Positions 1 to 64,000 of a stretch of DNA of 64,000 bases are shown here, in pieces. A program made the position numbers and the translations under genes. The DNA lies in the NCBI GenBank assembly GCA_017461565.1, contig JAFTXQ010000002.1:110838-174837 (forward strand), written 5' to 3'. The stretch is from Oscillospiraceae bacterium (GTDB lineage: Bacteria; Bacillota; Clostridia; Oscillospirales; Ruminococcaceae). The notes under the pieces are model-generated. The model was not told where the DNA came from. It made no database searches and was given only the letters and a program-made list of their open reading frames with translations. Each line of letters opens with the position of its first letter. Positions within the stretch are counted from its first letter, which is position 1.

Positions 1-2
1 AG

Positions 3-548
3 CCCGCAGCAGAGATCAGGATGGATGCACCCACAGCTGATACAGACAGTGCTCAGGTAATGCGGGATGCAGCAGTTACGCTCCAGCCTATGGGCGAGCA
101 GCTCCCCGTTGTGTTCACGAGAACAGACGGAACAGAGGTGCTTGTACAGCCTGAAGAGGTACTCAAGCAGGTGACAGAAAGCATAGTTCAGCAGTCCACG
201 ACAGCCGAGGGCGATACAGAGTACAGCATCACGCTCACTCCCGAGGATCTCGGAAGCATCACTGTAAAGCTGACAAAGGCGGTTGACGGTTCTCTTTCCG
301 TAAGCATTATGGCTGACAACGCCAAAACGCAGCGTATCATCGAGGAAAACGGTTACGCTATCCAGAACAGCCTTAAGCAGAATGGCATTGAGCTTGAAAG
401 CTGGCAGACAGTAAACGAGTCCAACCATGAAGCAAGGGCAGAGGATTACAGCAACAGCAGCAGAAATCCTTATTATCACGCTGAGGAAAACACCGACAGC
501 GAGGATGAGGAGGACACAAGCTTTGCAGAGCTGATATCGGCGATGTAA
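3..548 (+). CDS. fliK: FliK, flagellar hook-length control protein (3' part only)
   Basis: The frame is open from the left edge, so the gene starts upstream and only its C-terminal end is here; the first internal ATG is at 21. The visible protein carries the Flg_hook core (LTPEDLGSITVKL, then a basic/polar helix and NSLKQNGIELESW), which in this family interacts with FlhB to switch export from hook to filament substrates once the hook is full length. An acidic, Ser-rich tail follows (SEDEEDTSFAEL). FlgD begins 30 bases downstream, the usual fliK-flgD order. The identification rests on the Flg_hook motif together with this position. Confidence 0.85.
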   Translation, partial: PAAEIRMDAPTADTDSAQVMRDAAVTLQPMGEQLPVVFTRTDGTEVLVQPEEVLKQVTESIVQQSTTAEGDTEYSITLTPEDLGSITVKLTKAVDGSLSVSIMADNAKTQRIIEENGYAIQNSLKQNGIELESWQTVNESNHEARAEDYSNSSRNPYYHAEENTDSEDEEDTSFAELISAM

Positions 549-578
549 GGCGAAAAAATCTATGAAAGGAGAAAAAGC

Positions 579-1427
579 ATGGCAGATACCACTATAACAG
601 GATATCTTTCCAGTTATGATCAGATCCAGGCAAACCATGAGAAGTATGCGGATAAATTTGCGGACAACAATAAGGATCTTGTAAATTCCGAGACATTCCT
701 TAACCTGCTGGTTGCGGAAATGACCAATCAGGACCCGCTGGAGCCTACATCCAATACCGAGTTCGTTACACAGATGGCTCAGTTTACACAGCTTCAGTAT
801 TCGCAGGATTCAAGTACATACGCAAAGGCAAACTACGCAGCGTCCCTCGTGGGCAAGACGGTCACTGCATCCAAAATGGACGGCGCAGAGCTTGTTACAA
901 AAACGGGCGTTGTTGAAAGCGTTGTCAAGAGCGGCGACAGCTACACGGTGAGTGTTGGCGGTGAAAGCTTTGATATCTCCAAGATCAGTTCCGTTGCAGA
1001 GGCCACCGATAAGTCCGAAAGCACAGATGGCACTTCTGGTGTTATCTCGGGCACAAATGCACTGGGCGATACTATCGCAAGGGCTTCCATGATGATCGGT
1101 ATGCACGCAACAGTCAAGGCAAAGACCGATTCGGGCGATGTCGTTGACGCAGGCGTTATCGACTCCATTCAGGTAAAGAACGGCGAGGTACACATCGTTC
1201 TCGGTGATATTTCCTACAAGCTGTCCGATGTCGTAGAGGTGAAATATCCTGAATTTGCCGGAGGCACAGAGGAAACAGAACCCGCTCCCGAGGTAGCAGA
1301 CACATCCGCAGAGGACGATATCATTGACGAGCAGATCTATGAGATGCTTGACGAGCTTATGGCTGACATCCAGCAGGATGAGGATGTACAGGACCTTGCA
1401 GATATCGAAGAAACAGAAGAAGCTTAA
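579..1427 (+). CDS. flgD: FlgD, flagellar hook-capping protein
   Basis: FlgD sits at the tip of the growing hook and is the scaffold on which FlgE subunits assemble; it is later discarded. The conserved N-terminal region is at residues about 36-75 (SETFLNLLVAEM, then NQDPLEPTSNTEF and QMAQFTQLQ). The middle has the beta-rich segment with the phrase VGKTVTA. At 282 residues it is longer than many homologues because of a strongly acidic tail from about residue 225 (repeated Glu/Asp). The start is set by GAAAGGAG about 12 bases upstream. It lies between fliK and the small Flg_new gene in the same operon. Confidence 0.93.
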   Translation: MADTTITGYLSSYDQIQANHEKYADKFADNNKDLVNSETFLNLLVAEMTNQDPLEPTSNTEFVTQMAQFTQLQYSQDSSTYAKANYAASLVGKTVTASKMDGAELVTKTGVVESVVKSGDSYTVSVGGESFDISKISSVAEATDKSESTDGTSGVISGTNALGDTIARASMMIGMHATVKAKTDSGDVVDAGVIDSIQVKNGEVHIVLGDISYKLSDVVEVKYPEFAGGTEETEPAPEVADTSAEDDIIDEQIYEMLDELMADIQQDEDVQDLADIEETEEA

Positions 1428-1454
1428 GACACACAGGCACGGAGGCTGAACAAT

Positions 1455-1871
1455 ATGCTGATAAGCGAGTATTTGGCGCTTCGCAATCAGATCAGCGTTA
1501 CCACAGGAAACCCTGTCAGCACGAATATTCCGAGCACTGCGGTACAGGATGCCGCACAGGAGGGCTCGTTCGCAGCGGCTTTGCAGGAAAAGCTTGCAGA
1601 GAAGCAGCAGACAGGCGGCGTGGAGTTTTCCAGACACGCTATACAGCGACTGGAACAGAGAAGCATCGACCTTGCGTCGGGCGACACCCTTGAAAGACTT
1701 AACAGGGGCGTTGAGATAGCGGCGGACAAGGGCAGCAACGAAACACTTGTTCTTGTGGATCAGACAGCATTTGTTGTGAGCGTTAAGAACAACAAGGTAA
1801 TCACGACCCTCTCCAATGAGGATCTCAGAGGCAACATTTTCACTAACATAGATTCGACCGTTATTATATGA
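1455..1871 (+). CDS. Flagellar operon protein of the Flg_new type (TIGR02530 family)
   Basis: This 138-residue protein has the hallmark of the small Flg_new family found between flgD and flgE in many Firmicutes: FSRHAIQRLEQR near residue 57, followed by LERLNRGVEIAADKGS and a LVLVDQTAFVVSVKNNKVIT stretch. No biochemical role is firmly established; position suggests hook assembly. The N-terminal 50 residues are variable and Ala/Gln-rich. The start is the ATG after GGAGG (1441-1445). It is followed by an 89-base gap before flgE with no obvious promoter. Confidence 0.85.
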   Translation: MLISEYLALRNQISVTTGNPVSTNIPSTAVQDAAQEGSFAAALQEKLAEKQQTGGVEFSRHAIQRLEQRSIDLASGDTLERLNRGVEIAADKGSNETLVLVDQTAFVVSVKNNKVITTLSNEDLRGNIFTNIDSTVII

Positions 1872-1960
1872 ACGGACCTTTTCAGGAATTCATGCCGCAG
1901 TTCCGATTGAACCACGGCACACGGCGGATCTGAATACTATCAAACTTTGGAGGTCACAAA

Positions 1961-3946
1961 ATGGTAAAATCACTTTATTCGGGCGTTACAGGTCTTAAGA
2001 CCCACCAGCAGAAGATGGACGTTATCGGTAACAACATCGCTAACGTAAACACCACAGGCTATAAGACCAGCGTAGTAACGTTCTCTGACGTATATTATCA
2101 GACAAAGCAGAGCGCATCCGGCGCAACCGCTACCCTCGGTGGTATCAACCCCAGACAGATCGGTTACGGCGTTCAGATGAACACCACAACCCCCAACATG
2201 ACACAGTCCGGCTTCACCTTCTCCGACAGCATCTATGATATGGCTATCGACGGCGAAGGCTTCTTCCAGCTGATGGACGGTGCAGGCAATCTGTTCTACA
2301 CAAGAGCAGGTATCTTCAACGTTGATGATCAGGGCTACCTCGTTGACGCAAACGGTTATCACGTTCTCGGCGTTTCCGGCGACGCTACAAACCAGCCCGC
2401 AGGCTCTGAGGCTATCAGGATCACTGTTCCCCAGACAGAGGCTAAGTGCTCTTCCTCCACAAAGGAAGTAAACGGCGTTGACATCACTGTTTCCGTTTCC
2501 TCTCCCTCTGACAACACAGATATGTCTGTAACCTTCACAAACAGCACATATCCTTACGCTACATTCGCAAACGGTATCCTCAATATATTCTTCGATATGG
2601 AAGAGCAGTATGAGTCCGATGACGCATTTGAGGCTGCTATCCAGGAAGCTATCGCAGCAGGCGGTGTTGAGCTTCCCGATGATGTTGAGCTCAAGTTCGA
2701 GTTCGGCTCCATCCCCGATGACCCCGACGCAAAGATCGCAAGCAACAAGATGATGGACTGGAGAGCCCAGACAACAGTACCCGCAGGCGAGACCACATAC
2801 ATGGATCCCGCAACTCTTGAAGTAAAGGGCATCCTCGGCTTCAAGGCTGCAAAGGCTAAGGAAGCAAGCGACGCTGATATCGCAGTTGATTTTGTATACA
2901 CAGCAGGTGCTGCTGAGGTTGCAGCAGTGGCTTATGATGCAGCCTCCAACAAGTGGACTATCACAGTTAACGAGAATGTAACATCTGCTGCTATCAACGA
3001 CGCTATCAAGACATATATGGAGACAAATCCTGATGCGGAAGAGATATCCTGCGTTAAGTTTGTAATGCCCTCCGACGCTACTGAAAGAGAGACTGCTCTT
3101 ACTACTGTTGCCAACAATGACGTTACTCTCACTGCAGGCGAGGTAAGCGTAAGCCTTGACATCGCTGCAACAGAAGAGGGCGAGTATGCAAATAACTATA
3201 AGGTGACATTTGCTTACTCTGCAAGCTACGGCAACACAAAGGCTGTATGGGATGAGAACAACCTTACTCTCACCATCTGCAATGATACAACTCAGACTGA
3301 TATCGAAGAGGCTATAAAGATCGCAGCCGCAGGTAATCAGAAGAAGATCCTCTCCGTTACAGGTCTTGAGACTCTCCTCGGTACTAAGGAGACCACCACT
3401 AACGCAGACGGAACTACCACCACAACTCTCACAGCAGGCACAATGACTCCCGCTGAAAGAGAAGCATTCTTCGGCGCTAACCCCGCACTTTCTCTCGGCG
3501 GCGGCGCAGACAGCTTCTTCACAGAGGTTGCTAAGTTCCTTACAACATTCAACCTGACAGACGGCCGCAAGGGCGATGCTCAGAGCTACAAGGATCTGGA
3601 GAACATCAGCGTACAGGCTGACGGTACCGTTATCGGCTACCACGCTGTACACGGTGACATGGTTCTTGCAAGAATCGACATTGCTACATTCGACAACCCC
3701 AACGGTCTTTCTCAGGCAGGTGGCACGATGTTCATGGCTACTGTTGCTTCGGGCGAGGCTCAGGCAGAGATCGCAGGCAGCAACGGCGCCGGTGAGGTAG
3801 TAGCAGGTGCGCTGGAAATGTCCAACGTTGACCTTTCTCAGGAGTTCACTGACATGATCACAACACAGAGAGGCTATCAGGCAAACTCCAGAGTTATCAC
3901 CACCTCCGATACCATGCTTGAGGAGCTTCTGAACCTCAAGAGATAA
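1961..3946 (+). CDS. flgE: FlgE, flagellar hook protein with a large variable insert
   Basis: The protein polymerises into the flexible hook joining basal body and filament. The N-terminal rod-family signature (LYSGVTGLKTHQQKMDVIGN, then NIANVNTTGYKT) and the C-terminal helix (NVDLSQEFTDMITTQRGYQA, then NSRVITTSDTMLEELL) are intact. At 661 residues it is much longer than the approximately 260-400 residues of well-studied hook proteins. The extra length lies in the central surface region, about residues 160-530, which is Ala/Thr-rich with internally similar segments around the phrases VTFAYSAS and VDFVYTAG. TTTGGAGG precedes the ATG. Codon choice is strongly biased (GCT, GTT, AAG, ATC), as expected for a highly made protein. 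Confidence 0.95.
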   Translation: MVKSLYSGVTGLKTHQQKMDVIGNNIANVNTTGYKTSVVTFSDVYYQTKQSASGATATLGGINPRQIGYGVQMNTTTPNMTQSGFTFSDSIYDMAIDGEGFFQLMDGAGNLFYTRAGIFNVDDQGYLVDANGYHVLGVSGDATNQPAGSEAIRITVPQTEAKCSSSTKEVNGVDITVSVSSPSDNTDMSVTFTNSTYPYATFANGILNIFFDMEEQYESDDAFEAAIQEAIAAGGVELPDDVELKFEFGSIPDDPDAKIASNKMMDWRAQTTVPAGETTYMDPATLEVKGILGFKAAKAKEASDADIAVDFVYTAGAAEVAAVAYDAASNKWTITVNENVTSAAINDAIKTYMETNPDAEEISCVKFVMPSDATERETALTTVANNDVTLTAGEVSVSLDIAATEEGEYANNYKVTFAYSASYGNTKAVWDENNLTLTICNDTTQTDIEEAIKIAAAGNQKKILSVTGLETLLGTKETTTNADGTTTTTLTAGTMTPAEREAFFGANPALSLGGGADSFFTEVAKFLTTFNLTDGRKGDAQSYKDLENISVQADGTVIGYHAVHGDMVLARIDIATFDNPNGLSQAGGTMFMATVASGEAQAEIAGSNGAGEVVAGALEMSNVDLSQEFTDMITTQRGYQANSRVITTSDTMLEELLNLKR

Positions 3947-3988
3947 TCAGCTGATGTGATTTTCTGAACAAACTGAATTAACGGCGGC

Positions 3989-4012
3989 GCCCCCGTCTTT
4001 CGGGGCGGGGGC
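3989..4012 (+). other. GC-rich hairpin between flgE and flbD
   Basis: GCCCCCG (3989-3995) can pair with CGGGGGC (4006-4012) around a 10-base loop; a shorter alternative pairing (CCCCG/CGGGG) uses the same bases. No T-tract follows, so this is unlikely to be a full terminator. It may mark an RNA processing or stability point that lets flgE mRNA accumulate above the distal genes. Confidence 0.5.
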
Positions 4013-4037
4013 AAGGCTGTTTAAGAGGTAAAAAATT

Positions 4038-4265
4038 ATGATCTTTTTAACAAAGCTTGACGGCAAGCAGTTTTTGCTGAATGAAAATCTTATTGAGACC
4101 GTCAGTGAAACTCCCGATACTGTAATAACCCTTTCCAACGGACACAGCTACATAGTCCGTGAGAGCATGAAAGAGCTTCAGACAAAAATACTTGAATACA
4201 ACAGGAATCAGCGCAGAAGAATGATGCGGCGCAGAACTGCCGATGATGCTGAGCCTTTGACATAA
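4038..4265 (+). CDS. flbD: FlbD-family flagellar protein
   Basis: This 75-residue protein matches the small FlbD (SwrD-like) family: an N-terminal MIFLTKLDGKQFLLN strand, a LIETVSETPDTVITL core and a basic C-terminal tail rich in Arg (RRRMMRRR). In Bacillus the SwrD relative raises flagellar torque, which fits its place directly in front of motA and motB. It is not the Caulobacter transcription factor of the same name. AAGAGG lies about 6 bases before the ATG. Confidence 0.87.
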   Translation: MIFLTKLDGKQFLLNENLIETVSETPDTVITLSNGHSYIVRESMKELQTKILEYNRNQRRRMMRRRTADDAEPLT

Positions 4266-4326
4266 ACAACGGACAGGCTCCGTGACATAAATTTATTTTG
4301 ACACACAGAAAAGAGAGGGATAGGTT

Positions 4327-5100
4327 TTGAATATTTCACTTATCATAGGCTGGGTAATTTCATTCGGTCTTGTAGTATTTGGTATTATATCCGATGGTAA
4401 AATGTCTGACTTTATTGACGTTGCTTCGCTTGCTATCACCGTAGGCGGTACGATAGGATGTCTGGTCGCTTCGTTCCCGCTTTCCTATCTTGCGGGAGTT
4501 CCCAAGAAGTTTGCGATGGCACTGTTTCCTAAAAAATATAAGCCCGAGAAATACATAGACGAGATCGTTGAGTATGCAAAGATTGCAAGAGGCCGTGGTC
4601 TGCTGGCACTTGAGGAGAGCGCAAACAACTGTAAGGATCCCTTTATGAAGTCTGCGCTTATGCTCATCGTAGACGCAAACGACGCTGACAAGGTGCGTGG
4701 AATGTTGGATGACGCTATCAGCTTTATGTGTGAGCGTCACGAAAATGGACGTGCTTTCTTTGAGAAAGGTGTAGGTATCTTCCCTGCGTTCGGTATGCTG
4801 GGTACACTGGTAGGTCTTGTTAACATGCTGGCTTCAATGGAAGAGAGCGCAGACGGACTTGCTTCAGGTATGGCGACAGCGCTTATCACCACATTCTATG
4901 GTTCGCTGTTTGCAAACGTTATCTTTGCTCCTCTTGCTGCGGCACTGAAAAATACGCACGAGGATGAGCTGCTCTGTATGCAGATAATTGAAGAGGGAGT
5001 TCTTGCCATTGCGGCAGGTTCAAACCCCAGATATATTCAGGAAAAGCTCGAATTCATGCTTCCCAAGAGCAAACAGAAGGGCGATAAGCCTGCAAATTAA
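4327..5100 (+). CDS. motA: MotA, flagellar stator proton-channel subunit
   Basis: MotA forms with MotB the ion-conducting stator that drives rotation. The 257-residue protein has the expected four membrane segments (about 1-20, 35-55, 148-168 and 182-203), the cytoplasmic loop with IARGRGLLALEE, and the conserved PAFGMLGTLVGLVNML segment. The start is TTG at 4327, since no in-frame ATG precedes the first membrane helix and AGAGAGGGATAGG lies just upstream. MotB follows after an unusual 123-base gap containing its own promoter. Confidence 0.93.
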   Translation: MNISLIIGWVISFGLVVFGIISDGKMSDFIDVASLAITVGGTIGCLVASFPLSYLAGVPKKFAMALFPKKYKPEKYIDEIVEYAKIARGRGLLALEESANNCKDPFMKSALMLIVDANDADKVRGMLDDAISFMCERHENGRAFFEKGVGIFPAFGMLGTLVGLVNMLASMEESADGLASGMATALITTFYGSLFANVIFAPLAAALKNTHEDELLCMQIIEEGVLAIAAGSNPRYIQEKLEFMLPKSKQKGDKPAN

Positions 5101-5140
5101 AAAAAATTTAAAAATATTTCATAAAAATAGCGTAAAGGGT

Positions 5141-5169
5141 TTGCAAAATCAGCAATTTTATGTTACAAT
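5141..5169 (+). promoter_or_regulatory. Sigma-A promoter for motB and downstream flagellar genes
   Basis: TTGCAA (5141-5146) and TACAAT (5164-5169) are separated by exactly 17 bases, and TG at 5161-5162 makes an extended -10. The predicted transcript start is near 5176. It lies inside the flagellar operon, in the AT-rich gap after motA, so motB-fliM and later genes may be expressed independently of the upstream promoter. Confidence 0.75.
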
Positions 5170-5173
5170 AATA

Positions 5174-5202
5174 TAATGAGCATAGTATATTATTGCTCAT
5201 TA
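5174..5202 (+). promoter_or_regulatory. Perfect inverted repeat at the motB transcript start
   Basis: TAATGAGCA (5174-5182) and TGCTCATTA (5194-5202) are exact reverse complements separated by 11 bases. The repeat begins at the predicted start of the motB transcript. It could be an operator for a dimeric repressor or a 5' stem that protects the message; sequence alone does not decide. Confidence 0.6.
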
Positions 5203-5223
5203 GAGTAAAAAGGGGGTCGTGAT

Positions 5224-6276
5224 ATGGCAAAGCTTCAGAAAAAGCCGCAGGAAAACCATGATAATGACTGGCTTAACACCTATGCCGACATGGTAACACT
5301 GCTGCTTACATTCTTTGTAATGCTGTATGCGTCTTCAAGCCTTGATGAACAGAAATGGCAGTATATATATCAGGCATTCCAGTCAAGAGGCAAATACCTC
5401 AACGAATATGTGGATCAGCCTGAACACACAGAGGATAACGGAAACTATATAAAAGATGAGGAGCCGTCAAGCACGGCAGGCTCGGGTGAGCTTCCCCAGA
5501 GCTTTGACCAGCTTTATGTATATCTTTCCGACTACGTTGAGGAAAATGAGCTGACGGATTCTATGTCTGTATCAAAGGATTCGGCTCATCTTTACATACG
5601 TTTTGACAGCAGTGTCTTCTTTGGAGGAAACAGTGCCGTTCTTACAGACGCAGGCATGGATGTTATCGATGGCATCTCTCCTGCACTGAAGGCGTGCAAC
5701 AGCTTCATCAAACAGGTAACAGTCAGCGGTCATACCGCTGCGGCAGGTATTTCCGAAGTAAATGACTGGGATCTTTCATCTGCCCGTGCCTGCAGCGTTG
5801 TAAAGTATATGGAGTACAGAGCTGTTCTAAGCAGTGAGCAGTTCAGGACAAAGGGCGTTGGCCCCCACGAACCTGTTGCGGACAATTCCACACCCGAGGG
5901 CATGGCACAGAACCGCCGTGTTGAGATGGTGATTCTCAGAAACGATGCGGATTTCAGCGATCCTCAGGTGATGCAGGATATACTCAAGCACGACTACAAC
6001 CTTCCTTCCGATGTGTTCGATCCCGACGGCGACCACAACAAGGATGAGAATAAGGTACCCGATGATTTTGCACAGGGCATAATCGATTCTATCGGCGAGC
6101 TGTTCCCCGGTTCCGGCGGAACAAGTGCTCCTGTTATCGGCTCGGGTCCCGTTATATATGATGAGTTTGAAAACTTCATAAAGGCTGAAGAGCCTGAAGC
6201 AGAGGGCGGCGATGACGCAGCCTCTGACGGAGAAGAAGCTGCCGCTTCTGGTGCGGACAGCTCGGCTTCGGAATAA
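5224..6276 (+). CDS. motB: MotB, peptidoglycan-anchored flagellar stator subunit
   Basis: The single membrane helix (about 22-38) contains Asp22 in YADMVTLLLTFFVML, the position of the proton-binding Asp in MotB proteins. The OmpA-like peptidoglycan-binding domain spans about 115-240 (GHTAAAG, LSSARA, NRRVEM). At 350 residues it carries a C-terminal extension of about 100 residues that is Gly/Pro- then Glu/Ala/Ser-rich and lies beyond the OmpA fold; its role is unknown. AAAGGGGG precedes the ATG. It has its own promoter and is followed by fliM after 34 bases; no fliL lies between. Confidence 0.93.
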   Translation: MAKLQKKPQENHDNDWLNTYADMVTLLLTFFVMLYASSSLDEQKWQYIYQAFQSRGKYLNEYVDQPEHTEDNGNYIKDEEPSSTAGSGELPQSFDQLYVYLSDYVEENELTDSMSVSKDSAHLYIRFDSSVFFGGNSAVLTDAGMDVIDGISPALKACNSFIKQVTVSGHTAAAGISEVNDWDLSSARACSVVKYMEYRAVLSSEQFRTKGVGPHEPVADNSTPEGMAQNRRVEMVILRNDADFSDPQVMQDILKHDYNLPSDVFDPDGDHNKDENKVPDDFAQGIIDSIGELFPGSGGTSAPVIGSGPVIYDEFENFIKAEEPEAEGGDDAASDGEEAAASGADSSASE

Positions 6277-6310
6277 GTATTATTACATTTAATTCCAAGG
6301 GGGGATTTGG

Positions 6311-7300
6311 ATGGCTGACGTACTGACGCAGGCGCAGATCGATGAAATGCTAAGAAACGTCGCAGCCGGAGCAGCTCCTGTGGTTACTCAGAAAGAGGAG
6401 GAGAAGGTCAAGGAATATGACTTCCGTGCTCCCAAGAAGTTTACCAAAGAGCAGATCAAGGTACTGGACAGCATTTTCGAGAACTACGCCCGACTGATGT
6501 CGTCTTATCTTACCGGACTTCTCAGATTGTACTGCCGAGTGACGCTGGTCAGCATCGAGGAGCAGCGTTACAGCGAGTTCAACAACGCACTTCCCGACTA
6601 TGTCATGATGGGTATGGTCGATATGGGCATCGCAAACGACGAGGTCAGCGAGACTAACGTTATCCTGCAGGTGTCCAACGCTATTACATACACGATGATC
6701 GACCGTCTGCTTGGCGGTAAGGGTGAATACCGTGATGTAAACCGTGATTTCACTGAAATAGAGATCACCATAATGAACGATGTCATGACATCACTTGCAG
6801 GGCTGTTGAAGGAGCCCTGGCTGACCCATATCGAGCTTGAGCCTAAGCTGATCGGCATCGAAACGAATTCAAGAGTCGTACAGACGATAGGTCATGAGGA
6901 TACGGTAATAATCGTCGCTCTTGAGGTGGAGATAAACGGCATCAAGTCTGTTATCTCGGTATGTATCCCTGCGATAAATCTGGACGAGATCATGGGCAAG
7001 TTTATTCCCAGATATTCTTCCACAAGGCGAAAGACCGACGCAAATCGTGAGGCAGAGCGCCGTGACAGCATCATGTCGGGCATCAGCTCTACTGACCTTG
7101 ATATCACAGCGGTCCTCGGAGAGATAAACCTCGACCTTTACGAGGTGCTGACGCTTCAGGTCAACGATGTAATCCCACTCGGCAAGAACATAAATTCAAA
7201 TGTTGTTGTCAAGATAGGCGGCAAGCCCTGGTGCGACGCCAAGATGGGTACATACAATAATAAAAAAGCTATTATGATAGATAATTTTATTCAGAATTGA
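6311..7300 (+). CDS. fliM: FliM, flagellar motor switch protein
   Basis: FliM forms the C-ring and binds phosphorylated CheY to change rotation. The N-terminal CheY-binding motif is LTQAQIDEMLRN (residues 4-15). The CheC-like middle domain (residues about 45-230) includes NALPDYVMMGMVDMG, and a SpoA domain lies at the C terminus (DVIPLGKNINSNVVVKIGG). Length (329) is normal. AAGGGGGG precedes the ATG by about 6 bases. The next gene, fliY, starts 13 bases after the stop. Confidence 0.95.
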   Translation: MADVLTQAQIDEMLRNVAAGAAPVVTQKEEEKVKEYDFRAPKKFTKEQIKVLDSIFENYARLMSSYLTGLLRLYCRVTLVSIEEQRYSEFNNALPDYVMMGMVDMGIANDEVSETNVILQVSNAITYTMIDRLLGGKGEYRDVNRDFTEIEITIMNDVMTSLAGLLKEPWLTHIELEPKLIGIETNSRVVQTIGHEDTVIIVALEVEINGIKSVISVCIPAINLDEIMGKFIPRYSSTRRKTDANREAERRDSIMSGISSTDLDITAVLGEINLDLYEVLTLQVNDVIPLGKNINSNVVVKIGGKPWCDAKMGTYNNKKAIMIDNFIQN

Positions 7301-7313
7301 GGTATGAAAACTG

Positions 7314-8480
7314 ATGGCTAACGAATTGGATACAAACGTTGAATTCAGCTCATACGAGATAGACGCTGTCGGAGAGATACTGAATATCAGTATGGGCGCT
7401 GCGGCAACGGCTGTCTCGGAGTTGCTGAATGCAAAGGTCTGGATTACGACGCCGGAGGTCAGTGTGGCAAAGGTCGCAGACCTTAACTACACAAGGCTTG
7501 AGCCTGCAATCTGCGTAAAGATCGTTTATGTCGCAGGTATCACGGGCGTGAATATGATGGTACTGAAGCAGGACGACGTTCAGCTCATCCTGAACCAGCT
7601 TATGGGTAATCCGCTCGTTATTTCACCCGATTTCGAGTTTGACGAGCTTAACATAAGCGCTGTGTCAGAGGTAATGAACCAGATGATGGGTGCTTCGGCA
7701 ACCGCATTGTCAGACCTGCTTGGCACATCCGTCGATATATCCACGCCAACCCCCTACATAATTGAGCAAACAAACTTCTGCGAGCTTTCTAATCTGGATC
7801 CCAGCGAGACGATCGTTGCAGTCACATTCAACCTGAATGTTGACGGTGTAATGAACAGCGAGTTCATGTCGATCATGTCAGTCGAGCTTGCTAAGACTCT
7901 TTCGGGCAAGATGATGGAGAGCTTCCAGGAGCCTGAAGAGGAAGCACCTGCACCGGCTCCGCAGCCTGCCGCACCGGCACCCGCCCCCGCAGCAGCACCT
8001 GCTCCGGCAGCACCTGCACCTTCGGCTATGCCCCCGCAGCAGCCGATGTACCCACAGCCACAGCAGGCAGCATATCCCGCTCCTGCACCAGGTTATGGTT
8101 ATCCGCCGCAGTACGCAGCTTATGGCGCTTACCCGCCGCCCGTACCGCCGGTCAACATCCAGAACGCACAGCTCCATCAGTTCGACAATGTGGATTACGG
8201 ACTTCAGGGAGATCAGCAGGAGAACCTAAAGCTTCTGATGGGCGTTCCGCTGGAGATCTCGGTAGAGATCGGCACAGCAAAGCGCAAGGTCAAGGATATT
8301 TTGGACTTCACACAGGGCACTATAATCGAGCTTGAGCGTCAGGCAGGCGCACCTGTTGATGTCGTTGTAAACGGAAACCTCATCGCCAGAGGCGACGTGG
8401 TAGTAATTGACGACAACTTTGCGGTAAGAATCACCGAAATAGTGAAGTCAAAGTTCATGGACAGTCTTGGTAAGGAATAA
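7314..8480 (+). CDS. fliY: FliY-type switch protein (CheC-like phosphatase plus FliN/SpoA domain)
   Basis: The N-terminal part holds two CheC-type phosphatase helices: EIDAVGEILNISMGAA near residue 15 and ELNISAVSEVMNQMMGAS near 110, each with the E...N pair used to hydrolyse CheY phosphate. A long Pro/Ala/Gln-rich linker (about 205-290) follows, then a FliN-like SpoA domain (VPLEISVEIGTAKRKVKDIL). This layout is that of FliY in Bacillus and clostridia, where it both builds the C-ring and resets CheY. The linker is coded by near-repetitive GC-rich DNA, so its length may vary between strains. Confidence 0.92.
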   Translation: MANELDTNVEFSSYEIDAVGEILNISMGAAATAVSELLNAKVWITTPEVSVAKVADLNYTRLEPAICVKIVYVAGITGVNMMVLKQDDVQLILNQLMGNPLVISPDFEFDELNISAVSEVMNQMMGASATALSDLLGTSVDISTPTPYIIEQTNFCELSNLDPSETIVAVTFNLNVDGVMNSEFMSIMSVELAKTLSGKMMESFQEPEEEAPAPAPQPAAPAPAPAAAPAPAAPAPSAMPPQQPMYPQPQQAAYPAPAPGYGYPPQYAAYGAYPPPVPPVNIQNAQLHQFDNVDYGLQGDQQENLKLLMGVPLEISVEIGTAKRKVKDILDFTQGTIIELERQAGAPVDVVVNGNLIARGDVVVIDDNFAVRITEIVKSKFMDSLGKE

Positions 8481-8516
8481 AATTAAGTAAATTAATACAT
8501 TCAAGGAGATACAGTA

Positions 8517-8879
8517 ATGGACAAGAAGATATTATTAGTTGACGATGCGGCTTTCATGAGAATGCTGATCAAGGATACCCTCACAAAGAACGGCTACACA
8601 AACATCCTGGAGGCTGCCGACGGCGCTATTGCCTGTGATGTTTATACCTCTGAGAAGCCCGATCTGGTTATCATGGATATCACGATGCCCAACAAGACAG
8701 GTATCGAGGCGCTCAAGGATATCAAGGGCATGGATCCCATGGCAAAGGTAGTTATGTGTTCCGCTATGGGTCAGGAGGCGATGGTTGTTGAGGCTATCAA
8801 GCTTGGCGCTCTTGACTTCATCGTAAAGCCCTTCAAGCCCGACAGAATCTTACAGACTGTCAAGAAAGTCCTCGGCTAA
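8517..8879 (+). CDS. cheY: CheY, chemotaxis response regulator
   Basis: A single receiver domain of 120 residues. The acidic pair Asp9-Asp10, the phosphoacceptor Asp54 (LVIMDITMPNK), the switch Ser in MCSAMGQ and the Lys of VKPF are all present. CheY phosphate binds FliM. The gene sits between fliY and fliO as in other Firmicutes operons and is followed by a hairpin with a T-run, which could set its level above that of the export genes. AAGGAGA precedes the ATG. Confidence 0.95.
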   Translation: MDKKILLVDDAAFMRMLIKDTLTKNGYTNILEAADGAIACDVYTSEKPDLVIMDITMPNKTGIEALKDIKGMDPMAKVVMCSAMGQEAMVVEAIKLGALDFIVKPFKPDRILQTVKKVLG

Positions 8880-8892
8880 TTTGTATATTACA

Positions 8893-8929
8893 CCAAGGCG
8901 GGGGAATGCTATCCCGCCTTTTGGTTTTT
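8893..8929 (+). terminator. Intra-operon terminator-like hairpin after cheY
   Basis: AAGGCGGG (8895-8902) pairs with CCCGCCTT (8913-8920), followed by TTGGTTTTT. It is a good intrinsic terminator by form, yet the operon clearly continues into fliO, so it probably acts as a partial attenuator. Confidence 0.65.
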
Positions 8930-8987
8930 CGAGGATGGCAGATTTAACCTGCGGTTTTGGCAGAATATAGGGAAAGGAGAATGCGTT

Positions 8988-9326
8988 TTGGAGTATTTTC
9001 AGATGATCATGGCACTTATCGGCGTGCTGGCAATAGTATTTCTGTTGTTCTGGCTGATGAAAAAGTTGAACAAGCACGTTATGGTGTCGGATTCACGCAA
9101 TATGAAGATACTGGAGCGCATTAATCTCGGCCCCGATAAGATGCTGCTGCTCGTGAGTATTTGCGGAAAGTGCATGGTACTCGGAGTGACCTCATCGCAT
9201 ACTGAAAAGATATGTGATCTTGAGCTGTCAGAGGATGAGCTTATGCCTAAAAACGACGGCACAAACCCATCATTCGGCGAGAGCTTCAGGACCATCCTCG
9301 GGAATATGACAACGAAAAACAAATAA
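8988..9326 (+). CDS. fliO: FliO, flagellar export-gate assembly protein
   Basis: FliO is a small membrane protein that helps assemble the FliP ring. The 112-residue product has one N-terminal membrane helix (about 6-25, MIMALIGVLAIVFLLFWLM) and the FliO core SRNMKILERINLGPDKMLLLV followed by VLGVT. The start is TTG, since AAAGGAGAATGCG is properly spaced before it and the nearby ATG at 8981 is in another frame. It is directly followed by fliP. Confidence 0.85.
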   Translation: MEYFQMIMALIGVLAIVFLLFWLMKKLNKHVMVSDSRNMKILERINLGPDKMLLLVSICGKCMVLGVTSSHTEKICDLELSEDELMPKNDGTNPSFGESFRTILGNMTTKNK

Positions 9327-9338
9327 GGAGGAGCGCAC

Positions 9339-10235
9339 TTGATAAGAAAACTCATAAGCACCGATAAAAAGTTGTGCGTGAAATTTGTCGTTTCGCTGCT
9401 CCTGTGCGTTGTACTGACTGTATGCTTTATCGGTGTTTCTGCGCTGGCAGAAACATCAGAAGCGGATGCCACTGTGGAGGCCTCGGCAGGCTCGGGGCTT
9501 CAGGCTGGTGACTACACCGGCAACGAAGCGATCGATGTAGGCGACGAGCCTGGGTCTTCGGTGCTTCAGGAGGTCATCGGCGTCGATGCGTCGCAGCCGC
9601 TTGAGGTTATCCTGCTGCTGACGCTTATTGCGCTGGCGCCGTCACTGCTGATAATGATGACCTGTTTTACACGAATCATTATCGTGCTCGGTTTTTTGAG
9701 GACTGCTATGCAGACGCAGACCACACCGCCTAATATGGTCCTCACAGGTATGGCTTTGTTTCTTACGCTGTTCATCATGGCGCCTGTTTTCGCAGAAATA
9801 AACGAGGTGGCTTATCAGCCTTACATAAACGAGGAGCTGACCACAGAACAGGCTTTGGAAGCTGCGAGCGTTCCGTTAAAGAAGTTCATGCTCAGGCAGA
9901 CATCAAATGATGATCTTCAGTTTTTTATCGATCTTTCAAATATGGAAGAGCCTGAGGGCGGCTTTACTGAGGAATACATACAGAACGATCTGAGCCTTAC
10001 AGTGATAGTTCCGTCCTTTATGATAAGCGAGCTTAAGCGGGCTTTCCAGATGGCTTTTCTTATATTTATCCCGTTCCTTGTCATAGACCTGGTTGTCGGC
10101 AGTACGCTGATGTCCATGGGTATGATGATGCTGCCGCCAGCGATGATCTCAATGCCGTTCAAGATATTGACATTCGTTTTGGCGGACGGATGGAACCTGC
10201 TTATCGGTTCCGTTGTATCAAGCTACCAATGGTAG
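9339..10235 (+). CDS. fliP: FliP, flagellar export-gate protein
   Basis: FliP builds, with FliQ and FliR, the helical pore of the flagellar type III export gate. A cleavable signal peptide is visible (residues about 14-36, ending VSALAE), then a 45-residue variable linker and the conserved membrane core with MMTCFTRIIIVLGFLRTAMQ, TQTTPPNMVL and LVVGSTLMSMGMMMLPP. TTG is the start codon, following AAGGAGGAG. Length (298) is within range; the extra length is in the linker. Confidence 0.94.
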   Translation: MIRKLISTDKKLCVKFVVSLLLCVVLTVCFIGVSALAETSEADATVEASAGSGLQAGDYTGNEAIDVGDEPGSSVLQEVIGVDASQPLEVILLLTLIALAPSLLIMMTCFTRIIIVLGFLRTAMQTQTTPPNMVLTGMALFLTLFIMAPVFAEINEVAYQPYINEELTTEQALEAASVPLKKFMLRQTSNDDLQFFIDLSNMEEPEGGFTEEYIQNDLSLTVIVPSFMISELKRAFQMAFLIFIPFLVIDLVVGSTLMSMGMMMLPPAMISMPFKILTFVLADGWNLLIGSVVSSYQW

Positions 10236-10290
10236 CAAGGCTTGTGTAATGATACCGCACTGACCGATTTCTGCGAAAGGAGATGAAAAA

Positions 10291-10563
10291 ATGACCGAAG
10301 ATATCATGCTGGAGATCTTTCGTGAAGCAGTCATGCTTGCGTTCAAGCTAGCGCTTCCCATCTTGCTGGTGGCTATGATAGTCGGCCTTGTCATTGCAAT
10401 ATTGCAGGCCGCCACACAGGTACACGAGCAGACGCTGTCCTTTGCTCCTAAAGCGGTAGCTGTCGGTCTTGCGTTGTTCCTGCTCGCTCCGTGGATGACC
10501 TCGGAGTGCGTTGACTTCGTGCATTTCATCTTCGAGAAGATGGCGGAAATCCCGATAACATAG
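10291..10563 (+). CDS. fliQ: FliQ, flagellar export-gate protein
   Basis: This is a 90-residue protein with two membrane helices (about 17-37 and 52-70) and the family phrases PILLVAMIVGLVIAILQAAT and EQTLSFAPK. It joins FliP and FliR in the export gate. AAAGGAG precedes the ATG. A 55-base gap separates it from fliP and 11 bases separate it from fliR. Confidence 0.94.
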   Translation: MTEDIMLEIFREAVMLAFKLALPILLVAMIVGLVIAILQAATQVHEQTLSFAPKAVAVGLALFLLAPWMTSECVDFVHFIFEKMAEIPIT

Positions 10564-10574
10564 AGGGCGCTGCC

Positions 10575-11354
10575 GTGTCTGAGATATGGGAAATAATCCA
10601 ATCAAATCTGGTTGTTATCGTCATGGTGATAGCGAGAGTCGGAGGAATATTCAGCTTTAATCCGATCTTCTCCCGAAACGGCGTTCCTACTATGGTGAAA
10701 ACAGGTGCAACTATCGTGCTGTCGCTTGTGATGGTCGCAGGCGGAGGCATAGAGTACACTATGCCCGACGGCACTCTTGAATTTGCGTTCGACGTGATCA
10801 AAGAGGTGTTCGTGGGTGCGGTGCTTGGCTTCTTTGTAAATGTTATGCTCCAGGTGTTTTCGATGGCAGGCGAGCTTGCCGATATGCAGATAGGTCTTTC
10901 GATGGCAAAAAGCTACGATCCTACATTTGGCAGCACCGGCCTTACAACACAGATGTATAGCTATTGGTTCATGCTCTACTTTTTCATGGTAGGCGGTCAC
11001 CTTTCTTACATAGAGCTGTTTTCTATCTCTTATCAGACGATACCGGTCGGGTTTGACAACATAAATATCAACGTTGGTTATATAATAGTCATGTATTTTC
11101 AGACTGTGCTGACGTTGGGTGTAAAGCTGGCAATGCCGATCGTTGCAGCCTCGCTTGTTACTGAGTTCTGCGTAGGCGTGCTTATGAAAGCCGTGCCGAC
11201 GATCCATGTTTTTGTTATCAATATCCAGCTGAAGCTGCTTGTGGGCTTTGTTGTGCTTGCAGCAAGCTGCGGTGTAATTTCGGAGTTTATGGGAGAGCTT
11301 ATGGGGCTTATGTTCACAAATCTGAACGGGCTTCTTGAGCATATTATCATTTAA
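10575..11354 (+). CDS. fliR: FliR, flagellar export-gate protein
   Basis: A 259-residue protein with six predicted membrane helices, beginning with VIVMVIARVGGIFSFNPIFS and containing the family phrase FVGAVLGFFVNVMLQVFSMA followed by GELADMQIGLSMA. It completes the FliPQR pore. The start is GTG at 10575 with a modest GAGGGCG upstream; the mature N terminus agrees with homologues. FlhB follows after 50 bases. Confidence 0.93.
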   Translation: MSEIWEIIQSNLVVIVMVIARVGGIFSFNPIFSRNGVPTMVKTGATIVLSLVMVAGGGIEYTMPDGTLEFAFDVIKEVFVGAVLGFFVNVMLQVFSMAGELADMQIGLSMAKSYDPTFGSTGLTTQMYSYWFMLYFFMVGGHLSYIELFSISYQTIPVGFDNININVGYIIVMYFQTVLTLGVKLAMPIVAASLVTEFCVGVLMKAVPTIHVFVINIQLKLLVGFVVLAASCGVISEFMGELMGLMFTNLNGLLEHIII

Positions 11355-11404
11355 AACAACTTTTTCTTATATAGTATGTTCCTGTTCGAAAGGGCGGTGG
11401 CTGA

Positions 11405-12469
11405 ATGGCAGGCGAAGAAAAAACCGAAAAGGCCACTCCCAAAAAACGGCGAGACGCCCGACAGGAGGGAGATGTACTTCAGAGCAAGGAGATAGTGACT
11501 GCGGTATCCGTGCTGGGAATGTTCGCAGCTATGCGCCTGCTGATGGGCTACATCACCGAAACGGTGCTTGCGTATTCGACATCGGTATTCTCACAGGTGG
11601 GTACATTTCAGGTAAATGCGGATAATTATATGTCGCTGTTTATCAATGTAGCGACAGTCTTTGTGATGACAGTCGGACCTATATGCGCCATAGCGCTTCT
11701 GCTTGGTATAATTCCGACCATTGCGCAGACACGTGGACTTTTTACCATGAAAGCCACACATTTCAAATTCTCTCGTCTCAATCCGTTGTCAGGAATAAAA
11801 AAGCTGTTCTCGCTTCAATCGATAGTGGGAATAGTAAAGGGTCTTTTAGAGGTTATAATAATCTCGGTCATAGTTTACAGCGAGATATCGGGACGTATGC
11901 CGAAGTTCATTGCGCTTACAAACGCAGGAATAATGCAGAGTATGACCTATGCTATGACCTGTATCTTTGATCTTGTCATGACGATATGTATTCTTCTGGT
12001 TTTTGTAGCTGCCGGCGATTTTCTTTTCCAGTGGTGGCAGTTCGAGAAGAAGCTGAAAATGTCCAAGCAGGAGGTCAAGGAGGAGTATAAGCAGACCGAA
12101 GGTGACCCACAGATAAAGGGCAAGATAAAGCAACGTCAGCGACAGATGGCAATGGCACGAATGATGCAGGAGGTACCCAAGGCTGACGTAGTCATCCGTA
12201 ACCCTACCCACTTTGCCGTGGCACTGAAATATGACCAGGACGCAAACCGTGCGCCTATGGTCGTTGCGAAGGGCAAGGATCATCTGGCACTGCGCATCAT
12301 AAAGATCGCAGAGGAAAATGATGTATATATCACCACGGATCCGCCACTTGCCAGGACGCTGTACAGCACAGTTGAGCTTGGACGTGAGATACCTGTGGAG
12401 CTCTATAATGCGGTGGCTGAAGTGCTTACCGTTGTTTATAAGGCAAAGAATAAGACGCTTCATGCGTAA
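11405..12469 (+). CDS. flhB: FlhB, export-gate substrate-specificity switch
   Basis: The N terminus (EEKTEKATPKKRRDARQEGD) is the FlhB signature, followed by four membrane helices. The cytoplasmic domain contains the self-cleavage motif Asn266-Pro-Thr-His in VIRNPTHFAVALKYD. Cleavage there, together with FliK, switches export from hook to filament proteins. Length (354) is typical. A 100-base AT-rich gap without a convincing promoter separates it from flhA. Confidence 0.95.
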   Translation: MAGEEKTEKATPKKRRDARQEGDVLQSKEIVTAVSVLGMFAAMRLLMGYITETVLAYSTSVFSQVGTFQVNADNYMSLFINVATVFVMTVGPICAIALLLGIIPTIAQTRGLFTMKATHFKFSRLNPLSGIKKLFSLQSIVGIVKGLLEVIIISVIVYSEISGRMPKFIALTNAGIMQSMTYAMTCIFDLVMTICILLVFVAAGDFLFQWWQFEKKLKMSKQEVKEEYKQTEGDPQIKGKIKQRQRQMAMARMMQEVPKADVVIRNPTHFAVALKYDQDANRAPMVVAKGKDHLALRIIKIAEENDVYITTDPPLARTLYSTVELGREIPVELYNAVAEVLTVVYKAKNKTLHA

Positions 12470-12569
12470 ATACAACACTGAAAATCATAAAACGACAAAA
12501 TATTACTAAATGTAATTCAGAGTATAAATACAGTATGTTAAAATTCGATATAATATTACAGAAAGGGGA

Positions 12570-14663
12570 GTGAACGAGATAATACGCAAGCTGCTTAGTA
12601 ACTCACTTGTACTTTTTATCATCTTTATCGTACTGGCTATTATCATCCCGCTCCCGTCCTGGCTGCTGGATTTTATGATCCTTTTAAATATCGCACTCAG
12701 CCTAATTATACTTGTCATGACTATGTTCATCAAGGAAGCACTGGAGTTCTCGGTATTCCCGACGGTGCTGCTTATCACCACCGTATTGCGACTATCGCTT
12801 AACATCTCCACCACGAGAGGTATCCTTTCAAGCGGATACGCAGGCGAGGTAATCGAGGCTTTCGGAAACTTCGTAATGGGCGGCGACGCTATCGTCGGCT
12901 TCCTTATCTTCATAATCATCGTATTGGTAAACTTCATCGTTATCACCAAGGGTTCGGAACGTGTATCTGAGGTTGCAGCCCGCTTTACACTGGACGCTAT
13001 GCCCGGTAAGCAGATGGCTATCGACGCCGACCTGAACTCGGGCCTTATAAATGAGGAGCAGGCAAAGCTCCGCCGTTCCAACATCCAGCGTGAAGCTGAC
13101 TTCTACGGCTCAATGGACGGTGCTACAAAGTTCGTTAAGGGTGATGCGATCATGTCTATCATCACCACCCTTGTAAACCTTATCGGCGGCGTCATCATCG
13201 GTATGATCCGTGACGGCGGCGATATCATGGAGATAATCAATACCTACTCCCTTGCGACCGTAGGTGACGGTCTGTGCTCCCAGATCCCTGCGCTGCTGAT
13301 CTCTGTTGCAACAGGTATGATAGTTACACGTGCGGCGAGCCAGGACAGCCTTATGAACGATGTGAAGGCGCAGTTTACAGCGCAGCCTTTCGTTCTGTTG
13401 ATCGCAGGTATAGTAATGATCGTTATGATGGTCATTCCGGGTTTCCCTACAATTGTACTGCTTGTTCTCGGTGCACTGCTTATCGTGGCAGCGGTTATGC
13501 TGGACAGAAACAAGAAAAAGATGGCGGAACTGGAGCTTGCACAGCGTGCCAAGGAAGAAGCACGTGAGATGGAAAAGGCGGACAAGGCCGACAACGACTA
13601 CTTCCGAGATATCGACAACGTATTCAAGCTGCTCAACGTAGAGCCTATCGAAATGGAGTTCGGTTACTCGCTGCTGCGTCTTGTTGACGAGAAAAGCGGC
13701 GGCAACTTCATCGAGCGTGTCGTTATCTTCCGTAAGCAGTTCGCTATGGACATGGGCATGGTAATACCCTCTGTCCGTATGACGGATAACCCCGAGATAA
13801 ATCCCAATCAGTACATAATCAAGATCAAGGGCGAAGAGGTTGCCCGTGGCGAGATACTTGTGGACCATTACCTCGCACTAGACAGCGGCGATGTCACCGC
13901 ACAGGTCGAGGGTATCGACACAGTGGAGCCTGCATTCGGACTTCCCGCAAAGTGGATATCCGAGGACAAGAAGATCATGGCGGATGTCGCAGGTTATACT
14001 CTTATTGACCCTGTTTCCGTAATGATAACGCACTGGTCGGAGATCATGAAGCATTATGCGCACGAGCTGCTCTCCCGTCAGGATGTCAATACAATGGTCG
14101 AAAATGTAAAGAAGACCAACCCGATAATCGTCGACGATCTTATACCCAAGGTTATTTCTGTCGGATATTTACAGAAAGTATTGTCGAATCTTCTGAGAGA
14201 AGGCATCCCGATAAGAGATCTGGAGACTATTCTGGAAACGCTTGGCGACCATGCAAATGTGCTTAAGGACATGGACATCGTTACCGAGTATGTCCGTCAG
14301 GCGCTCAAGCGTACCATAACACGCCGATTTGCCGAGGCGAACTCACTTCGTGTCATAACTCTTGACACACAGATAGAGGATATGATAGTAAGCTCCGTCA
14401 AGAAATCCGATCAGGGAAGCTACCTTGCGATGGCTCCCGATCTGATACAGCAGATAGTGGCGGTCACAAACCGTGAGATAGACAAGATAAAGGATGTTAT
14501 TCCCAATGTTATCATACTCACATCGCCGGTAGTGCGTATCTATTTCAAGAAGCTTACGGATCAGTTCATCCCGAACATTACTGTTCTGTCATACAGCGAG
14601 ATAGACGCTACGGCACAGATACAGGCGATAGGAAACATCTCATTGAGTACAGTTACGGCGTAA
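12570..14663 (+). CDS. flhA: FlhA, flagellar export-gate energy-coupling protein
   Basis: A 697-residue protein with eight N-terminal membrane helices and the FHIPEP-family core (PLPSWLLDFMILLNIALSLI; EFSVFPTVLLITTVLRLSLN; ARFTLDAMPGKQMAIDADLN), then a large cytoplasmic domain that docks export chaperones. The start is taken as GTG at 12570 because the alignment begins here. However, the AAAGGGGA ribosome site is only about two bases away, so the exact start is not certain. In Bacillus flhA is followed by flhF and flhG; here the next gene is the sigma factor. Confidence 0.95.
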   Translation: MNEIIRKLLSNSLVLFIIFIVLAIIIPLPSWLLDFMILLNIALSLIILVMTMFIKEALEFSVFPTVLLITTVLRLSLNISTTRGILSSGYAGEVIEAFGNFVMGGDAIVGFLIFIIIVLVNFIVITKGSERVSEVAARFTLDAMPGKQMAIDADLNSGLINEEQAKLRRSNIQREADFYGSMDGATKFVKGDAIMSIITTLVNLIGGVIIGMIRDGGDIMEIINTYSLATVGDGLCSQIPALLISVATGMIVTRAASQDSLMNDVKAQFTAQPFVLLIAGIVMIVMMVIPGFPTIVLLVLGALLIVAAVMLDRNKKKMAELELAQRAKEEAREMEKADKADNDYFRDIDNVFKLLNVEPIEMEFGYSLLRLVDEKSGGNFIERVVIFRKQFAMDMGMVIPSVRMTDNPEINPNQYIIKIKGEEVARGEILVDHYLALDSGDVTAQVEGIDTVEPAFGLPAKWISEDKKIMADVAGYTLIDPVSVMITHWSEIMKHYAHELLSRQDVNTMVENVKKTNPIIVDDLIPKVISVGYLQKVLSNLLREGIPIRDLETILETLGDHANVLKDMDIVTEYVRQALKRTITRRFAEANSLRVITLDTQIEDMIVSSVKKSDQGSYLAMAPDLIQQIVAVTNREIDKIKDVIPNVIILTSPVVRIYFKKLTDQFIPNITVLSYSEIDATAQIQAIGNISLSTVTA

Positions 14664-14688
14664 TACATCGAAGAGGGAGGTGCAGTCA

Positions 14689-15444
14689 ATGGATAACAGC
14701 ACAGCGGCGCTCCTGCTGGAGTATATGAACAGCCGCAGTGAAGCGGTAAGAAATGAACTGGTGCTGAAAAATCTCAGCCTTGTCCGTGGCTGTGCATTGT
14801 CCCTTCGTAATATGTACATAAAATTCGGTGATGTGGACGATGTGGTGAACGAGGGTGTGATCGCCCTTATGGACGCCATCGAATCTTATGATCCGGACAA
14901 GGGGGCAAAGTTCGAGACGTACGCAACACTGAAAATACGTGGAGCGATCATCGACTATATCCGCAGGCAGGACTGGATCCCCAGAAGCGTGCGTAAATTC
15001 GCCCGTGACCTTGACAATGCAAACAGTTCGTTGTATAATCAATATAATAGGATGCCTACGACCGCAGAGCTTTCGGAGTATATGGATATTCCTGAGGATA
15101 AGCTGCTTCGTAGCATGGCAGAGGCTTCGAGTACGGTAACGCTTTCGTTTGAGGAGCTGCTGTACGAGGATAACTTTGAGGACCATCCCGCTTCCGCAGG
15201 AGAAGCTACCGACGCTGCGCTTATGCGCTCGGAGTGCCGCAGAGTGATAGCTGAGGCTATCGACTCCCTTAAGGAAAAGGAAAGACAGGTCATCACACTG
15301 TACTATTACAAAAACATGAAATATTCTGATATAGCAAAGGCTCTCGGAGTTTCGGAATCAAGGGTGTGCCAGATCAACACAAAGGCTACCCTCGCCCTGA
15401 AAGCCATGCTTGAGCCATACATCAAAGGAGGTAACGGGTCATGA
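14689..15444 (+). CDS. sigD: RNA polymerase sigma-28 factor (SigD/FliA/WhiG family)
   Basis: This sigma factor directs late flagellar and chemotaxis genes. Region 2 is clear (DVDDVVNEGVIALMDAIESY, YATLKIRGAIIDYIRRQDW, IPRSVRKFARDL), then region 3 and region 4 with KEKERQVITLYYYKNMKY and GVSESRVCQINTKA. The ATG at 14689 is preferred over an in-frame GTG at 14680, since GGGAGG ends at about 14680 and gives normal spacing. Its last bases overlap the ATG of flgF (ATGA), so the two are translationally coupled. Confidence 0.92.
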   Translation: MDNSTAALLLEYMNSRSEAVRNELVLKNLSLVRGCALSLRNMYIKFGDVDDVVNEGVIALMDAIESYDPDKGAKFETYATLKIRGAIIDYIRRQDWIPRSVRKFARDLDNANSSLYNQYNRMPTTAELSEYMDIPEDKLLRSMAEASSTVTLSFEELLYEDNFEDHPASAGEATDAALMRSECRRVIAEAIDSLKEKERQVITLYYYKNMKYSDIAKALGVSESRVCQINTKATLALKAMLEPYIKGGNGS

Positions 15445-16181
15445 ACAGAGGCTTTTACTTTGCTGCCAACGGCATGATACTCAATCAGCGCAAGCTGAAC
15501 GCCATCGGCAACAACCTTACGAATATGTCCACCGCAGGATACAGAGCGGATACCATTCTCACTCAGCGCTTTGATGAGGCTATGGTGCTTGTAAAGCACC
15601 GTGAGGAGCTGTCCGGCACAATGGCGGCGACTTATGTGGATACCTCCTACACAAACCTTGAACAGGGCACCTTTGAGTTTACGGAAAGCCCGTTTGATGT
15701 AGCCATCCAGGGCAACGTGTATTTTAATGTTGCGGCATATAACGGTCAGACCATGCTGACAAGAAACGGTCAGTGGGAGCTTGACGGTGAGGGTTACCTC
15801 TGCCTTTCGGGCTCGGGCCGTATCTTAGGTGAAAACGGAGAGATATTCCTCGGCAACAAGGATTTTGTTATAGATAACAACGGTACGATAACCCAGAACG
15901 GCGAGGTCGTTGATACGCTCCGCCTTTCCTACATAAACCCTGAGGGAAACATTGACAAATTCGGTGCAAATCTCTTCACATCAGTCGAGGCTACTGACGT
16001 TATCCCCGAGGGAGAGAGATTTGACATAGTACAGGGTGCGTTTGAGCGCTCCAATATCGATCTCAATTATGAGATGACGATGATGATGAACGCAAACCGT
16101 CTTTATGAGGCTTCCAGTGCAATACTCAAGCGTATGGACGCCATCAATCAGAAGTCGGGTCAGATATGCAAGATCGGCTGA
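15441..16181 (+). CDS. flgF: FlgF/FlhO-type flagellar basal-body rod protein
   Basis: A rod protein of the FlgE/F/G family, 246 residues. The N-terminal motif GMILNQRKLNAIGNNLTNMS followed by TAGYRAD and the C-terminal helix ERSNIDLNYEMTMMMNANRLYEASS are present. The divergent C-terminal motif (no TTQRGYQ) argues for FlgF (FlhO) rather than FlgG. It forms part of the proximal or distal rod. AAAGGAGG precedes the ATG, and it overlaps the sigma factor gene. Confidence 0.85.
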   Translation: MNRGFYFAANGMILNQRKLNAIGNNLTNMSTAGYRADTILTQRFDEAMVLVKHREELSGTMAATYVDTSYTNLEQGTFEFTESPFDVAIQGNVYFNVAAYNGQTMLTRNGQWELDGEGYLCLSGSGRILGENGEIFLGNKDFVIDNNGTITQNGEVVDTLRLSYINPEGNIDKFGANLFTSVEATDVIPEGERFDIVQGAFERSNIDLNYEMTMMMNANRLYEASSAILKRMDAINQKSGQICKIG

Positions 16182-16198
16182 TAATAAAGGAGTAAGTT

Positions 16199-16921
16199 AT
16201 GAATATAGCATTCCATACAGGTAAAACGGCGATGATCGCACAGTCGCAGGCACTTAATGTCTACGGCAACAACATCGCCAACATAAATACAGTAGGCTAT
16301 CAGACAGTACGCCCCTCATTTGCGGATACTCTCTACTCCGTGCAGAGAGCGACCGAGCCCGACTGGCAGACAGGTCACGGCGCATATATCCAGAAGACAG
16401 ACATAATGTTTGCCGAAAGCTCCCTGTATTACACCGACAGACCCCTTGACTTCGCTCTTCCGAATGAGGGCTTCTTCGCTGTGCAGGACAGATACGGCGA
16501 TGTTAACTATACCCGTGACGGCTCTTTCTCCATGACACAGGAGGGCGAGGACTGGTATCTTGTAAGCGGAAGCGGCGAGTATGTCCTTGACTATGAGGGC
16601 AACAGGATAATCGTTCCCTTTAACGAGGCAGGCACGGTTGCTGATTATGACGAGCTTGCAGGAATGATCGGCGTGTACGAGTTTGAGAATGTATACGGCA
16701 TCGAAGCGCTCGGCACAAACCGTTATGTCGCTACCGACAGAAGCGGTGCGGTGACCGCAAACCCCAATCTTGACAAGCTCCAGGGTGTGCTTGTAAATTC
16801 AAATGTAGAGCTGTCCGATCAGATGGTAAAGCTGATCGAGACCCAGCGTGGCTATCAGATAAGCTCCAGAGTGCTTACAACAGCCGATGAGTTCTCAAGA
16901 ATTGCAAACAATCTGAGATAA
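16199..16921 (+). CDS. flgG: FlgG/FlhP-type flagellar basal-body rod protein
   Basis: A 240-residue paralogue of the preceding gene. It has the N-terminal motif ALNVYGNNIANINTVGYQTV and the full C-terminal signature ETQRGYQISSRVLTTADEFS, with NSNVELSDQMVKLIE before it, as in distal rod proteins. TAAAGGAG precedes the ATG, 17 bases after flgF. The C-terminal half also fits FlhP, the Bacillus name for this gene position. Confidence 0.87.
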   Translation: MNIAFHTGKTAMIAQSQALNVYGNNIANINTVGYQTVRPSFADTLYSVQRATEPDWQTGHGAYIQKTDIMFAESSLYYTDRPLDFALPNEGFFAVQDRYGDVNYTRDGSFSMTQEGEDWYLVSGSGEYVLDYEGNRIIVPFNEAGTVADYDELAGMIGVYEFENVYGIEALGTNRYVATDRSGAVTANPNLDKLQGVLVNSNVELSDQMVKLIETQRGYQISSRVLTTADEFSRIANNLR

Positions 16922-16956
16922 TTACTATAAAATCCGATAAGGGAGCGTGATCATAT

Positions 16957-17574
16957 ATGCTGAAAAATTACGATGAGCTTTCGCCTGTCGCTATCGACTG
17001 TCTGCGTGAAATAGGAAACATCGGCTCGGGAAGCGCAGCAAATGCGCTGTCAACGATGCTTGGCAAGAACGTGATCATGCGTGTTCCCGATGTCAGCGTG
17101 ATGGACTATCAGGAGGTCATTGACCGCATGGGCGGTCCCGAAAAGGTGATAACAGGTATTCTTGTGCGCCTTGAGGGAGACATCGGCGGTATGATAATGT
17201 TCCTGCTGGAGGACAGCTTTGCGAAGGTCGTTCTCTCAACTTTTATGCAGCTTGAAAATGTATCTGTAATGACACTGGATGCCACCCAGCTTTCTGTTAT
17301 CAGTGAGATGGGCAACATCATGGCTGGCAGTTATCTTTCTGCGCTGTCGCAGCTTACGGGACTTACGATAGACATGAGCGTTCCGTCCATGACCGTTGAT
17401 ATGCTTGGCGCTATAATGAGCGTGCCTATCATCGAGTTCGCTGAGGTCGGCGATAAGGTGCTGTTCATTGATGATGGTTTTGTTATTGACGGAGTGGATA
17501 TCAAGTCCAACATCATCCTTATTCCTGAGATGGCTTCTCTGGCAACACTGATGACAAAGCTTGGGGTAATGTGA
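16957..17574 (+). CDS. cheC: CheC, CheY-phosphate phosphatase
   Basis: A 205-residue CheC with both active-site helices: DCLREIGNIGSGSAANALS (about residue 12) and VISEMGNIMAGSYLSALSQL (about 112), each carrying the E...N pair. CheC hydrolyses CheY phosphate and binds CheD, coupling adaptation to CheY level. Its stop overlaps the start of cheD. GGGAGCG lies upstream of the ATG. Confidence 0.93.
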   Translation: MLKNYDELSPVAIDCLREIGNIGSGSAANALSTMLGKNVIMRVPDVSVMDYQEVIDRMGGPEKVITGILVRLEGDIGGMIMFLLEDSFAKVVLSTFMQLENVSVMTLDATQLSVISEMGNIMAGSYLSALSQLTGLTIDMSVPSMTVDMLGAIMSVPIIEFAEVGDKVLFIDDGFVIDGVDIKSNIILIPEMASLATLMTKLGVM

Positions 17575-18053
17575 TGGGAAGTTTTACAGTAGGAATTTCC
17601 GACCTCAAGGTATGCAAGGCGCCTGATGTACTGGTGACTTACGCACTTGGCTCCTGCATAGGAATTTGTATGGTCGATGAGGCAACCGGAATAGGTGGGT
17701 TGTCGCACATAATGCTGCCTGACAGCACACAGTCAATGAGCGGCAAGGATATGCCGATGAGGTTTGCCGATACAGCAGTGCCGATGCTGATAAACCAGCT
17801 TGTAGCGATGGGTGCAAGCCGCTCTCGTTTAAGGGCTAAGATAGCAGGCGGTGCGGTGATGTTTGCTACGGCAAGCGACCGTTTCAATATCGGAGAGCGC
17901 AACATCGAGGCAGTGACGAATGCCCTGCGTAAGGAGAACATACCGATAATTGCAAAGGATGTCGGTCTTAATTACGGACGCACTGTTTATTTCTACCCTC
18001 AAACAGGAATTATGGAGGTAAAAGCTGCTGCCAAAGGAACGAAGCAGTTGTGA
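17574..18053 (+). CDS. cheD: CheD, chemoreceptor glutamine deamidase
   Basis: A 159-residue CheD. The catalytic Cys lies in LGSCIGICMVD and the His in LSHIMLPD, with the family phrases RAKIAGGAVMF and IPIIAKDVGLNYGRTVYF. It deamidates receptor glutamines and is held by CheC. The ATG at 17574 overlaps the cheC stop (TGATG); an in-frame GTG three bases earlier is also possible. It is the last gene of the flagellar operon, followed by a strong terminator. Confidence 0.93.
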   Translation: MGSFTVGISDLKVCKAPDVLVTYALGSCIGICMVDEATGIGGLSHIMLPDSTQSMSGKDMPMRFADTAVPMLINQLVAMGASRSRLRAKIAGGAVMFATASDRFNIGERNIEAVTNALRKENIPIIAKDVGLNYGRTVYFYPQTGIMEVKAAAKGTKQL

Positions 18054-18095
18054 TATTACAGAATATAAACGTTGCTTATTCAACGGATCATAAGA

Positions 18096-18130
18096 AAAAG
18101 GAGCTTTAACAGATCGTTAAAGCTCCTTTT
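18096..18130. terminator. Bidirectional terminator between cheD and sulP
   Basis: AAAAGGAGCTTTAAC (18096-18110) and GTTAAAGCTCCTTTT (18116-18130) form a perfect 15-base stem with a five-base loop. A-runs and T-runs on both sides let it serve the two converging genes. Confidence 0.93.
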
Positions 18131-18137
18131 GTATTTG

Positions 18138-19778
18138 TTAAGCAGTCTGCTCCAGCGCCTTTATAGCCGCAACCGCATCCCAGTAGAAATGCTCCTCTCC
18201 GATGCGTTCACGGAAACCTGCTCTGTCCATCATTTCAGATACGGCCTGCTGGACTCCACAGAAGGATATCTGTGTGCCGTTTTCCTTGAAGCGCTTGTAC
18301 AGTTCCTCAAGCTCGCTGAGAGAGATGTCGTCGGTGAGCGGTACGCCTCTCATGGAAAGTATGATCTGTGACGCACCCGAAAGCTCCGACAGTGCCGAGA
18401 TCAGCTTCTCCTGTGTGCCGAAGAAAAGAGGACCTGAGAGATATACCACCTTAAATTCCTCATGGTGATGAGATGCTACCTTGCCTTTAAGACGCTTTTC
18501 GTCAACATCGCTGGTAACTACATTAAGCTCGCAGCTCTTTACGATAAACACGAGCATTGCAGCAACAACGCCTATAACGATAGCGATGGTGAGGTCAAAT
18601 ACCACAGTAGCGATCATAGTGATGACATACTGGAGTATAGAGGACTTGAATTTCTTGCCGAATATGCTCTTGATAGCGTGCCACTCGTTCATGCGGAAAG
18701 CTGTTACCATAAGCACGCCTGCAAGCGCTGCAAGAGGGATCCTGCTCATTACGCCGCCAAGCAGGAACATTGACAGGATAAGCACCACAGAGTGGAAGAT
18801 GCTGACAAGTCTTGTCTGTCCGCCTGACTTGATAGCTACCGAGGTTCTTGCAATAGCCGCAGTAGCGGGAACTCCGCCAAGAAGCGGTATTATCATATTG
18901 CCCACGCCCTGTGCGATAAGCTCACGCTGTGCGTCAAGGCGCTCGCCCTTCATCTTGCCCGCAGAGGCTCCGCAAAGCAGGCTTTCTATCATTCCAAGCG
19001 CCGCAACAGAAACGGCAGGCATGATAAGGCTGGTGATATTCGAGAAGTCAAAGCCCTTCATTATGATGCTCTGATCTGTTACAAGGCTGCTGGGGATGGC
19101 ACCTACCTCTGCCACGACGGGCTCGGGAAAGCATATCATATTGATGATAAGTGCAACGATTATGCCTACAAGAGAGGACGGCACGACAGCGTTCCACTTT
19201 TTGGGATAAACGATCATTATGAGCATCACGATGCCGCCGAACATCACAGCCCACCAGTCAGGGATGAAGGAGCCTTCACCGTTAAAGTAGGAGATGATCT
19301 TTGCGATCGCATTTTCGCCCTTTGAGGTGGTGCCGAAGAAGTTATCTATCTGTCCAAGGGCGATGATTATCGCAATACCGGAGGTAAATCCTGTGATAAC
19401 AGGCGAGGGGAGATAGGATACCAGCTTGCCTACCTTACAAAGCGCAGCAACAATAAGTATCGCTCCCGAGATAAAGCCTGCGGTAAGCACGCCCGATACG
19501 CCATACTGTGCAGATACCGACAGAAGTATCGCTGCCATAGCTCCGGTAGGTCCTGATATCTGATAGGAAGCTCCGCCGAGTATTGCGATAACTATTCCTG
19601 CCGCAATGGCGGTTATCATGCCTGCTGCGGCGTCTGCACCCGAGCTTACGCCAAATGCGAGCGCAAGCGGAAGCGCAACAGCGGCAACTGTAAGTCCTGC
19701 CATCATATCCTTGACAAGTTTTTTGCCGTTATAACCGTTGAATTCTGTTTTCAGATCCGTTACATACTTTTTTATCAT
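18138..19778 (-). CDS. SulP-family anion transporter with C-terminal STAS domain
   Basis: A 546-residue membrane protein of the SLC26/SulP family. The N terminus has the signature LVKDMMAGLTVAAVALPLAL, followed by about 12-14 membrane segments (GPTGAMAAILLSV; VITGFTSGIAIII; GGVPATAAIARTSVAIKSGG). A STAS domain occupies the last 120 residues (VVYLSGPLFFGTQ; ILSMRGVPLTD). Substrate cannot be told from sequence; sulfate or bicarbonate are typical. The start at 19778 is chosen over an upstream in-frame ATG because AGAAGG precedes it and the family N terminus begins here. Confidence 0.9.
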   Translation of the reverse strand: MIKKYVTDLKTEFNGYNGKKLVKDMMAGLTVAAVALPLALAFGVSSGADAAAGMITAIAAGIVIAILGGASYQISGPTGAMAAILLSVSAQYGVSGVLTAGFISGAILIVAALCKVGKLVSYLPSPVITGFTSGIAIIIALGQIDNFFGTTSKGENAIAKIISYFNGEGSFIPDWWAVMFGGIVMLIMIVYPKKWNAVVPSSLVGIIVALIINMICFPEPVVAEVGAIPSSLVTDQSIIMKGFDFSNITSLIMPAVSVAALGMIESLLCGASAGKMKGERLDAQRELIAQGVGNMIIPLLGGVPATAAIARTSVAIKSGGQTRLVSIFHSVVLILSMFLLGGVMSRIPLAALAGVLMVTAFRMNEWHAIKSIFGKKFKSSILQYVITMIATVVFDLTIAIVIGVVAAMLVFIVKSCELNVVTSDVDEKRLKGKVASHHHEEFKVVYLSGPLFFGTQEKLISALSELSGASQIILSMRGVPLTDDISLSELEELYKRFKENGTQISFCGVQQAVSEMMDRAGFRERIGEEHFYWDAVAAIKALEQTA

Positions 19779-19839
19779 TTTTGACCTTCTTTTGTTCAGG
19801 GAAGCAGCTCCCTTTTGATATATTTTTTTACCACATATT

Positions 19840-19868
19840 ATAATACTCCCGAAAGCTTTAATTGTCAA
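19840..19868 (-). promoter_or_regulatory. Sigma-A promoter of the SulP gene
   Basis: Reading on the minus strand, TTGACA (19868-19863) and TATTAT (19845-19840) are 17 bases apart. The transcript would start about 50 bases before the chosen start codon. Confidence 0.65.
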
Positions 19869-19981
19869 TTTGCGAGAGTGACATAGTTTTTTGCATAAAG
19901 CTTGCATGTTTTGTGCGTTTTTGCAAATTATACGATATTATCATATAATGTGGTGTTTTTTTGAAAATCTTCTCAATTGTC

Positions 19982-20010
19982 TTGCAAAAATAGCAGGAAT
20001 GTGGTAAAAT
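19982..20010 (+). promoter_or_regulatory. Sigma-A promoter of the zinc-ribbon gene
   Basis: TTGCAA (19982-19987) and TAAAAT (20005-20010) are 17 bases apart, with TGG directly before the -10. It belongs to a set of near-identical promoters in this window with GTGGTAAAAT at the -10. Confidence 0.75.
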
Positions 20011-20061
20011 AAAATGGAAGCAATAATATGCTGACGCTATTTCTGAAAGGAGTAATCTACA

Positions 20062-20511
20062 ATGGGATTTTTAGACGAACTTGTATCTACCACCAAGAAT
20101 GTTGCCGCAACAGCAGGCAAAAAGACTGACGAGGCTGTAAAGCTTTCCAAGCTGAAGATGAAAAAGGCTCAGACAAATTCCGATATAAAGGGAAAGTATG
20201 AGAAGCTTGGCGAGCTGGTTTACGAGATGGCAAAGGCAGGCGAAAAGGATAACGATAACTTTGACGCTGTTGTTGCAGAGATCGATGCACTTACTGAGAC
20301 CCTTGAGGATATCGAAAGACAGATCGACGAGGTAAACGGCACACTCACTTGTGTAAACTGCGGTGCAAAGACAAAGAACGACAACAGCTACTGCCCCAAG
20401 TGCGGCACAAAGCTTCCCGTCATTGAGACCGTAAAGGAAGAGGACGCTGTTGCTGAGGAAGCTGCTCCTGCTGAGGAAAAGGCAGAGACAGAAGCCAAAA
20501 CAGAAGAATGA
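20062..20511 (+). CDS. Coiled-coil protein with C-terminal zinc ribbon, function unknown
   Basis: A 149-residue soluble protein. Residues 1-95 are helical and charged, with heptad-like spacing (KTDEAVKLSKLKMKKAQ; VAEIDALTETLEDIERQIDE). A zinc ribbon follows with Cys97, Cys100, Cys111 and Cys114 (TCVNCGAK ... SYCPKCGTKL), then a Glu/Ala-rich tail. Similar small zinc-ribbon proteins are common in Clostridia and have no assigned role. It stands alone, with its own promoter and terminator. GAAAGGAG precedes the ATG. Confidence 0.8.
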   Translation: MGFLDELVSTTKNVAATAGKKTDEAVKLSKLKMKKAQTNSDIKGKYEKLGELVYEMAKAGEKDNDNFDAVVAEIDALTETLEDIERQIDEVNGTLTCVNCGAKTKNDNSYCPKCGTKLPVIETVKEEDAVAEEAAPAEEKAETEAKTEE

Positions 20512-20526
20512 TCTTTTAATTTGATG

Positions 20527-20554
20527 AATGCCCGCCGTTTTTGGCGGGCATTTC
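20527..20554 (+). terminator. Terminator after the zinc-ribbon gene
   Basis: AATGCCCGCC (20527-20536) pairs with GGCGGGCATT (20543-20552), with T-rich bases in the loop and a short T-run after it. Confidence 0.85.
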
Positions 20555-20599
20555 AGAAATATTATCCATTTTATAACATCGAAAGGATATTATATTACT

Positions 20600-21568
20600 A
20601 TGGCAGAGTTAAGATGGAATCCGCTGATTAACGATTGGGTAATGATCGCATCGCATCGTCAGAATCGTCCTCAGATGCCAAAGGACTGGTGTCCGTTTTG
20701 CCCATCAGGCGGCAAGGTGCCTGATTATGAGGTGATGAAATATGATAATGATTTTCCGGCATTATCGCAGGATCCTCCTCAGGCTGATGATGTGGCAAAC
20801 GATTTTTTCAAGGTGGCACCGTCCTATGGAAAGTGTGAGGTCATCCTTTATTCGCCCGAGCATACAAAGACCCTCAAGGAATTGCCGCACAGTCATGTGT
20901 GCAAGCTTGTTGATCTTTGGTGCGAGAGGTTCGAAGAGCTCAGACAGGATGAAAAGATCAAATTTATCTTTATCTTTGAAAACCGTGGTGATGTTGTAGG
21001 CGTTACGATGCCTCATCCTCATGGACAGATATACGGTTACAGCTTTATTCCGAAGAAGCTCCAGCTTGAGGATGAAGCTTACCGTAAGAGCATTGAAGAT
21101 AAGGGCAAGTGTCTTTGCTGCGATATGCTGGAGCATGAGGTAGCAGATGGCAGGAGAATAATTTTTGATAATGACAGCTTTACTGTATTTCTGCCGTTTT
21201 TCTGTGAATACCCTTATGGTATCTACATAATGGCGAAGCGTCATGTACAGTATATTTCCGAACTGGATACAAAGGAGCGTGCCGATCTTGCGGATATCGT
21301 AAGAAAATGCGCTGGAACGCTTGATAATCTGTTTGGGTATAATTTCCCTTATATGATGTGTATGTATAATGCTCCCGTAAACAGCGGCGATGTTTCGCAC
21401 CATCATTTCCACATCGCTTTTTATCCTCCGATGAGAAGCGCAGAGAAGCAGAAATTCAACGCTTCCAGCGAGACCGGAGCCTGGGCGCATTGCAATCCTA
21501 CGGCTCCCGAAGCCACCTCGGTTGAACTGAGAGACGCTTACAAGCGTTTTATGGACACACAGAAGTGA
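20600..21568 (+). CDS. galT: Galactose-1-phosphate (hexose-1-phosphate) uridylyltransferase
   Basis: A 322-residue class I GalT. The catalytic motif His139-Pro-His141-Gly-Gln lies in VTMPHPHGQIYGY, where His141 is the uridylylated residue. Zinc ligands are likely in WCPFCPSGG near residue 32. The C-terminal half has SHHHFHIAFYPP. It transfers UMP between UDP-glucose and galactose-1-phosphate in the Leloir pathway. Some gut relatives prefer other hexose-1-phosphates, so substrate is inferred. The ATG at 20600 is chosen because GAAAGG precedes it and the family N terminus (ELRWNPLINDWVMIA) starts there. It is not in an operon with galK or galE. Confidence 0.9.
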   Translation: MAELRWNPLINDWVMIASHRQNRPQMPKDWCPFCPSGGKVPDYEVMKYDNDFPALSQDPPQADDVANDFFKVAPSYGKCEVILYSPEHTKTLKELPHSHVCKLVDLWCERFEELRQDEKIKFIFIFENRGDVVGVTMPHPHGQIYGYSFIPKKLQLEDEAYRKSIEDKGKCLCCDMLEHEVADGRRIIFDNDSFTVFLPFFCEYPYGIYIMAKRHVQYISELDTKERADLADIVRKCAGTLDNLFGYNFPYMMCMYNAPVNSGDVSHHHFHIAFYPPMRSAEKQKFNASSETGAWAHCNPTAPEATSVELRDAYKRFMDTQK

Positions 21569-21585
21569 GTTTAATACAAAATCAC

Positions 21586-21826
21586 AGGCTGCGGTAAATT
21601 ACCGCAGCCTCAGCTTGTCGAAAAACTGTGGTTTTGCCTGCGAAGCAGGCTTTTTTAAATAAATTTTTCCGACGACATGTGCGTCGGAAAAATAACTTCT
21701 ATCCGCACAACTGTGCGAGTTGACGGCATCGCCGTCAACGAGTGCGGGCAGTGCGGATGTTTCGTCGGAAAAGTCCCAACGGGACTTTTTCGACGGTCTC
21801 AGGCTGCGGTGAATTACCGCAGCCTG
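21586..21826. repeat. Dense array of seven hairpins between galT and the response regulator
   Basis: The 241 bases between two converging genes contain seven stem-loops. Two near-identical palindromes bound it: AGGCTGCGGT-N5-ACCGCAGCCT at 21586-21610 and at 21801-21825. Between them are GCCTGC/GCAGGC with TTTTTT (21636-21656), TTTTTCCGACG/CGTCGGAAAAA (21664-21692), CGCACA/TGTGCG (21704-21717), GTTGACGGC/GCCGTCAAC (21719-21739) and AAAAGTCCC/GGGACTTTT (21769-21789). GTCGAAAAA (21617-21625) also matches TTTTTCGAC (21786-21794) across the whole inner part. It must terminate both genes, but is far more structured than that needs. It resembles a small inserted palindromic or MITE-like element. Confidence 0.75.
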
Positions 21827-21829
21827 TTT

Positions 21830-22513
21830 TCAGCTATGTGCTTTGTCAGCAAATTTGTATCCATATCCACGTATCGAGATGATGTTATCGGAATATATTC
21901 CGATCTTTTTTTTGATACGGTTGATGTGTACCGATATCGTGCGGTTGTCTGACAGTATCCTGCCCCACACACGTGACGCTATTTCGCTGTGACAGAAAGC
22001 CCGATCGGGATGCGAGATCAGAAGATACAGCAACTCGATCTCTTTGGGGGAAAGCTCGATCTCGGTATCCTCAACGGTGACCTTATAGTTGCGTATGTCT
22101 ACGCATAGCCCATTGTATGTGTGTTTCACGTCTGAAGGTATCTCGCTGCCTTTGTACCTGCGCAGCAGCGTTCTTATCTTCAGAAAAAGCTTTGCGATAT
22201 CAAACGGCTTGACTATTATATCATCCACTCCCAGACGCATGAGCATGATGCTGTTGATCTCATCACACGCAGAAGCTGTAATGATAAGGGGCACTTTGCG
22301 GTAACCGCAAAGTGCAGATATGCTTGAGCCTGCATTTTTATCCAAAAGGTTGTTTGACAGAACTATTACGTCCGCTTTTTCTGCCATTCCCATTGTGATG
22401 TTATCAATGCGTGATGCCAGAAATGTTTCCATTCCCTGTTTGCTGAGATATTCGGCAATGATTCGGCGATATGGCGCATCATCGTCGATTATCAGGATCT
22501 TTCCGTATGGCAA
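21830..22513 (-). CDS. Orphan OmpR/PhoB-type response regulator lacking the phosphoacceptor Asp
   Basis: A 227-residue protein with an N-terminal receiver (residues 1-120) and a C-terminal winged helix (about 130-225; LSPKEIELLYLLISHPDRAF, TISVHINRIKKKIG, SIRGYGYKF). The acidic cluster Asp10-12, the Thr in IITAS and the Lys of VKPF are kept. However, the residue in the phosphorylated position of the DVIVLS strand is Ser53 instead of Asp, so it is probably not a classical phosphorylation-driven switch. No kinase gene is adjacent. The start is TTG at 22513, preceded by AGAAGG. It lies downstream of cellobiose phosphorylase on the same strand. Confidence 0.85.
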   Translation of the reverse strand: MPYGKILIIDDDAPYRRIIAEYLSKQGMETFLASRIDNITMGMAEKADVIVLSNNLLDKNAGSSISALCGYRKVPLIITASACDEINSIMLMRLGVDDIIVKPFDIAKLFLKIRTLLRRYKGSEIPSDVKHTYNGLCVDIRNYKVTVEDTEIELSPKEIELLYLLISHPDRAFCHSEIASRVWGRILSDNRTISVHINRIKKKIGIYSDNIISIRGYGYKFADKAHS

Positions 22514-22588
22514 ATTATAAACCTTCTTCTGCTTTACAAAGCAATGTTTTTTAATGCACTAACACGCTAAAATAATATCGGCTTTTTC

Positions 22589-22614
22589 AAGGGCGATATA
22601 TACATATCGCCCTT
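22589..22614 (-). other. Hairpin between cellobiose phosphorylase and the response regulator
   Basis: AAGGGCGATAT (22589-22599) pairs with ATATCGCCCTT (22604-22614). On the minus strand it is followed by GAAAAAGCC, without a T-run, so it is a weak terminator for the phosphorylase transcript at best. It may allow read-through into the regulator gene. Confidence 0.55.
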
Positions 22615-22628
22615 GTTTTGTAGTTTTA

Positions 22629-25151
22629 TCAGCCGAGAACGATCTCAACCTCGTGCTCGCCGCCGTCCATTACGGGGATGATGTTGCCGTCAACTGCCTT
22701 GCCGTCAACTGTCATGCTCTTAACGCCTGCGCAAACGTGGTCGGGGTTCTTTACTGTGATGTTATAAACAGCGCCTCTGAACAGTCTGGAAGCCTTGAAG
22801 CCATCCCACTCGTGAGGAATGGAGGGATCGATCATCAGACCGTCGTACTGGGGCTTAACACCGAGGATGTACTGGGAAACAGCTACGAAGTTCCATGCTG
22901 CTGTACCTGTCAGCCAGGAGTTCTTAGCCTCGCCGTGACGCTTAGCGTCCTTACCTGCGATCATCTGAGCGTATACATAAGGCTCGGTTCTATGCAGATC
23001 GGACTTCTCCTCACGGAATGCGGGAGCGATCTTGCTGTAGTACTCGTAAGCCTTATCGCCGTGGCCTACTGCTGCCTCAGCACAGATGATCCATGCGTTG
23101 TTGTGGCAGAATACGCCGGCATTCTCCTTGTAACCGCCGGGGTATGTGGAGATCTCACCGTACTCAACCTTGTATGTTGTGAATGCGGGGTTGTTGAGGA
23201 CCATACCGTGGTCGGAGTTGAGGTACTTGTCGATGCTTTCGAGGGTCTTGATGTCGTAGCCCTTATCCTTGCCGAGGCCTGCGAGAACGCACCAGCCCTG
23301 AGGCTCGATGAAGATCTTGCCCTCTTCGCACTCGTTGGAGCCGACCTTGTTGCCGTTGTGGTCGTAAGCACGGATGAACCACTCGCCGTCGTAGCCGTAC
23401 TTCTCTGTGATCTCACGCATCTTAGCGATCTCAGCTTCAGCTCTCTGAGCCTCAGCCTCGTCACCCTTCAGGCGGCACATAGCAGCGTACTCGGGAGCGA
23501 TGAAGCAGAACATACCTGCGATCATTACGGACTCTGCGATCTGGCTGTAGAAAGGAGGCTCTGTGAACATCTCCTTGTTGTTGTAGGTCTGGAAGGACTC
23601 GCCGGGCTTGTTGGAGAAGCAGGAGAGGTTAAGACAGTCGTTCCAGTCTGCACGACCGATGAGGGGCAGACCATGAGGACCAACCTTCTTAACAACGTGG
23701 TTGAATGCTCTCTTAACGTGGTCGAGCATTGTATCGGCAAGCTCAGCCTTGTTCTCGTAGGGAACCATCTCGTCGAGGATGGTGAGGTCGCCTGTTTCCT
23801 TAACGTAAGCGGAAACTGCGAGGATCATCCACAGCGGGTCGTCGTTGAAGTTGGAGCCAAGCTCGTGGTTACCCATCTTGGTAAGGGGCTGATACTGGTG
23901 GTATGCACCGCCGTCCTCCAGCATTGTAGCTGCGAGGTCGATAAGTCTTTCACGTGCTCTCTCGGGGATCTGGTGAACGAAGCCGAGCAGATCCTGGTTG
24001 GAGTCACGGAAGCCCATGCCACGACCGATACCGCTCTCGAAGTAGGAAGCGGAACGGGACATATTGAATGTAACCATGCACTGATACTGGTTCCAGATGT
24101 TGACCATTCTGTTGAGCTTCTCATCGGGGGAGCTTACGCTGTACTGAGTGAGGAGCTTATCCCAGTAGTTCTTCAGTGTGTCGAACAGCTTGTCAGCCTT
24201 TTCAACTGTATCGCACATGGAGATCATCTCCTGTGCCTTTACCTTATTAATAACGTTTGCGAGGGGCTTCTTGTTGCCGTGTCCGTCAACAGTGTAGCTT
24301 GCGAGGATGCCATCGTAGTTGCCGCTCTTGTCGAACTTGTCCTCGAGGGGCATCTCAACGTAACCGAGGCAGAATACCAGATCTCTGGACTCGCCGGGGT
24401 TGAGCTCGATCTCTATGTAGTGAGAAGCGATGGGTGACCAGCCGTCAGCAACGGAGTTGTGAGCCTTGCCCTCAAATACTGCGTCGGGTCTGTCGAATCC
24501 GTTGTACAGGCCGAGGAAGCTCTCTCTGTCGGTATCGAAGCCCTGTACGGGAGCGTTTACTGTGTAGAATGCGTAGTGGTCACGGCGCTCCTTGTACTCT
24601 GTCTTGTGGTAGATTGTGGAGCCAACGATCTCGACTTCGCCTGTGTTGAAGTTTCTCTGGAAGTTTGTTGTATCGTCGTTAGCGTCCCAGAGGCACCACT
24701 CCAGGAAGCTGAACAGCTTGAGGCTCTTCTTCTCGGAGGACTCGTTTGTGATTGTAACCTTCTGGATCTCGCCGTTGAAATCCTGAGGAACGAAGAACTT
24801 TACAGTAGCCTTTACGTTGTTCTTTGTACCGCTGATGATAGTGTAACCCATACCGTGACGGCACTCGTAAGCGTCGAGCTCTGTCTTGACGGGAGACCAG
24901 CCGGGATTCCATACTGTGTCGCCGTCCTTGAGGTAGAAATATCTGCCGCCCATGTCAACGGGAACGTTGTTGTAGCGGTAGCGTGTGATACGGCGCAGAC
25001 GAGCGTCCTTATAGAAGCTGTATCCGCCTGCGGTGTTGGAGATCAGAGAGAAGAAGCCCTGTGTTCCGAGGTAGTTGATCCACGGATAGGGTGTGCGGGG
25101 AGAGGTAATGACGTATTCGCGGTTGGCGTCGTCAAAATAACCGAATTTCAT
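22629..25151 (-). CDS. cbpA: Cellobiose phosphorylase (GH94)
   Basis: The enzyme splits cellobiose with phosphate into glucose and glucose-1-phosphate in the cytoplasm, saving ATP. The 840-residue sequence has the GH94 N-terminal beta-sandwich ([56 protein letters not shown]) and the catalytic barrel with the Asp502-Trp-Asn-Asp motif ([10 protein letters not shown]), where the general acid lies. The first 60 residues closely recall the Ruminococcus enzyme, so cellobiose rather than longer cellodextrin is the likely substrate. The start at 25151 follows AAGGAAGGA; an upstream in-frame ATG at 25217 lies in the structured leader and is not used. Codon bias suggests strong expression. Confidence 0.93.
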
Positions 25152-25174
25152 TATAGACCGTCCTTCCTTGTGGC

Positions 25175-25214
25175 AACTTTGCGTTGTGCAAAGTTCGGGG
25201 AGCAAAGATTCCCC
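25175..25214 (-). promoter_or_regulatory. Structured 5' leader of the cellobiose phosphorylase mRNA
   Basis: Two stem-loops lie just before the ribosome site: AACTTTGC/GCAAAGTT (25175-25182 with 25188-25195) and GGGGA/TCCCC (25197-25201 with 25210-25214). A third, GGCAT/ATGCC, lies nearer the transcript start (about 25236-25249). They may stabilise the message or control translation; no known riboswitch class is recognised. Confidence 0.55.
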
Positions 25215-25259
25215 CACAAAAAAATAATATTCTATGGCATAGAAATGCCACTATGGATT

Positions 25260-25288
25260 AGTATACTATAAATTGAGACCAATTACAA
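25260..25288 (-). promoter_or_regulatory. Sigma-A promoter of cellobiose phosphorylase, with palindrome on the -10
   Basis: On the minus strand TTGTAA (25288-25283) and TATACT (25265-25260) are 17 bases apart. The 10-base perfect palindrome TAGTATACTA (25259-25268) covers the -10 and could be bound by a repressor. Confidence 0.7.
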
Positions 25289-25543
25289 GTCCTGAAAACG
25301 ATATCATCGCATTTTCAAGTGCGATTTTTACTTTAAAACCGAATTTTTATACTCTAATATAGCAATTTTACACAAAAATCAATGTAAGTATAATTATCAC
25401 GATGACTGTGACTTCCTGTCCTGTTTCCGCCGGCGCCGGGTTTTCCGGAAATTATTATCGCTTCTGTACGGAGATTAGCCATACTGCATATATTTCCCCA
25501 CTTGAAATTGTTAAAAAATTCTCACAAAAATTCACTTTGCCTA
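25289..25543. other. Divergent intergenic region between cellobiose phosphorylase and PFOR
   Basis: This stretch holds no gene. It is AT-rich except for a GC-rich patch where TTTCCG (25424-25429) and CGGAAA (25446-25451) form an inverted repeat around a CCGGCGCCGG core, a candidate operator. The cellobiose phosphorylase promoter lies on one side and the PFOR promoter on the other, so the repeat could influence either. Confidence 0.5.
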
Positions 25544-25572
25544 TTTACAAAATCGAAGAAGTGTGGTAAAAT
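25544..25572 (+). promoter_or_regulatory. Sigma-A promoter of PFOR
   Basis: TTTACA (25544-25549) and TAAAAT (25567-25572) are 17 bases apart, with TGG just before the -10. The spacer begins AAATCG, as in the promoter of the Mn-riboswitch ATPase. Confidence 0.75.
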
Positions 25573-25654
25573 ATTAAATGCAAAATAGAAATACTATGCC
25601 TGTATGGATATGTGCGGCATGGGATTTTCTGATATTTTAAGGAGGATAAAACCA

Positions 25655-28600
25655 ATGGCTAGACAAAAGCTTACGATGGACGGTAACAACGCCGCAGGTC
25701 ACGTTTCCTATGCGTTTACAGACCTCGCTGCAATTTACCCCATCACCCCCTCTTCCGTAATGGCTGAGGTTACCGATTCCTGGGCTACTGCAGGACGCAA
25801 GAACATCTTCGGCGAGACCGTAAAGGTAGTTGAGATGCAGTCCGAGGCAGGTGCTGCAGGTGCTGTTCACGGCTCCCTGTCCGCAGGTGCGCTGACAACA
25901 ACTTACACCGCTTCTCAGGGTCTGCTCCTGATGATCCCCAATATGTACAAGATCGCAGGTGAGCTGCTTCCCTCTGTTATCCACGTTTCCGCTCGTGCAG
26001 TTGCTTCTCATGCACTTTCTATCTTCGGCGACCACAGCGACGTTTACGCTTGCCGTCAGACAGGCTACGCTATGCTGTGCTCCACCAACCCCCAGGAGGT
26101 TATGGACCTCGGTGCGGTTGCTCACATGGCTACACTGAAGGGCAGAGTTCCTTTCCTGCACTTCTTCGATGGCTTCAGAACATCCCATGAGATCCAGAAG
26201 ATCGAGGTTTGGGACAACGATACACTTTCCAAGATGGTTGACTGGGATTCCATCCAGGCATTCCGTGACAGAGCTCTCAACCCCGAGAACCCCGTTCTCC
26301 ACGGTACAGCTCAGAACCCCGACATCTTCTTCCAGGCTCGTGAGGCTTGCAACAAGTACTACAACGCTATCCCCGAGGTAGTTACAGAGTACATGAACAA
26401 GGTCAACGCTGAGATCGGTACAGATTACAAGCTGTTCAACTACTATGGTGCTCCCGACGCTGAGGAAGTTATCATCGCTATGGGTTCTGCTTGTGACACT
26501 ATCGAGGAGACAATCGACTTCATGCTGGCTCAGGGCCGCAAGGTTGGTCTCGTTAAGGTTAGACTTTACAGACCCTTCTGCTCTTCCGCATTTGTTGATG
26601 CTATCCCTGCAACAGTTAAGAAGATCTCCGTTCTCGACAGAACCAAGGAGCCCGGCTCCCTCGGTGAGCCTCTGTACCTCGACGTTGTTGCTGCTCTCAA
26701 GAAGGAGAACAAGTTCCAGGATATCCCCGTATTCTCCGGTAGATACGGTCTCGGTTCCAAGGACTGCAACCCTGCTCAGATCATCGCAGTTTACAACAAC
26801 ACAGAGAAGCCCGTATTCACGATCGGTATCGAGGACGACGTTACAAACCTCTCCCTCGCTATCACAGAGAACCCCAACACAACTCCCGAAGGCACAACAT
26901 GCTGCAAGTTCTGGGGTCTCGGTTCCGACGGTACTGTTGGTGCTAACAAGAACTCCATCAAGATCATCGGCGACCACACAGATATGTATGCTCAGGCTTA
27001 CTTTGCTTATGACTCCAAGAAGTCCGGCGGCGTAACCATCTCTCACCTGAGATTCGGTAAGAGCCCCATCAAGTCTACATACTTTGTAAACAAGGCTAAC
27101 TTCGTTGCATGTCATAACCCCTCCTATATCGACAAGTACGATATGGTTCAGGATGTTATCCCCGGCGGTACATTCCTGCTCAACTGCCAGTGGACAGTTG
27201 ACGAGCTTGACGAGAAGCTTCCCGCTCCCGTTAAGGCTTACATCGCTAAGAACAACATCAACTTCTACATCATCAACGCTATCAAGGTAGCTAAGGAGAT
27301 CGGTCTCGGCAACAAGACAAACACTGTTCTTCAGTCCGCATTCTTCTCCCTCGCTAACATCATTCCCGCTGCTGAGGCTGTTGAGTACATGAAGCAGGCT
27401 GCTTACAAGTCCTTCGCTAAGAAGGGTGACGAGATCGTTAACATGAACTACGCTGCTATCGACAGAGGTGCAGGCGAGGTAGTTAAGGTTGACGTTCCCG
27501 CTGCATGGGCTGACGCTGAGGGTGCTATGCCCGTTAACGTTGCAACAGGCGATGACAAGAAGCTTGTTGATTTCGTAAACAATATCCTTATCCCCGTAAA
27601 CGCACAGCGTGGCGACCAGCTGCCCGTATCCACATTCGTTGATATGGCTGACGGTACATTCCCCCAGGGTGCTGCTGCTTACGAGAAGCGTGGTATCGCT
27701 GTTGACGTTCCCGAGTGGATCCCCGAGAACTGTATCCAGTGTAACCAGTGCTCCTTCGTATGTCCTCACGCAGTAATCCGTCCCATGATCCTCAACGACG
27801 CTGAGGCTGCTGCTGCTCCCGCAGGTACAGTAGTTAAGGACGCAACAGGTCTGCCCGGTCTGAAGTACACAATGGCTATCTCCACTCTGGACTGCACAGG
27901 CTGTGGCGCTTGTGTACAGGCTTGTCCCGCAAAGACAAAGGCTCTGGCTATGAAGCCCATCGAGGAAATGCTCGACAAGAAGCAGCAGGAAGTATTCGAC
28001 TATGCTGTTAAGGAAGTTTCCGACAAGCCTGAGGTATTTGCTAAGTTCTCTGATACAACAGTTAAGGGCTCCCAGTTCAAGCAGCCCCTGCTCGAGTTCT
28101 CCGGCGCTTGCGCAGGCTGCGGCGAGACTCCCTATGCTAAGCTGATCACACAGGTTTGCGGTGAGAGAATGTACATCGCTAACGCAACAGGCTGCTCCTC
28201 TATCTGGGCAGGCTCCGCTCCCTCCACTCCTTATACAAAGAATAAGGAAGGCAAGGGTCCCGCTTGGGGCAACTCCCTGTTCGAGGACAACGCTGAGTTC
28301 GGTCTCGGTATGTTCCTTGCACAGGATACACTGAGAAACAGAGCTATGAAGCAGCTCGAGGCTCTCAAGGAAACTGCAAAGCCCGAGACAGTTGCTCTTA
28401 TCGACACATACCTTGCTACAAAGGATGACGCTAAGGCTAACGCTGACGCTACAAAGGCTCTCGTAAATGCACTCTCCGCTTGCGACTGCGAAGGCGCTAA
28501 GGAGATCCTGAAGGCTAAGAACTACCTCTCCAAGAAGAGCCAGTGGATCCTCGGTGGTGACGGCTGGGCTTACGATATCGGCTACGGCGGACTTGACCAC

Positions 28601-29203
28601 GTTATCGCTTCCCACAAGAACGTTAACATCTTCGTATTCGATACAGAGGTTTACTCCAACACAGGTGGACAGGCTTCCAAGGCTACTAACGTAGGTGCGG
28701 TTGCTCAGTTCGCAGCTGGTGGTAAGGACGTTAAGAAGAAGGACCTCGCAGGCATCGCTATGAGCTACGGCTATGTATACGTTGCTCAGATCGCTATGGG
28801 CGCTGACAAGAACCAGTGTCTGAAGGCTATCGCAGAGGCTGAGGCTTATGACGGACCCTCCCTGATCATCGCTTACGCTCCCTGTATCAACCACGGCATC
28901 AAGGGCGGTCTGACCATCGCTCAGCAGGTTGAGAAGGAAGCAGTAGAGGCTGGTTACTGGCACCTGTTCCGCTTCAACCCCGCTCTTGCAGCAGAGGGCA
29001 AGTCTCCCTTCTCTCTCGACAGCAAGGCTCCCACAGGCGATTACAAGGCATTCATGATGAGAGAGGTACGTTACAACTCTCTGATGCGTGCTAACCCCGA
29101 GAGAGCAACTGAGCTGTTCGATATCGCTGAGAAGAACGCTAAGGACAAGTACAAGCACCTTGTTGAAATGGACAAGATGTACAAGGCTGAGTTCGAGGGC
29201 TAA
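25655..29203 (+). CDS. nifJ: Pyruvate:ferredoxin (flavodoxin) oxidoreductase
   Basis: This 1,182-residue single-chain PFOR oxidises pyruvate to acetyl-CoA and CO2 and reduces ferredoxin in the cytoplasm. Domains in order: the pyruvate-binding domain I (YPITPSSVMAE near residue 29), domain II, the two-cluster ferredoxin domain with CIQCNQCSFVCP (about 693) and CTGCGACVQACP (about 747), and the thiamine diphosphate domain from about 810 (CAGCGETPYAKLI; GDGWAYDIGYGGLDHV; DTEVYSNTGGQ). The ATG at 25655 follows GGAGG by nine bases; in-frame ATGs further upstream lack a site. Codon use is extremely biased, typical of a very abundant protein. It supplies the reduced ferredoxin used by NfnAB. Confidence 0.96.
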   Translation: MARQKLTMDGNNAAGHVSYAFTDLAAIYPITPSSVMAEVTDSWATAGRKNIFGETVKVVEMQSEAGAAGAVHGSLSAGALTTTYTASQGLLLMIPNMYKIAGELLPSVIHVSARAVASHALSIFGDHSDVYACRQTGYAMLCSTNPQEVMDLGAVAHMATLKGRVPFLHFFDGFRTSHEIQKIEVWDNDTLSKMVDWDSIQAFRDRALNPENPVLHGTAQNPDIFFQAREACNKYYNAIPEVVTEYMNKVNAEIGTDYKLFNYYGAPDAEEVIIAMGSACDTIEETIDFMLAQGRKVGLVKVRLYRPFCSSAFVDAIPATVKKISVLDRTKEPGSLGEPLYLDVVAALKKENKFQDIPVFSGRYGLGSKDCNPAQIIAVYNNTEKPVFTIGIEDDVTNLSLAITENPNTTPEGTTCCKFWGLGSDGTVGANKNSIKIIGDHTDMYAQAYFAYDSKKSGGVTISHLRFGKSPIKSTYFVNKANFVACHNPSYIDKYDMVQDVIPGGTFLLNCQWTVDELDEKLPAPVKAYIAKNNINFYIINAIKVAKEIGLGNKTNTVLQSAFFSLANIIPAAEAVEYMKQAAYKSFAKKGDEIVNMNYAAIDRGAGEVVKVDVPAAWADAEGAMPVNVATGDDKKLVDFVNNILIPVNAQRGDQLPVSTFVDMADGTFPQGAAAYEKRGIAVDVPEWIPENCIQCNQCSFVCPHAVIRPMILNDAEAAAAPAGTVVKDATGLPGLKYTMAISTLDCTGCGACVQACPAKTKALAMKPIEEMLDKKQQEVFDYAVKEVSDKPEVFAKFSDTTVKGSQFKQPLLEFSGACAGCGETPYAKLITQVCGERMYIANATGCSSIWAGSAPSTPYTKNKEGKGPAWGNSLFEDNAEFGLGMFLAQDTLRNRAMKQLEALKETAKPETVALIDTYLATKDDAKANADATKALVNALSACDCEGAKEILKAKNYLSKKSQWILGGDGWAYDIGYGGLDHVIASHKNVNIFVFDTEVYSNTGGQASKATNVGAVAQFAAGGKDVKKKDLAGIAMSYGYVYVAQIAMGADKNQCLKAIAEAEAYDGPSLIIAYAPCINHGIKGGLTIAQQVEKEAVEAGYWHLFRFNPALAAEGKSPFSLDSKAPTGDYKAFMMREVRYNSLMRANPERATELFDIAEKNAKDKYKHLVEMDKMYKAEFEG

Positions 29204-29230
29204 TTCTCAAAGCACAACTCAATAACAACG

Positions 29231-29260
29231 ACCCCCGATGGAAACATCGGGGGTTTTGCG
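29231..29260 (+). terminator. Terminator after PFOR
   Basis: ACCCCCGATG (29231-29240), loop GAAA, CATCGGGGGT (29245-29254), then TTTGCGG. This is a perfect 10-base stem with a stable tetraloop. Confidence 0.93.
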
Positions 29261-29296
29261 GTTTAATATTATATCAGGATAATTACGGGCTGTCAG

Positions 29297-29325
29297 TTGA
29301 CAATATCGTAAAAATGGTGTATCAT
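29297..29325 (+). promoter_or_regulatory. Sigma-A promoter of trkA-trkH
   Basis: TTGACA (29297-29302) and TATCAT (29320-29325) are 17 bases apart, about 60 bases before the trkA start. Confidence 0.7.
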
Positions 29326-29386
29326 ATATCTGTGTTAATGCATAACAATAATGTTGATCCAATCGAGAGCAATAAAGGAGCATTTT

Positions 29387-30745
29387 ATGAATATAATCAT
29401 CGTGGGATGTGGCAAGGTTGGTTCTGCTCTGGCAGCAGAACTCAACGAAGAGGGCAACAATATAACTGTAGTTGATCTTTCAGCTGATAAGGTGAACGAG
29501 GTCTCCTCAAAGTTCGATGTAATGGGTGTCGTGGGTAACGGAGCTACCCATGCTACATTACAGGAGGCTGATATAGACCGTGCTGATCTGCTTATAGCAG
29601 TAACTGATTCAGATGAGCTTAATCTGCTGTGCTGCCTTATTGCGAAGAAAGCAGGTAACTGCCAGACCATCGCACGTGTAAGAAGTCCCGAATATAATAC
29701 AGAAGCCCCCTACCTTAAGGATGAGCTGGGTCTTGCGATGGTAATAAACCCTGAGTTTGCGGCAGCGGCGGAGATAGCACGTGTTCTGCGCTTCCCCTCG
29801 GCTATGAAGATAGACACCTTTGCAAAGGGCAGGGTGGAGATGATGAAGTTCCGTCTGCCCGAGGGCAGTCCCCTTGTAGGCTGCGCGGTAAAGGAGCTTG
29901 CGAATAAATTCAGGTGTGATGTCCTCATCTGCACTGTTGAGAGAGAGGACGACGCTTTTATCGCAAACGGCGATCTTGTATTTGAGGAAAAGGATGTTAT
30001 CTCCCTTATTGCAACGCCCAAGAATGCCAACGATTTCTTCCGAAAGATAGATTATAAGCTGAATTCCGTCAAGGATGTTATGATAATCGGCGGAGGAGGA
30101 GTAGCGAATTATCTGTGCAGGATACTGAGGCGCTCGGGAAATATCAATGTAAAGGTGATAGAGAAAAATCCAAAGCGCTGTGATGAGCTTTGCTCCCAGC
30201 TTGAGGATGTCAGCATAATCTGCGGAGACGCCGCAGAGCAGGCACTGCTTCTGGAGGAGGGCCTTGAAAGCGCAGGCGCTTTGGTGGCGCTTACCAATCT
30301 TGATGAGGAGAACATCTTCCTTTCTCTGTTTGCGAAGCGTGTTTGCAAGGGCAAGCTGATAACCAAGATAAACCGTATCGATTTTGATGATGTAATAAAG
30401 CACCTTGATCTTGATACTATCATCTATCCCAAGAATATTACATGTGAAACGATCGTGCGTTATGTCCGTGCGATGAAAAATACTATCGGAAGCAACGTTG
30501 AGACCCTGTACAATATCGTAAAGGGCAAAATAGAGGCGGCGGAGTTCCATATCAAGGAGGGATCTCCTGTTGTGGGCGTACCCTTGTTTGAGCTGAAATT
30601 CAACGCCAGCGTGCTTATCGCTGCGATACTCCGTGGCAGACAGGTCATCATCCCCCGTGGTAATGACACCATCCAGCCCGGCGACTCTGTGGTGATAGTT
30701 TCAAACCACATTGAGATGCACGATATTACGGATATCCTTAAGTAA
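29387..30745 (+). CDS. trkA: TrkA, potassium-uptake regulatory subunit
   Basis: A 452-residue cytoplasmic protein with two tandem RCK modules. Each has a Rossmann NAD(H)-binding half (VGCGKVGSALAAEL at residue 5; MIIGGGGVANYLCRIL near 230) and a TrkA_C half (FRLPEGSPLVGCAVKELANK; FHIKEGSPVVGVPLFELKF). It gates the TrkH channel in response to nucleotides. The ATG at 29387 follows AAAGGAG and starts exactly at the Rossmann strand. TrkH begins 12 bases after the stop, forming a two-gene operon. Confidence 0.94.
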   Translation: MNIIIVGCGKVGSALAAELNEEGNNITVVDLSADKVNEVSSKFDVMGVVGNGATHATLQEADIDRADLLIAVTDSDELNLLCCLIAKKAGNCQTIARVRSPEYNTEAPYLKDELGLAMVINPEFAAAAEIARVLRFPSAMKIDTFAKGRVEMMKFRLPEGSPLVGCAVKELANKFRCDVLICTVEREDDAFIANGDLVFEEKDVISLIATPKNANDFFRKIDYKLNSVKDVMIIGGGGVANYLCRILRRSGNINVKVIEKNPKRCDELCSQLEDVSIICGDAAEQALLLEEGLESAGALVALTNLDEENIFLSLFAKRVCKGKLITKINRIDFDDVIKHLDLDTIIYPKNITCETIVRYVRAMKNTIGSNVETLYNIVKGKIEAAEFHIKEGSPVVGVPLFELKFNASVLIAAILRGRQVIIPRGNDTIQPGDSVVIVSNHIEMHDITDILK

Positions 30746-30757
30746 GCGGAGGGTCTG

Positions 30758-32191
30758 ATGAATTTTAAAATGATCACCTATGTCATAGGCTGGCTGCTTA
30801 CATTTGAAGCGGCGTTTATGGCGGTTCCGATTATTACTGCTGCCGTTTACGGCGAAGTTGAAGCATGGCACTTTGTGGGTACGGCAGTGTTCTGCCTTAT
30901 CATAGGCAGGCTGCTGACTTTTAAAAAGCGTAAAAACACAACGCTTTATTCACGTGATGGTTTTGTTATCGTTGCGCTGAGCTGGACGATACTCAGTATC
31001 TTCGGTGCGATGCCGTTCTGGCTGTCGGGCGCTATTCCCAATTATGTGGACGCGCTATTTGAAACGGTTTCAGGCTTCACAACTACGGGAGCTTCTATCC
31101 TTTCGGACGTTGAGGCACTACCTAAGTGTATGCTCATGTGGAGAAGCTTTACCCATTGGGTAGGCGGCATGGGCGTGCTTGTGTTCATTATGGCGTTTCT
31201 GCCGCTTGCAGGCGGTCAGAATATGCATATCATGCGTGCGGAGAGCCCGGGTCCATCCGTAAGTAAGCTGGTACCTCGTGTGCGTACTACTGCGCTTATC
31301 CTTTATGCAATATATTTCGTGCTGACGGTGATAGAGTTTATTCTGCTGCTTTGCGGAGGAATGACGATATTTGAAGCGACAAACACAGCATTTGCGACAG
31401 CGGGAACAGGCGGCTTTGGTTTCCTCAATTCCAGTATGGGAAGCTTTTCACCTTATATCCAGATAGTTATTACGGTGTTCATGCTGCTTTTTTCCATCAA
31501 CTTCAACTCATATTTCTTTATCCTGCTGGGCAGATTCAAGGATGCGTTTACCACTGAAGTGAGGACCTTCCTTATCATCGTGGCGACCGCTATAACCGCC
31601 ATCACCATAAATATCTCACCGCTGTTTGAGTCAGTGGGAGAGGCGCTGAGACACTCATCGTTTACGGTTGCATCGCTGATATCCACCACGGGATTTTCCA
31701 CGGTGGATTTTGACCTGTGGCCTGAGTTTTCCAAGAATGTGCTGGTGCTTATCATGTTCATCGGAGCCTGTGCAGGAAGCACGGGCGGCGGTATCAAGGT
31801 CTCACGTATCATCATACTGTTCAAGAGCCTTGGCAAGGAGCTTCGTACTCTTATCCATCCGAGAGAGGTTAAGAAACTCAAGATCGACGGGCATATCGTG
31901 GAGCACGAGACACTGCGTTCTGTGAATGTGTATATGGTAAGCTTTGTGCTGATATTTGTGTTCTCAATAGTTGCGATATCCTTTGATAACCACGACTTCA
32001 TCACGAATTTTACAGCCGTTACCGCTACGATAAACAACATCGGACCCGGTCTTGAGATGGTAGGCCCTACCTGTAATTTCGGGTTCTTCTCCATACCGTC
32101 GAAGCTGGTGTTCATTTTTGATATGCTTGCAGGCAGACTTGAGCTGTTCCCGATGCTGGTGCTGTTCACACCTGCTACATGGAAAAAGTGA
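30758..32191 (+). CDS. trkH: TrkH-family potassium-uptake channel
   Basis: A 477-residue membrane protein with the four repeated M1-P-M2 units of the Trk/Ktr/HKT superfamily. Selectivity-filter glycines are visible in ETVSGFTTTGAS, FATAGTGGFG and ASLISTTGFSTVD, with a fourth near NIGPGLEM. Other landmarks are HWVGGMGVLVFIMAFLPL and CAGSTGGGIKVSRI. It imports K+ (or Na+ plus K+) and is controlled by TrkA, encoded just upstream. CGGAGGG precedes the ATG. Confidence 0.94.
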   Translation: MNFKMITYVIGWLLTFEAAFMAVPIITAAVYGEVEAWHFVGTAVFCLIIGRLLTFKKRKNTTLYSRDGFVIVALSWTILSIFGAMPFWLSGAIPNYVDALFETVSGFTTTGASILSDVEALPKCMLMWRSFTHWVGGMGVLVFIMAFLPLAGGQNMHIMRAESPGPSVSKLVPRVRTTALILYAIYFVLTVIEFILLLCGGMTIFEATNTAFATAGTGGFGFLNSSMGSFSPYIQIVITVFMLLFSINFNSYFFILLGRFKDAFTTEVRTFLIIVATAITAITINISPLFESVGEALRHSSFTVASLISTTGFSTVDFDLWPEFSKNVLVLIMFIGACAGSTGGGIKVSRIIILFKSLGKELRTLIHPREVKKLKIDGHIVEHETLRSVNVYMVSFVLIFVFSIVAISFDNHDFITNFTAVTATINNIGPGLEMVGPTCNFGFFSIPSKLVFIFDMLAGRLELFPMLVLFTPATWKK

Positions 32192-32198
32192 TATAAAA

Positions 32199-32240
32199 TG
32201 CGCCGTCAGAGCTGATAACTCCGATGGCGCTTGATTTTTT
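32199..32240 (+). terminator. Terminator after trkH
   Basis: GCGCC with imperfect inner pairing (GAG/CTC) and GGCGC enclose about 20 bases, ending at 32230 and followed by TTGATTTTTT. Confidence 0.75.
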
Positions 32241-32251
32241 TAAAAAGACTG

Positions 32252-32280
32252 TTGATTTTCCCACGTAAAAGCAGTATAAT
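32252..32280 (+). promoter_or_regulatory. Sigma-A promoter of ppa-maf
   Basis: TTGATT (32252-32257) and a perfect TATAAT (32275-32280) are 17 bases apart, 42 bases before the ATG. Confidence 0.78.
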
Positions 32281-32321
32281 ATACACATAAAGGTACTTAT
32301 ATAAAGAAAAGAGGAATAACT

Positions 32322-32897
32322 ATGAATATCTGGCATGACGTTGATCCCGCAAGGATCACCCCTCACGACTTCCTTGCAGTTATCGAGATAGAAAAGGGAA
32401 GCAAGAAGAAGTACGAGCTTGACAAGCAGACAGGTCTCATCATCCTTGACCGTATCCTGTATACATCCACCCACTATCCTGCGAATTACGGCTTTATCCC
32501 CCGTACCCTTGCAGATGACGGCGATCCTCTGGATGTGCTCCTGCTTTGTAACGAGCCTATCGATCCGCTGGTGCTGGTGCAGTGTTATCCTATCGGCGTT
32601 ATCACTATGCTGGATAATGGCAAGAACGACGAGAAGATCATCGCCATACCTTTTGAGGATCCCAACTACAACGCTTATCGTGGAATAGAGGCACTTCCCA
32701 GCCACATCTTTGAGGAGATGCGCCACTTCTTCTCTGTGTACAAGCAGCTTGAGGGTAAGACCACTGCCGTAAATGAGGTTATGGGTCAGAAGCAGGCCGT
32801 CGAGGTAATCAAGCAGTGCATAAAGAACTATAATGATATCTATGGCGCAGATCATCCTTTCAACCCCGAACATACAAAGGCAGAGAACAAAAAATGA
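32322..32897 (+). CDS. ppa: Inorganic pyrophosphatase (family I)
   Basis: A 191-residue family I soluble pyrophosphatase that hydrolyses PPi to phosphate. The metal-binding signature DDGDPLDVL is present, as are NYGFIPRT before it, EIEKGSKKKYELDKQTG at the N terminus and KNDEKIIAIPFEDPNY in the middle. GAAAAGAGGAA lies about 9 bases before the ATG. Its stop overlaps the start of maf (ATGA), so the two are coupled. Confidence 0.94.
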   Translation: MNIWHDVDPARITPHDFLAVIEIEKGSKKKYELDKQTGLIILDRILYTSTHYPANYGFIPRTLADDGDPLDVLLLCNEPIDPLVLVQCYPIGVITMLDNGKNDEKIIAIPFEDPNYNAYRGIEALPSHIFEEMRHFFSVYKQLEGKTTAVNEVMGQKQAVEVIKQCIKNYNDIYGADHPFNPEHTKAENKK

Positions 32898-33445
32898 TAC
32901 TTGCAAGTCAGTCACCACGCCGCCGTGAGCTTCTCTCACTCATTACAGATGATTTCCGTGTTATCCCTGCAAAGGGAGAGGAGATACTCCCCGAGGGTAT
33001 CTCTCCTGAAGACGCAGTAATATTGCTTTCTCGACAAAAAGCGGCAGAAATATACAGAGAGTATAAAAACGAGACGATAATCGCCTCTGATACAGTGGTA
33101 GCTATCGACGGCAGGATACTTGGAAAACCGACGGATGAAAAGGATGCAGCGGATATGCTGTACGCTCTTTCGGGCAGAAAGCACAGTGTTTTCACAGGGG
33201 TGTGCATCATATCTCCCGATGGCAGTGAGAATTGCTTTGCCGAGGAGACTGAGGTGGAATTCTGGCAGCTTACTCAGCAGGAGATAGAGGATTATGTTGC
33301 CTCGGGTGAGCCTATGGACAAGGCGGGTGCTTATGGAATACAGGGCAGGGGCGCACTGCTTGTAAAGCGCATAAACGGAGATTATTACAATGTTATGGGT
33401 CTGCCTGTGGGCAGCCTTTATCGTGCATTATCCGATACTATCTGA
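32894..33445 (+). CDS. maf: Maf-like nucleotide pyrophosphatase
   Basis: A 183-residue Maf protein. The N-terminal LASQSPRRRELL motif, the SDTVVAIDGRILGKP segment and the GAYGIQGRGALLVKRINGDY motif are all family signatures. These enzymes hydrolyse nucleoside triphosphates, often modified ones, releasing PPi, which fits its coupling to the pyrophosphatase gene. YhdE-type and YceF-type activities cannot be told apart with certainty from motifs alone; the first is more likely for dTTP/UTP. Confidence 0.93.
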   Translation: MILASQSPRRRELLSLITDDFRVIPAKGEEILPEGISPEDAVILLSRQKAAEIYREYKNETIIASDTVVAIDGRILGKPTDEKDAADMLYALSGRKHSVFTGVCIISPDGSENCFAEETEVEFWQLTQQEIEDYVASGEPMDKAGAYGIQGRGALLVKRINGDYYNVMGLPVGSLYRALSDTI

Positions 33446-33502
33446 TATATTTCTTTTAAAATATACTTAATGTATTCGCTTTTTCGGCGTTTTAATACAA
33501 AA

Positions 33503-33535
33503 AAGGCACCATCTTTCGATGGCGCCTTTCTCTTT
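33503..33535. terminator. Bidirectional terminator after maf and the small peptide gene
   Basis: AAAGGC-A-CCATC (33503-33514) pairs with GATGG-C-GCCTTT (33518-33529) with one mismatch and a three-base loop. A-rich sequence precedes it and T-rich sequence follows, so it serves both converging units. Confidence 0.85.
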
Positions 33536-33539
33536 GTTG

Positions 33540-33677
33540 TTAATCCAGGAAGATGTTAGCGTCGATCTCTGCGGGATCGCCTGCTGTTTCTTCTATACCT
33601 CCGACAGAACTATCCATGATGATCTCTGTTGCAAAGAGGGTGATCTCCATTTCGGGAGCGGTGTATTCAAATTTCAT
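33540..33677 (-). CDS. 45-residue acidic peptide, function unknown
   Basis: The reading frame has a strong ribosome site (AAAGGAGGAC, 33682-33691) nine bases or less before its ATG and begins 19 bases after the stop of the Ig-like protein gene on the same strand. The peptide starts MKFEYTAPEMEITLFATEI and continues with a Ser/Gly/Glu/Asp-rich tail ending NIFLD. It has no Cys, no signal peptide and no membrane segment. The start resembles the short PEMEI-type small proteins found widely in gut Clostridia, which have no assigned function. I call it a gene from its ribosome site, tight linkage and terminator immediately after the stop. Confidence 0.7.
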   Translation of the reverse strand: MKFEYTAPEMEITLFATEIIMDSSVGGIEETAGDPAEIDANIFLD

Positions 33678-33696
33678 ATCAGTTGTCCTCCTTTGC

Positions 33697-36303
33697 TTAT
33701 TCCATCACGATGTCTGTCCATTCGAAGTTGCCGAAGTAGAGCGGATCGTTTGCATCGTTGGAAACATTACTGATAACGAATGCAAGATACAGGCAATTAT
33801 CGGCAGCCTCTACACCCTCCATAAGGCGTGTATAAGCGCAGCCTGTTGTGATCTTAAGTGCCTTGCCGTTGTTGTGTTTTACAACGATATAGGCACTGTC
33901 GTGCTGTGCAAGATCAGACTCTTCGTACTGGCTGTAAATGTAGAGCTTGCCATCGGTGTAGGTTGCAGATGTTTCGGCCTTGGTGCTGATAAACTGGTCG
34001 CTGATATCAACAGGTCCGTAGATCATTTCGGGGATCTCGGACTCGGGGAGCTGTGCATACTCGCCGTCGCCGTATGTACCCTCATCCAGTGCATCTTCGG
34101 TTTCGGGAGCCTCGGGCGCCACAGGAACATCGGGAGCCTCAGGAGTTTCCTCGGGTGCCTCAGGAGTTTCCTCAACAGCAATATCAACTGTTATATTGCA
34201 GGTAGCGGTATAGTCGCCATCTTTTGTTGTTACTGTTATAACAGCAGTTCCGTTTGCAACTGCTGTAACGATACCAAACTCGTCAACTGTTGCAACGTCA
34301 GGGTCGGAGGATGTCCATGTCACATCCTGGTTTGTAGCATCAGAAGGAGTTACGGAAGCAACAAGAGCAACGGTATCGCCGACAGCGTCGAGCGTATACT
34401 CGGTCTCGTTGAGTGATACGCCATCTGCTGCAACCACGTCTGCGGTTACTGTGACAACGCACTCAATGAATATTTCATCGGTAACGGTCGCTCTGATAAC
34501 ACAGCTGCCCTCTGCAACGGCTGTGATAACGCCGTTTTCGTCAACGGTGGCTACGCTTTCATCGTCAGTGCTCCATGTGATCTCAAAGGGGTCGCAGTCT
34601 GTGGGAGTAGTGATAACAGTAAGCTCTGCGGTCTCGCCTTCAACGATACCTAAGGAACGCTGAGTGAGATCGATCATCTGAATGGGATTTGTGACAGTTA
34701 CCTTGCAGGTTGCTGTAAAGCCGCCATCCTCTGTTGTAGCTGTTATTGTTGCAGTTCCCGATCCAGTTGCGGTCACATTACCGCTTTCGTCTACGGTTGC
34801 AACAGAAGTGTCGTCAGAGCTCCAGGTAATTTTCTTGTTGTTTGCGCTTTCGGGGGCTACGTGAAAAGCGATACCTGCCACATCGCCCTTGATGAGCTCC
34901 ATTGTTTCCTGTTCAAAGGTGATTCCTGTTACAGGGCTTGTTACTATGATCATACATTCGATAGAAACATTCTCATTGCCCTTGACAGCTGCCCTTACAG
35001 CGGCAGAGCCTCGGTTGAGAGCGGTAACCTTTCCGTTCTCGTCTATGCTTATTACGTCCACGCCCTCATCGTGGGAGGGTGTGTTTTCGATTATTGTCCA
35101 CTCAAGCTCGTACTCATCTGCGTCCTCGGGAGTAGGAGTAACTGTGAAGGTATAGGTTTCACCTGTCTTAAGCTCAAGAGATGTTTTATCCAGTGAAATG
35201 TACTGAGCGGGGTTTGTAACTGTGATCTCGCAGCTTGCCGAAACGGGATCGCCGTCGGGATCTGCACCGTTTGCGGTTGCGGTTATTGTAGCGGTACCAT
35301 TGTTTAATGCGGTGAGAGTACCGTCTGTATTTACGCTTACAACGTCACTGTCAGAAGAAGACCATGTAACGGTCTTGTCGGTAGCGTCCTCGGGACCTAC
35401 GGTCGCTGTGAGGAGAGCATTATTGTCACCCTTTTTCAGTTCAAGTGTGGTTTCGCTGAGGGTGATATCGGTTGCGTATGTAACGGGAAGGGCAGTTATT
35501 ATATTATCATTAGCATCATATAAAGTAATACTGTTGATAACGACTGCACCGCCTCCATATTCTTGGAATCCAATCTGGAACCAGTTTGTAACTGTTGCTC
35601 CTGATATCTCTACATCAACAGGGGTATCAGCTACCATCGAGCCGTAGGTCTGATCTCCAACGCCAAAAGAAACACTATTGGCATTGGTATCTGCATACAT
35701 ATAAACCTGACCATTTGACCATTGACCATTAACAGATGAATATTCGAGATTTACAACAGCTTTAGCTATATCGGACATATCGTTTCCGAAAAATTCAAAA
35801 TCGCTGTTGCCAAATGTATACGTGAATGCATTTAAAGTCTTTTCAGAAGCTTCGGGAATATATGTATCCAATACAGTACCATTTGCGTCTTTAAATGTAA
35901 TGCTGTTCACGACAAGTGTGCCACCGCCATACTCAGATACAGTAACCTGCATCCAGTTGCTTACAGTTACATTCACTGAAACATCAGTAGCGGTATCTGC
36001 TGTCATGCCACCCACTGTCTGAGTGCCAGTGCCGAAATATGTTGTAGAAGCACCGTCACAGTTAACATATACACCGCCATTGGACCATTCGCCACAGTTA
36101 GTGTACGTTACATTGGCAACAACTTCGGTAACTGCGGATAGATCACTGATCTCAAGCATACTGTTATCGATATACAGTGATGTCGACTCGGACCAAAGTG
36201 GCTCTACTGTGTCTTCAGCTGTTACTATTATAGGCGTGACAACAGCAGAAGTCACAGCCACCACAGCGGCAAGAACGCCTGCCGCAAGCTTTTTAAGCTT
36301 CAT
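33697..36303 (-). CDS. Secreted multi-domain protein: two tandem N-terminal modules, five Ig-like (BIG2) repeats
   Basis: An 868-residue exported protein. Residues 1-30 are a signal peptide (MKLKKLAAGVLAAVVAVTSA). Two homologous modules of about 115 residues follow (32-150 and 153-270), each with a W-x-N-G-x-V-Y motif and an EYGGG..V.NSIT.YDA motif, possibly carbohydrate-binding. Five BIG2 Ig-like domains span about 273-705 (repeated VTWSSSD..VATVDE.G.VTA). A Pro/Glu-rich linker (about 705-745) leads to a unique C-terminal domain. No LPXTG, SLH or dockerin is visible at the end, so how it is retained is unclear. TTTTAGGAGG precedes the ATG. It is followed by the small peptide gene in one operon. 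Confidence 0.88.
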   Translation of the reverse strand: MKLKKLAAGVLAAVVAVTSAVVTPIIVTAEDTVEPLWSESTSLYIDNSMLEISDLSAVTEVVANVTYTNCGEWSNGGVYVNCDGASTTYFGTGTQTVGGMTADTATDVSVNVTVSNWMQVTVSEYGGGTLVVNSITFKDANGTVLDTYIPEASEKTLNAFTYTFGNSDFEFFGNDMSDIAKAVVNLEYSSVNGQWSNGQVYMYADTNANSVSFGVGDQTYGSMVADTPVDVEISGATVTNWFQIGFQEYGGGAVVINSITLYDANDNIITALPVTYATDITLSETTLELKKGDNNALLTATVGPEDATDKTVTWSSSDSDVVSVNTDGTLTALNNGTATITATANGADPDGDPVSASCEITVTNPAQYISLDKTSLELKTGETYTFTVTPTPEDADEYELEWTIIENTPSHDEGVDVISIDENGKVTALNRGSAAVRAAVKGNENVSIECMIIVTSPVTGITFEQETMELIKGDVAGIAFHVAPESANNKKITWSSDDTSVATVDESGNVTATGSGTATITATTEDGGFTATCKVTVTNPIQMIDLTQRSLGIVEGETAELTVITTPTDCDPFEITWSTDDESVATVDENGVITAVAEGSCVIRATVTDEIFIECVVTVTADVVAADGVSLNETEYTLDAVGDTVALVASVTPSDATNQDVTWTSSDPDVATVDEFGIVTAVANGTAVITVTTKDGDYTATCNITVDIAVEETPEAPEETPEAPDVPVAPEAPETEDALDEGTYGDGEYAQLPESEIPEMIYGPVDISDQFISTKAETSATYTDGKLYIYSQYEESDLAQHDSAYIVVKHNNGKALKITTGCAYTRLMEGVEAADNCLYLAFVISNVSNDANDPLYFGNFEWTDIVME

Positions 36304-36555
36304 AATTAAAACCTCCTAAAATGATAGCTCGTCCGTTAAGACTTATACTTATTATAAATCAATACCCCATATTTTGTCAATGAGATTTTGCGAATTTGAT
36401 GAGTGTTGTACATTTATTATCTGATGTTATAGGAATATTTCACATAAGTCGTGTAAACGTTACACAGGTGGTCTTGTCAGCCTGTCTTTGTGTTGTTGCA
36501 CAAATCAGTCTTGTCCGACATACTGTTTTTCTATGTTGTAAAAAATACCAAACGC
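36304..36555. other. Divergent intergenic region upstream of the Ig-like gene
   Basis: About 250 AT-rich bases between the Ig-like gene start and the riboswitch promoter. The minus-strand leader has the strong AGGAGG near 36313. I could not pick a convincing minus-strand promoter, and no other gene or repeat is apparent. Confidence 0.4.
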
Positions 36556-36584
36556 TTGACAAAATCGTAGCATGGTGGTAAAAT
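36556..36584 (+). promoter_or_regulatory. Sigma-A promoter of the riboswitch-ATPase unit
   Basis: A perfect TTGACA (36556-36561) and TAAAAT (36579-36584) are 17 bases apart, with TGG before the -10. The transcript would begin near 36591, a few bases before the riboswitch. Confidence 0.8.
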
Positions 36585-36593
36585 AGCAGTGTA

Positions 36594-36709
36594 ATAAAGG
36601 GGAGTAGCTTCGCCGTGTACCCCACGGCAGTGTTCCGTTTCGTCATCACACTAGCTTTTAAAGGCTGTCGGGCGGGCAGGGTCTTATTGATCTGAGCAAG
36701 ACTTTTATT
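36594..36709 (+). ncRNA. yybP-ykoY (Mn2+) riboswitch aptamer
   Basis: The 5' segment AAAGGGGAGTAGC (from 36596) and the 3' segment GAGCAAGACTTTT (36695-36707) are the two strongly conserved strands of the yybP-ykoY aptamer. Between them are the expected hairpins, including CCGTG/CACGG (36612-36627) and the loop with CGTCATCA near 36641. This class binds Mn2+ (established for Lactococcus and E. coli members) and commonly controls metal exporters, including P-type ATPases. It lies between a promoter and a terminator ahead of a cation ATPase gene. Confidence 0.88.
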
Positions 36710-36742
36710 GCGGCTTTTTTGCTGCAATAAGGGTCTTTTTTT
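36698..36742 (+). terminator. Riboswitch-controlled terminator
   Basis: AAGACTTTTATTGC can pair with GCAATAAGGGTCTT, with CTTTTTTG in the loop and TTTTT after it. The 5' arm uses the closing strand of the aptamer, so metal binding should block the terminator and turn the ATPase gene on. Confidence 0.85.
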
Positions 36743-36790
36743 GTTGCCGCAAAAGCCATAACAAAACATCCGACAGAAAAGGAGCAGGCT

Positions 36791-39373
36791 ATGAACTATT
36801 TTAACAAGTCCCCCAATGAAGTGCTTGATGCGCTTCAGACCACCCGTGAAAAGGGCCTTACCGACAGCGGTGTGGAACAGAGTCGTGAAAAGCACGGCGC
36901 AAACGTGATCGCAGAGGAAAAGCCCAAGAGCATCTTCCGTGTTTTTCTGGAGCAATTCGCCGATCTGCTTGTAGTGATCCTTATCGTTGCCTCGGTGATC
37001 TCTATGCTGACAGGCAACGCAGAGAGTGCCATCGTTATCCTTGTGGTCATCACCATGAATGCAATACTGGGCACAGCGCAGCACGTAAAGGCTCAGAAGT
37101 CCCTTGCCAGCCTTAAGGCTATGAGCTCGCCGAGTGCCCGTGTAATAAGAAACGGCAAGCAGGCAGAGATCCCCGCATCCGAGGTGGTAGTGGGCGATAT
37201 CCTGCTTATCGAGGCAGGAAATGTTGCAGCGGCAGACGGCCGTATCCTAGAAGCAGCTTCGCTTCAGGTGAACGAGAGCGCCCTCACAGGCGAATCCCTC
37301 AACGTGCTGAAATCCGTTGATAAGATAGACGCTGAGGAGCTTCCCCTCGGTGACAGGGTTAACATGATCTACTCGGGCAGCAATATCTCCAACGGCCGAG
37401 GCGTTGTGGCAGTAACAGGCGTAGGCATGGATACCGAGATAGGCAAGATCGCCTCTCTTATGCAGAACGCAAAGAAGAAAAAGACTCCGCTCCAGGCTAG
37501 CCTTGACAAATTCAGCAAGGTGCTGTCCATAATAATCATCGGTATCTGTATCGTTGTGATGCTGCTGTCCTATTTCGTAAACAAGCAGCCCCTTGACGAT
37601 GCGCTGATGTTCGCTATCGCCCTTGCGGTAGCTGCTATTCCTGAGGCACTCAGCTCCATCATCACCATTTCCCTTGCGATAGGTACACAGAAGATGTCGA
37701 AACAGAAAGCTATTGTAAAGGACCTCAAGGCAGTTGAGGGTCTTGGCTGCGTTTCGATAATCTGTTCGGATAAGACAGGCACTCTTACACAGAACAAGAT
37801 GACTGTACGTGACATCACAGCGCCCTGTGCTAAGGCTTCGCAGGAGCTGAGGCTTGCTATGGCTCTGTGTAACGATGCGGCTAAGTCGGGCGACAGCTGG
37901 CTTGGCGATCCCACCGAGACCGCACTTTCAGCGTACCTCACCGAAACAGAGTACGACAGCATCCGTGATGAATTCCCCAGAGTTGACGAGATACCCTTTG
38001 ACAGCGACAGAAAGCTGATGACCACCGTCCATGAGATAGACGGCGAGCGCACTGCTTACACAAAGGGCGCTATGGATGTGCTGATGCCGAGGATGAACCA
38101 CATCCTTGACGAGGATGGGGTACGTCCCATCACCGAAAAGGACATCGAGGACATCAAGGCTGCGAACCTTGGCTATTCGCAGAACGGTATGCGTGTGCTG
38201 GCATTTGCGAAGAAAGTATTCAGCACCACTGAGCATATTACCACAGAGGACGAGTACGACTATATTTTCATAGGACTCACTGCAATGACCGACCCGCCCC
38301 GTGAGGAGAGCAAGGCAGCAGTAGCGGATTGTATCTCGGCGGGTATCAAGCCGATAATGATAACAGGCGACCACAAGCTGACCGCTGTTGCCATCGCAAA
38401 GGAGATAGGCATATACAGCGAGGGTGACAGATGTCTTGACGGAACCGAGCTTGACGCCATCTCTGACGAGGAGCTGTCCGGGCTGCTTCCTCAGATATCT
38501 GTTTACGCACGAGTTTCGCCTGTGCACAAGATAAGGATAGTTGACCTCTGGCAGCAGAAGGGCAAGGTAGTTGCCATGACAGGCGACGGCGTAAACGACG
38601 CCCCTGCACTTAAAAAGGCGGATATCGGTGTTGCGATGGGTATCACAGGCACAGAGGTATCCAAGGATGCTGCTTCGATGATACTTGCGGACGATAACTT
38701 CGCTACCATCGTAAGATCGGTTGCAAACGGTCGCTGCATCTACAGCAATATCAAGAATGCCATCAAATTCCTGCTGGCAGGTAATACTGCGGCGATCATC
38801 GTGGTGCTTATCACTACATTCTTCAATCTGCCGCTGCCCTTTACACCCGTACACCTGCTGTTCATCAATCTGCTGACAGACTCGCTTCCTGCGCTGGCGC
38901 TTTGTATGGAGCCGATGCAGCCCGGAGTTATGAAGGAGAAACCACGTCCCTCCAATGAGTCTATCCTCAACAAGGAAACAGGCGTGTATATCCTGTTCCA
39001 CAGTATAGTTATCGCAGCGTGCGTAATGGTTGCATTCGTGCTCGGTAATCAGATATCCGCAGGCATGGCAAGCACCATGGCGTTTGCTACTCTGTGCCTT
39101 GCACGTCTGTTTGAGGGCTTTGACAGCCGTGGTAAACACTCCCTTGCAAAGCTGGGGCTTACCACAAATATGTTCTCGATAGGCGCATTTGCGGCGGGCG
39201 CTCTGCTGCTGGCTGCGGCGCTGTTCATCACTCCCATACACGGTTTTATGGACATAGACAGCGCTTTCACTCTTGTTAATGCGCTTCAGGTGCTGGGACT
39301 TGCAGTGATACCCTTTGCGCTTACTCAGATACTCAGGTTTATAACGGAGCTTGTATCCAAGAACAAAGCCTGA
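36791..39373 (+). CDS. P-type cation-transporting ATPase (P2-type), probably Mn2+/Ca2+ efflux
   Basis: An 860-residue P2-type ATPase. Visible landmarks: an N-terminal cation_ATPase_N segment (SPNEVLDALQTTREKGLTDS), the actuator motif NESALTGESLNV, the PEAL motif in membrane helix 4 (VAAIPEALSSIITISLAIG), phosphorylated Asp327 in CSDKTGTLTQNK, and the hinge MTGDGVNDAPALKKADIG. About ten membrane helices are present. By homology alone it would be called a calcium ATPase. The Mn2+ riboswitch upstream suggests manganese export as the physiological job, as for Lactococcus YoaB. AAAGGAGC precedes the ATG. Confidence 0.9.
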   Translation: MNYFNKSPNEVLDALQTTREKGLTDSGVEQSREKHGANVIAEEKPKSIFRVFLEQFADLLVVILIVASVISMLTGNAESAIVILVVITMNAILGTAQHVKAQKSLASLKAMSSPSARVIRNGKQAEIPASEVVVGDILLIEAGNVAAADGRILEAASLQVNESALTGESLNVLKSVDKIDAEELPLGDRVNMIYSGSNISNGRGVVAVTGVGMDTEIGKIASLMQNAKKKKTPLQASLDKFSKVLSIIIIGICIVVMLLSYFVNKQPLDDALMFAIALAVAAIPEALSSIITISLAIGTQKMSKQKAIVKDLKAVEGLGCVSIICSDKTGTLTQNKMTVRDITAPCAKASQELRLAMALCNDAAKSGDSWLGDPTETALSAYLTETEYDSIRDEFPRVDEIPFDSDRKLMTTVHEIDGERTAYTKGAMDVLMPRMNHILDEDGVRPITEKDIEDIKAANLGYSQNGMRVLAFAKKVFSTTEHITTEDEYDYIFIGLTAMTDPPREESKAAVADCISAGIKPIMITGDHKLTAVAIAKEIGIYSEGDRCLDGTELDAISDEELSGLLPQISVYARVSPVHKIRIVDLWQQKGKVVAMTGDGVNDAPALKKADIGVAMGITGTEVSKDAASMILADDNFATIVRSVANGRCIYSNIKNAIKFLLAGNTAAIIVVLITTFFNLPLPFTPVHLLFINLLTDSLPALALCMEPMQPGVMKEKPRPSNESILNKETGVYILFHSIVIAACVMVAFVLGNQISAGMASTMAFATLCLARLFEGFDSRGKHSLAKLGLTTNMFSIGAFAAGALLLAAALFITPIHGFMDIDSAFTLVNALQVLGLAVIPFALTQILRFITELVSKNKA

Positions 39374-39391
39374 TATTATTATTGATTATAG

Positions 39392-39438
39392 AATATCCCT
39401 CCTATGGTTTGTATTTGCCACAGGAGGGATATTTTTTT
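39392..39438 (+). terminator. Terminator after the P-type ATPase
   Basis: AATATCCCTCCT (39392-39403) pairs perfectly with AGGAGGGATATT (39422-39433), followed by TTTTT. A-rich bases on the other side may let it serve nfnB as well. Confidence 0.88.
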
Positions 39439-39478
39439 ATGGTAAGTAAGCTTATCTGTAAATGATTTAAGGCGCTGT

Positions 39479-40867
39479 TTACTTTTTGTTCTTTATATAT
39501 TCATCCATTGCTTTTGCGGCAGTCTTGCCTGCGCCCATAGCAAGGATGACGGTGGCTGCACCTGTTACGGCGTCGCCGCCTGCGTATACGCCTTCACGGG
39601 AGGTCAAGCCGTGCTCGTCTGCGATGAAGCAGCCATGCTTGTTTGTGATAAGACCCTCGGTCGTGTTGCGGATAAGGGGATTGGGACTTGTGCCGATAGC
39701 CATGATCACACAGTCAACATCAAGCACAAATTCGCTGTCCGCTTTTACGCATGGGCTTCTCCTTCCGCTGGCGTCAGGCTCACCAAGCTCCATTTCAACG
39801 CACTTCATGCCCTCGGCAAATCTATGCTCGTTTCCGAGTATCTCAACAGGATTTGTGAGAGTCCTGAATATTATACCCTCTTCCTTTGCGTGATGCACCT
39901 CTTCCTTGCGGGCAGGCATTTCCGCTTCGCTGCGGCGGTATACGATATATACATTATCTGCTCCGAGTCGCTTCGCACATCTTGCCGCATCCATGGCAAC
40001 GTTTCCGCCGCCGACTACTGCTACGCTTCTGCTGTTTTTTATCGGCGTATCGGAGTTATCCTTGTATGCTTTCATAAGATTTACACGGGTGAGGAACTCG
40101 TTGGCGGAGTAGACTCCCTTGAGGTTTTCGCCGGGGATGTTCATGAATCTCGGCAGACCCGCACCGCTTCCGATGAACACCGCATCAAAGCCCTGCCCGA
40201 AAAGCTCGTCTACTTCGATCGTCCTGCCGATGACTACATTGGTCTCGATCTTCACGCCCAGTGCCTTGAGATTTTCTATCTCACGGCGTACTATTTCCTT
40301 TGGCAGCCTGAATTCGGGAATTCCGTATACAAGCACGCCGCCTGCGAGGTGCAACGCCTCGTAAACCGTAACATCGTAGCCCATTCTTGCCAGATCTCCC
40401 GCACAGGTAAGTCCGCTGGGACCGGCGCCGATTATTGCACATTTGTGTCCGTTGGGTGCAGGTCGTTCTGCTGCACCTGAAGAGTGCTTGTTGTGCCAGT
40501 CTGCCACAAAGCGTTCCAGTCTGCCGATGGCAACCGGCTCGCCTTTGATCCCACGCACACACTTGCTCTCGCACTGTGTTTCCTGAGGGCATACTCTGCC
40601 GCACACGGCAGGAAGCGAGCTGCTTTCGGAGATTATCTTATATGCACCCTCGTAGTCCTTTTCCTTTATCCTGGAAATAAATGCAGGGATGTCGATAGCA
40701 ACAGGGCAGCCGCCTACGCAGGGCTTGTTCTTGCAGTTAAGGCAGCGTTCGGCCTCGTCCAGGGCCTGTTCCTCCGTATATCCGAGTGCCACCTCGTCGA
40801 AATTGCCGCTGCGGATCCTGGGATCCTGAACGGGCATTTCGTTCTTTTTAAGGCTCATATTAGGCAT
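39479..40867 (-). CDS. nfnB: NfnB (GltA-like), large subunit of NADH-dependent reduced ferredoxin:NADP+ oxidoreductase
   Basis: A 462-residue iron-sulfur flavoprotein of the glutamate-synthase small-chain family. N-terminal Cys motifs for [4Fe-4S] clusters are CLNCKNKPCVGGCP (about residues 42-55) and CGRVCPQETQCESKC. FAD and NADPH Rossmann motifs follow (IIGAGPSGLTCAGDLA; VVGGGNVAMDAARCA), then GVYAGGDAVTGAATVILAMG. Because the next gene upstream is an FNR-like partner instead of a large GltB, the pair is NfnAB, which bifurcates electrons between ferredoxin, NADH and NADPH. Its ATG overlaps the nfnA stop (TAATG). Confidence 0.9.
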   Translation of the reverse strand: MPNMSLKKNEMPVQDPRIRSGNFDEVALGYTEEQALDEAERCLNCKNKPCVGGCPVAIDIPAFISRIKEKDYEGAYKIISESSSLPAVCGRVCPQETQCESKCVRGIKGEPVAIGRLERFVADWHNKHSSGAAERPAPNGHKCAIIGAGPSGLTCAGDLARMGYDVTVYEALHLAGGVLVYGIPEFRLPKEIVRREIENLKALGVKIETNVVIGRTIEVDELFGQGFDAVFIGSGAGLPRFMNIPGENLKGVYSANEFLTRVNLMKAYKDNSDTPIKNSRSVAVVGGGNVAMDAARCAKRLGADNVYIVYRRSEAEMPARKEEVHHAKEEGIIFRTLTNPVEILGNEHRFAEGMKCVEMELGEPDASGRRSPCVKADSEFVLDVDCVIMAIGTSPNPLIRNTTEGLITNKHGCFIADEHGLTSREGVYAGGDAVTGAATVILAMGAGKTAAKAMDEYIKNKK

Positions 40868-41709
40868 TATGTCGTCTCCTTTTTATAGAGATTGCAGGTG
40901 TCCTCACGCTTACGTGACTCGAAATCCCTGTACATAGCGGCACGCTCGATAGCCTCGTCGAAATCCACCAGATGTCCGTCGAACTCGGGTCCGTCTACGC
41001 AGGCGAACTTCGTTTCGCCGCCCACGGTGAGACGGCAGCCGCCGCACATTCCTGTGCCGTCTATCATTATAGGATTCATGGAAACAACGGTCTTTATGCC
41101 GTATTCCTTAGTGAGCTTTGCAACGAATTTCATCATAACGAGAGGACCGATGGCAACCACCTCGTCATAGGTATTGCCTGCTTCGATAAGCTGCCTCAGT
41201 GCGTCGGTAACAAGACCCTTTTCACCGCAGCTGCCGTCGTCTGACATGATCTTCATGACATCGCTGACGGAGCGGAATTCATCCTCGAGTATCACAAGAT
41301 CCTTATTTCTGAAGCCGACGATGCTGTGAACCTCTGCGCCAAGCTCGTGAAGCTTCTTCGCTACGGGATATGCGATAGCGCAGCCTACACCGCCGCCGAC
41401 AACAGCCACCTTTTTAAGCCCGTCGGTATGAGTGGGAGTGCCGAGAGGTCCTACAAAATCATGGATATATTCATCCTTGTTCAGGTGATTCAGTTTTTCA
41501 GTGGTAGCGCCTGCTATCTGGAATATTATAGTTATCGTACCCTTTTTTCTGTCATAGTCTGCAACGGTAAGGGGGATACGCTCGCCCTCCTCGTCAACAC
41601 GCAGGATGATGAACTGACCGGGCTGTGCTTTTTTTGCAACCAGCGGAGCCTCTACCTCCATCAGAGTAACATAGGGATTGAGTATCTTTTTTTCGGCTAT
41701 TCTGTACAT
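40867..41709 (-). CDS. nfnA: NfnA, FNR-like small subunit of the Nfn transhydrogenase
   Basis: A 280-residue ferredoxin-NADP reductase-like protein. It has an FAD-binding domain (QPGQFIILRVDEEGERIPLT), an NAD-binding domain (VGGGVGCAIAYPVAKKL) and a C-terminal [2Fe-2S] motif (GTGMCGGCRLTVGGETKFAC). Its fusion-like coupling with nfnB identifies it as NfnA, also annotated as sulfide dehydrogenase alpha or PyrK-like. It balances NADH, NADPH and the ferredoxin reduced by PFOR. A ribosome site AGGAGG precedes the ATG, and a good promoter lies about 30 bases further upstream. Confidence 0.9.
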   Translation of the reverse strand: MYRIAEKKILNPYVTLMEVEAPLVAKKAQPGQFIILRVDEEGERIPLTVADYDRKKGTITIIFQIAGATTEKLNHLNKDEYIHDFVGPLGTPTHTDGLKKVAVVGGGVGCAIAYPVAKKLHELGAEVHSIVGFRNKDLVILEDEFRSVSDVMKIMSDDGSCGEKGLVTDALRQLIEAGNTYDEVVAIGPLVMMKFVAKLTKEYGIKTVVSMNPIMIDGTGMCGGCRLTVGGETKFACVDGPEFDGHLVDFDEAIERAAMYRDFESRKREDTCNLYKKETT

Positions 41710-41746
41710 ACAGTCCGCCTCCTGATAAAAAATAGTTCTGCATTTA

Positions 41747-41775
41747 AGTATAACTCATTATCATGGAAAATGCAA
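41747..41775 (-). promoter_or_regulatory. Sigma-A promoter of nfnAB
   Basis: On the minus strand TTGCAT (41775-41770) and TATACT (41752-41747) are 17 bases apart, directly upstream of nfnA. Confidence 0.75.
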
Positions 41776-41943
41776 GTTGTAAGGAAGCATTTTGCAAAAT
41801 TTCGTCAAATCTCATTATTTTGAAGTTTTGCGGCGAAAATTTGTGTGTATTTGTTCAAAAAAGGCTGGCTTTTAGGCGGAGAAACAAAGAACATTTATTC
41901 TGACGCTTTATCAATAATGAAATATTTTTTTCGACAAGCAGAT

Positions 41944-41968
41944 ATGGGTACGGCGTGACCGTACCCAT
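41944..41968 (-). terminator. Terminator hairpin after the glycosyltransferase
   Basis: ATGGGTACGG (41944-41953) pairs perfectly with CCGTACCCAT (41959-41968) just after the glycosyltransferase stop. The following T-run on the minus strand is poor, so termination may be partial. Confidence 0.65.
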
Positions 41969-41975
41969 TGTTATG

Positions 41976-43325
41976 TTATTCCGAATATTCATCCTTGTCG
42001 GCGTGTTCCTTGCGGCGAAGCTTTTTGCTGAAGCGTCTGCCTGTCTTGCGGATGTTTGCGGGCAGGCTTCGGAAGGTCTGTACAGTGTTGGTCATTCCGT
42101 TCATCATGTAGAAGAAGTCCTCGGACATTATGCCTTCGCTGCGGTGAGAATGTCCTTCCTTAACGTTCTGTATCACTACCTGATATCTTTCATAGGCACG
42201 CTTAACAGATGTTTCCCAGGATATATATACCTCTTCCATAGCGTGCTGTCCTATCTGGTGTATCTCGTCGAGGTGAGAGGCTGCAAATTCAAGCTCGGCG
42301 GCTATAGCTTCGGCGTTATCCTGCGTGAGTATGCCTGTGCGTCCGTGGGTTATACCCTCGGCGGCGCAGCTTCCTTCGATAAGCAGCGAGCCAACACCGC
42401 AGGCGGCAGCCTCACGCACAACGATACCGTTGGTATCATACAGCGACGGGAACAGGAACAGGTCGCCTGCGGTGTAGCAGACACGCAGGTCCTCACGGTC
42501 GTAGACTGCGCCTGCAAATGTAACGCTGTCACGCAGCTTCAGCTCATCCACGTATGCTTCTATCTCCTCACGGTCCAGTCCGTCGCCCACAAACAGCATA
42601 CGGTACTTTATCCCTTTGTCGGAGAGTATCTTGAGTGCGTCGAGTATATTTCGTATCCCCTTGTACCAGAGCAGGCGTCCCACGAAGAGGAACACAGGTA
42701 CGCCATCCTCAAATCCGTACATATTGCGCAGCTCTGCAACATCGTCGGCGTCGGCACGGCCGCAGGGGAAATCCACGCCGTTTTCCATAACGATATAATC
42801 GCCCTCATAGCCCAGGCTGCGCAGGTTTTCACCTGCGCCCTTGCTTACTGTCCACACTTCATCGCAGGCTGCGATGTTGGCAACTACCAGCTTGATAGCG
42901 GCGTCCGATATTATTTTTGTGGGAAGCGCACGTCTGATATCTATATCAAATTTTGTGTGATATGTAAGGATTATCGGTATATCGGTCTTTTCACGCAGCA
43001 TCCTTGCCATAACGTTTGAGGCAAAAGGGCAATGGCTGTGTATAAGATCGAAATTCTGGTTCGCCAGCATTTCAAGCTTGCTGCTGCTGAAAGGATATCC
43101 TGCACGATAACCGCACAGCTTTTCCGTTATAGGCATACTTTTGTAGCGCACCACGGAAAAGGGATAATCATCCTCTGCGTCCTCACGCTGCGACGGCGTC
43201 ACAACGGTAGCGCTGCCCAGCTGCTGAGAGATAACGGTGGCGTAGTTTACCACTGCGTTTGCAACTCCGTCGATAAGCGGCGGAAACGAATCGTTCATAA
43301 GACAGACATTAAGATTTTCTTTCAT
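41976..43325 (-). CDS. GT4-family glycosyltransferase
   Basis: A 449-residue GT-B enzyme. The N-terminal half has the GT4 acceptor-side phrases NDSFPPLIDGVANAVVNYA and LIHSHCPFASNVMARML, then LTYHTKFDIDI. The C-terminal donor domain has FLFVGRLLWYKGIRNILDAL, LFVGDGLDREEIEAYV and the E-x7-E type motif in SLYDTNGIVVREAAACGVGS. The sequence resembles the diacylglycerol/mannosyl transferases of Gram-positives, but acceptor and sugar cannot be assigned. A basic C-terminal tail (KTGRRFSKKLRRKEHADK) may hold it at the membrane. GAAAGGAG precedes the ATG. Confidence 0.87.
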   Translation of the reverse strand: MKENLNVCLMNDSFPPLIDGVANAVVNYATVISQQLGSATVVTPSQREDAEDDYPFSVVRYKSMPITEKLCGYRAGYPFSSSKLEMLANQNFDLIHSHCPFASNVMARMLREKTDIPIILTYHTKFDIDIRRALPTKIISDAAIKLVVANIAACDEVWTVSKGAGENLRSLGYEGDYIVMENGVDFPCGRADADDVAELRNMYGFEDGVPVFLFVGRLLWYKGIRNILDALKILSDKGIKYRMLFVGDGLDREEIEAYVDELKLRDSVTFAGAVYDREDLRVCYTAGDLFLFPSLYDTNGIVVREAAACGVGSLLIEGSCAAEGITHGRTGILTQDNAEAIAAELEFAASHLDEIHQIGQHAMEEVYISWETSVKRAYERYQVVIQNVKEGHSHRSEGIMSEDFFYMMNGMTNTVQTFRSLPANIRKTGRRFSKKLRRKEHADKDEYSE

Positions 43326-43422
43326 GTTTTCTCCTTTCGCTCAGGAATGTGCTGCTGATATTTTATAGACAGCAGTATCTTAAACATCAATAATGACGTA
43401 ATTCTGCAATTAAATTAACATT

Positions 43423-43451
43423 ATTATACATCATACCGCTGTATAAATCAA
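43423..43451 (-). promoter_or_regulatory. Sigma-A promoter of the glycosyltransferase gene
   Basis: On the minus strand TTGATT (43451-43446) and a perfect TATAAT (43428-43423) are 17 bases apart, about 100 bases before the start codon. Confidence 0.75.
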
Positions 43452-43656
43452 GGGCTGTCACAAATTATTCACATTGTTGAGAGGATATTTTCGACATAAG
43501 CCAGGCCGTTACGACCGTCTGCTTCCTGTGTCTGCTTTATGCGAGCATAACAGGCTTTACAGTCCGATCAAAGATAAGTTTCGCCACGTAAAACCGACAT
43601 TTTTTTCACAGCGTCTGTGGTATCATTTGTACATGACGTAAAAAGGGGGAAGTGTC
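43452..43656. other. Region upstream of spoIIAA
   Basis: The 331-base gap between the glycosyltransferase and spoIIAA holds the former's promoter and, near 43618-43626, TGGTATCAT resembling an extended -10 without a good -35. I did not find a convincing sigma-H site, which would be expected for spoIIA. No gene or repeat is seen. Confidence 0.4.
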
Positions 43657-43968
43657 ATGATAAAGCTTTATAACGACGGAAGGCGTATTACCGCAGCGCT
43701 TTCCGGTGATATAGACCACCATGCGGCACGCAGGATGAGGGCGGAGCTTGACGATGTGATAGCACGGTCACGTCCCGAAATGCTGATACTTGATCTTGAA
43801 AACGTAGGGTTTATGGACAGCTCGGGCATAGGGCTTATACTTGGGCGGTTAAAAGCGGTGCGTCAGTGCGGCGGTGACCTGATGCTGAAGAATGTACAGC
43901 CGAATATTGCGGCTGTGATAAGGCTGAGCGGACTTTCCACTCTGCTGGCGGAGGGGGTGAAGGCATGA
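43657..43968 (+). CDS. spoIIAA: SpoIIAA, anti-anti-sigma F factor (STAS domain)
   Basis: A 103-residue single STAS domain. The phosphorylatable Ser is in NVGFMDSSGIGLILGR. When dephosphorylated it binds SpoIIAB and frees sigma F in the forespore. AAAGGGGG precedes the ATG, and the gene overlaps spoIIAB by four bases (ATGA). The three-gene order AA-AB-sigF is the standard spoIIA operon; RsbV-RsbW-SigB is the alternative, discussed with the sigma gene. Confidence 0.88.
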   Translation: MIKLYNDGRRITAALSGDIDHHAARRMRAELDDVIARSRPEMLILDLENVGFMDSSGIGLILGRLKAVRQCGGDLMLKNVQPNIAAVIRLSGLSTLLAEGVKA

Positions 43969-44408
43969 AACGTGAGATATTAAACGAGACTGTTATACGC
44001 TTTCCGTCGCTGTCTGCGAATGAAGGCTTTGCCAGGTCTGCCGCAGCGTCGTTTGCCTCCCAGTCCGATCCCACGGTGCAGGAGATAAGTGAGATAAAGA
44101 CGGCTGTTTCCGAGGCGGTGACCAATGCGATAGTGCATGGCTACCGTGACGCCGTGGGAACGGTGGAGCTTATACTCCGTCGTTACTCTGAGGGTACACT
44201 GTACATAGCTGTAAAGGACAAGGGCAGAGGCATTGATGATATAGTGCAGGCGATGACTCCGCTTTTTACAACGGCGGCGGACGAGGAACGCTCGGGACTG
44301 GGTTTTTCGGTGATGGAGAGCTTTATGGACAAGCTGCGTGTAAGGAGCGCAGCAGGCAGGGGCACAACTGTCATCATGGAGAAAAAGCTGAACCGCAGGG
44401 TAAAATAA
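43965..44408 (+). CDS. spoIIAB: SpoIIAB, anti-sigma F factor and serine kinase
   Basis: A 147-residue GHKL-type kinase. The N box is EIKTAVSEAVTNAIVHGY, followed by VKDKGRGIDDI and EERSGLGFSVMESFMDKLRV, then GRGTTVIM. It holds sigma F inactive and phosphorylates SpoIIAA. It is overlapped by spoIIAA at its start and the sigma gene begins two bases after its stop, so all three are tightly coupled. Confidence 0.9.
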   Translation: MKREILNETVIRFPSLSANEGFARSAAASFASQSDPTVQEISEIKTAVSEAVTNAIVHGYRDAVGTVELILRRYSEGTLYIAVKDKGRGIDDIVQAMTPLFTTAADEERSGLGFSVMESFMDKLRVRSAAGRGTTVIMEKKLNRRVK

Positions 44409-44409
44409 C

Positions 44410-45054
44410 GTGAGCCGTGATGAATTTATAGAAAGCAATCTGCCGCTGGTGCACTCGCTTGCAAACCGCTTCAGAGGCAGGGGCATAGAGTATGATGAGC
44501 TTTTCGCAGCAGGAAGCATGGGGCTTGTAAAGGCGTATGACAACTTTGATGACACAAGAGGACTGTGCTTTTCCACTTACGCTGTTCCCGTAATACTTGG
44601 CGAGATACGCAGGCTGTTCCGTGATGGTGGCACTGTGAAGGTCAGCCGCAGCATTAAAGAGCTGTCGCTCAGGGCGGCACGTGAGCGTGACCGGCTTGCT
44701 TCGCTGGGGAAAGAGCCGAGGATATCCGATATCGCCGAAAGTCTTGGGGTCTCTGTCGAGACCGCTGCCGAAGCGATAGCGGCAGGCGTTCCGCCGTTAT
44801 CCCTGTCGCAGTCTTCGGATGATGAATCGGCGCCTGAGATACCTGTTTCCTCGGGAGAGGAGCGCCTTATCGACAGGCTTGCGCTGCGGCAGTGCCTTAC
44901 CGAGCTACAGGACAGCGACCGCAGACTTATCCTTCTACGATATGACAAGGAGCTTACCCAGTGTCAGACAGCTGCGCTGCTTGGCATGACGCAGGTCCAG
45001 GTGTCACGGAGAGAACGTAAGATACTGGCGGAGCTGAGAGAAAAAATGATATGA
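44410..45054 (+). CDS. sigF: Sporulation sigma factor SigF
   Basis: A 214-residue sigma-70 factor of the SigB/SigF/SigG group. Region 2 has YDELFAAGSMGLVKAYDNFD and FSTYAVPVILGEIRRLFRDG followed by GTVKVSRSIKEL; region 4 ends LGMTQVQVSRRERKILAEL. The phrases VPVILGEIRR and QVQVSR match sigma F closely. It lacks the N-terminal extension seen in Bacillus (about 255 residues). The start is GTG at 44410, with only a weak ribosome site, suggesting coupling to spoIIAB. A SigB-type stress factor is the alternative but less likely given the operon and lengths. Confidence 0.82.
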   Translation: MSRDEFIESNLPLVHSLANRFRGRGIEYDELFAAGSMGLVKAYDNFDDTRGLCFSTYAVPVILGEIRRLFRDGGTVKVSRSIKELSLRAARERDRLASLGKEPRISDIAESLGVSVETAAEAIAAGVPPLSLSQSSDDESAPEIPVSSGEERLIDRLALRQCLTELQDSDRRLILLRYDKELTQCQTAALLGMTQVQVSRRERKILAELREKMI

Positions 45055-45078
45055 TATTGCTATTTTTGCAAATTTCTA

Positions 45079-45107
45079 TTGCAAATCGCTCCTGAATGTG
45101 TTAGAAT
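45079..45107 (+). promoter_or_regulatory. Sigma-A promoter of the ApgM-family gene
   Basis: TTGCAA (45079-45084) and TAGAAT (45102-45107) are 17 bases apart with TG at 45099-45100 (extended -10). It gives a transcript of its own to the gene downstream of sigF. Confidence 0.75.
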
Positions 45108-45144
45108 ATTAACGACATAAATATACATATCAGGAGGCAACAAT

Positions 45145-46350
45145 ATGAAATACGCAGTTCTTCTTTGCGACGGAATGGCAGATACTCCCCGTGCCGATCT
45201 TGGCGGAACCACACCTATGGGCAAGGCAAACAAGCCTAACATGGACAGGATAGCAAAGCTCTCCGAGGTGGGAATGGTTCGCACTGTCGGCGAGGGTCTG
45301 AAGCCCGGAAGCGACGTTGCAAATCTTTCCGTTCTCGGTTATGATCCCGCAATATATTACACGGGCCGTTCTCCGCTGGAGGCAGGCTCTATCGGTATCG
45401 ACATGAAGTCTACCGATGTTTCCTTCAGATGCAATCTTGTTACGGTCTCCGACGAGGAGGACTACACTAAGAAGACCATGGTGGACTACTGTGCCGATGA
45501 CATCTCCACTGCGGAAGCGGCCGAGCTTATAAAGTACGTACAGGAGAACTTCGGTAACGATGAGTTCAGGTTTTACAGCGGCGTAAGCTACCGTCACTGC
45601 CTTATCTGGAATAACGGCACTCTTGACGTGGGCAACATGACGCCTCCTCACGATATCACAGGCAGAGTTGTGACTGAATATCTCAGCACCTCTCCCAATG
45701 CCGAAAAGCTGCTTGATCTTATGAAGCGCAGCTACGATCTGCTTAAGGATCACCCTGTAAACAAGGCGAGGATAGCACGTGGCAAGCGTCCTGCAAACAG
45801 CATCTGGCTTTGGGGCGAGGGCAAGCGTGCTGAGCTCACTCCTTTCAGGGATAAGTACGGCGTAAGCGGTGCGATGATCTCTGCTGTAGATCTGCTCAAG
45901 GGTATCGGCAAGTTTGCGGATATGAACGTTATCGAGGTGGATGGTGCGACAGGCTATATCGACACCAACTTCAAGGGTAAGGCAGAGGCTGCAATAAAGG
46001 CGCTCAGAGACGGTGCGGATTTCGTGTATGTTCACATGGAGGCTCCCGATGAGTGCGGCCACCGTGCAGAGGTTGAAAACAAGGTAAAGGCTATCGAGAT
46101 AATTGATGAGCAGGTGCTTGCACCCATGCTGGAGGCTTTTGAGGGAGAGGATATACGCATCCTTATCTGCCCCGATCACCCCACACCGCTTGATCTCAAG
46201 ACCCATACATCCGATCCTGTGCCTTATCTTATTTACGACAGCACAAAGGCTGTTCAAGGCCCTGAGAAATTCGATGAGGCGCACGCTGAGGCGACAGGCA
46301 TATTCCGTCCCGTAGGACATGAGCTTATCAATGTTTTCCTTGAGAAGTGA
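45145..46350 (+). CDS. ApgM-family phosphoglycerate mutase-like protein (proposed homoserine kinase)
   Basis: A 401-residue member of the alkaline-phosphatase superfamily, archaeal-type cofactor-independent phosphoglycerate mutase branch. The N terminus has the metal and nucleophile region LLCDGMADTPRADLGGTTPM followed by GKANKPNMDRIA, then GSDVANLSVLGYDP, HMEAPDECGHRAEVENKVKA and ICPDHPTPLDLKTHTSDPVP. Bacterial members of this branch have been proposed to be homoserine kinases in threonine synthesis, so the activity is not certain. CAGGAGGC precedes the ATG. It has its own promoter and is probably not part of the sporulation operon. Confidence 0.85.
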   Translation: MKYAVLLCDGMADTPRADLGGTTPMGKANKPNMDRIAKLSEVGMVRTVGEGLKPGSDVANLSVLGYDPAIYYTGRSPLEAGSIGIDMKSTDVSFRCNLVTVSDEEDYTKKTMVDYCADDISTAEAAELIKYVQENFGNDEFRFYSGVSYRHCLIWNNGTLDVGNMTPPHDITGRVVTEYLSTSPNAEKLLDLMKRSYDLLKDHPVNKARIARGKRPANSIWLWGEGKRAELTPFRDKYGVSGAMISAVDLLKGIGKFADMNVIEVDGATGYIDTNFKGKAEAAIKALRDGADFVYVHMEAPDECGHRAEVENKVKAIEIIDEQVLAPMLEAFEGEDIRILICPDHPTPLDLKTHTSDPVPYLIYDSTKAVQGPEKFDEAHAEATGIFRPVGHELINVFLEK

Positions 46351-46381
46351 TACGGGCAAGCAGGTAATTAATAAAATCATT

Positions 46382-46421
46382 AAAGCGGCTTCTGACGATA
46401 TCAGGGGTCGCTTTGCGTTTT
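46382..46421 (+). terminator. Terminator after the ApgM-family gene
   Basis: AAAGCG (46383-46388) and CGCTTT (46409-46414) enclose an inner CTGA/TCAG pairing, followed by GCGTTTT. Confidence 0.65.
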
Positions 46422-46545
46422 ACGGACACAGGTGATGCGGTTTGTCTGCGTATCCTTAGGTGACCGTGCTGTGATATACAGACATAGCGGAATTGATTTG
46501 TGATATGTTGTTAAAACTTGCTGCTGACCAGCGTGATCAAATGTG

Positions 46546-46575
46546 TTGACAAATATCGAATTTATATGATATAAT
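46546..46575 (+). promoter_or_regulatory. Promoter of the giant fusion gene
   Basis: TTGACA (46546-46551) and a perfect TATAAT (46570-46575) are 18 bases apart with TG at 46567-46568 (extended -10). The gene is therefore transcribed alone, about 45 bases of leader. Confidence 0.78.
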
Positions 46576-46624
46576 AAAATAATTATTTATACTTTATTTA
46601 TTTATCATAGATGGAGGGAATTTT

Positions 46625-49600
46625 ATGAACAATATCATATCTGTTGCAGCTTCATCAAAATGTACGGGCTGCGGCTGCTGTGCCAATATCTGTGCTTTTG
46701 ATGCCATACAGATGAAAGCTGACGAGGATGGCTTTTATCGCCCTGTTATCAACGAAGACAGCTGCAAGGACTGCGGTTTATGTCTGGACAGATGCCCCGC
46801 AAACGCTCCCGATTATTCCAACGATCCTGAGCCCGAGTGCTATGCATTGATGGCTTCCGATGAGGTGAGGGCAAAAAGCTCCAGCGGAGGTGCGTTCACG
46901 CTTATTGCCGATGAGATATTCAGGCTCGGAGGCTATGTCTGCGGCGTAGCTTATATGGATGATTGCCGAAAAACACATCACATAATAATAGACGATCCTG
47001 AGGACATGGCTGCTCTGCGTGGCTCAAAATACATAATGAGCAACACCGAGGATGTATACAAAAGGATCGGTAAGCTGCTTTCCGAGGAGAAGTATGTCCT
47101 GTTTTCGGGCACTCCCTGTCAGGTGGCAGGACTTAATGCATATCTCGGAAGCGGCAAGGATTCGCCGTATCTTCTTACTGTCGATCTCATCTGTCACGGT
47201 ATCCCTTCGGAAAAGGCGTTTTCAAAATACATGAGAGATCTTCATTCAAACAGGAAGATACAGCATCTCGGCTTCAAGGACAAGGAGTACGGCTGGCACG
47301 CCTCTCTCACGATAAAGTACGATAACGATGAAATCTATAATATGCCCTGCGAGACTGACCCTTATTTCATAAGCTATCTTAACGGACTTAACAAGAACAA
47401 GTCCTGCGGTGAATGTCAGTTTGCAAAGATGCCCAGACAGGGCGATATAACGATAGGCGACTATTGGGGTATCAATAACTATAATCCCGATTTCAACGAC
47501 AAGAAGGGCACAAGCGTAGTGCTCATAAATAACGAGCGTGCAAAGCGTTTTATTGCAGGAATAAAGGAAAATGCCAAGCTCTTCGAGCCGACTCCTCTCG
47601 ATCCTGCGATCAAAGGAAACAGCAACCTTGTTAAATCTCCCAGAAATCATACGTCACGCTCACAGTTCTTCAAGAAGATAGATGATCTCAGATATCAGGA
47701 GGCTGTGAAGTGGGGCTTTGCAGCTGAACGTTATGACATCGGTCTTGTCGGCATTCCTACCTTCCCGAATTTCGGCGGTGCGCTGACATATTATTCCCTC
47801 TATTCCACACTGAAAGACATGGGATATTCCGTTGCACTGTTCTCCCGTCCCAGAAGTACGGGCAGACCTCCCATCCCTCCCGAGCATATCTATACAAAGA
47901 ATCCCTATGCGCCCGGTGCCCTCAAGCTTGATTTCAAGGACAAGGAAGCCATGCGTATGGCAAATGATATCTGCGAAAACTTCGTTGTCGGTTCCGATCA
48001 GCTGTTCAACTCCGATCTGTACAAGCGCTTCGGCGAGATCGTAACTCTGGACTGGATCTCCGACAACCACAGAAAGGTGGCTTATGCCGCTTCCTTCGGT
48101 CACAACTTTTTCTGGGGTCCCGAAAAGGAAAGAGCCAAGATGGCTCATTTCATGCAGAAGTTCGATGCGTTCTCTGTAAGAGAAGAGGACGGCGTCAAGC
48201 TTGCTAAGGAGTCCTTCGGAGTTGACGCACAGCACGTGCTGGATCCTGTGTTCCTCTGCGACAGAAGACACTACGAAAGGATCGCCGAGGACAGTGGTAT
48301 AAAGTCCTCCGATAAACATATATTCTCTTATATCCTTGATCCGACAGAGGCAAAGGAGAGTATCCTTTCTCATGTGGAAGAAAAGCTTGGATTGGAGTCC
48401 GAGCTGTATTCGGATATGCTGTATCTTCCTTCCGAAGCAAAGATCAAGGTGGAGAGCGCAAAGTTCAGACACACTCTGCTCCAGGGCAACGTCAACGAAA
48501 GACTGAACAGCCTTGTAAACAGTGATTTTATCGTGACGGACTCCTTCCACGGCGTCTGCTTTGCGATAATATTCGAGATCCCCTTTGTTGCCATCCTCAA
48601 TCCCCTGAGAGGCGCTTCCAGATTTTACAGCGTACTTGGCAAGCTTGGTCTGCTTGACCGCCTTGTCAGCGATGTGAGCGAGCTTGAGGAAAAGAAGTGG
48701 CTGCTTGAAGAGCCGATGGATTTCACCGGAGCACGTGAGATACTTGCCGCTGAAAGAGAGCGCTGCCTTGACTGGCTGAAAAATGCTATCGAGCCTGCGG
48801 AGAAATGCGGCAAGGCATTTTCCGATGTAGATATAATGAACGACAAGTTCGCAGCCCTCAAAAAGGAACTGGTATCGAGAGATATTCGCATAAATGCTAT
48901 GCTCAGCAACAGGAACTTCATGTACGAGTCCGATTTCAACAAATATCTCGATGCCCTCATCAGCGCAAAGGAAGAGCTGGATATATATATCACAGTCATG
49001 GATACCCCAGGTCTTGCGATAAAGGACGAGCTTGCCAATAAGCTCATGTCGCTCGGCATAAAGACCTCCCTCAAGGACAAGCACTGGCGCTCTTATGTCG
49101 CTGCGCTAGACGGCGGTAAGCTGGTAAACGAAACGCTCAGTAAAAAGGACGAGCGTGTGATATTCACAGGAAATATCGGCGGCAGATCTGTAAAGGTAGT
49201 CAGCGCATCCTTCAACAAGGGTAATTACTGTGCGGTAGTACTGGATGGCGTTGATTACAGCAACGGCAGACGTGGACTCAACTTTGTTGTTGCAGACAAG
49301 GCGACGGGCATGGTAGTGGATACCGTTAATTTTGATACGCATATTGCCGAGTACACCTGCTGGCGTTTTGGTCAGCAGTGCACCACTCATGCGCCAGAGA
49401 TAAAGGCTGTAGCTGCTGTTGAGGCTCCCGTGCAGAACAATATCTATTCCGACTGCACCGATATACACTGGTATCTTGATCTGCTGTGCCACTATAAGGA
49501 TAATCTTAACATTTTCATTGCAGTCAAGGACACTCCCGGACTTGAGCTTAACGAAAAGACTGCGGAGAAGCTTATGGCGCTCGGACTGAAGGAATCTCTC

Positions 49601-52600
49601 AAGGACAAGCACTGGCACTCCTATGTAGCGGCTATCGGACGTGGCAATGTACTGGGCGAGCTTATCGACACCGAGGGTAAGGAGATAAATTACGAGGGCA
49701 TGGTCGACGCCGTTTCGGTGAAGCTTAAGAGCAGCGCCTATAACAACGGAAATATCGGCAGCATCATGATAAACGGAAAGGAATACGCCGTGCAGAGCCG
49801 TGGTCTTAACATAGTTGTTATGGATGCGGCAACGGGCGTGAAGCTGGACTCCGTATGCTTTGACACACACGTTGCGGATGCTACCTGCAAGCGTATAGAA
49901 GCAGTGCCTGTTGTTCCCAAAGCGGAGCCTGTCAATGTCGCAGCTCCCGCAGCTGCTGCACCCGCTCCCGTTGTACCTGCACCTGCACCTGCTCCCGTTG
50001 TGCCTGCGCTGTTCGACAACAACAACGAGAGAAATCTGCACGCAGCGTTCTTTGTTGCGGGCATGGGCGGTTCCTCGCTTGATTATTTCGTTGACAAGGG
50101 CATAAAGAAGATCGCTATCTACGGTACCGATCTGCTGGCTTCGCTGCTGTATGAGCAGGCTTATGCAAAGGGTATCGAGACCCCTGTGCTTATCAGTGAT
50201 AGGGATAGAAAACTTGATATGCGTCTGCCTAGAGTGGGTGGGGTAGAATTTAAAAACATCAATAATGTTGATATTGAAAATCTTGATATGCCAATAGTAA
50301 TTGCTTCTGTGTCGTATCCTATCGAATTGACAAAACGCATTAAGAATTTTAAGGAACGATCTTTGAAAATATCGGATTTAAATTATTATTCTATTTTGAA
50401 GCACAGCATTTTAGATATGGCACTTGAATATCAGAAGAGCCACCCTAAAATGAAAGTGGTTGTATTGAATATGACACGAGTGTTTGAATTGGATAACATT
50501 TCCGAGATTGAAAGAAGTATAAAAACGGGTCAGGTTGATAGGGCGAAAATTCTGAATGCTGTTTTCTATGACAGAGGATTCGATAAGGCGTATGTCGATG
50601 CAGTTACTCCTGTTCAGACTATTGTTGAAAAATACGGAATTGCGTTTGTTGCTGATGAAGAACGTGGAATCAGACGTTGTTCAAATGGATATAGAACTAC
50701 GCTACACACTCCTGAGAATTTTGAAAATACCATTTATTTCTTTGGAAACAGTGTTTGCTTTGGAGTAGGCACTGACGATGAATATACTATTGAAACTGTG
50801 CTTCAAAAGAGTATTAATGAATACTATAACGGAGACAGCCCATACTCTGTACTCAATTGTGCTAATGGCGGAGGACTTAATACTGTTGCTCAAGCTAAAT
50901 ATTTTAATTACCATGCGCCTGTGGATGGCGATATCGTTGTATTCTGCATGGGATTTGGTACACATCTTGAAGAGATGTACAAGGATAAGCTGTTATGGGT
51001 GAATACAAGAGATGTTCTCAACCGTCCGCATGATCTTGGTGAGATATACTACGATAACGATCACATGAACCGCTTTGGTTACGAAGCCTGCGGAAAGCTT
51101 CTGGCAAAGGCACTCAAGGAAAACAACTACCTTGAAAGCCGTGAAACGCTTGAAGCCTACCCCAAGGAGCGCAAGCGCATCGAGCTGCCGATAGACCTTA
51201 ATCCCGATGAGATGAAGGAGCTTGACAAGTTCGTTGAGAGTCTTGAACAGTATAAGGATCCCAATGCAACAGGCAGGATAGGCTCTATCGTAATGAACTG
51301 CAATCCCTTTACGCTGGGACATCGCTATCTGATAGAATCCAGCGCCGCAAAGTGCGATAAGCTGTATATCTTCGTTGTGGAGGAGAACCAGAGCGTATTC
51401 CCGTTTGAGGACAGACTGGAGCTTGTACGCAAGGGCACAGCGGACCTTAAGAACGTTACCGTGCTTCCCAGCGGAAACTTCATCATCTCGCAGAAGACGT
51501 TCCAGGCATACTTTACAAAGGAAGAGAACAACGAAGCTGTTATCGACGCTTCGGGCGATATCAACATCTTTGCTTCCAAGATAGCTCCTGCGCTGGGCAT
51601 CACTGTCCGCTTTGCGGGAGAGGAGCCGCTGGATAACATCACAAACCAGTATAACTCCACCATGAAGCGTATCCTGCCCCGTGCGGGGATAGACTTTGAG
51701 GTCATCAAGCGCAAGGAGGAGGGCGGCGCAGTTATCAGCGCATCCCGTGTAAGAAAGCTTCTCAAGGAAAAGAACTTTGATGAGATCGCAAGAATAACAC
51801 CTCCCACAACGCTTGAATACCTGCGTGAAAGATTCAGGGACAGCAAGAGCGTTCTTGTCCTCGGCGGCACAAGATTCATGGGAATCCGCCTTGTTGAAAA
51901 GCTGATAGAGAAGAACCACTTCGTTACTATCGCAACAAGAGGCAGAAGCAAGGACAGCTTCGGCAAGAAGGTCACAAGAGTCGTTATCGACAGACTCAAC
52001 GAGCAGACCATGGCTGACGCTTTTGACGGAAAGTATTACGATATCGTCATCGATAACACCTCCTATTGCTCCAACGCCGCAAAATATGCCCTTGAGCATA
52101 TCAAGTGCGGACGTTATATCATGATCTCATCCATCGCAGTGTACAGCGGTCCCAAGACGCACAGAGAAGAAAAGGATTTCGATGCCTCCGCTATTCAGTA
52201 CGAGCTGCTTGACCGCTCAAGCTACAACATCGGCAAGCGTTATGCCGAGGCAGTTCTCTGTCAGGGTTACCCCGATGTGAACTATGCTATCCCCCGTATC
52301 CCGTTCGTTGTGGAAGAGGAGCACCTCAGAAACAAGGATCTGAATATGCGCCTGTATTTCTACACGGAGCATATCGTAAAGGGTATCCCGCTCAACATCG
52401 ACAATCCCGATTATACCTGCTCTTTCATCCGCACAACAGATGAAGCAGACTTTATAATTCAGCTTGCGGAGTCCGATCTCAGAGGTCCCGTAAACGTTTC
52501 GGCAGAGGGTACCATCACGGTAGCGGAGCTTGTCAAGCTCATCGAAAGACTCAGCGGCAAGACTGCTGTGATAACACCCGACGGTGATCCCCATCCTTTC

Positions 52601-52744
52601 CGACAGGAGCACTTCGGCGAGGGCGATCTCGGATGCAGATTCGACCTTGAAAAGGCGAAGTCCATCGGATATCAGCCTCCCACTCTTATGTCGTGGCTGG
52701 AGCCGCTGATACAGAAATATATCGATATGATAAATGCCGAATAA
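46625..52744 (+). CDS. Giant multi-enzyme fusion: FrhB-like / polysaccharide pyruvyl transferase / two ILEI / SGNH-like / CitC-like / SDR
   Basis: One uninterrupted frame of 2,039 residues after ATGGAGGG. In order: two [4Fe-4S] motifs (CTGCGCCANIC, CKDCGLCLDRCP) and an FrhB-type domain (1-360; SSSGGAFTLIADEI, CGECQFAKMPRQGDITIGDY); a polysaccharide pyruvyl transferase (about 369-710; FPNFGGALTYYSLYSTL, VVGSDQLFN, DSFHGVCFAI); two ILEI/FAM3-like repeats (about 766-912 and 942-1092); an Ala/Pro linker (about 1094-1129); a Rossmann-like piece; an SGNH-like domain (FFGNSVCFGVG near 1369; Asp1477-Asn-Asp-His1480); a citrate-lyase-ligase-type nucleotidyltransferase (about 1550-1735; NPFTLGHRYLIE, ISASRVRKLL); and an extended SDR (about 1742-2039; GGTRFMG, YNIGKRYAE). 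No signal or membrane segment is visible. FrhB and pyruvyl transferase genes often neighbour each other in surface-glycan loci, so glycan modification is inferred. Confidence 0.85.
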   Translation: MNNIISVAASSKCTGCGCCANICAFDAIQMKADEDGFYRPVINEDSCKDCGLCLDRCPANAPDYSNDPEPECYALMASDEVRAKSSSGGAFTLIADEIFRLGGYVCGVAYMDDCRKTHHIIIDDPEDMAALRGSKYIMSNTEDVYKRIGKLLSEEKYVLFSGTPCQVAGLNAYLGSGKDSPYLLTVDLICHGIPSEKAFSKYMRDLHSNRKIQHLGFKDKEYGWHASLTIKYDNDEIYNMPCETDPYFISYLNGLNKNKSCGECQFAKMPRQGDITIGDYWGINNYNPDFNDKKGTSVVLINNERAKRFIAGIKENAKLFEPTPLDPAIKGNSNLVKSPRNHTSRSQFFKKIDDLRYQEAVKWGFAAERYDIGLVGIPTFPNFGGALTYYSLYSTLKDMGYSVALFSRPRSTGRPPIPPEHIYTKNPYAPGALKLDFKDKEAMRMANDICENFVVGSDQLFNSDLYKRFGEIVTLDWISDNHRKVAYAASFGHNFFWGPEKERAKMAHFMQKFDAFSVREEDGVKLAKESFGVDAQHVLDPVFLCDRRHYERIAEDSGIKSSDKHIFSYILDPTEAKESILSHVEEKLGLESELYSDMLYLPSEAKIKVESAKFRHTLLQGNVNERLNSLVNSDFIVTDSFHGVCFAIIFEIPFVAILNPLRGASRFYSVLGKLGLLDRLVSDVSELEEKKWLLEEPMDFTGAREILAAERERCLDWLKNAIEPAEKCGKAFSDVDIMNDKFAALKKELVSRDIRINAMLSNRNFMYESDFNKYLDALISAKEELDIYITVMDTPGLAIKDELANKLMSLGIKTSLKDKHWRSYVAALDGGKLVNETLSKKDERVIFTGNIGGRSVKVVSASFNKGNYCAVVLDGVDYSNGRRGLNFVVADKATGMVVDTVNFDTHIAEYTCWRFGQQCTTHAPEIKAVAAVEAPVQNNIYSDCTDIHWYLDLLCHYKDNLNIFIAVKDTPGLELNEKTAEKLMALGLKESLKDKHWHSYVAAIGRGNVLGELIDTEGKEINYEGMVDAVSVKLKSSAYNNGNIGSIMINGKEYAVQSRGLNIVVMDAATGVKLDSVCFDTHVADATCKRIEAVPVVPKAEPVNVAAPAAAAPAPVVPAPAPAPVVPALFDNNNERNLHAAFFVAGMGGSSLDYFVDKGIKKIAIYGTDLLASLLYEQAYAKGIETPVLISDRDRKLDMRLPRVGGVEFKNINNVDIENLDMPIVIASVSYPIELTKRIKNFKERSLKISDLNYYSILKHSILDMALEYQKSHPKMKVVVLNMTRVFELDNISEIERSIKTGQVDRAKILNAVFYDRGFDKAYVDAVTPVQTIVEKYGIAFVADEERGIRRCSNGYRTTLHTPENFENTIYFFGNSVCFGVGTDDEYTIETVLQKSINEYYNGDSPYSVLNCANGGGLNTVAQAKYFNYHAPVDGDIVVFCMGFGTHLEEMYKDKLLWVNTRDVLNRPHDLGEIYYDNDHMNRFGYEACGKLLAKALKENNYLESRETLEAYPKERKRIELPIDLNPDEMKELDKFVESLEQYKDPNATGRIGSIVMNCNPFTLGHRYLIESSAAKCDKLYIFVVEENQSVFPFEDRLELVRKGTADLKNVTVLPSGNFIISQKTFQAYFTKEENNEAVIDASGDINIFASKIAPALGITVRFAGEEPLDNITNQYNSTMKRILPRAGIDFEVIKRKEEGGAVISASRVRKLLKEKNFDEIARITPPTTLEYLRERFRDSKSVLVLGGTRFMGIRLVEKLIEKNHFVTIATRGRSKDSFGKKVTRVVIDRLNEQTMADAFDGKYYDIVIDNTSYCSNAAKYALEHIKCGRYIMISSIAVYSGPKTHREEKDFDASAIQYELLDRSSYNIGKRYAEAVLCQGYPDVNYAIPRIPFVVEEEHLRNKDLNMRLYFYTEHIVKGIPLNIDNPDYTCSFIRTTDEADFIIQLAESDLRGPVNVSAEGTITVAELVKLIERLSGKTAVITPDGDPHPFRQEHFGEGDLGCRFDLEKAKSIGYQPPTLMSWLEPLIQKYIDMINAE

Positions 52745-52781
52745 ATAAAGAGTTATCCGACTGAAATATCAATATAAACTG

Positions 52782-52814
52782 AAAAACTGCGTTATAAAAC
52801 GCAGTTTTTCTTTT
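52782..52814 (+). terminator. Terminator after the giant fusion gene
   Basis: AAAAACTGCGTT (52782-52793), loop ATAA, AACGCAGTTTTT (52798-52809), then CTTTT. The perfect 12-base stem with A-run and T-run can also serve the converging kinase gene. Confidence 0.93.
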
Positions 52815-52856
52815 ATGTGTGAATGTAAGATGAGGTGTGCTTTTTTGCATAGCGCC

Positions 52857-53861
52857 TTATACCGTTGCTTTGTAGAATACCAACGAAAATTCGGAGCCGT
52901 GCGGCTTTGCATTCTTAGCCTTGATAATACCGCCCTGCGCCGTTATTATCTGCCGTGAAAAGGCGAGACCTATGCCATAGCCCTGATGAAGAACGTTATC
53001 CGCTTTATAAAACCTCTTGAAGATATGTGGAAGATCCTTTTCGCTTATTCCGATGCCGTTGTCGGTGATTTTTATCGTGACCGCAACAGGGGTCTCTTCG
53101 GCGGTGATACTGATATGACCGCCGCTTGGCGTGTGCTCGATGCAGTTTTTGATGATGTTTCTGAGCGCTTCAGTCGTCCAGTTGAGATCGGCGCACACTG
53201 TATCTGCGTTTGCTTGTGTGATCAGCTCCACGCCTCTTAGTTCCGCCATGATCTCAAGAGATGACACAGCGTTGTTTATCAGAGAGCGGCATGGAATTTC
53301 CTCCTTGTGTATCTCCACTGCTCCTGCGTCGAAGGATGACATCTTAAGCAGCGTTTCGATCAGCCATTCTGTTTTTGACAGTATATCCGAGAGCTTTCTC
53401 AGGTTGGTTATGCGCTCTTTGTCGCTGAGCTCCTTTGTCCTGAGCACGGTAAGTATAAGCGACATTGAAGTCAGCGGAGTTTTCAGCTGATGGGAGATAT
53501 CCGCCATGACGTCCTTAAGGTGTTCTCGCTCTGCTGTGAGTGCGCTGTTCTGTTCACGTATCCTTTTTGTCATTTTGTGTATCTCGCTGCGCAGTATGCT
53601 TATCTCGCCTTCTTCGCAGCATGAAAATGAAACGGTGTCGTCTCCGTTAAGCACCTTATCGATATCGTCGCAGAGGCTTGTCAGCTTTCGGTATCGTCTT
53701 TTGTGAAACACAATATGGACGATGATAACAGACGCACCCATAACGAGTGCCACAAAGCCTGCCATTACGTTCAGGTAAAAGCACAGTGCGGAAAACAGTG
53801 CGACGATCACTGATTCGATAATAAGCTCATTCTTTATTTCGGGATTTCTGAACAGCATCAT
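52857..53861 (-). CDS. Sensor histidine kinase with two adjacent membrane helices
   Basis: A 334-residue kinase. Two membrane helices (about 14-32 and 34-54) are separated by almost no external loop, the layout of intramembrane-sensing kinases such as BceS. A HAMP-like/coiled segment leads to the H box (DISHQLKTPLTSMSLIL), then the N box (LRNIIKNCIEHTP), DNGIGISEKDLPHIFKRFYK and GYGIGLAFSRQII. Its start overlaps the regulator stop by four bases (ATGA), so the pair is coupled. The ABC transporter diverging from it is the likely partner, and a peptide antibiotic or cell-envelope signal is the likely input. Confidence 0.9.
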   Translation of the reverse strand: MMLFRNPEIKNELIIESVIVALFSALCFYLNVMAGFVALVMGASVIIVHIVFHKRRYRKLTSLCDDIDKVLNGDDTVSFSCCEEGEISILRSEIHKMTKRIREQNSALTAEREHLKDVMADISHQLKTPLTSMSLILTVLRTKELSDKERITNLRKLSDILSKTEWLIETLLKMSSFDAGAVEIHKEEIPCRSLINNAVSSLEIMAELRGVELITQANADTVCADLNWTTEALRNIIKNCIEHTPSGGHISITAEETPVAVTIKITDNGIGISEKDLPHIFKRFYKADNVLHQGYGIGLAFSRQIITAQGGIIKAKNAKPHGSEFSLVFYKATV

Positions 53862-54532
53862 TCATCCTCCGCTTTATATCCCAGACCACGCACTGTTTTA
53901 ATAATCGAGGGCGCCTGCGGGTCGTCCTCAATCTTTTCTCTAAGCCTTTTTATATACACGGTAAGGGTGTTGTCATTCACGAACTCTCCGCCGACGGTCC
54001 ACAGCTCGTCTATAAGCTTGTCACGGGAGAACAGGCTTCCCTTGTTTGAGGCAAACAGCAGCAACAATCTGTATTCAAGCGCCGAAAGGAATATCTCCTC
54101 GCCCGATCTGAATACGGCTCCCTTTGTCGTGTCGATACGTATGCTGCCGAGGGTAAGCTCCTGATGCTCTATCCTTGTCCTTCTTGTAGCATTTTTGATG
54201 CGTGCAACAAGCTCCCGTGGACGGAACGGCTTTGTGATATAGTCGTCTGCACCAAGCTCGAAGCCTGCAACTGTGGAGCCCTCGTCACCCGAAGCGGTCA
54301 GAAAGATTATCGGCACATCCGACATTCCTCTGATATGGGCGCATATCGAAAATCCGTTGCCGTCGCTCAGCGAGATATCAAGCAGTATGCAGTCAAAAGC
54401 TGTTTGTGCAATATAAGAATAAGCCTCACGCTGCCCGTCTGCGCCACAGACGTCATAGCCCTCGGAACTGAGAAATTCCGTCAGGCTGCTGCGAAGCTCC
54501 TTGTCATCCTCGACCAGAAGTATTTTTGCCAT
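53858..54532 (-). CDS. OmpR-family response regulator
   Basis: A 224-residue regulator. The receiver keeps the acidic Glu-Asp-Asp (LLVEDD), the phosphoacceptor Asp in FDCILLDISLSDGNG (about residue 51), Thr in FLTAS and Lys in ITKPF. The C-terminal winged helix has LTLGSIRID, LSALEYRLLLLFASNKGSLF, TVYIKRLREKIEDD and TVRGLGYK. It probably controls the divergent ABC transporter operon, whose start is 143 bases away. AGAGGTG precedes the ATG. Confidence 0.93.
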   Translation of the reverse strand: MAKILLVEDDKELRSSLTEFLSSEGYDVCGADGQREAYSYIAQTAFDCILLDISLSDGNGFSICAHIRGMSDVPIIFLTASGDEGSTVAGFELGADDYITKPFRPRELVARIKNATRRTRIEHQELTLGSIRIDTTKGAVFRSGEEIFLSALEYRLLLLFASNKGSLFSRDKLIDELWTVGGEFVNDNTLTVYIKRLREKIEDDPQAPSIIKTVRGLGYKAEDE

Positions 54533-54550
54533 TGTATCACCTCTGATATA

Positions 54551-54579
54551 AATATATCATAACAAGCGCAAACTTTCAA
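54551..54579 (-). promoter_or_regulatory. Sigma-A promoter of the two-component pair
   Basis: On the minus strand TTGAAA (54579-54574) and TATATT (54556-54551) are 17 bases apart, 20 bases before the regulator start. Confidence 0.72.
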
Positions 54580-54609
54580 GGAAAGTGACAAAATTGTAAT
54601 TTTAAATTC

Positions 54610-54638
54610 ACTTCAAAGTAATAAAACTGTGTTATACT
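54610..54638 (+). promoter_or_regulatory. Probable promoter of the ABC transporter operon, weak -35
   Basis: TATACT (54633-54638) has TG at 54630-54631 (extended -10), but the bases at the -35 position (ACTTCA) fit poorly. A promoter of this kind commonly needs an activator, which fits control by the divergent regulator. Confidence 0.55.
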
Positions 54639-54674
54639 TAATTACAGAATTAAACATGAAAGGACTTTCCGATT

Positions 54675-55355
54675 ATGGATATACTGAGAACAGAAGACCT
54701 CACAAAGGTCTACGGAAAAGGCGAAAACGAGGTAAGGGCGCTGGACGGGGTTTCCTTTACTGTGCCCGAGGGACAGATGACGGCGATAATAGGTCCCAGC
54801 GGCTCGGGAAAATCCACGCTGCTGCACCTTATCGGCGGAGTTGACAAGCCCACATCGGGAAAGGTGTTTGTAAACGGCGAGGACGTTTACAAGCAGAGCG
54901 ACAAAAATCTCGCTGTATTCAGAAGGCGTCACGTGGGGCTCATCTATCAGTTCTACAATCTGATACCGATACTCAACGTAAAGGACAATATCACTCTGCC
55001 GACTCTGATGGACGGACGAAAGCCCGATGAGACAAGGCTTGTGCAGCTTGCCGAAAAGCTAGGCATTGCCGACCGTCTGAATGCGCTTCCATCGCAGCTT
55101 TCGGGAGGTCAGCAGCAGCGTGTGTCGATATGTCGTGCGCTGTTTTCAAACCCGTCGCTGCTGCTTGCGGACGAGCCTACGGGCAACCTTGACAGCAAAA
55201 ACAGCAGAGAGATAATCGAGCTTCTCAGAATGTCGAATAAGGAGTTCAGACAGACCATGCTTATCATCACCCACGATGAGGATATCGCACTTCAGTGCGA
55301 CCGCATCATAGCAATAGAGGACGGACGAATTATCCGTGACGAGGTGATGAAATGA
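54675..55355 (+). CDS. ABC transporter ATP-binding protein (MacB/LolD/BceA type)
   Basis: A 226-residue ATPase. Walker A is GPSGSGKST (about residue 39), the signature is LSGGQQQRVSICRAL, Walker B is LLLADEPTGNLDS, and the His of the H-loop is in LIITHDEDIA. The LIYQFYNLIPILNVKDNI stretch is typical of the LolD/MacB/BceA branch, whose partners are FtsX-type permeases. The permease gene overlaps its stop by four bases. GAAAGGA precedes the ATG. Confidence 0.94.
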   Translation: MDILRTEDLTKVYGKGENEVRALDGVSFTVPEGQMTAIIGPSGSGKSTLLHLIGGVDKPTSGKVFVNGEDVYKQSDKNLAVFRRRHVGLIYQFYNLIPILNVKDNITLPTLMDGRKPDETRLVQLAEKLGIADRLNALPSQLSGGQQQRVSICRALFSNPSLLLADEPTGNLDSKNSREIIELLRMSNKEFRQTMLIITHDEDIALQCDRIIAIEDGRIIRDEVMK

Positions 55356-57670
55356 GCTTTTCACAGAAACTTGCAGGAAAATACATAGTCTCTCAGAAGC
55401 GACATTCGGTATTCACTATACTCAGTATAACAGCGGCAGTGCTTTTTATCACTGTTATATTGATCCTGTTTGCTTCGTTCTGGGATACGATGAAGAACGC
55501 AAACAGGGAAAGGTTCCCCTGGCACGCAACGATATACAACATTTCCGCCGAGGAAGCCGAAATATTGAGAAGCAGCGAATTTGTTGCAGAGGTAGAATAT
55601 ATAACTTTTCAAAGCACGTCAGGCGAAATGCAGTCGGACACGAATGTTTTATTCACACCGGATATCCACGACCCTGCAACGCTTATCCGTAACCTTTTAT
55701 GTACTCCTGAAATGGAGATGAACGGAGAGCCGCCACCCGCTTTTCTGATCAATCAGCAGCTGCTGGATTTCGAGCTTATCGGAATTAAGGCAAAAGCCAA
55801 TTTCGTCACTGTTTTTTCGGTGCTGTATATCTTCATTTTTATTTTTATAATCTGCGCAAGGTTCATCATCGACACCGCCTTTGAGATATCCTCAAAGGAA
55901 AGAGAGATGCAGTTCGGGATACTCGCCTCGCTCGGCGCATCAAGAAAGCAGATAGTAAGGATAATCCTGTGGGAGGGCATTATACTGTCCCTTGTAGCAA
56001 TACCGACAGGAATACTGCTCGGAACGGGAATAAGCTATATTATTTTCGATTCCGTCATTTCTACCGATATACTCCTTTCGTTTCTGGAAGTTGAAAGGAC
56101 AGCTGCGGTATTTTCGGCGCCGTTTGTTTACATGGCGGCGGCAGCGGTCACTGCTCTCATCTGGGTCATGCTTTCGGCATACGGAACGGGTATGCGCTTT
56201 GCGAAAAAGCCGCCCGTTGAAGTAATACGCCGCAGCGGTGAGAAGATAGACAAGGTAAAGAAGAGCCGTATCCTCGGAAAGCTGGGCGGAATAGTAGGTA
56301 CTCTTGCTTCACGTAACGTAAGGAGAAACAAAAAGCGCTTTGTTATTACGGTCGTGTCGATAACCTTGTCGTTTGCGCTTACGGTGATAATGACATCTGT
56401 GATAGACTATACCGACGACGTGGTAAAGTACTATCAGGACTCTGATGAATACATTTCACCAAGATATCACTATCTGGCGGAATATCGACCGAACGGCAAT
56501 GCGGACAAATCTATCTTTGATATGAAATTTACCCTTGAGGATATGAAAAAGGGCTATGAGCTGCTGGAGGCTTCGGGCTGCATGGTGCAGATGAACAGCT
56601 TTCTATCATGCAGAGTGGATAATAACGATCTGGCGCTGCACAGCGAGATAGCTGACTATTATGAGGCACAGGGCTTTGCAGAGCTCGATATAAAATACTA
56701 TAACGAGGATTATTACAACTATATCTTCAGCGGTGAGCCGCCTGTGCCGTACAGCGAGCTGAGGGGCGGGAATTATGTTGTCTGCAACAACTCGGAGTAT
56801 TCCGATTGCCTGCCCGGTGAGTGTGTCGTGGACTACAAGACGGACGGCAGCTTCAGCGGTACATTCACAAGATACGTTACCGAGGATACCCTCAGACCCG
56901 ATGACGATGCAGAGCTGATAGAACATTTCAGCGATGAGACAGGAAGAAAGTTCTATTGGGTCTCAGGAGAGATCAAGGGAAATATAGTAGCAAACGGCAC
57001 ACGTCTGAACGGCGGCAGCGACGCTTATACCGGCATTGAACTGATCGGCTGCGAGGAGGATTTTTTTGATATAGCAAAAGAAGACTCACGTAATCTCTGC
57101 TACGGCGAGTATTATATGATACTCAATGAAGCACAGCTTCGGGATGTAGAGAGGACCGACCGTGCTGTCAACGAATATGTCAGCGGTTTGGAGGATGTTG
57201 TTATATGGATGGACAATGTCGATATGCTGATAAATACGCAGCGCTTCAACAGAGCGTTCACGGTCTTAAGCGTGGCAATAATAATCCTGATAACCGTGAT
57301 AGCGCTTATAAACGAAGTGAACATAATCTCCACGGGAATACTAAACCGCCGCCGTGAGATTGCCTCGCTACGTGCGCTTGGTATGACTAAGGGTCAGCTT
57401 ACGGGCATGACGCTGATAGAATGTGGCTCCTACTCGGTGATATCGGCGATAGCTACGCTGCTTATCTGCGAGCCACTGGCGCTTTTTATAAATACAAAGT
57501 TCGTCACCGGACAGGAGGCGGGAGCGCCGCAGTTCTCCTATTCAACCCCTGTATTTGCCGTGCTGCTGATACTCATCCCGATCTTTGTTGCGGGAGTCGC
57601 TGCGACATTTGCGTCGCTTTCGGGATTTGGCAAAAACTCTATAAGCGAGGAAATGAGAGCCATCGAATAA
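55352..57670 (+). CDS. FtsX-family ABC permease with two FtsX domains and a large external domain
   Basis: A 772-residue permease. The first helix is at about 22-42. The first FtsX domain lies at about 150-275 (SSKEREMQFGILASLGASRK; ILWEGIILSLVAIPTGILLG), another helix at about 327-348 (FVITVVSITLSFALTVIMTS), an external domain of roughly 290 residues at about 350-640, and a second FtsX domain at the end (NRRREIASLRALGMTKGQLT). Eight helices are visible, rather than the ten of Bacillus BceB. This resembles transporters that resist or sense peptide antibiotics, or release lipids or lipoproteins. It is the last gene of the operon, closed by a terminator. Confidence 0.88.
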   Translation: MSFSQKLAGKYIVSQKRHSVFTILSITAAVLFITVILILFASFWDTMKNANRERFPWHATIYNISAEEAEILRSSEFVAEVEYITFQSTSGEMQSDTNVLFTPDIHDPATLIRNLLCTPEMEMNGEPPPAFLINQQLLDFELIGIKAKANFVTVFSVLYIFIFIFIICARFIIDTAFEISSKEREMQFGILASLGASRKQIVRIILWEGIILSLVAIPTGILLGTGISYIIFDSVISTDILLSFLEVERTAAVFSAPFVYMAAAAVTALIWVMLSAYGTGMRFAKKPPVEVIRRSGEKIDKVKKSRILGKLGGIVGTLASRNVRRNKKRFVITVVSITLSFALTVIMTSVIDYTDDVVKYYQDSDEYISPRYHYLAEYRPNGNADKSIFDMKFTLEDMKKGYELLEASGCMVQMNSFLSCRVDNNDLALHSEIADYYEAQGFAELDIKYYNEDYYNYIFSGEPPVPYSELRGGNYVVCNNSEYSDCLPGECVVDYKTDGSFSGTFTRYVTEDTLRPDDDAELIEHFSDETGRKFYWVSGEIKGNIVANGTRLNGGSDAYTGIELIGCEEDFFDIAKEDSRNLCYGEYYMILNEAQLRDVERTDRAVNEYVSGLEDVVIWMDNVDMLINTQRFNRAFTVLSVAIIILITVIALINEVNIISTGILNRRREIASLRALGMTKGQLTGMTLIECGSYSVISAIATLLICEPLALFINTKFVTGQEAGAPQFSYSTPVFAVLLILIPIFVAGVAATFASLSGFGKNSISEEMRAIE

Positions 57671-57682
57671 ATTGCGCATATA

Positions 57683-57722
57683 TAAGCGGTACCGTAATTA
57701 CAAACGGTACCGCTTATCTTTC
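57683..57722 (+). terminator. Terminator after the ABC permease gene
   Basis: TAAGCGGTACCGT (57683-57695) and ACGGTACCGCTTA (57704-57716) form a perfect 13-base stem with an 8-base loop, followed by TCTTT. Confidence 0.9.
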
Positions 57723-57816
57723 GTCAGTGATCCCTTGTCATGGAGAGAGTATGGACAGGACGATGTATTATCATTACATGTTTTTACATATTCGGCAGCA
57801 ATATAATCTCCATCAG

Positions 57817-57839
57817 GAGGAGAGGATATTTCTCTCCTC
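57817..57839 (+). other. Hairpin in the leader of the tail-fibre-like gene
   Basis: GAGGAGAG (57817-57824) pairs with CTCTCCTC (57832-57839), just ahead of the ribosome site GAAAGGAG. It may cap the message or compete with ribosome binding; no T-run follows. Confidence 0.55.
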
Positions 57840-57862
57840 AAAAAATGAAAGGAGATTATTAT

Positions 57863-58939
57863 ATGGCGCAATACAAAACAGTGCAGCTTACAGGCACTGA
57901 ACAGCGGATAAAGCTGATCGGCCAGAACTGCGACATCCGCAATGACGGCACGGATACCGTCTACATAAGCCGTACCCCCGATATCGTCCCCGATGCAGAC
58001 GGCGTTGTTTCGGTGCCTTCGGGACAGGCGGTGAAATACCACGACATCAACGGAACAGTTTGTTTGCTGGGAACAGGCAAGGTAACGCTTTGCGGCAACG
58101 ACCACACTACATCGGTTTTTAGGGCGGCCGCCACATCTTCGGGTGGGGGCGGCGCAGATCAGACCGCAAGGGATGCGATAAACGATCTGGCTGTGACAGT
58201 TGCGCAGAACAGGACGGAATATGACGGACACGCAGGCAATGCGGGGATCCACCTCACATCCGAAAAGGCGCTTGAAGCCGCCGCAAATGCGATAAGCAAT
58301 CCCAATCACTTGATCAATCCTGACTTCAGGATCAATCAGAGGGGTAAGACGGAATACACCGAAACAGGATATACCATTGACCACTGGCACAAGCTGCATG
58401 CGGCGGCAACTGTTCAGCTGACGGATAACGGAATAAGGGCGGTCACAAAAAGCGATCTCAGCCAGAATATAACCGTGCTGCGTCAGGTGTTTGCTGAAGA
58501 GCTTAATATCTGGCGTGGAAAAACTGTTACCCTTACCGCAAAGGTGACTGAGACTCACGACCGTGCCGCAATGGCTGTTATATGCTCTTCTGCTACGCAG
58601 AACATAGGCCCTAAGATAGCCCTGAAAGTCGGCATAAACAAGATATCGCTGACTATTCCCGATGAAGCCCTTACGCTTCTGGATGTACGTCTTATCATAA
58701 ATTCGGGAAGCGCCGCAGGTGACGCTTTTACTGTGGAATGGGTAAAGCTTGAAGCAGGTCCCGTACCGACTCCGTTCTGTCCGCCCGACCCTGCGACAGA
58801 GCTTATGAAATGTCAGCGCTACTACCAGATACGCACGACAGGGGACATCGATCCTGTCGATCTGCGGCCGACAATGCGTAAGACTCCGTCGGTAACTCAG
58901 CTTGCGGATGGAAATTACGCATACAATGCCGAAAATTAA
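57863..58939 (+). CDS. Phage tail-fibre-like protein, probably 3'-truncated
   Basis: A 358-residue protein. The N-terminal 95 residues are a beta-rich head (QYKTVQLTGTEQRIKLIG), followed by a Gly hinge and a helical part, then the widespread prophage tail module PNHLINPDFRINQRGKTEYT ... TGYTIDHWHKLHA and the stretch WVKLEAGPVPTPFCPPDPAT followed by ELMKCQRYYQ. Such modules form receptor-binding tips of siphophage tails. No other phage gene is near, so it is an isolated remnant or a captured gene. It ends abruptly after DGNYAYNAEN; sequence resembling a continuation follows in other frames to about 59,040. The ATG follows GAAAGGAG. Confidence 0.75.
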   Translation: MAQYKTVQLTGTEQRIKLIGQNCDIRNDGTDTVYISRTPDIVPDADGVVSVPSGQAVKYHDINGTVCLLGTGKVTLCGNDHTTSVFRAAATSSGGGGADQTARDAINDLAVTVAQNRTEYDGHAGNAGIHLTSEKALEAAANAISNPNHLINPDFRINQRGKTEYTETGYTIDHWHKLHAAATVQLTDNGIRAVTKSDLSQNITVLRQVFAEELNIWRGKTVTLTAKVTETHDRAAMAVICSSATQNIGPKIALKVGINKISLTIPDEALTLLDVRLIINSGSAAGDAFTVEWVKLEAGPVPTPFCPPDPATELMKCQRYYQIRTTGDIDPVDLRPTMRKTPSVTQLADGNYAYNAEN

Positions 58940-59060
58940 GCCGCTGAAATGCAGCAACATCGGTGCAGGGAGCTCCGACAGCTTCCGCTGTTATTGTGAA
59001 TAATACAGGATCGCCTCCGAGCATTCGGGGGCGTTTTTGTGTCCGGTGAAGCAGTTTGTT
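58940..59060 (+). pseudogene. Possible frameshifted 3' end of the tail-fibre-like gene
   Basis: Dropping one base at 58937 gives NKPLKCSNIGAGSSDSF, and one further shift near 58986 gives AVIVNNTGSPPSIRG, which together look like a plausible C terminus for a tail tip. The tail therefore seems to have decayed by two small indels. The 3' part overlaps a terminator hairpin. This reading is inferential. Confidence 0.35.
59012..59038 (+). terminator. Terminator after the tail-fibre-like gene
   Basis: CGCCTCCGA (59012-59020) pairs with TCGGGGGCG (59025-59033) around GCAT, followed by TTTTTGT. Confidence 0.85.
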
Positions 59061-59169
59061 TGAATAACGGACGGAGTGCAGATACGGTCTTTTTGAACAT
59101 CGTTTCTGGCAGAATTTGTGCAGATTAACGATTTTAGGTGGGGATATTGCAAAAAGGCGTGACATAAGG

Positions 59170-59198
59170 TTGATTTCAATGCGGTGATATGGTACAAT
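59170..59198 (+). promoter_or_regulatory. Sigma-A promoter of the LRR surface protein gene
   Basis: TTGATT (59170-59175) and TACAAT (59193-59198) are 17 bases apart with TGG before the -10 (extended -10). The ATG lies 47 bases downstream. The rest of the 58,940-59,245 gap holds only the terminator and the decayed gene end. Confidence 0.75.
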
Positions 59199-59245
59199 TA
59201 TATATGCTATTTATCTATAAAACAGCAGGAAAGGGAAGTAACTAT

Positions 59246-62200
59246 ATGCAAATTCTTAAAAAGCTTTTATTCGGTATAGCGATGGCGCTGACTATGTGCT
59301 GTCTGTCGCTTGCTGCATCGGCGGTGACCTCGCCCGATGGCTTGTACGAGTACAGCGTCAACAGCGACGGCACGGCTACTATCACAAAATATCTGGGAGA
59401 TTCCACGGCTGTCAGTGTGCCGTCGGCGATCGATGGGTATACTGTGACGGCGATAGGTAATAAAGCGTTTTATGACAATGATGTGATAACATCTGTAACG
59501 CTGCCGACTACCATGAAAGAAATAGGCAGAAATGCTTTCAATTATTGTCAAGCATTAACAACAATAAATTTTCCTGAGGGAATGACAAAAATTGATGAAT
59601 TAGCATTTGCCAATTGTACTTCGCTTGAAACAGTCAGGCTTGCAGACAGCATAGCGACATTGGGAAATCGGGCATTTTTGAACTGCACAAACCTTACAAG
59701 CATAAACTATCCGCTTGGCGTGAAATATTATTCAGGCTCGACATCTATTTATGGCTTTGTTATGGGTTGCACAAATCTCACGTCTATAACCGTCCCTGAG
59801 GGTGTGACAGAACTGCCAAACAGTGTTTTTTATGATTGCGACGGGCTTACTTCTATTACATTGCCTTCTACCCTTACAACAATAGGCGCTTCTGCTTTTC
59901 AATATTGCGACGGTCTGCGGAGCGTAGTTATATCCGACAATGTTGAAACTATCGGAAACTCAGCGTTTTATGGATGTAATAATCTTTCCAATGTAAAGCT
60001 GCCCCAAAAGTTAAATACAATAGGCAGAAATGCTTTCAATTATTGTCAAGCATTAACAACTATCAATTTCCCTGAGGGAATGACAAAAATTGATGAATTA
60101 GCATTTGCAAATTGTACTTCCCTCGAAACGGTCAAGCTTGCAGACAGCATCACAACATTGGGAAATCGGGCATTTTTGGATTGCACAAGCCTTACAAGCA
60201 TAAACTATCCGCTTGGGGTAAAGTATTATTCAGGCTCGACATCCATCTATGGCTTTGTTATGGGATGTACAAATCTCACGTCTATAACCATCCCTGAAGG
60301 TGTAACAGAACTACCAAACAGTATTTTTTATGATTGTGACGGTCTTACTTCTGTAACCTTGCCATCTACTCTTACAAAAATTAGTGAAAATGCATTTTAT
60401 GATTGCGATTTTCTTACCACTATCAATTTCCCCGAGGGAATGACAAGTATAGGAAAGTATGCATTTTACAGTTGCGATTCGCTTGAAACAGTAGATCTTG
60501 CAGACAGTATAGCAAATATGGGATATTTGGCTTTTGCAAATTGTATAAGCCTTACTAGCATAAATTATCCTTTGAATTTGTCGGATTATTCGTATCCCAG
60601 TTTTTCCAATTATGGCTTTATTTGTGACAGCACAAACGTTACCTCAATCATTATACCTGAGGGAGTAACGCAAATCCCTGATAGGTTATTTGCCACTTGC
60701 AACGGACTTGTATCAGTTTCATTCCCGTCTACACTAAAAAAGATTGATTACATAGCATTTTATAACTGTGATAATCTTGAGAGTATAGTAATTCCTGATG
60801 GTGTAGAAGAAATAGGTAACGATGCATTTGCAAGTTGTGACAAACTAAAATCTGCTACACTGCCCAAAAGCTTGAATACCGTAGGCACTGATGTGTTTTC
60901 GGACTGCCCCGAATTGGATACCGTCGTAATTCCAGAGGGGCTCACTGCACTTGGCAGTTATATGTTTTATAATTGTGATTCTCTTAAGAATGTAACTTTG
61001 CCATCAACGCTTAAATCTTTAGGAAATACAACCTATACATTTGCTGAGTGTTCTGAGCTTGAAACTGTAACGTTTCCCAAGACTATGACTTCTTTGGCAA
61101 GTTATATGTTTTTAGGATGTGATTCTCTTAAAAATGTTGATTTGCCTGAAGGAATCACCTCATTGCCAGAACGTATTTTTGCCGGTTCTGGTATTGAAAC
61201 TGTATTGTTGCCTTCCACTCTTGAAGAAATAGGTAGCAGTGCTTTTGATGTATGTGAAGATTTGATTTCAATCAACTTCCCCGATGGATTGACGGAAATT
61301 GGTGATTACGCATTTTCCACTTGTACTTCGCTTTCAACAGTAAAGCTTTCAGACAGAATAGTGACATTAGGGCACGGGGCTTTTGCAAATTGCACTTTGC
61401 TTGAAACAGTAAAGCTTGCAGATAGTATAACAACACTGGGCAATGGAACTTTTCGGGATTGCACAAACCTTACAAGCATAAACTATCCTCTTGGGTTGCA
61501 GGTATACAATATAAATGGAGGCGGTTTTGTAGCTGGGTGTACTAATCTTACTTCCATAACTGTACCTGAAGGTGTAACGCAGATACCTGCGAATTTGTTT
61601 AGGGATTGTGATGGACTTGAAACCGTTTCATTCCCAATCACACTTGAAAAAATCGGTAAACATGCATTCCACGATTGTGATAATCTAAGTAAGATAGTGC
61701 TGCCTGATAGCGTGACGGAAATTGGATTGAATGCTTTCTCTGAATGTAGTGGGCTTTGTGATTTAACACTTTCAAAAAACCTTATAAGTGTTGAAAACAA
61801 TGCTTTTTTAGGATGTACTAAATTAGAAAGGGTCGTTTTCCCAGAAGGATTGACTGAGTTAGGCGCTGCCATGTTTGGCGGATGTACATCGCTTAAACAT
61901 ATTACATTGCCTGAAGGGATAACTGAGTTATACTCGGGTATTTTTGCTAATTCAGGTGTTGAAAAGGTTAACCTGCCATCTACTATTAAAGTGATAGGAA
62001 GTAGTGCCTTTTATAGTTGTTCATCTTTGAACGCTATCAATTTCCCCGAGGGAATGACGGAGATCAGTAACAACGCATTTTCCGATTGTACATCCCTCCA
62101 GGCAGCAGACCTTGCGGACAGCATAACCACAATAGGCTCAGCGGCTTTTTCGGGTTGTACAAATCTGCTTACGGTGCACTATCCGCTTAATCTGGAAACA

Positions 62201-64000
62201 TATTCGGGTAATAATGGATTTGTTTACGGCTGTACAAGGTTAGGCGGCATATACATCCCCGAGGGTGTTAAAAAGATCCCTGCTTACCTGTTCTATAACT
62301 GCAAAAGCCTTTCCATCGTCACACTCCCCACTACAATCGAGGAGATAGGCAATTACGCATTTAAAGGCTGCACGGGACTGGCAAGCGTCATTTACCTGGG
62401 CAGTGAGAAGCAGTGGGCGGATGTTACTATCGGCACGGGCAACGATCAGCTGTTCCTTGCTTTGGGCTCAAGCGGCTACGAGCTTGGCGAGCTTAGCACA
62501 GATAACCCGGGCGAGGTAGTAATTACCCAGAAAGACGGAAATCCCGCAACTGTAACATCCTCGTCAGGTCTTGATCTGAAGCTCAACAAAGCGATACTCA
62601 AATGCGGATTCAGTACCTACGACCTGCTCAGCAGCAGCTACAAGATCGTAACTACTGACAACCTTACAAAATATACGCTCACCTGCGACACAGGCAGAAG
62701 CGATGTGAGATACTCCCTTATGGCGGGAAGCGGTTCTATCTACATAAACGGCTCGGCTTCCAATACCACGGGCGTGTTCGAGTTCCAGGGTCAGGACCTC
62801 CCTGCAAGTAATGAGCTTTATGTGCTTGTTACTCACGCTTCGGGAGCTTCCTCCAAAACAAGGATACTGCTTCAGACAGAGGCGGAGGAGTTTGAGTTCT
62901 TCCCCTTTGAGTTCGATCTCGGCGATGATATCGGCATAACCATCCCCGAAAATATTCCTGTCATCGGCGGCAAGGAACTCACTTTAAGCGAGATAAGCTG
63001 CCCTGTTAACGTACATATCGAGGGAAGCAAAGTGCGTGTAGGCGTTAACATCGCAGAAGCTTCTATTGAAAGTGAAACCGAATTCAATGATTTCAAGCGT
63101 GCTTTCGATAATTTTGCATCGGGAAGGTCAAAGACTGATTCTCTGAAAAAGCACTTGGCTAAGACCTCCCCCACAGGCGATAAGGGCTTTTTCAACATGA
63201 CAGATGCGGTCGGAAAAGCAAAGTGCGAAATGGCTGTGTGCGGTTACGGTGAGGGCGAGTTTGACAAGAACGGTCTTGCAAAGATCAATGTAGGCGTTTC
63301 CGTCGCTGTTGAAGCAGGCGTTGAGTTCGGAACCACAATTGTAGTATGGGTGGTCCCTGTAACATTTACCGTAGAAATAACCGGTGGGGTGCAGGCAGAT
63401 GCAAACATATCGTATGATATCAGAAACAACTGCTTTGACAGCGCTAACCTCGACCTTACATTTGAGGCAGGTCTTGAAGGCAGTGCGTTGGTTGGTGTTG
63501 ATTTTGCATGCCTTGGCTTCTACGGCAATCTTGGCCTTGAAGTAGTTGTGGTTGCACTTTCCGGCGACGTTGTGAATAATCCTGTTGGCATTAAGACCGT
63601 GACTCTTGAGGGTGAGTTCGGTGTAAAGGGCGTATTGCTCGGACTTGAAGGTAAGTGGCCTATTGCAGAGGGCGGACCGTGGTACATCCATCAGCGCCCC
63701 GAAGCGACTACAATGTATCTCGCACCTACTACCACCTATTACAGCTACCCCGACCTCGAATCGGGCATATCCGACGTAGCCTCCACCGTGGAATACGGAC
63801 AGATATTCCTTGCACTCCCCTACGATGAGAGCGCAGCACAGACGCTCATCAGCGATGCATTCCTGTCCTCGATGCCTGCGATCATCGAAACAGAGGACAT
63901 CGTGCTTATGACATACCTCGCATCTGACCTCGAAAGAGGAGCAGATAACCAGACCGTGCTGATGTACAGCGTATATGACAAGGCAACATCCAACTGGAGC
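59246..64000 (+). CDS. Secreted BspA-type leucine-rich-repeat protein (3' end outside window)
   Basis: The frame starts at ATG 59246 after AAAGGGAAG and stays open to the right edge, giving at least 1,585 residues. It has a signal peptide (MQILKKLLFGIAMALTMCCL, then SLAASA). Beginning near residue 60, LRR_5-type repeats of about 23 residues fill roughly 3 kb (for example ITSVTLPTTMKEIGRNAFNY and LTTINFPEGMTKIDELAFAN). After about 62,400 a different region follows: YLGSEKQWADVTIG, then beta-rich modules with a Phe-rich stretch EFEFFPFEFDLGDD. The LRR part is AT-rich, the C-terminal part is not. Such proteins bind host, plant or bacterial surfaces; the ligand is unknown. Confidence 0.9.
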   Translation, partial: MQILKKLLFGIAMALTMCCLSLAASAVTSPDGLYEYSVNSDGTATITKYLGDSTAVSVPSAIDGYTVTAIGNKAFYDNDVITSVTLPTTMKEIGRNAFNYCQALTTINFPEGMTKIDELAFANCTSLETVRLADSIATLGNRAFLNCTNLTSINYPLGVKYYSGSTSIYGFVMGCTNLTSITVPEGVTELPNSVFYDCDGLTSITLPSTLTTIGASAFQYCDGLRSVVISDNVETIGNSAFYGCNNLSNVKLPQKLNTIGRNAFNYCQALTTINFPEGMTKIDELAFANCTSLETVKLADSITTLGNRAFLDCTSLTSINYPLGVKYYSGSTSIYGFVMGCTNLTSITIPEGVTELPNSIFYDCDGLTSVTLPSTLTKISENAFYDCDFLTTINFPEGMTSIGKYAFYSCDSLETVDLADSIANMGYLAFANCISLTSINYPLNLSDYSYPSFSNYGFICDSTNVTSIIIPEGVTQIPDRLFATCNGLVSVSFPSTLKKIDYIAFYNCDNLESIVIPDGVEEIGNDAFASCDKLKSATLPKSLNTVGTDVFSDCPELDTVVIPEGLTALGSYMFYNCDSLKNVTLPSTLKSLGNTTYTFAECSELETVTFPKTMTSLASYMFLGCDSLKNVDLPEGITSLPERIFAGSGIETVLLPSTLEEIGSSAFDVCEDLISINFPDGLTEIGDYAFSTCTSLSTVKLSDRIVTLGHGAFANCTLLETVKLADSITTLGNGTFRDCTNLTSINYPLGLQVYNINGGGFVAGCTNLTSITVPEGVTQIPANLFRDCDGLETVSFPITLEKIGKHAFHDCDNLSKIVLPDSVTEIGLNAFSECSGLCDLTLSKNLISVENNAFLGCTKLERVVFPEGLTELGAAMFGGCTSLKHITLPEGITELYSGIFANSGVEKVNLPSTIKVIGSSAFYSCSSLNAINFPEGMTEISNNAFSDCTSLQAADLADSITTIGSAAFSGCTNLLTVHYPLNLETYSGNNGFVYGCTRLGGIYIPEGVKKIPAYLFYNCKSLSIVTLPTTIEEIGNYAFKGCTGLASVIYLGSEKQWADVTIGTGNDQLFLALGSSGYELGELSTDNPGEVVITQKDGNPATVTSSSGLDLKLNKAILKCGFSTYDLLSSSYKIVTTDNLTKYTLTCDTGRSDVRYSLMAGSGSIYINGSASNTTGVFEFQGQDLPASNELYVLVTHASGASSKTRILLQTEAEEFEFFPFEFDLGDDIGITIPENIPVIGGKELTLSEISCPVNVHIEGSKVRVGVNIAEASIESETEFNDFKRAFDNFASGRSKTDSLKKHLAKTSPTGDKGFFNMTDAVGKAKCEMAVCGYGEGEFDKNGLAKINVGVSVAVEAGVEFGTTIVVWVVPVTFTVEITGGVQADANISYDIRNNCFDSANLDLTFEAGLEGSALVGVDFACLGFYGNLGLEVVVVALSGDVVNNPVGIKTVTLEGEFGVKGVLLGLEGKWPIAEGGPWYIHQRPEATTMYLAPTTTYYSYPDLESGISDVASTVEYGQIFLALPYDESAAQTLISDAFLSSMPAIIETEDIVLMTYLASDLERGADNQTVLMYSVYDKATSNWS
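59521..60378 (+). repeat. In-frame direct duplication inside the LRR gene
   Basis: The block 59,521 to about 59,880 recurs at 60,019 to about 60,378, offset by 498 bases (166 codons), with only scattered changes. It covers several LRR units, including the RNAFNYCQALTTINFPEGMT segment, and shows that the repeat domain expanded recently by unequal exchange. Confidence 0.85.

Follow-up and report, generated by a model that had tools for sequence, protein, structure and literature searches.

A 2,039-residue fusion protein of an Oscillospiraceae bacterium, a candidate multi-enzyme of surface-glycan decoration

The 64,000-nucleotide stretch of Oscillospiraceae DNA analysed here (the window) carries a fused gene, P0001. 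Its product probably (at roughly 0.55) works in the cytosol as a multi-enzyme for decorating a surface glycan or its lipid- or nucleotide-linked precursor, and the gene would have originated when units that relatives carry apart became fused. In the proposed order of steps, which like each activity and the acceptor is predicted from the observed modules, residues, partner genes and mosaic composition, an enolpyruvyl group from PEP would be moved onto a sugar hydroxyl by the polysaccharide pyruvyl transferase (PPT) module and reduced to a lactyl (1-carboxyethyl) ether by the ferredoxin–FrhB module, a predicted flavin/iron-sulfur reductase, in the manner of MurA/MurB. The glycan would be held by the two ILEI domains; an acyl-adenylate (of acetate by homology, or of the new lactyl carboxylate) would be formed by the CitC-type domain and its acyl group moved to the sugar by the SGNH domain with its Ser/Cys nucleophile; finally, the SDR domain would oxidise, reduce or epimerise the sugar or the precursor. 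P0001 combines in one gene parts that occur elsewhere in bacteria as separate or smaller enzymes, and more than three of its modules occur together in no other protein examined.

The open frame and its modules

The first-pass annotation had described a single-frame fusion of several modules, and this description holds: no stop interrupts the 2,039 codons of positions 46625–52744 of the + strand, between modules or within them, the modules are recognised by Pfam or by profiles (Table 1), and their catalytic-type residues are retained in alignments. The motifs singled out at that stage, TLGH, ISASRVR, GGTRFMG and YxxxK (as YNIGK), are all present as well.

Table 1. Features of the P0001 gene and its surroundings (positions in the window)
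Feature	Residues or codons	Position	Strand	Basis
Sigma-70 consensus promoter TTGACA-18-TATAAT, TG before second hexamer		46546..46575	+	12/12 matches
Fused gene P0001	2,039 aa	46625..52744	+	ATG 46625, stop 52744
Two-cluster ferredoxin + FrhB module	11–351	46655..47677	+	Pfam, profiles, alignment
PPT module	369–722	47729..48790	+	Pfam, profiles; DSFHG His642, Arg666
ILEI-like domain 1	768–914	48926..49366	+	Pfam, profiles, alignment
ILEI-like domain 2	944–1090	49454..49894	+	Profiles, alignment; 45% identity to domain 1
Ala/Pro-rich linker	about 1091–1125	49895..49999	+	Sequence
Rossmann-like domain	1135–1258	50027..50398	+	Profiles
Low-GC3 patch	1191–1449	50195..50971	+	GC3 0.29 vs 0.58 elsewhere
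SGNH-like domain	1272–1497	50438..51115	+	Profiles, alignment; GNS with Ser1376, DxxH with His1480
Citrate-lyase-ligase C-terminal (CitC) domain	1533–1737	51221..51835	+	Pfam, alignment; TLGH with His1566, ISASRVR
SDR domain	1743–2033	51851..52723	+	Pfam, profiles; GGTRFMG, Ser1835, Tyr1867, Lys1871
Terminator-like 13-pair hairpin, T-rich tail		52781..52810	+	Sequence scan

Each Pfam domain call on P0001 lies above its curated cut-off. The first module comprises Fer4 (residues 12–61), FrhB_N (74–144) and FrhB_C (158–319), with scores of 38.0 bits for PF04422 (cut-off 22) and 71.1 bits for PF04432 (cut-off 23.3), and its cysteines (Cys 13/16/19/23, 47/50/53/57, 165, 190, 261 and 264) are kept; the NCBIfam model of the F420H2 dehydrogenase subunit FpoF gives 33.2 against a cut-off of 475. 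It is followed by PS_pyruv_trans (382–658; PF04230, 109.4 vs 25.3 bits) and by ILEI (PF15711, 39.1 vs 27 bits) in two stretches, the best of which spans just 25 of the 90 model positions. Citrate_ly_lig lies at 1552–1733 (E 1e-66; 224.3 vs 20.9 bits for the C-terminal domain), and Epimerase at 1743–1816 (PF01370, 31.1 vs 20.9 bits), with a glycine-rich start and with Ser, Tyr and Lys invariant across 7 aligned rows. The Rossmann-like and SGNH segments, unnamed by Pfam, were placed with profiles grown from P0001 and its homologues. No N-terminal secretion signal was seen on P0001 by eye.

Since each module is kept in homologues (the Rossmann-like part in just three well-covered rows), the frame is not a product of chance, and with its own promoter, a GGAGG Shine-Dalgarno sequence at the start (read by eye) and a terminator-like hairpin, P0001 looks like a one-gene transcription unit. 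It lies in the interior of a contig of 174,837 bases. It is very improbable that the frame results from a false join in the assembly or from a mosaic in decay: the source assembly is 92.8% complete and in 19 contigs, codons 1191–1449 have a foreign GC3, and the fusion is absent from the other 42 genomes of the genus examined, but the reading frame and the homology run continuously across both edges of the patch, the gene is bracketed by the signals named above, and the aligned modules have their conserved residues intact.

Pyruvyl transferases and their reductase partners

In the synthesis of muramic acid, MurA transfers an enolpyruvyl group and the flavin-dependent reduction by MurB converts it to a lactyl ether. 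The PPT and FrhB modules of P0001 would most likely act in a similar way, as we infer from the partners of related PPTs, which include flavin reductases of three families, with one PPT fused to MurB; in P0001 the reductase partner lies within the protein itself. In a list of plasmid records drawn with an FrhB–PPT query, and so leaning towards relatives, FrhB, nitroreductase or MurB adjoins or is fused to the PPT in 13 of the 18. One protein combines PPT with FrhB (L137), two with nitroreductase (L141, L142) and one with MurB (L150; FAD_binding_4 and MurB_C, TIGR00179 142.9 bits vs a cut-off of 144.5), and the partner in L146 matches the FAD_binding_4 model only, not MurB_C. In four of the six Lactobacillales records the order is PPT–flippase–X, X being FrhB (L155), nitroreductase (L144, L154) or a MurB above the TIGR00179 cut-off (L148); L155, L144 and L148 are exopolysaccharide plasmids from food lactobacilli. 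The remaining five records, two of them from Lactobacillales, have no reductase partner in the stretch fetched.

The association with FrhB is also seen in genomic loci. An FrhB neighbour is present in 5/9 loci with a PPT of the window type vs 2/60 other PPT loci (Fisher 2e-4), and in 5/9 vs 2/30 when restricted to 4-kb flanks (p 0.004), while 1/50 glycosyltransferase control loci have one; all 39 lower-scoring PPT loci taken together do not differ significantly from 20 glycosyltransferase loci (7/39 vs 1/20, p 0.17). A search of loci with P0001 as query yielded 21 other fusion genes (18 FrhB–PPT and three PPT–FrhB), and in the source genome all three PF04230 genes found are PPT/FrhB fusions. 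A DNA search of E. coli genomes with the FrhB–PPT pair of Klebsiella aerogenes gave no match. Some PPTs are paired instead with TPP enzymes and SDRs, so the PPT subfamily may lack one shared chemistry.

Alternatively, the PPT could make an ordinary pyruvate ketal, with FrhB acting on another substrate, e.g., a keto sugar. This we consider unlikely, although PF04230 is named for pyruvyl transfer, as are CsaB and WcaK, the colanic-acid locus of WcaK has no such reductase, and neither have the five partnerless records. The alternation of the PPT partner among three reductase families argues against it, and the PPT–MurB fusion shifts weight from the ketal to the lactyl ether. Moreover, none of the 30 best-scoring PF04230 loci has such a neighbour within 1.5 kb; all eight of their top-scoring proteins that were run against NCBIfam are CsaB, scoring 288.7–338.5, above the TIGR03609 cut-off. 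Finally, PPT genes but not pyruvylation were reported for the Klebsiella capsular types K8, K22, K37 and K66 (PMC4616057). The K22 capsule among them carries a known lactyl ether, 4-O-[(S)-1-carboxyethyl]-GlcA, according to the title of Parolis 1988 as given in reference lists. The K22 data, a correlation only, are consistent with the lactyl-ether reading. In the literature searched, 'F420 hydrogenase' and 'pyruvyl transferase' come together in PMC4616057 only, and neither the FrhB/PPT pair nor SGNH–CitC was found described in that literature, although a description may exist in print.

The surface-glycan setting proposed in the first-pass annotation applies to the relatives and not to P0001's own locus: relatives sit in ABC-exporter, Wzx/Wzy, LicD and capsule-type loci (from annotation and by eye), whereas P0001 itself has no glycan genes as neighbours. 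The acidic glycan decoration proposed there stands as a likely product, the lactyl ether being suggested by the PPT/reductase pairing, while the further proposal of a single assembly line serving one acceptor is a hypothesis. If the FrhB/PPT reading is true, a common glycan-locus family annotated as 'coenzyme F420 hydrogenase/dehydrogenase beta subunit' gains a function, the lactyl-ether sugars of capsules and O-antigens gain a biosynthetic route, and the MurA/MurB logic is served by several different reductases.

The CitC–SGNH half and the remaining modules

The CitC-like domain noticed earlier is present, but its supposed donation of a nucleotide to a glycan gives way to another activity: as 29 of the 32 canonical CitC columns are retained, the domain is more likely a former of acyl-adenylates. 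Its identity to canonical CitC domains is 35–52%. The second half of P0001 would most likely be an ATP-dependent acyl transferase, in which the acyl-adenylate domain of CitC works with SGNH in place of GNAT, and it hints at a glycan acylation that draws on ATP plus a free acid instead of acyl-CoA. P0001 carries both the block I nucleophile and the block V His of SGNH hydrolases and acyltransferases; the nucleophile is Ser or Cys in 22 of the 23 aligned rows, and the His of DxxH is aligned in just 17. The Pfam GDSL model does not match P0001 at E up to 1, and in the relatives L010 and L117 it gives weak matches below the cut-off.

It is possible, though doubtful, that the CitC-type domain is a nucleotidyltransferase of the TagD/LicC kind making an NDP-activated building block, and SGNH a deacylase or esterase. 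The domain is a member of the HIGH superfamily, and among solved structures it is closest in sequence to phosphopantetheine adenylyltransferases. In addition, a CTP_transf-like gene and a LicD-type gene (LicD by eye) are found within a few genes of a paralogous unit. Against this stand the identity to canonical CitC and the conserved columns, as well as the partners of the domain, which have acyltransferase-type folds: GNAT, SGNH and, as read from sequence in L008, a left-handed beta-helix type. Within the preferred acyl-transferase reading, it is improbable that the carboxylate activated by CitC is that of the lactyl ether made by PPT and FrhB, which SGNH would then join to another group by an ester or amide; if so, a muramic-acid-like chemistry would have evolved independently on a surface glycan, within one polypeptide.

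P0001 was judged not to be a true citrate lyase ligase from its sub-cut-off score (TIGR00124, 226.2 vs 262.1, over model positions 121–332 only), the lack of GNAT (present in L116, the sole canonical CitC of the set scanned by Pfam) and the lack of a citrate-lyase alpha subunit, PF04223 having no match in the source genome in a search positive in 3 of 14 control genomes.

ILEI domains are regarded as sugar binders from work on eukaryotes. The SDR would be tied to glycan decoration by the fusion alone, as none of the four stretches with standalone SDR relatives that were inspected by eye places them in a glycan locus.

Origin of the fusion and related systems

As part of the best overall explanation, P0001 probably arose through fusion of units that relatives carry separately: the source genome encodes two paralogues that are smaller combinations, FrhB–PPT–ILEI (911 aa) and ILEI–SGNH–CitC (741 aa), and in a further genome (G011) both halves are neighbouring divergent genes. 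For the C13 paralogue, recoding of internal TGA codons was considered and dismissed, since the gene reads as a clean frame of 911 aa. Judging by the low-GC3 patch, the SGNH part of P0001 was likely replaced recently. Descent of one ILEI repeat from each parent gene is not supported by the tree, though not firmly rejected: both window copies fall on the FrhB–PPT–ILEI side (97/97), their mutual pairing is weak (66/70), and constraining copy 2 to the ILEI–SGNH–CitC group gives a p-AU of 0.08. Local duplication is favoured as the source of the tandem.

P0001 resembles several known systems in part. With MurA/MurB, the FrhB–PPT half would share the formation of an enolpyruvyl ether and its subsequent reduction, and MurB is fused to or lies near some PPTs, but MurB and FrhB are different protein families. 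CsaB and WcaK belong with the P0001 PPT to PF04230, while for the CsaB equivalog TIGR03609 P0001 scores 20.4 against a cut-off of 213.1. The known fused or adjacent FrhB–PPT genes (of Clostridia, Bacteroides, K. aerogenes and the E. coli O124/O164 O-antigen locus) have the same two modules and are sited in glycan loci, but they are two genes or fusions devoid of SGNH, CitC and SDR, two of the fusions (L002, L039) adding one ILEI. Animal FAM3/ILEI proteins have PF15711 in common with P0001, FAM3B being the best solved relative (E 3e-4), whereas in P0001 the module is in tandem within a bacterial enzyme. [Citrate (pro-3S)-lyase] ligase, CitC, shares the C-terminal adenylylating domain, its N-terminal GNAT being replaced in P0001 by SGNH. 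The SGNH O-acyltransferases and esterases share block I G-x-Ser/Cys and the C-terminal His but are very remote from P0001 (one PDB match at E 0.005), and in most rows of its family Asn-Ser or x-Cys replaces their Asp-Ser.

Architecture and integrity of the fusion gene

The 2,039 codons of the window gene form a single uninterrupted frame, and the order of modules read in it by the first-pass annotation proved accurate when compared with Pfam and with profiles grown from homologues. They comprise a ferredoxin-FrhB module of flavin/iron-sulfur reductase type, a polysaccharide pyruvyl transferase (PPT, PF04230), paired ILEI domains, and Rossmann-like, SGNH, citrate-lyase-ligase-type (CitC) and SDR domains. 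The gene has a perfect promoter and a terminator-like hairpin of 13 pairs; its 5' neighbours are sporulation-sigma-type genes (ORFs read by eye) and phosphoglycerate mutase, and its 3' neighbours a histidine kinase, a response regulator, and an ABC/FtsX pair (some by eye). Owing to these signals and the non-glycan neighbours, it appears to be a one-gene unit, without a surrounding glycan locus. Elsewhere in the window, an open frame that runs off the contig end after 1,604 aa or more, with short leucine-rich-type, BspA-like repeats (by eye) and G+C down to 0.37, probably encodes a large surface protein.

Features of the window and of the loci discussed
Feature	Position	Strand	Basis
Fusion gene	46625-52744	+	
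Promoter TTGACA-18-TATAAT	ends 50 bases 5' of ATG	+	
Terminator-like hairpin	starts 37 bases 3' of stop	+	
Ferredoxin-FrhB	residues 11-351		Pfam, homologue-grown profiles
PPT	residues 369-722		Pfam, homologue-grown profiles
ILEI, two copies	residues 768-914 and 944-1090		Pfam, homologue-grown profiles
Ala/Pro linker	between second ILEI and Rossmann-like domain		
Rossmann-like	residues 1135-1258		homologue-grown profiles
SGNH	residues 1272-1497		homologue-grown profiles
CitC C-terminal domain	residues 1533-1737		Pfam, homologue-grown profiles
SDR	residues 1743-2033		Pfam, homologue-grown profiles
Pyruvate:ferredoxin oxidoreductase	25604-29203	+	
Antisense frame, 1,173 aa	25637-29158		
Repeat-rich frame	59189-64000	+	by eye
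Third PPT gene	L278:5031-7376 (C15, window's contig, about 71030-73375)		
FkbH-like/HAD-SGNH gene	L073:1437-4664		by eye; Pfam HAD
Cytidylyltransferase and NTP-transferase fusions	L068:2705-7237		
PPT-MurB gene	L150:2492-5029		
PPT with TPP-enzyme/SDR partners	L072:196-2976; L087:5096-7108		
GDS-type/TPR/CitC gene	L138:1-2736		

An assembly artefact, foreseen as a possible explanation of so long a frame, is unlikely. The gene lies within a contig of 174,837 bases, one of the 19 that make up the assembly, and has no internal stop. Its third-position G+C is about 0.58, but 0.29 in codons 1191-1449, a contrast (z -8.7) stronger than in 500 of 500 codon shuffles (lowest -4.7) and than the values obtained for four other long genes (-2.6 to -3.9). 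Since both the frame and the homology continue across the two edges of this patch, we read the SGNH part as a recent replacement by low-(G+C) DNA, and not as a misassembly.

Nor did alignments reveal the loss of catalytic residues that would have spoken against an enzymatic role. FrhB retains both 4Fe-4S ferredoxin motifs and the later cysteines, PPT the DSFHG motif and the arginine after it, and the CitC domain is identical at 29 of 32 reference columns (each at least 95% conserved across 34 canonical CitC-like frames), including TxGH and the ISASxxR region. Of 23 aligned SGNH rows, 22 have Ser or Cys as the block-I nucleophile and 17 align the block-V His. Ser, Tyr, and Lys of the SDR are invariant across seven rows. 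From family knowledge, we take these residues to be catalytic.

Distribution of the fusion and its parts

The whole fusion was not seen in any of the genus's other 42 genomes, nor, among the matches listed, elsewhere in the family sample (396 genomes including the window's own, two candidates scored per genome), in which the next longest frame listed is a GT2-GT2-PPT-FrhB protein of 1,649 aa. SGNH-CitC searches of the order (394) and phylum (398) samples gave partial proteins only among the matches listed, and in the loci scanned with module profiles no protein besides the window's had more than three of the seven module types. SGNH-CitC is sparse: the order-sample matches listed are mostly CitC-like frames of about 350 aa, and the one run against Pfam has a GNAT domain.

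Three PF04230 genes were found in the window's genome, all PPT/FrhB fusions. One paralogue (FrhB-PPT-ILEI, 911 aa) follows an ABC glycan-exporter-like pair (by eye); the third, a PPT-FrhB protein of 781 aa without the ferredoxin part, adjoins GT2-like and membrane-protein genes (by eye). The locus of an ILEI-SGNH-CitC paralogue (741 aa) also encodes a fusion that Pfam finds to be cytidylyltransferase-like and, by eye, proteins of the LicD, glycosyltransferase, and methyltransferase types. In another genome, G011, two divergent neighbours encode PPT-FrhB and ILEI-SGNH-CitC proteins. FrhB-SGNH-CitC occurs in an exporter-type locus of Bacteroidetes MAG RUG10805 (L009), and SGNH-CitC proteins adjoin capsule-type genes in two Campylobacteraceae MAGs (L007, L008; all neighbours by eye). 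Two further loci hold other fusions: in L073, a protein of 1,075 aa that starts with an FkbH-like HAD region and has a window-type SGNH domain is encoded beside FrhB-PPT, FrhB, and Rossmann-SGNH genes; in L068, a cytidylyltransferase-Gfo/Idh/MocA and an NTP-transferase-SHMT-like fusion, adjoining a LicD-type gene (by eye), perhaps constitute a pathway for decoration with an activated amino alcohol or phosphonate.

Reductase partners of pyruvyl transferases

Sixty-nine PPT loci were drawn from a phylum sample with the Pfam model, the 30 best-scoring with 1.5-kb flanks and 39 lower-scoring ones, hand-picked among the matches listed, with 4-kb flanks; all eight of the best 30 run against NCBIfam exceed the CsaB cut-off. 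FrhB lay nearby in five of the nine loci that the window-family PPT profile assigned to the window type versus 2 of 60 others (p 2e-4), or 2 of 30 with 4-kb flanks alone (p 0.004), and in 1 of 50 glycosyltransferase-1 control loci (flanks of 1.5 kb for 30 and of 4 kb for 20). The 39 lower-scoring PPT loci taken all together give 7/39, versus 1/20 for the glycosyltransferase loci whose flanks are likewise 4 kb (p 0.17).

The FrhB-PPT half was also compared with plasmids by tblastn (best 30 of 32 matching records considered); 19 of the matches listed were through the PPT part, and 18 were examined, the near-duplicate H29 being left out. In thirteen, a flavin reductase is fused to the PPT or encoded at most three genes away: FrhB (L153, L137 fused, L140, L155), a nitroreductase (L141 and L142, both fused, L136, L144, L154), or a MurB or MurB-like protein (L150 fused, L145, L148, L146 by the FAD_binding_4 model alone). 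Within that distance none was found in L143, L147, L156, L157, and L158. L148 MurB exceeds the TIGR00179 (murB) cut-off. The clearest case is L150, Paracoccus aestuarii plasmid pAES7, in which PPT and a full FAD_binding_4/MurB_C pair form a single 845-aa protein (142.9 bits against a cut-off of 144.5), a candidate compact lactyl-ether enzyme; its gene adjoins a glycosyltransferase gene. In four of six Lactobacillales records the order is PPT-flippase-X, X being FrhB (L155), nitroreductase (L144, L154), or MurB (L148); the other two, L156 and L158, are without a reductase. A TPP-dependent enzyme, in some cases also an SDR, fused or nearby, is a second, different partner set for some PPTs (L072, L087, L143, and, by eye, L224).

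Because flavin reductases, MurB among them, interchange beside the same transferase, a shared task is indicated, and the comparison of genes points to reduction of an enolpyruvyl ether to a lactyl (1-carboxyethyl) ether; PPT would transfer the enolpyruvyl group from PEP and FrhB would reduce it, as in MurA/MurB. Reduced ferredoxin could come from the genome's pyruvate:ferredoxin oxidoreductase. Nearly all of the latter's gene is overlapped by an antisense frame, most likely spurious.

The E. coli O124/O164 O-antigen locus, present in 5 of 5,426 genomes, reads wzx-FrhB-PPT-glycosyltransferases-wzy. No reductase of these kinds lies in the colanic-acid locus, where the annotation calls the PPT a pyruvyl transferase. 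The O-antigen of Shigella dysenteriae 3, like that of E. coli O124, includes 4-O-[(R)-1-carboxyethyl]-glucose, and lactyl ethers are also found on Klebsiella K37 and K66. Published capsule chemistry fits the lactyl-ether reading: PMC4616057 reports that four Klebsiella capsule types, K8, K22, K37, and K66, possess PPT genes yet show no pyruvylation, and its tally of cps genes includes two for nitroreductases and one for a 'coenzyme F420 hydrogenase'; a 1988 title cited by PMC3857182, PMC7246685, and PMC13123978 places 4-O-[(S)-1-carboxyethyl]-D-glucuronic acid in K22; and PMC9912281 states that ether bonds can link lactic acid to glycans.

The second half and its known counterparts

The ILEI domains resemble animal FAM3 proteins, and one bacterial ILEI lies between DUF6270 and glycosyltransferase 61 (L017); we infer that they bind sugar. 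It is solely its fusion that would place the SDR in the pathway. The CitC domain also occurs with more remote SGNH types in L117 (weak Pfam match) and L138 (by eye). The latter protein, encoded on a cockroach-gut deltaproteobacterium plasmid, is 911 aa long; its N-terminus is by eye of the GDS type, and it carries TPR repeats besides the CitC domain. Its gene adjoins sulfonate-transport and sulfate-activation genes. No match to the citrate lyase alpha subunit was found in the window's genome. On the simplest reading of its domains, the SGNH-CitC half would perform ATP-driven acyl transfer onto a sugar hydroxyl, the activated acid being either acetate or the lactyl group from the first half. 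Canonical CitC comprises a GNAT and a CitC domain, as in L116, whereas in the window protein SGNH stands at the place of GNAT; in established enzymology, CitC converts acetate to acetyl-AMP for transfer to a thiol.
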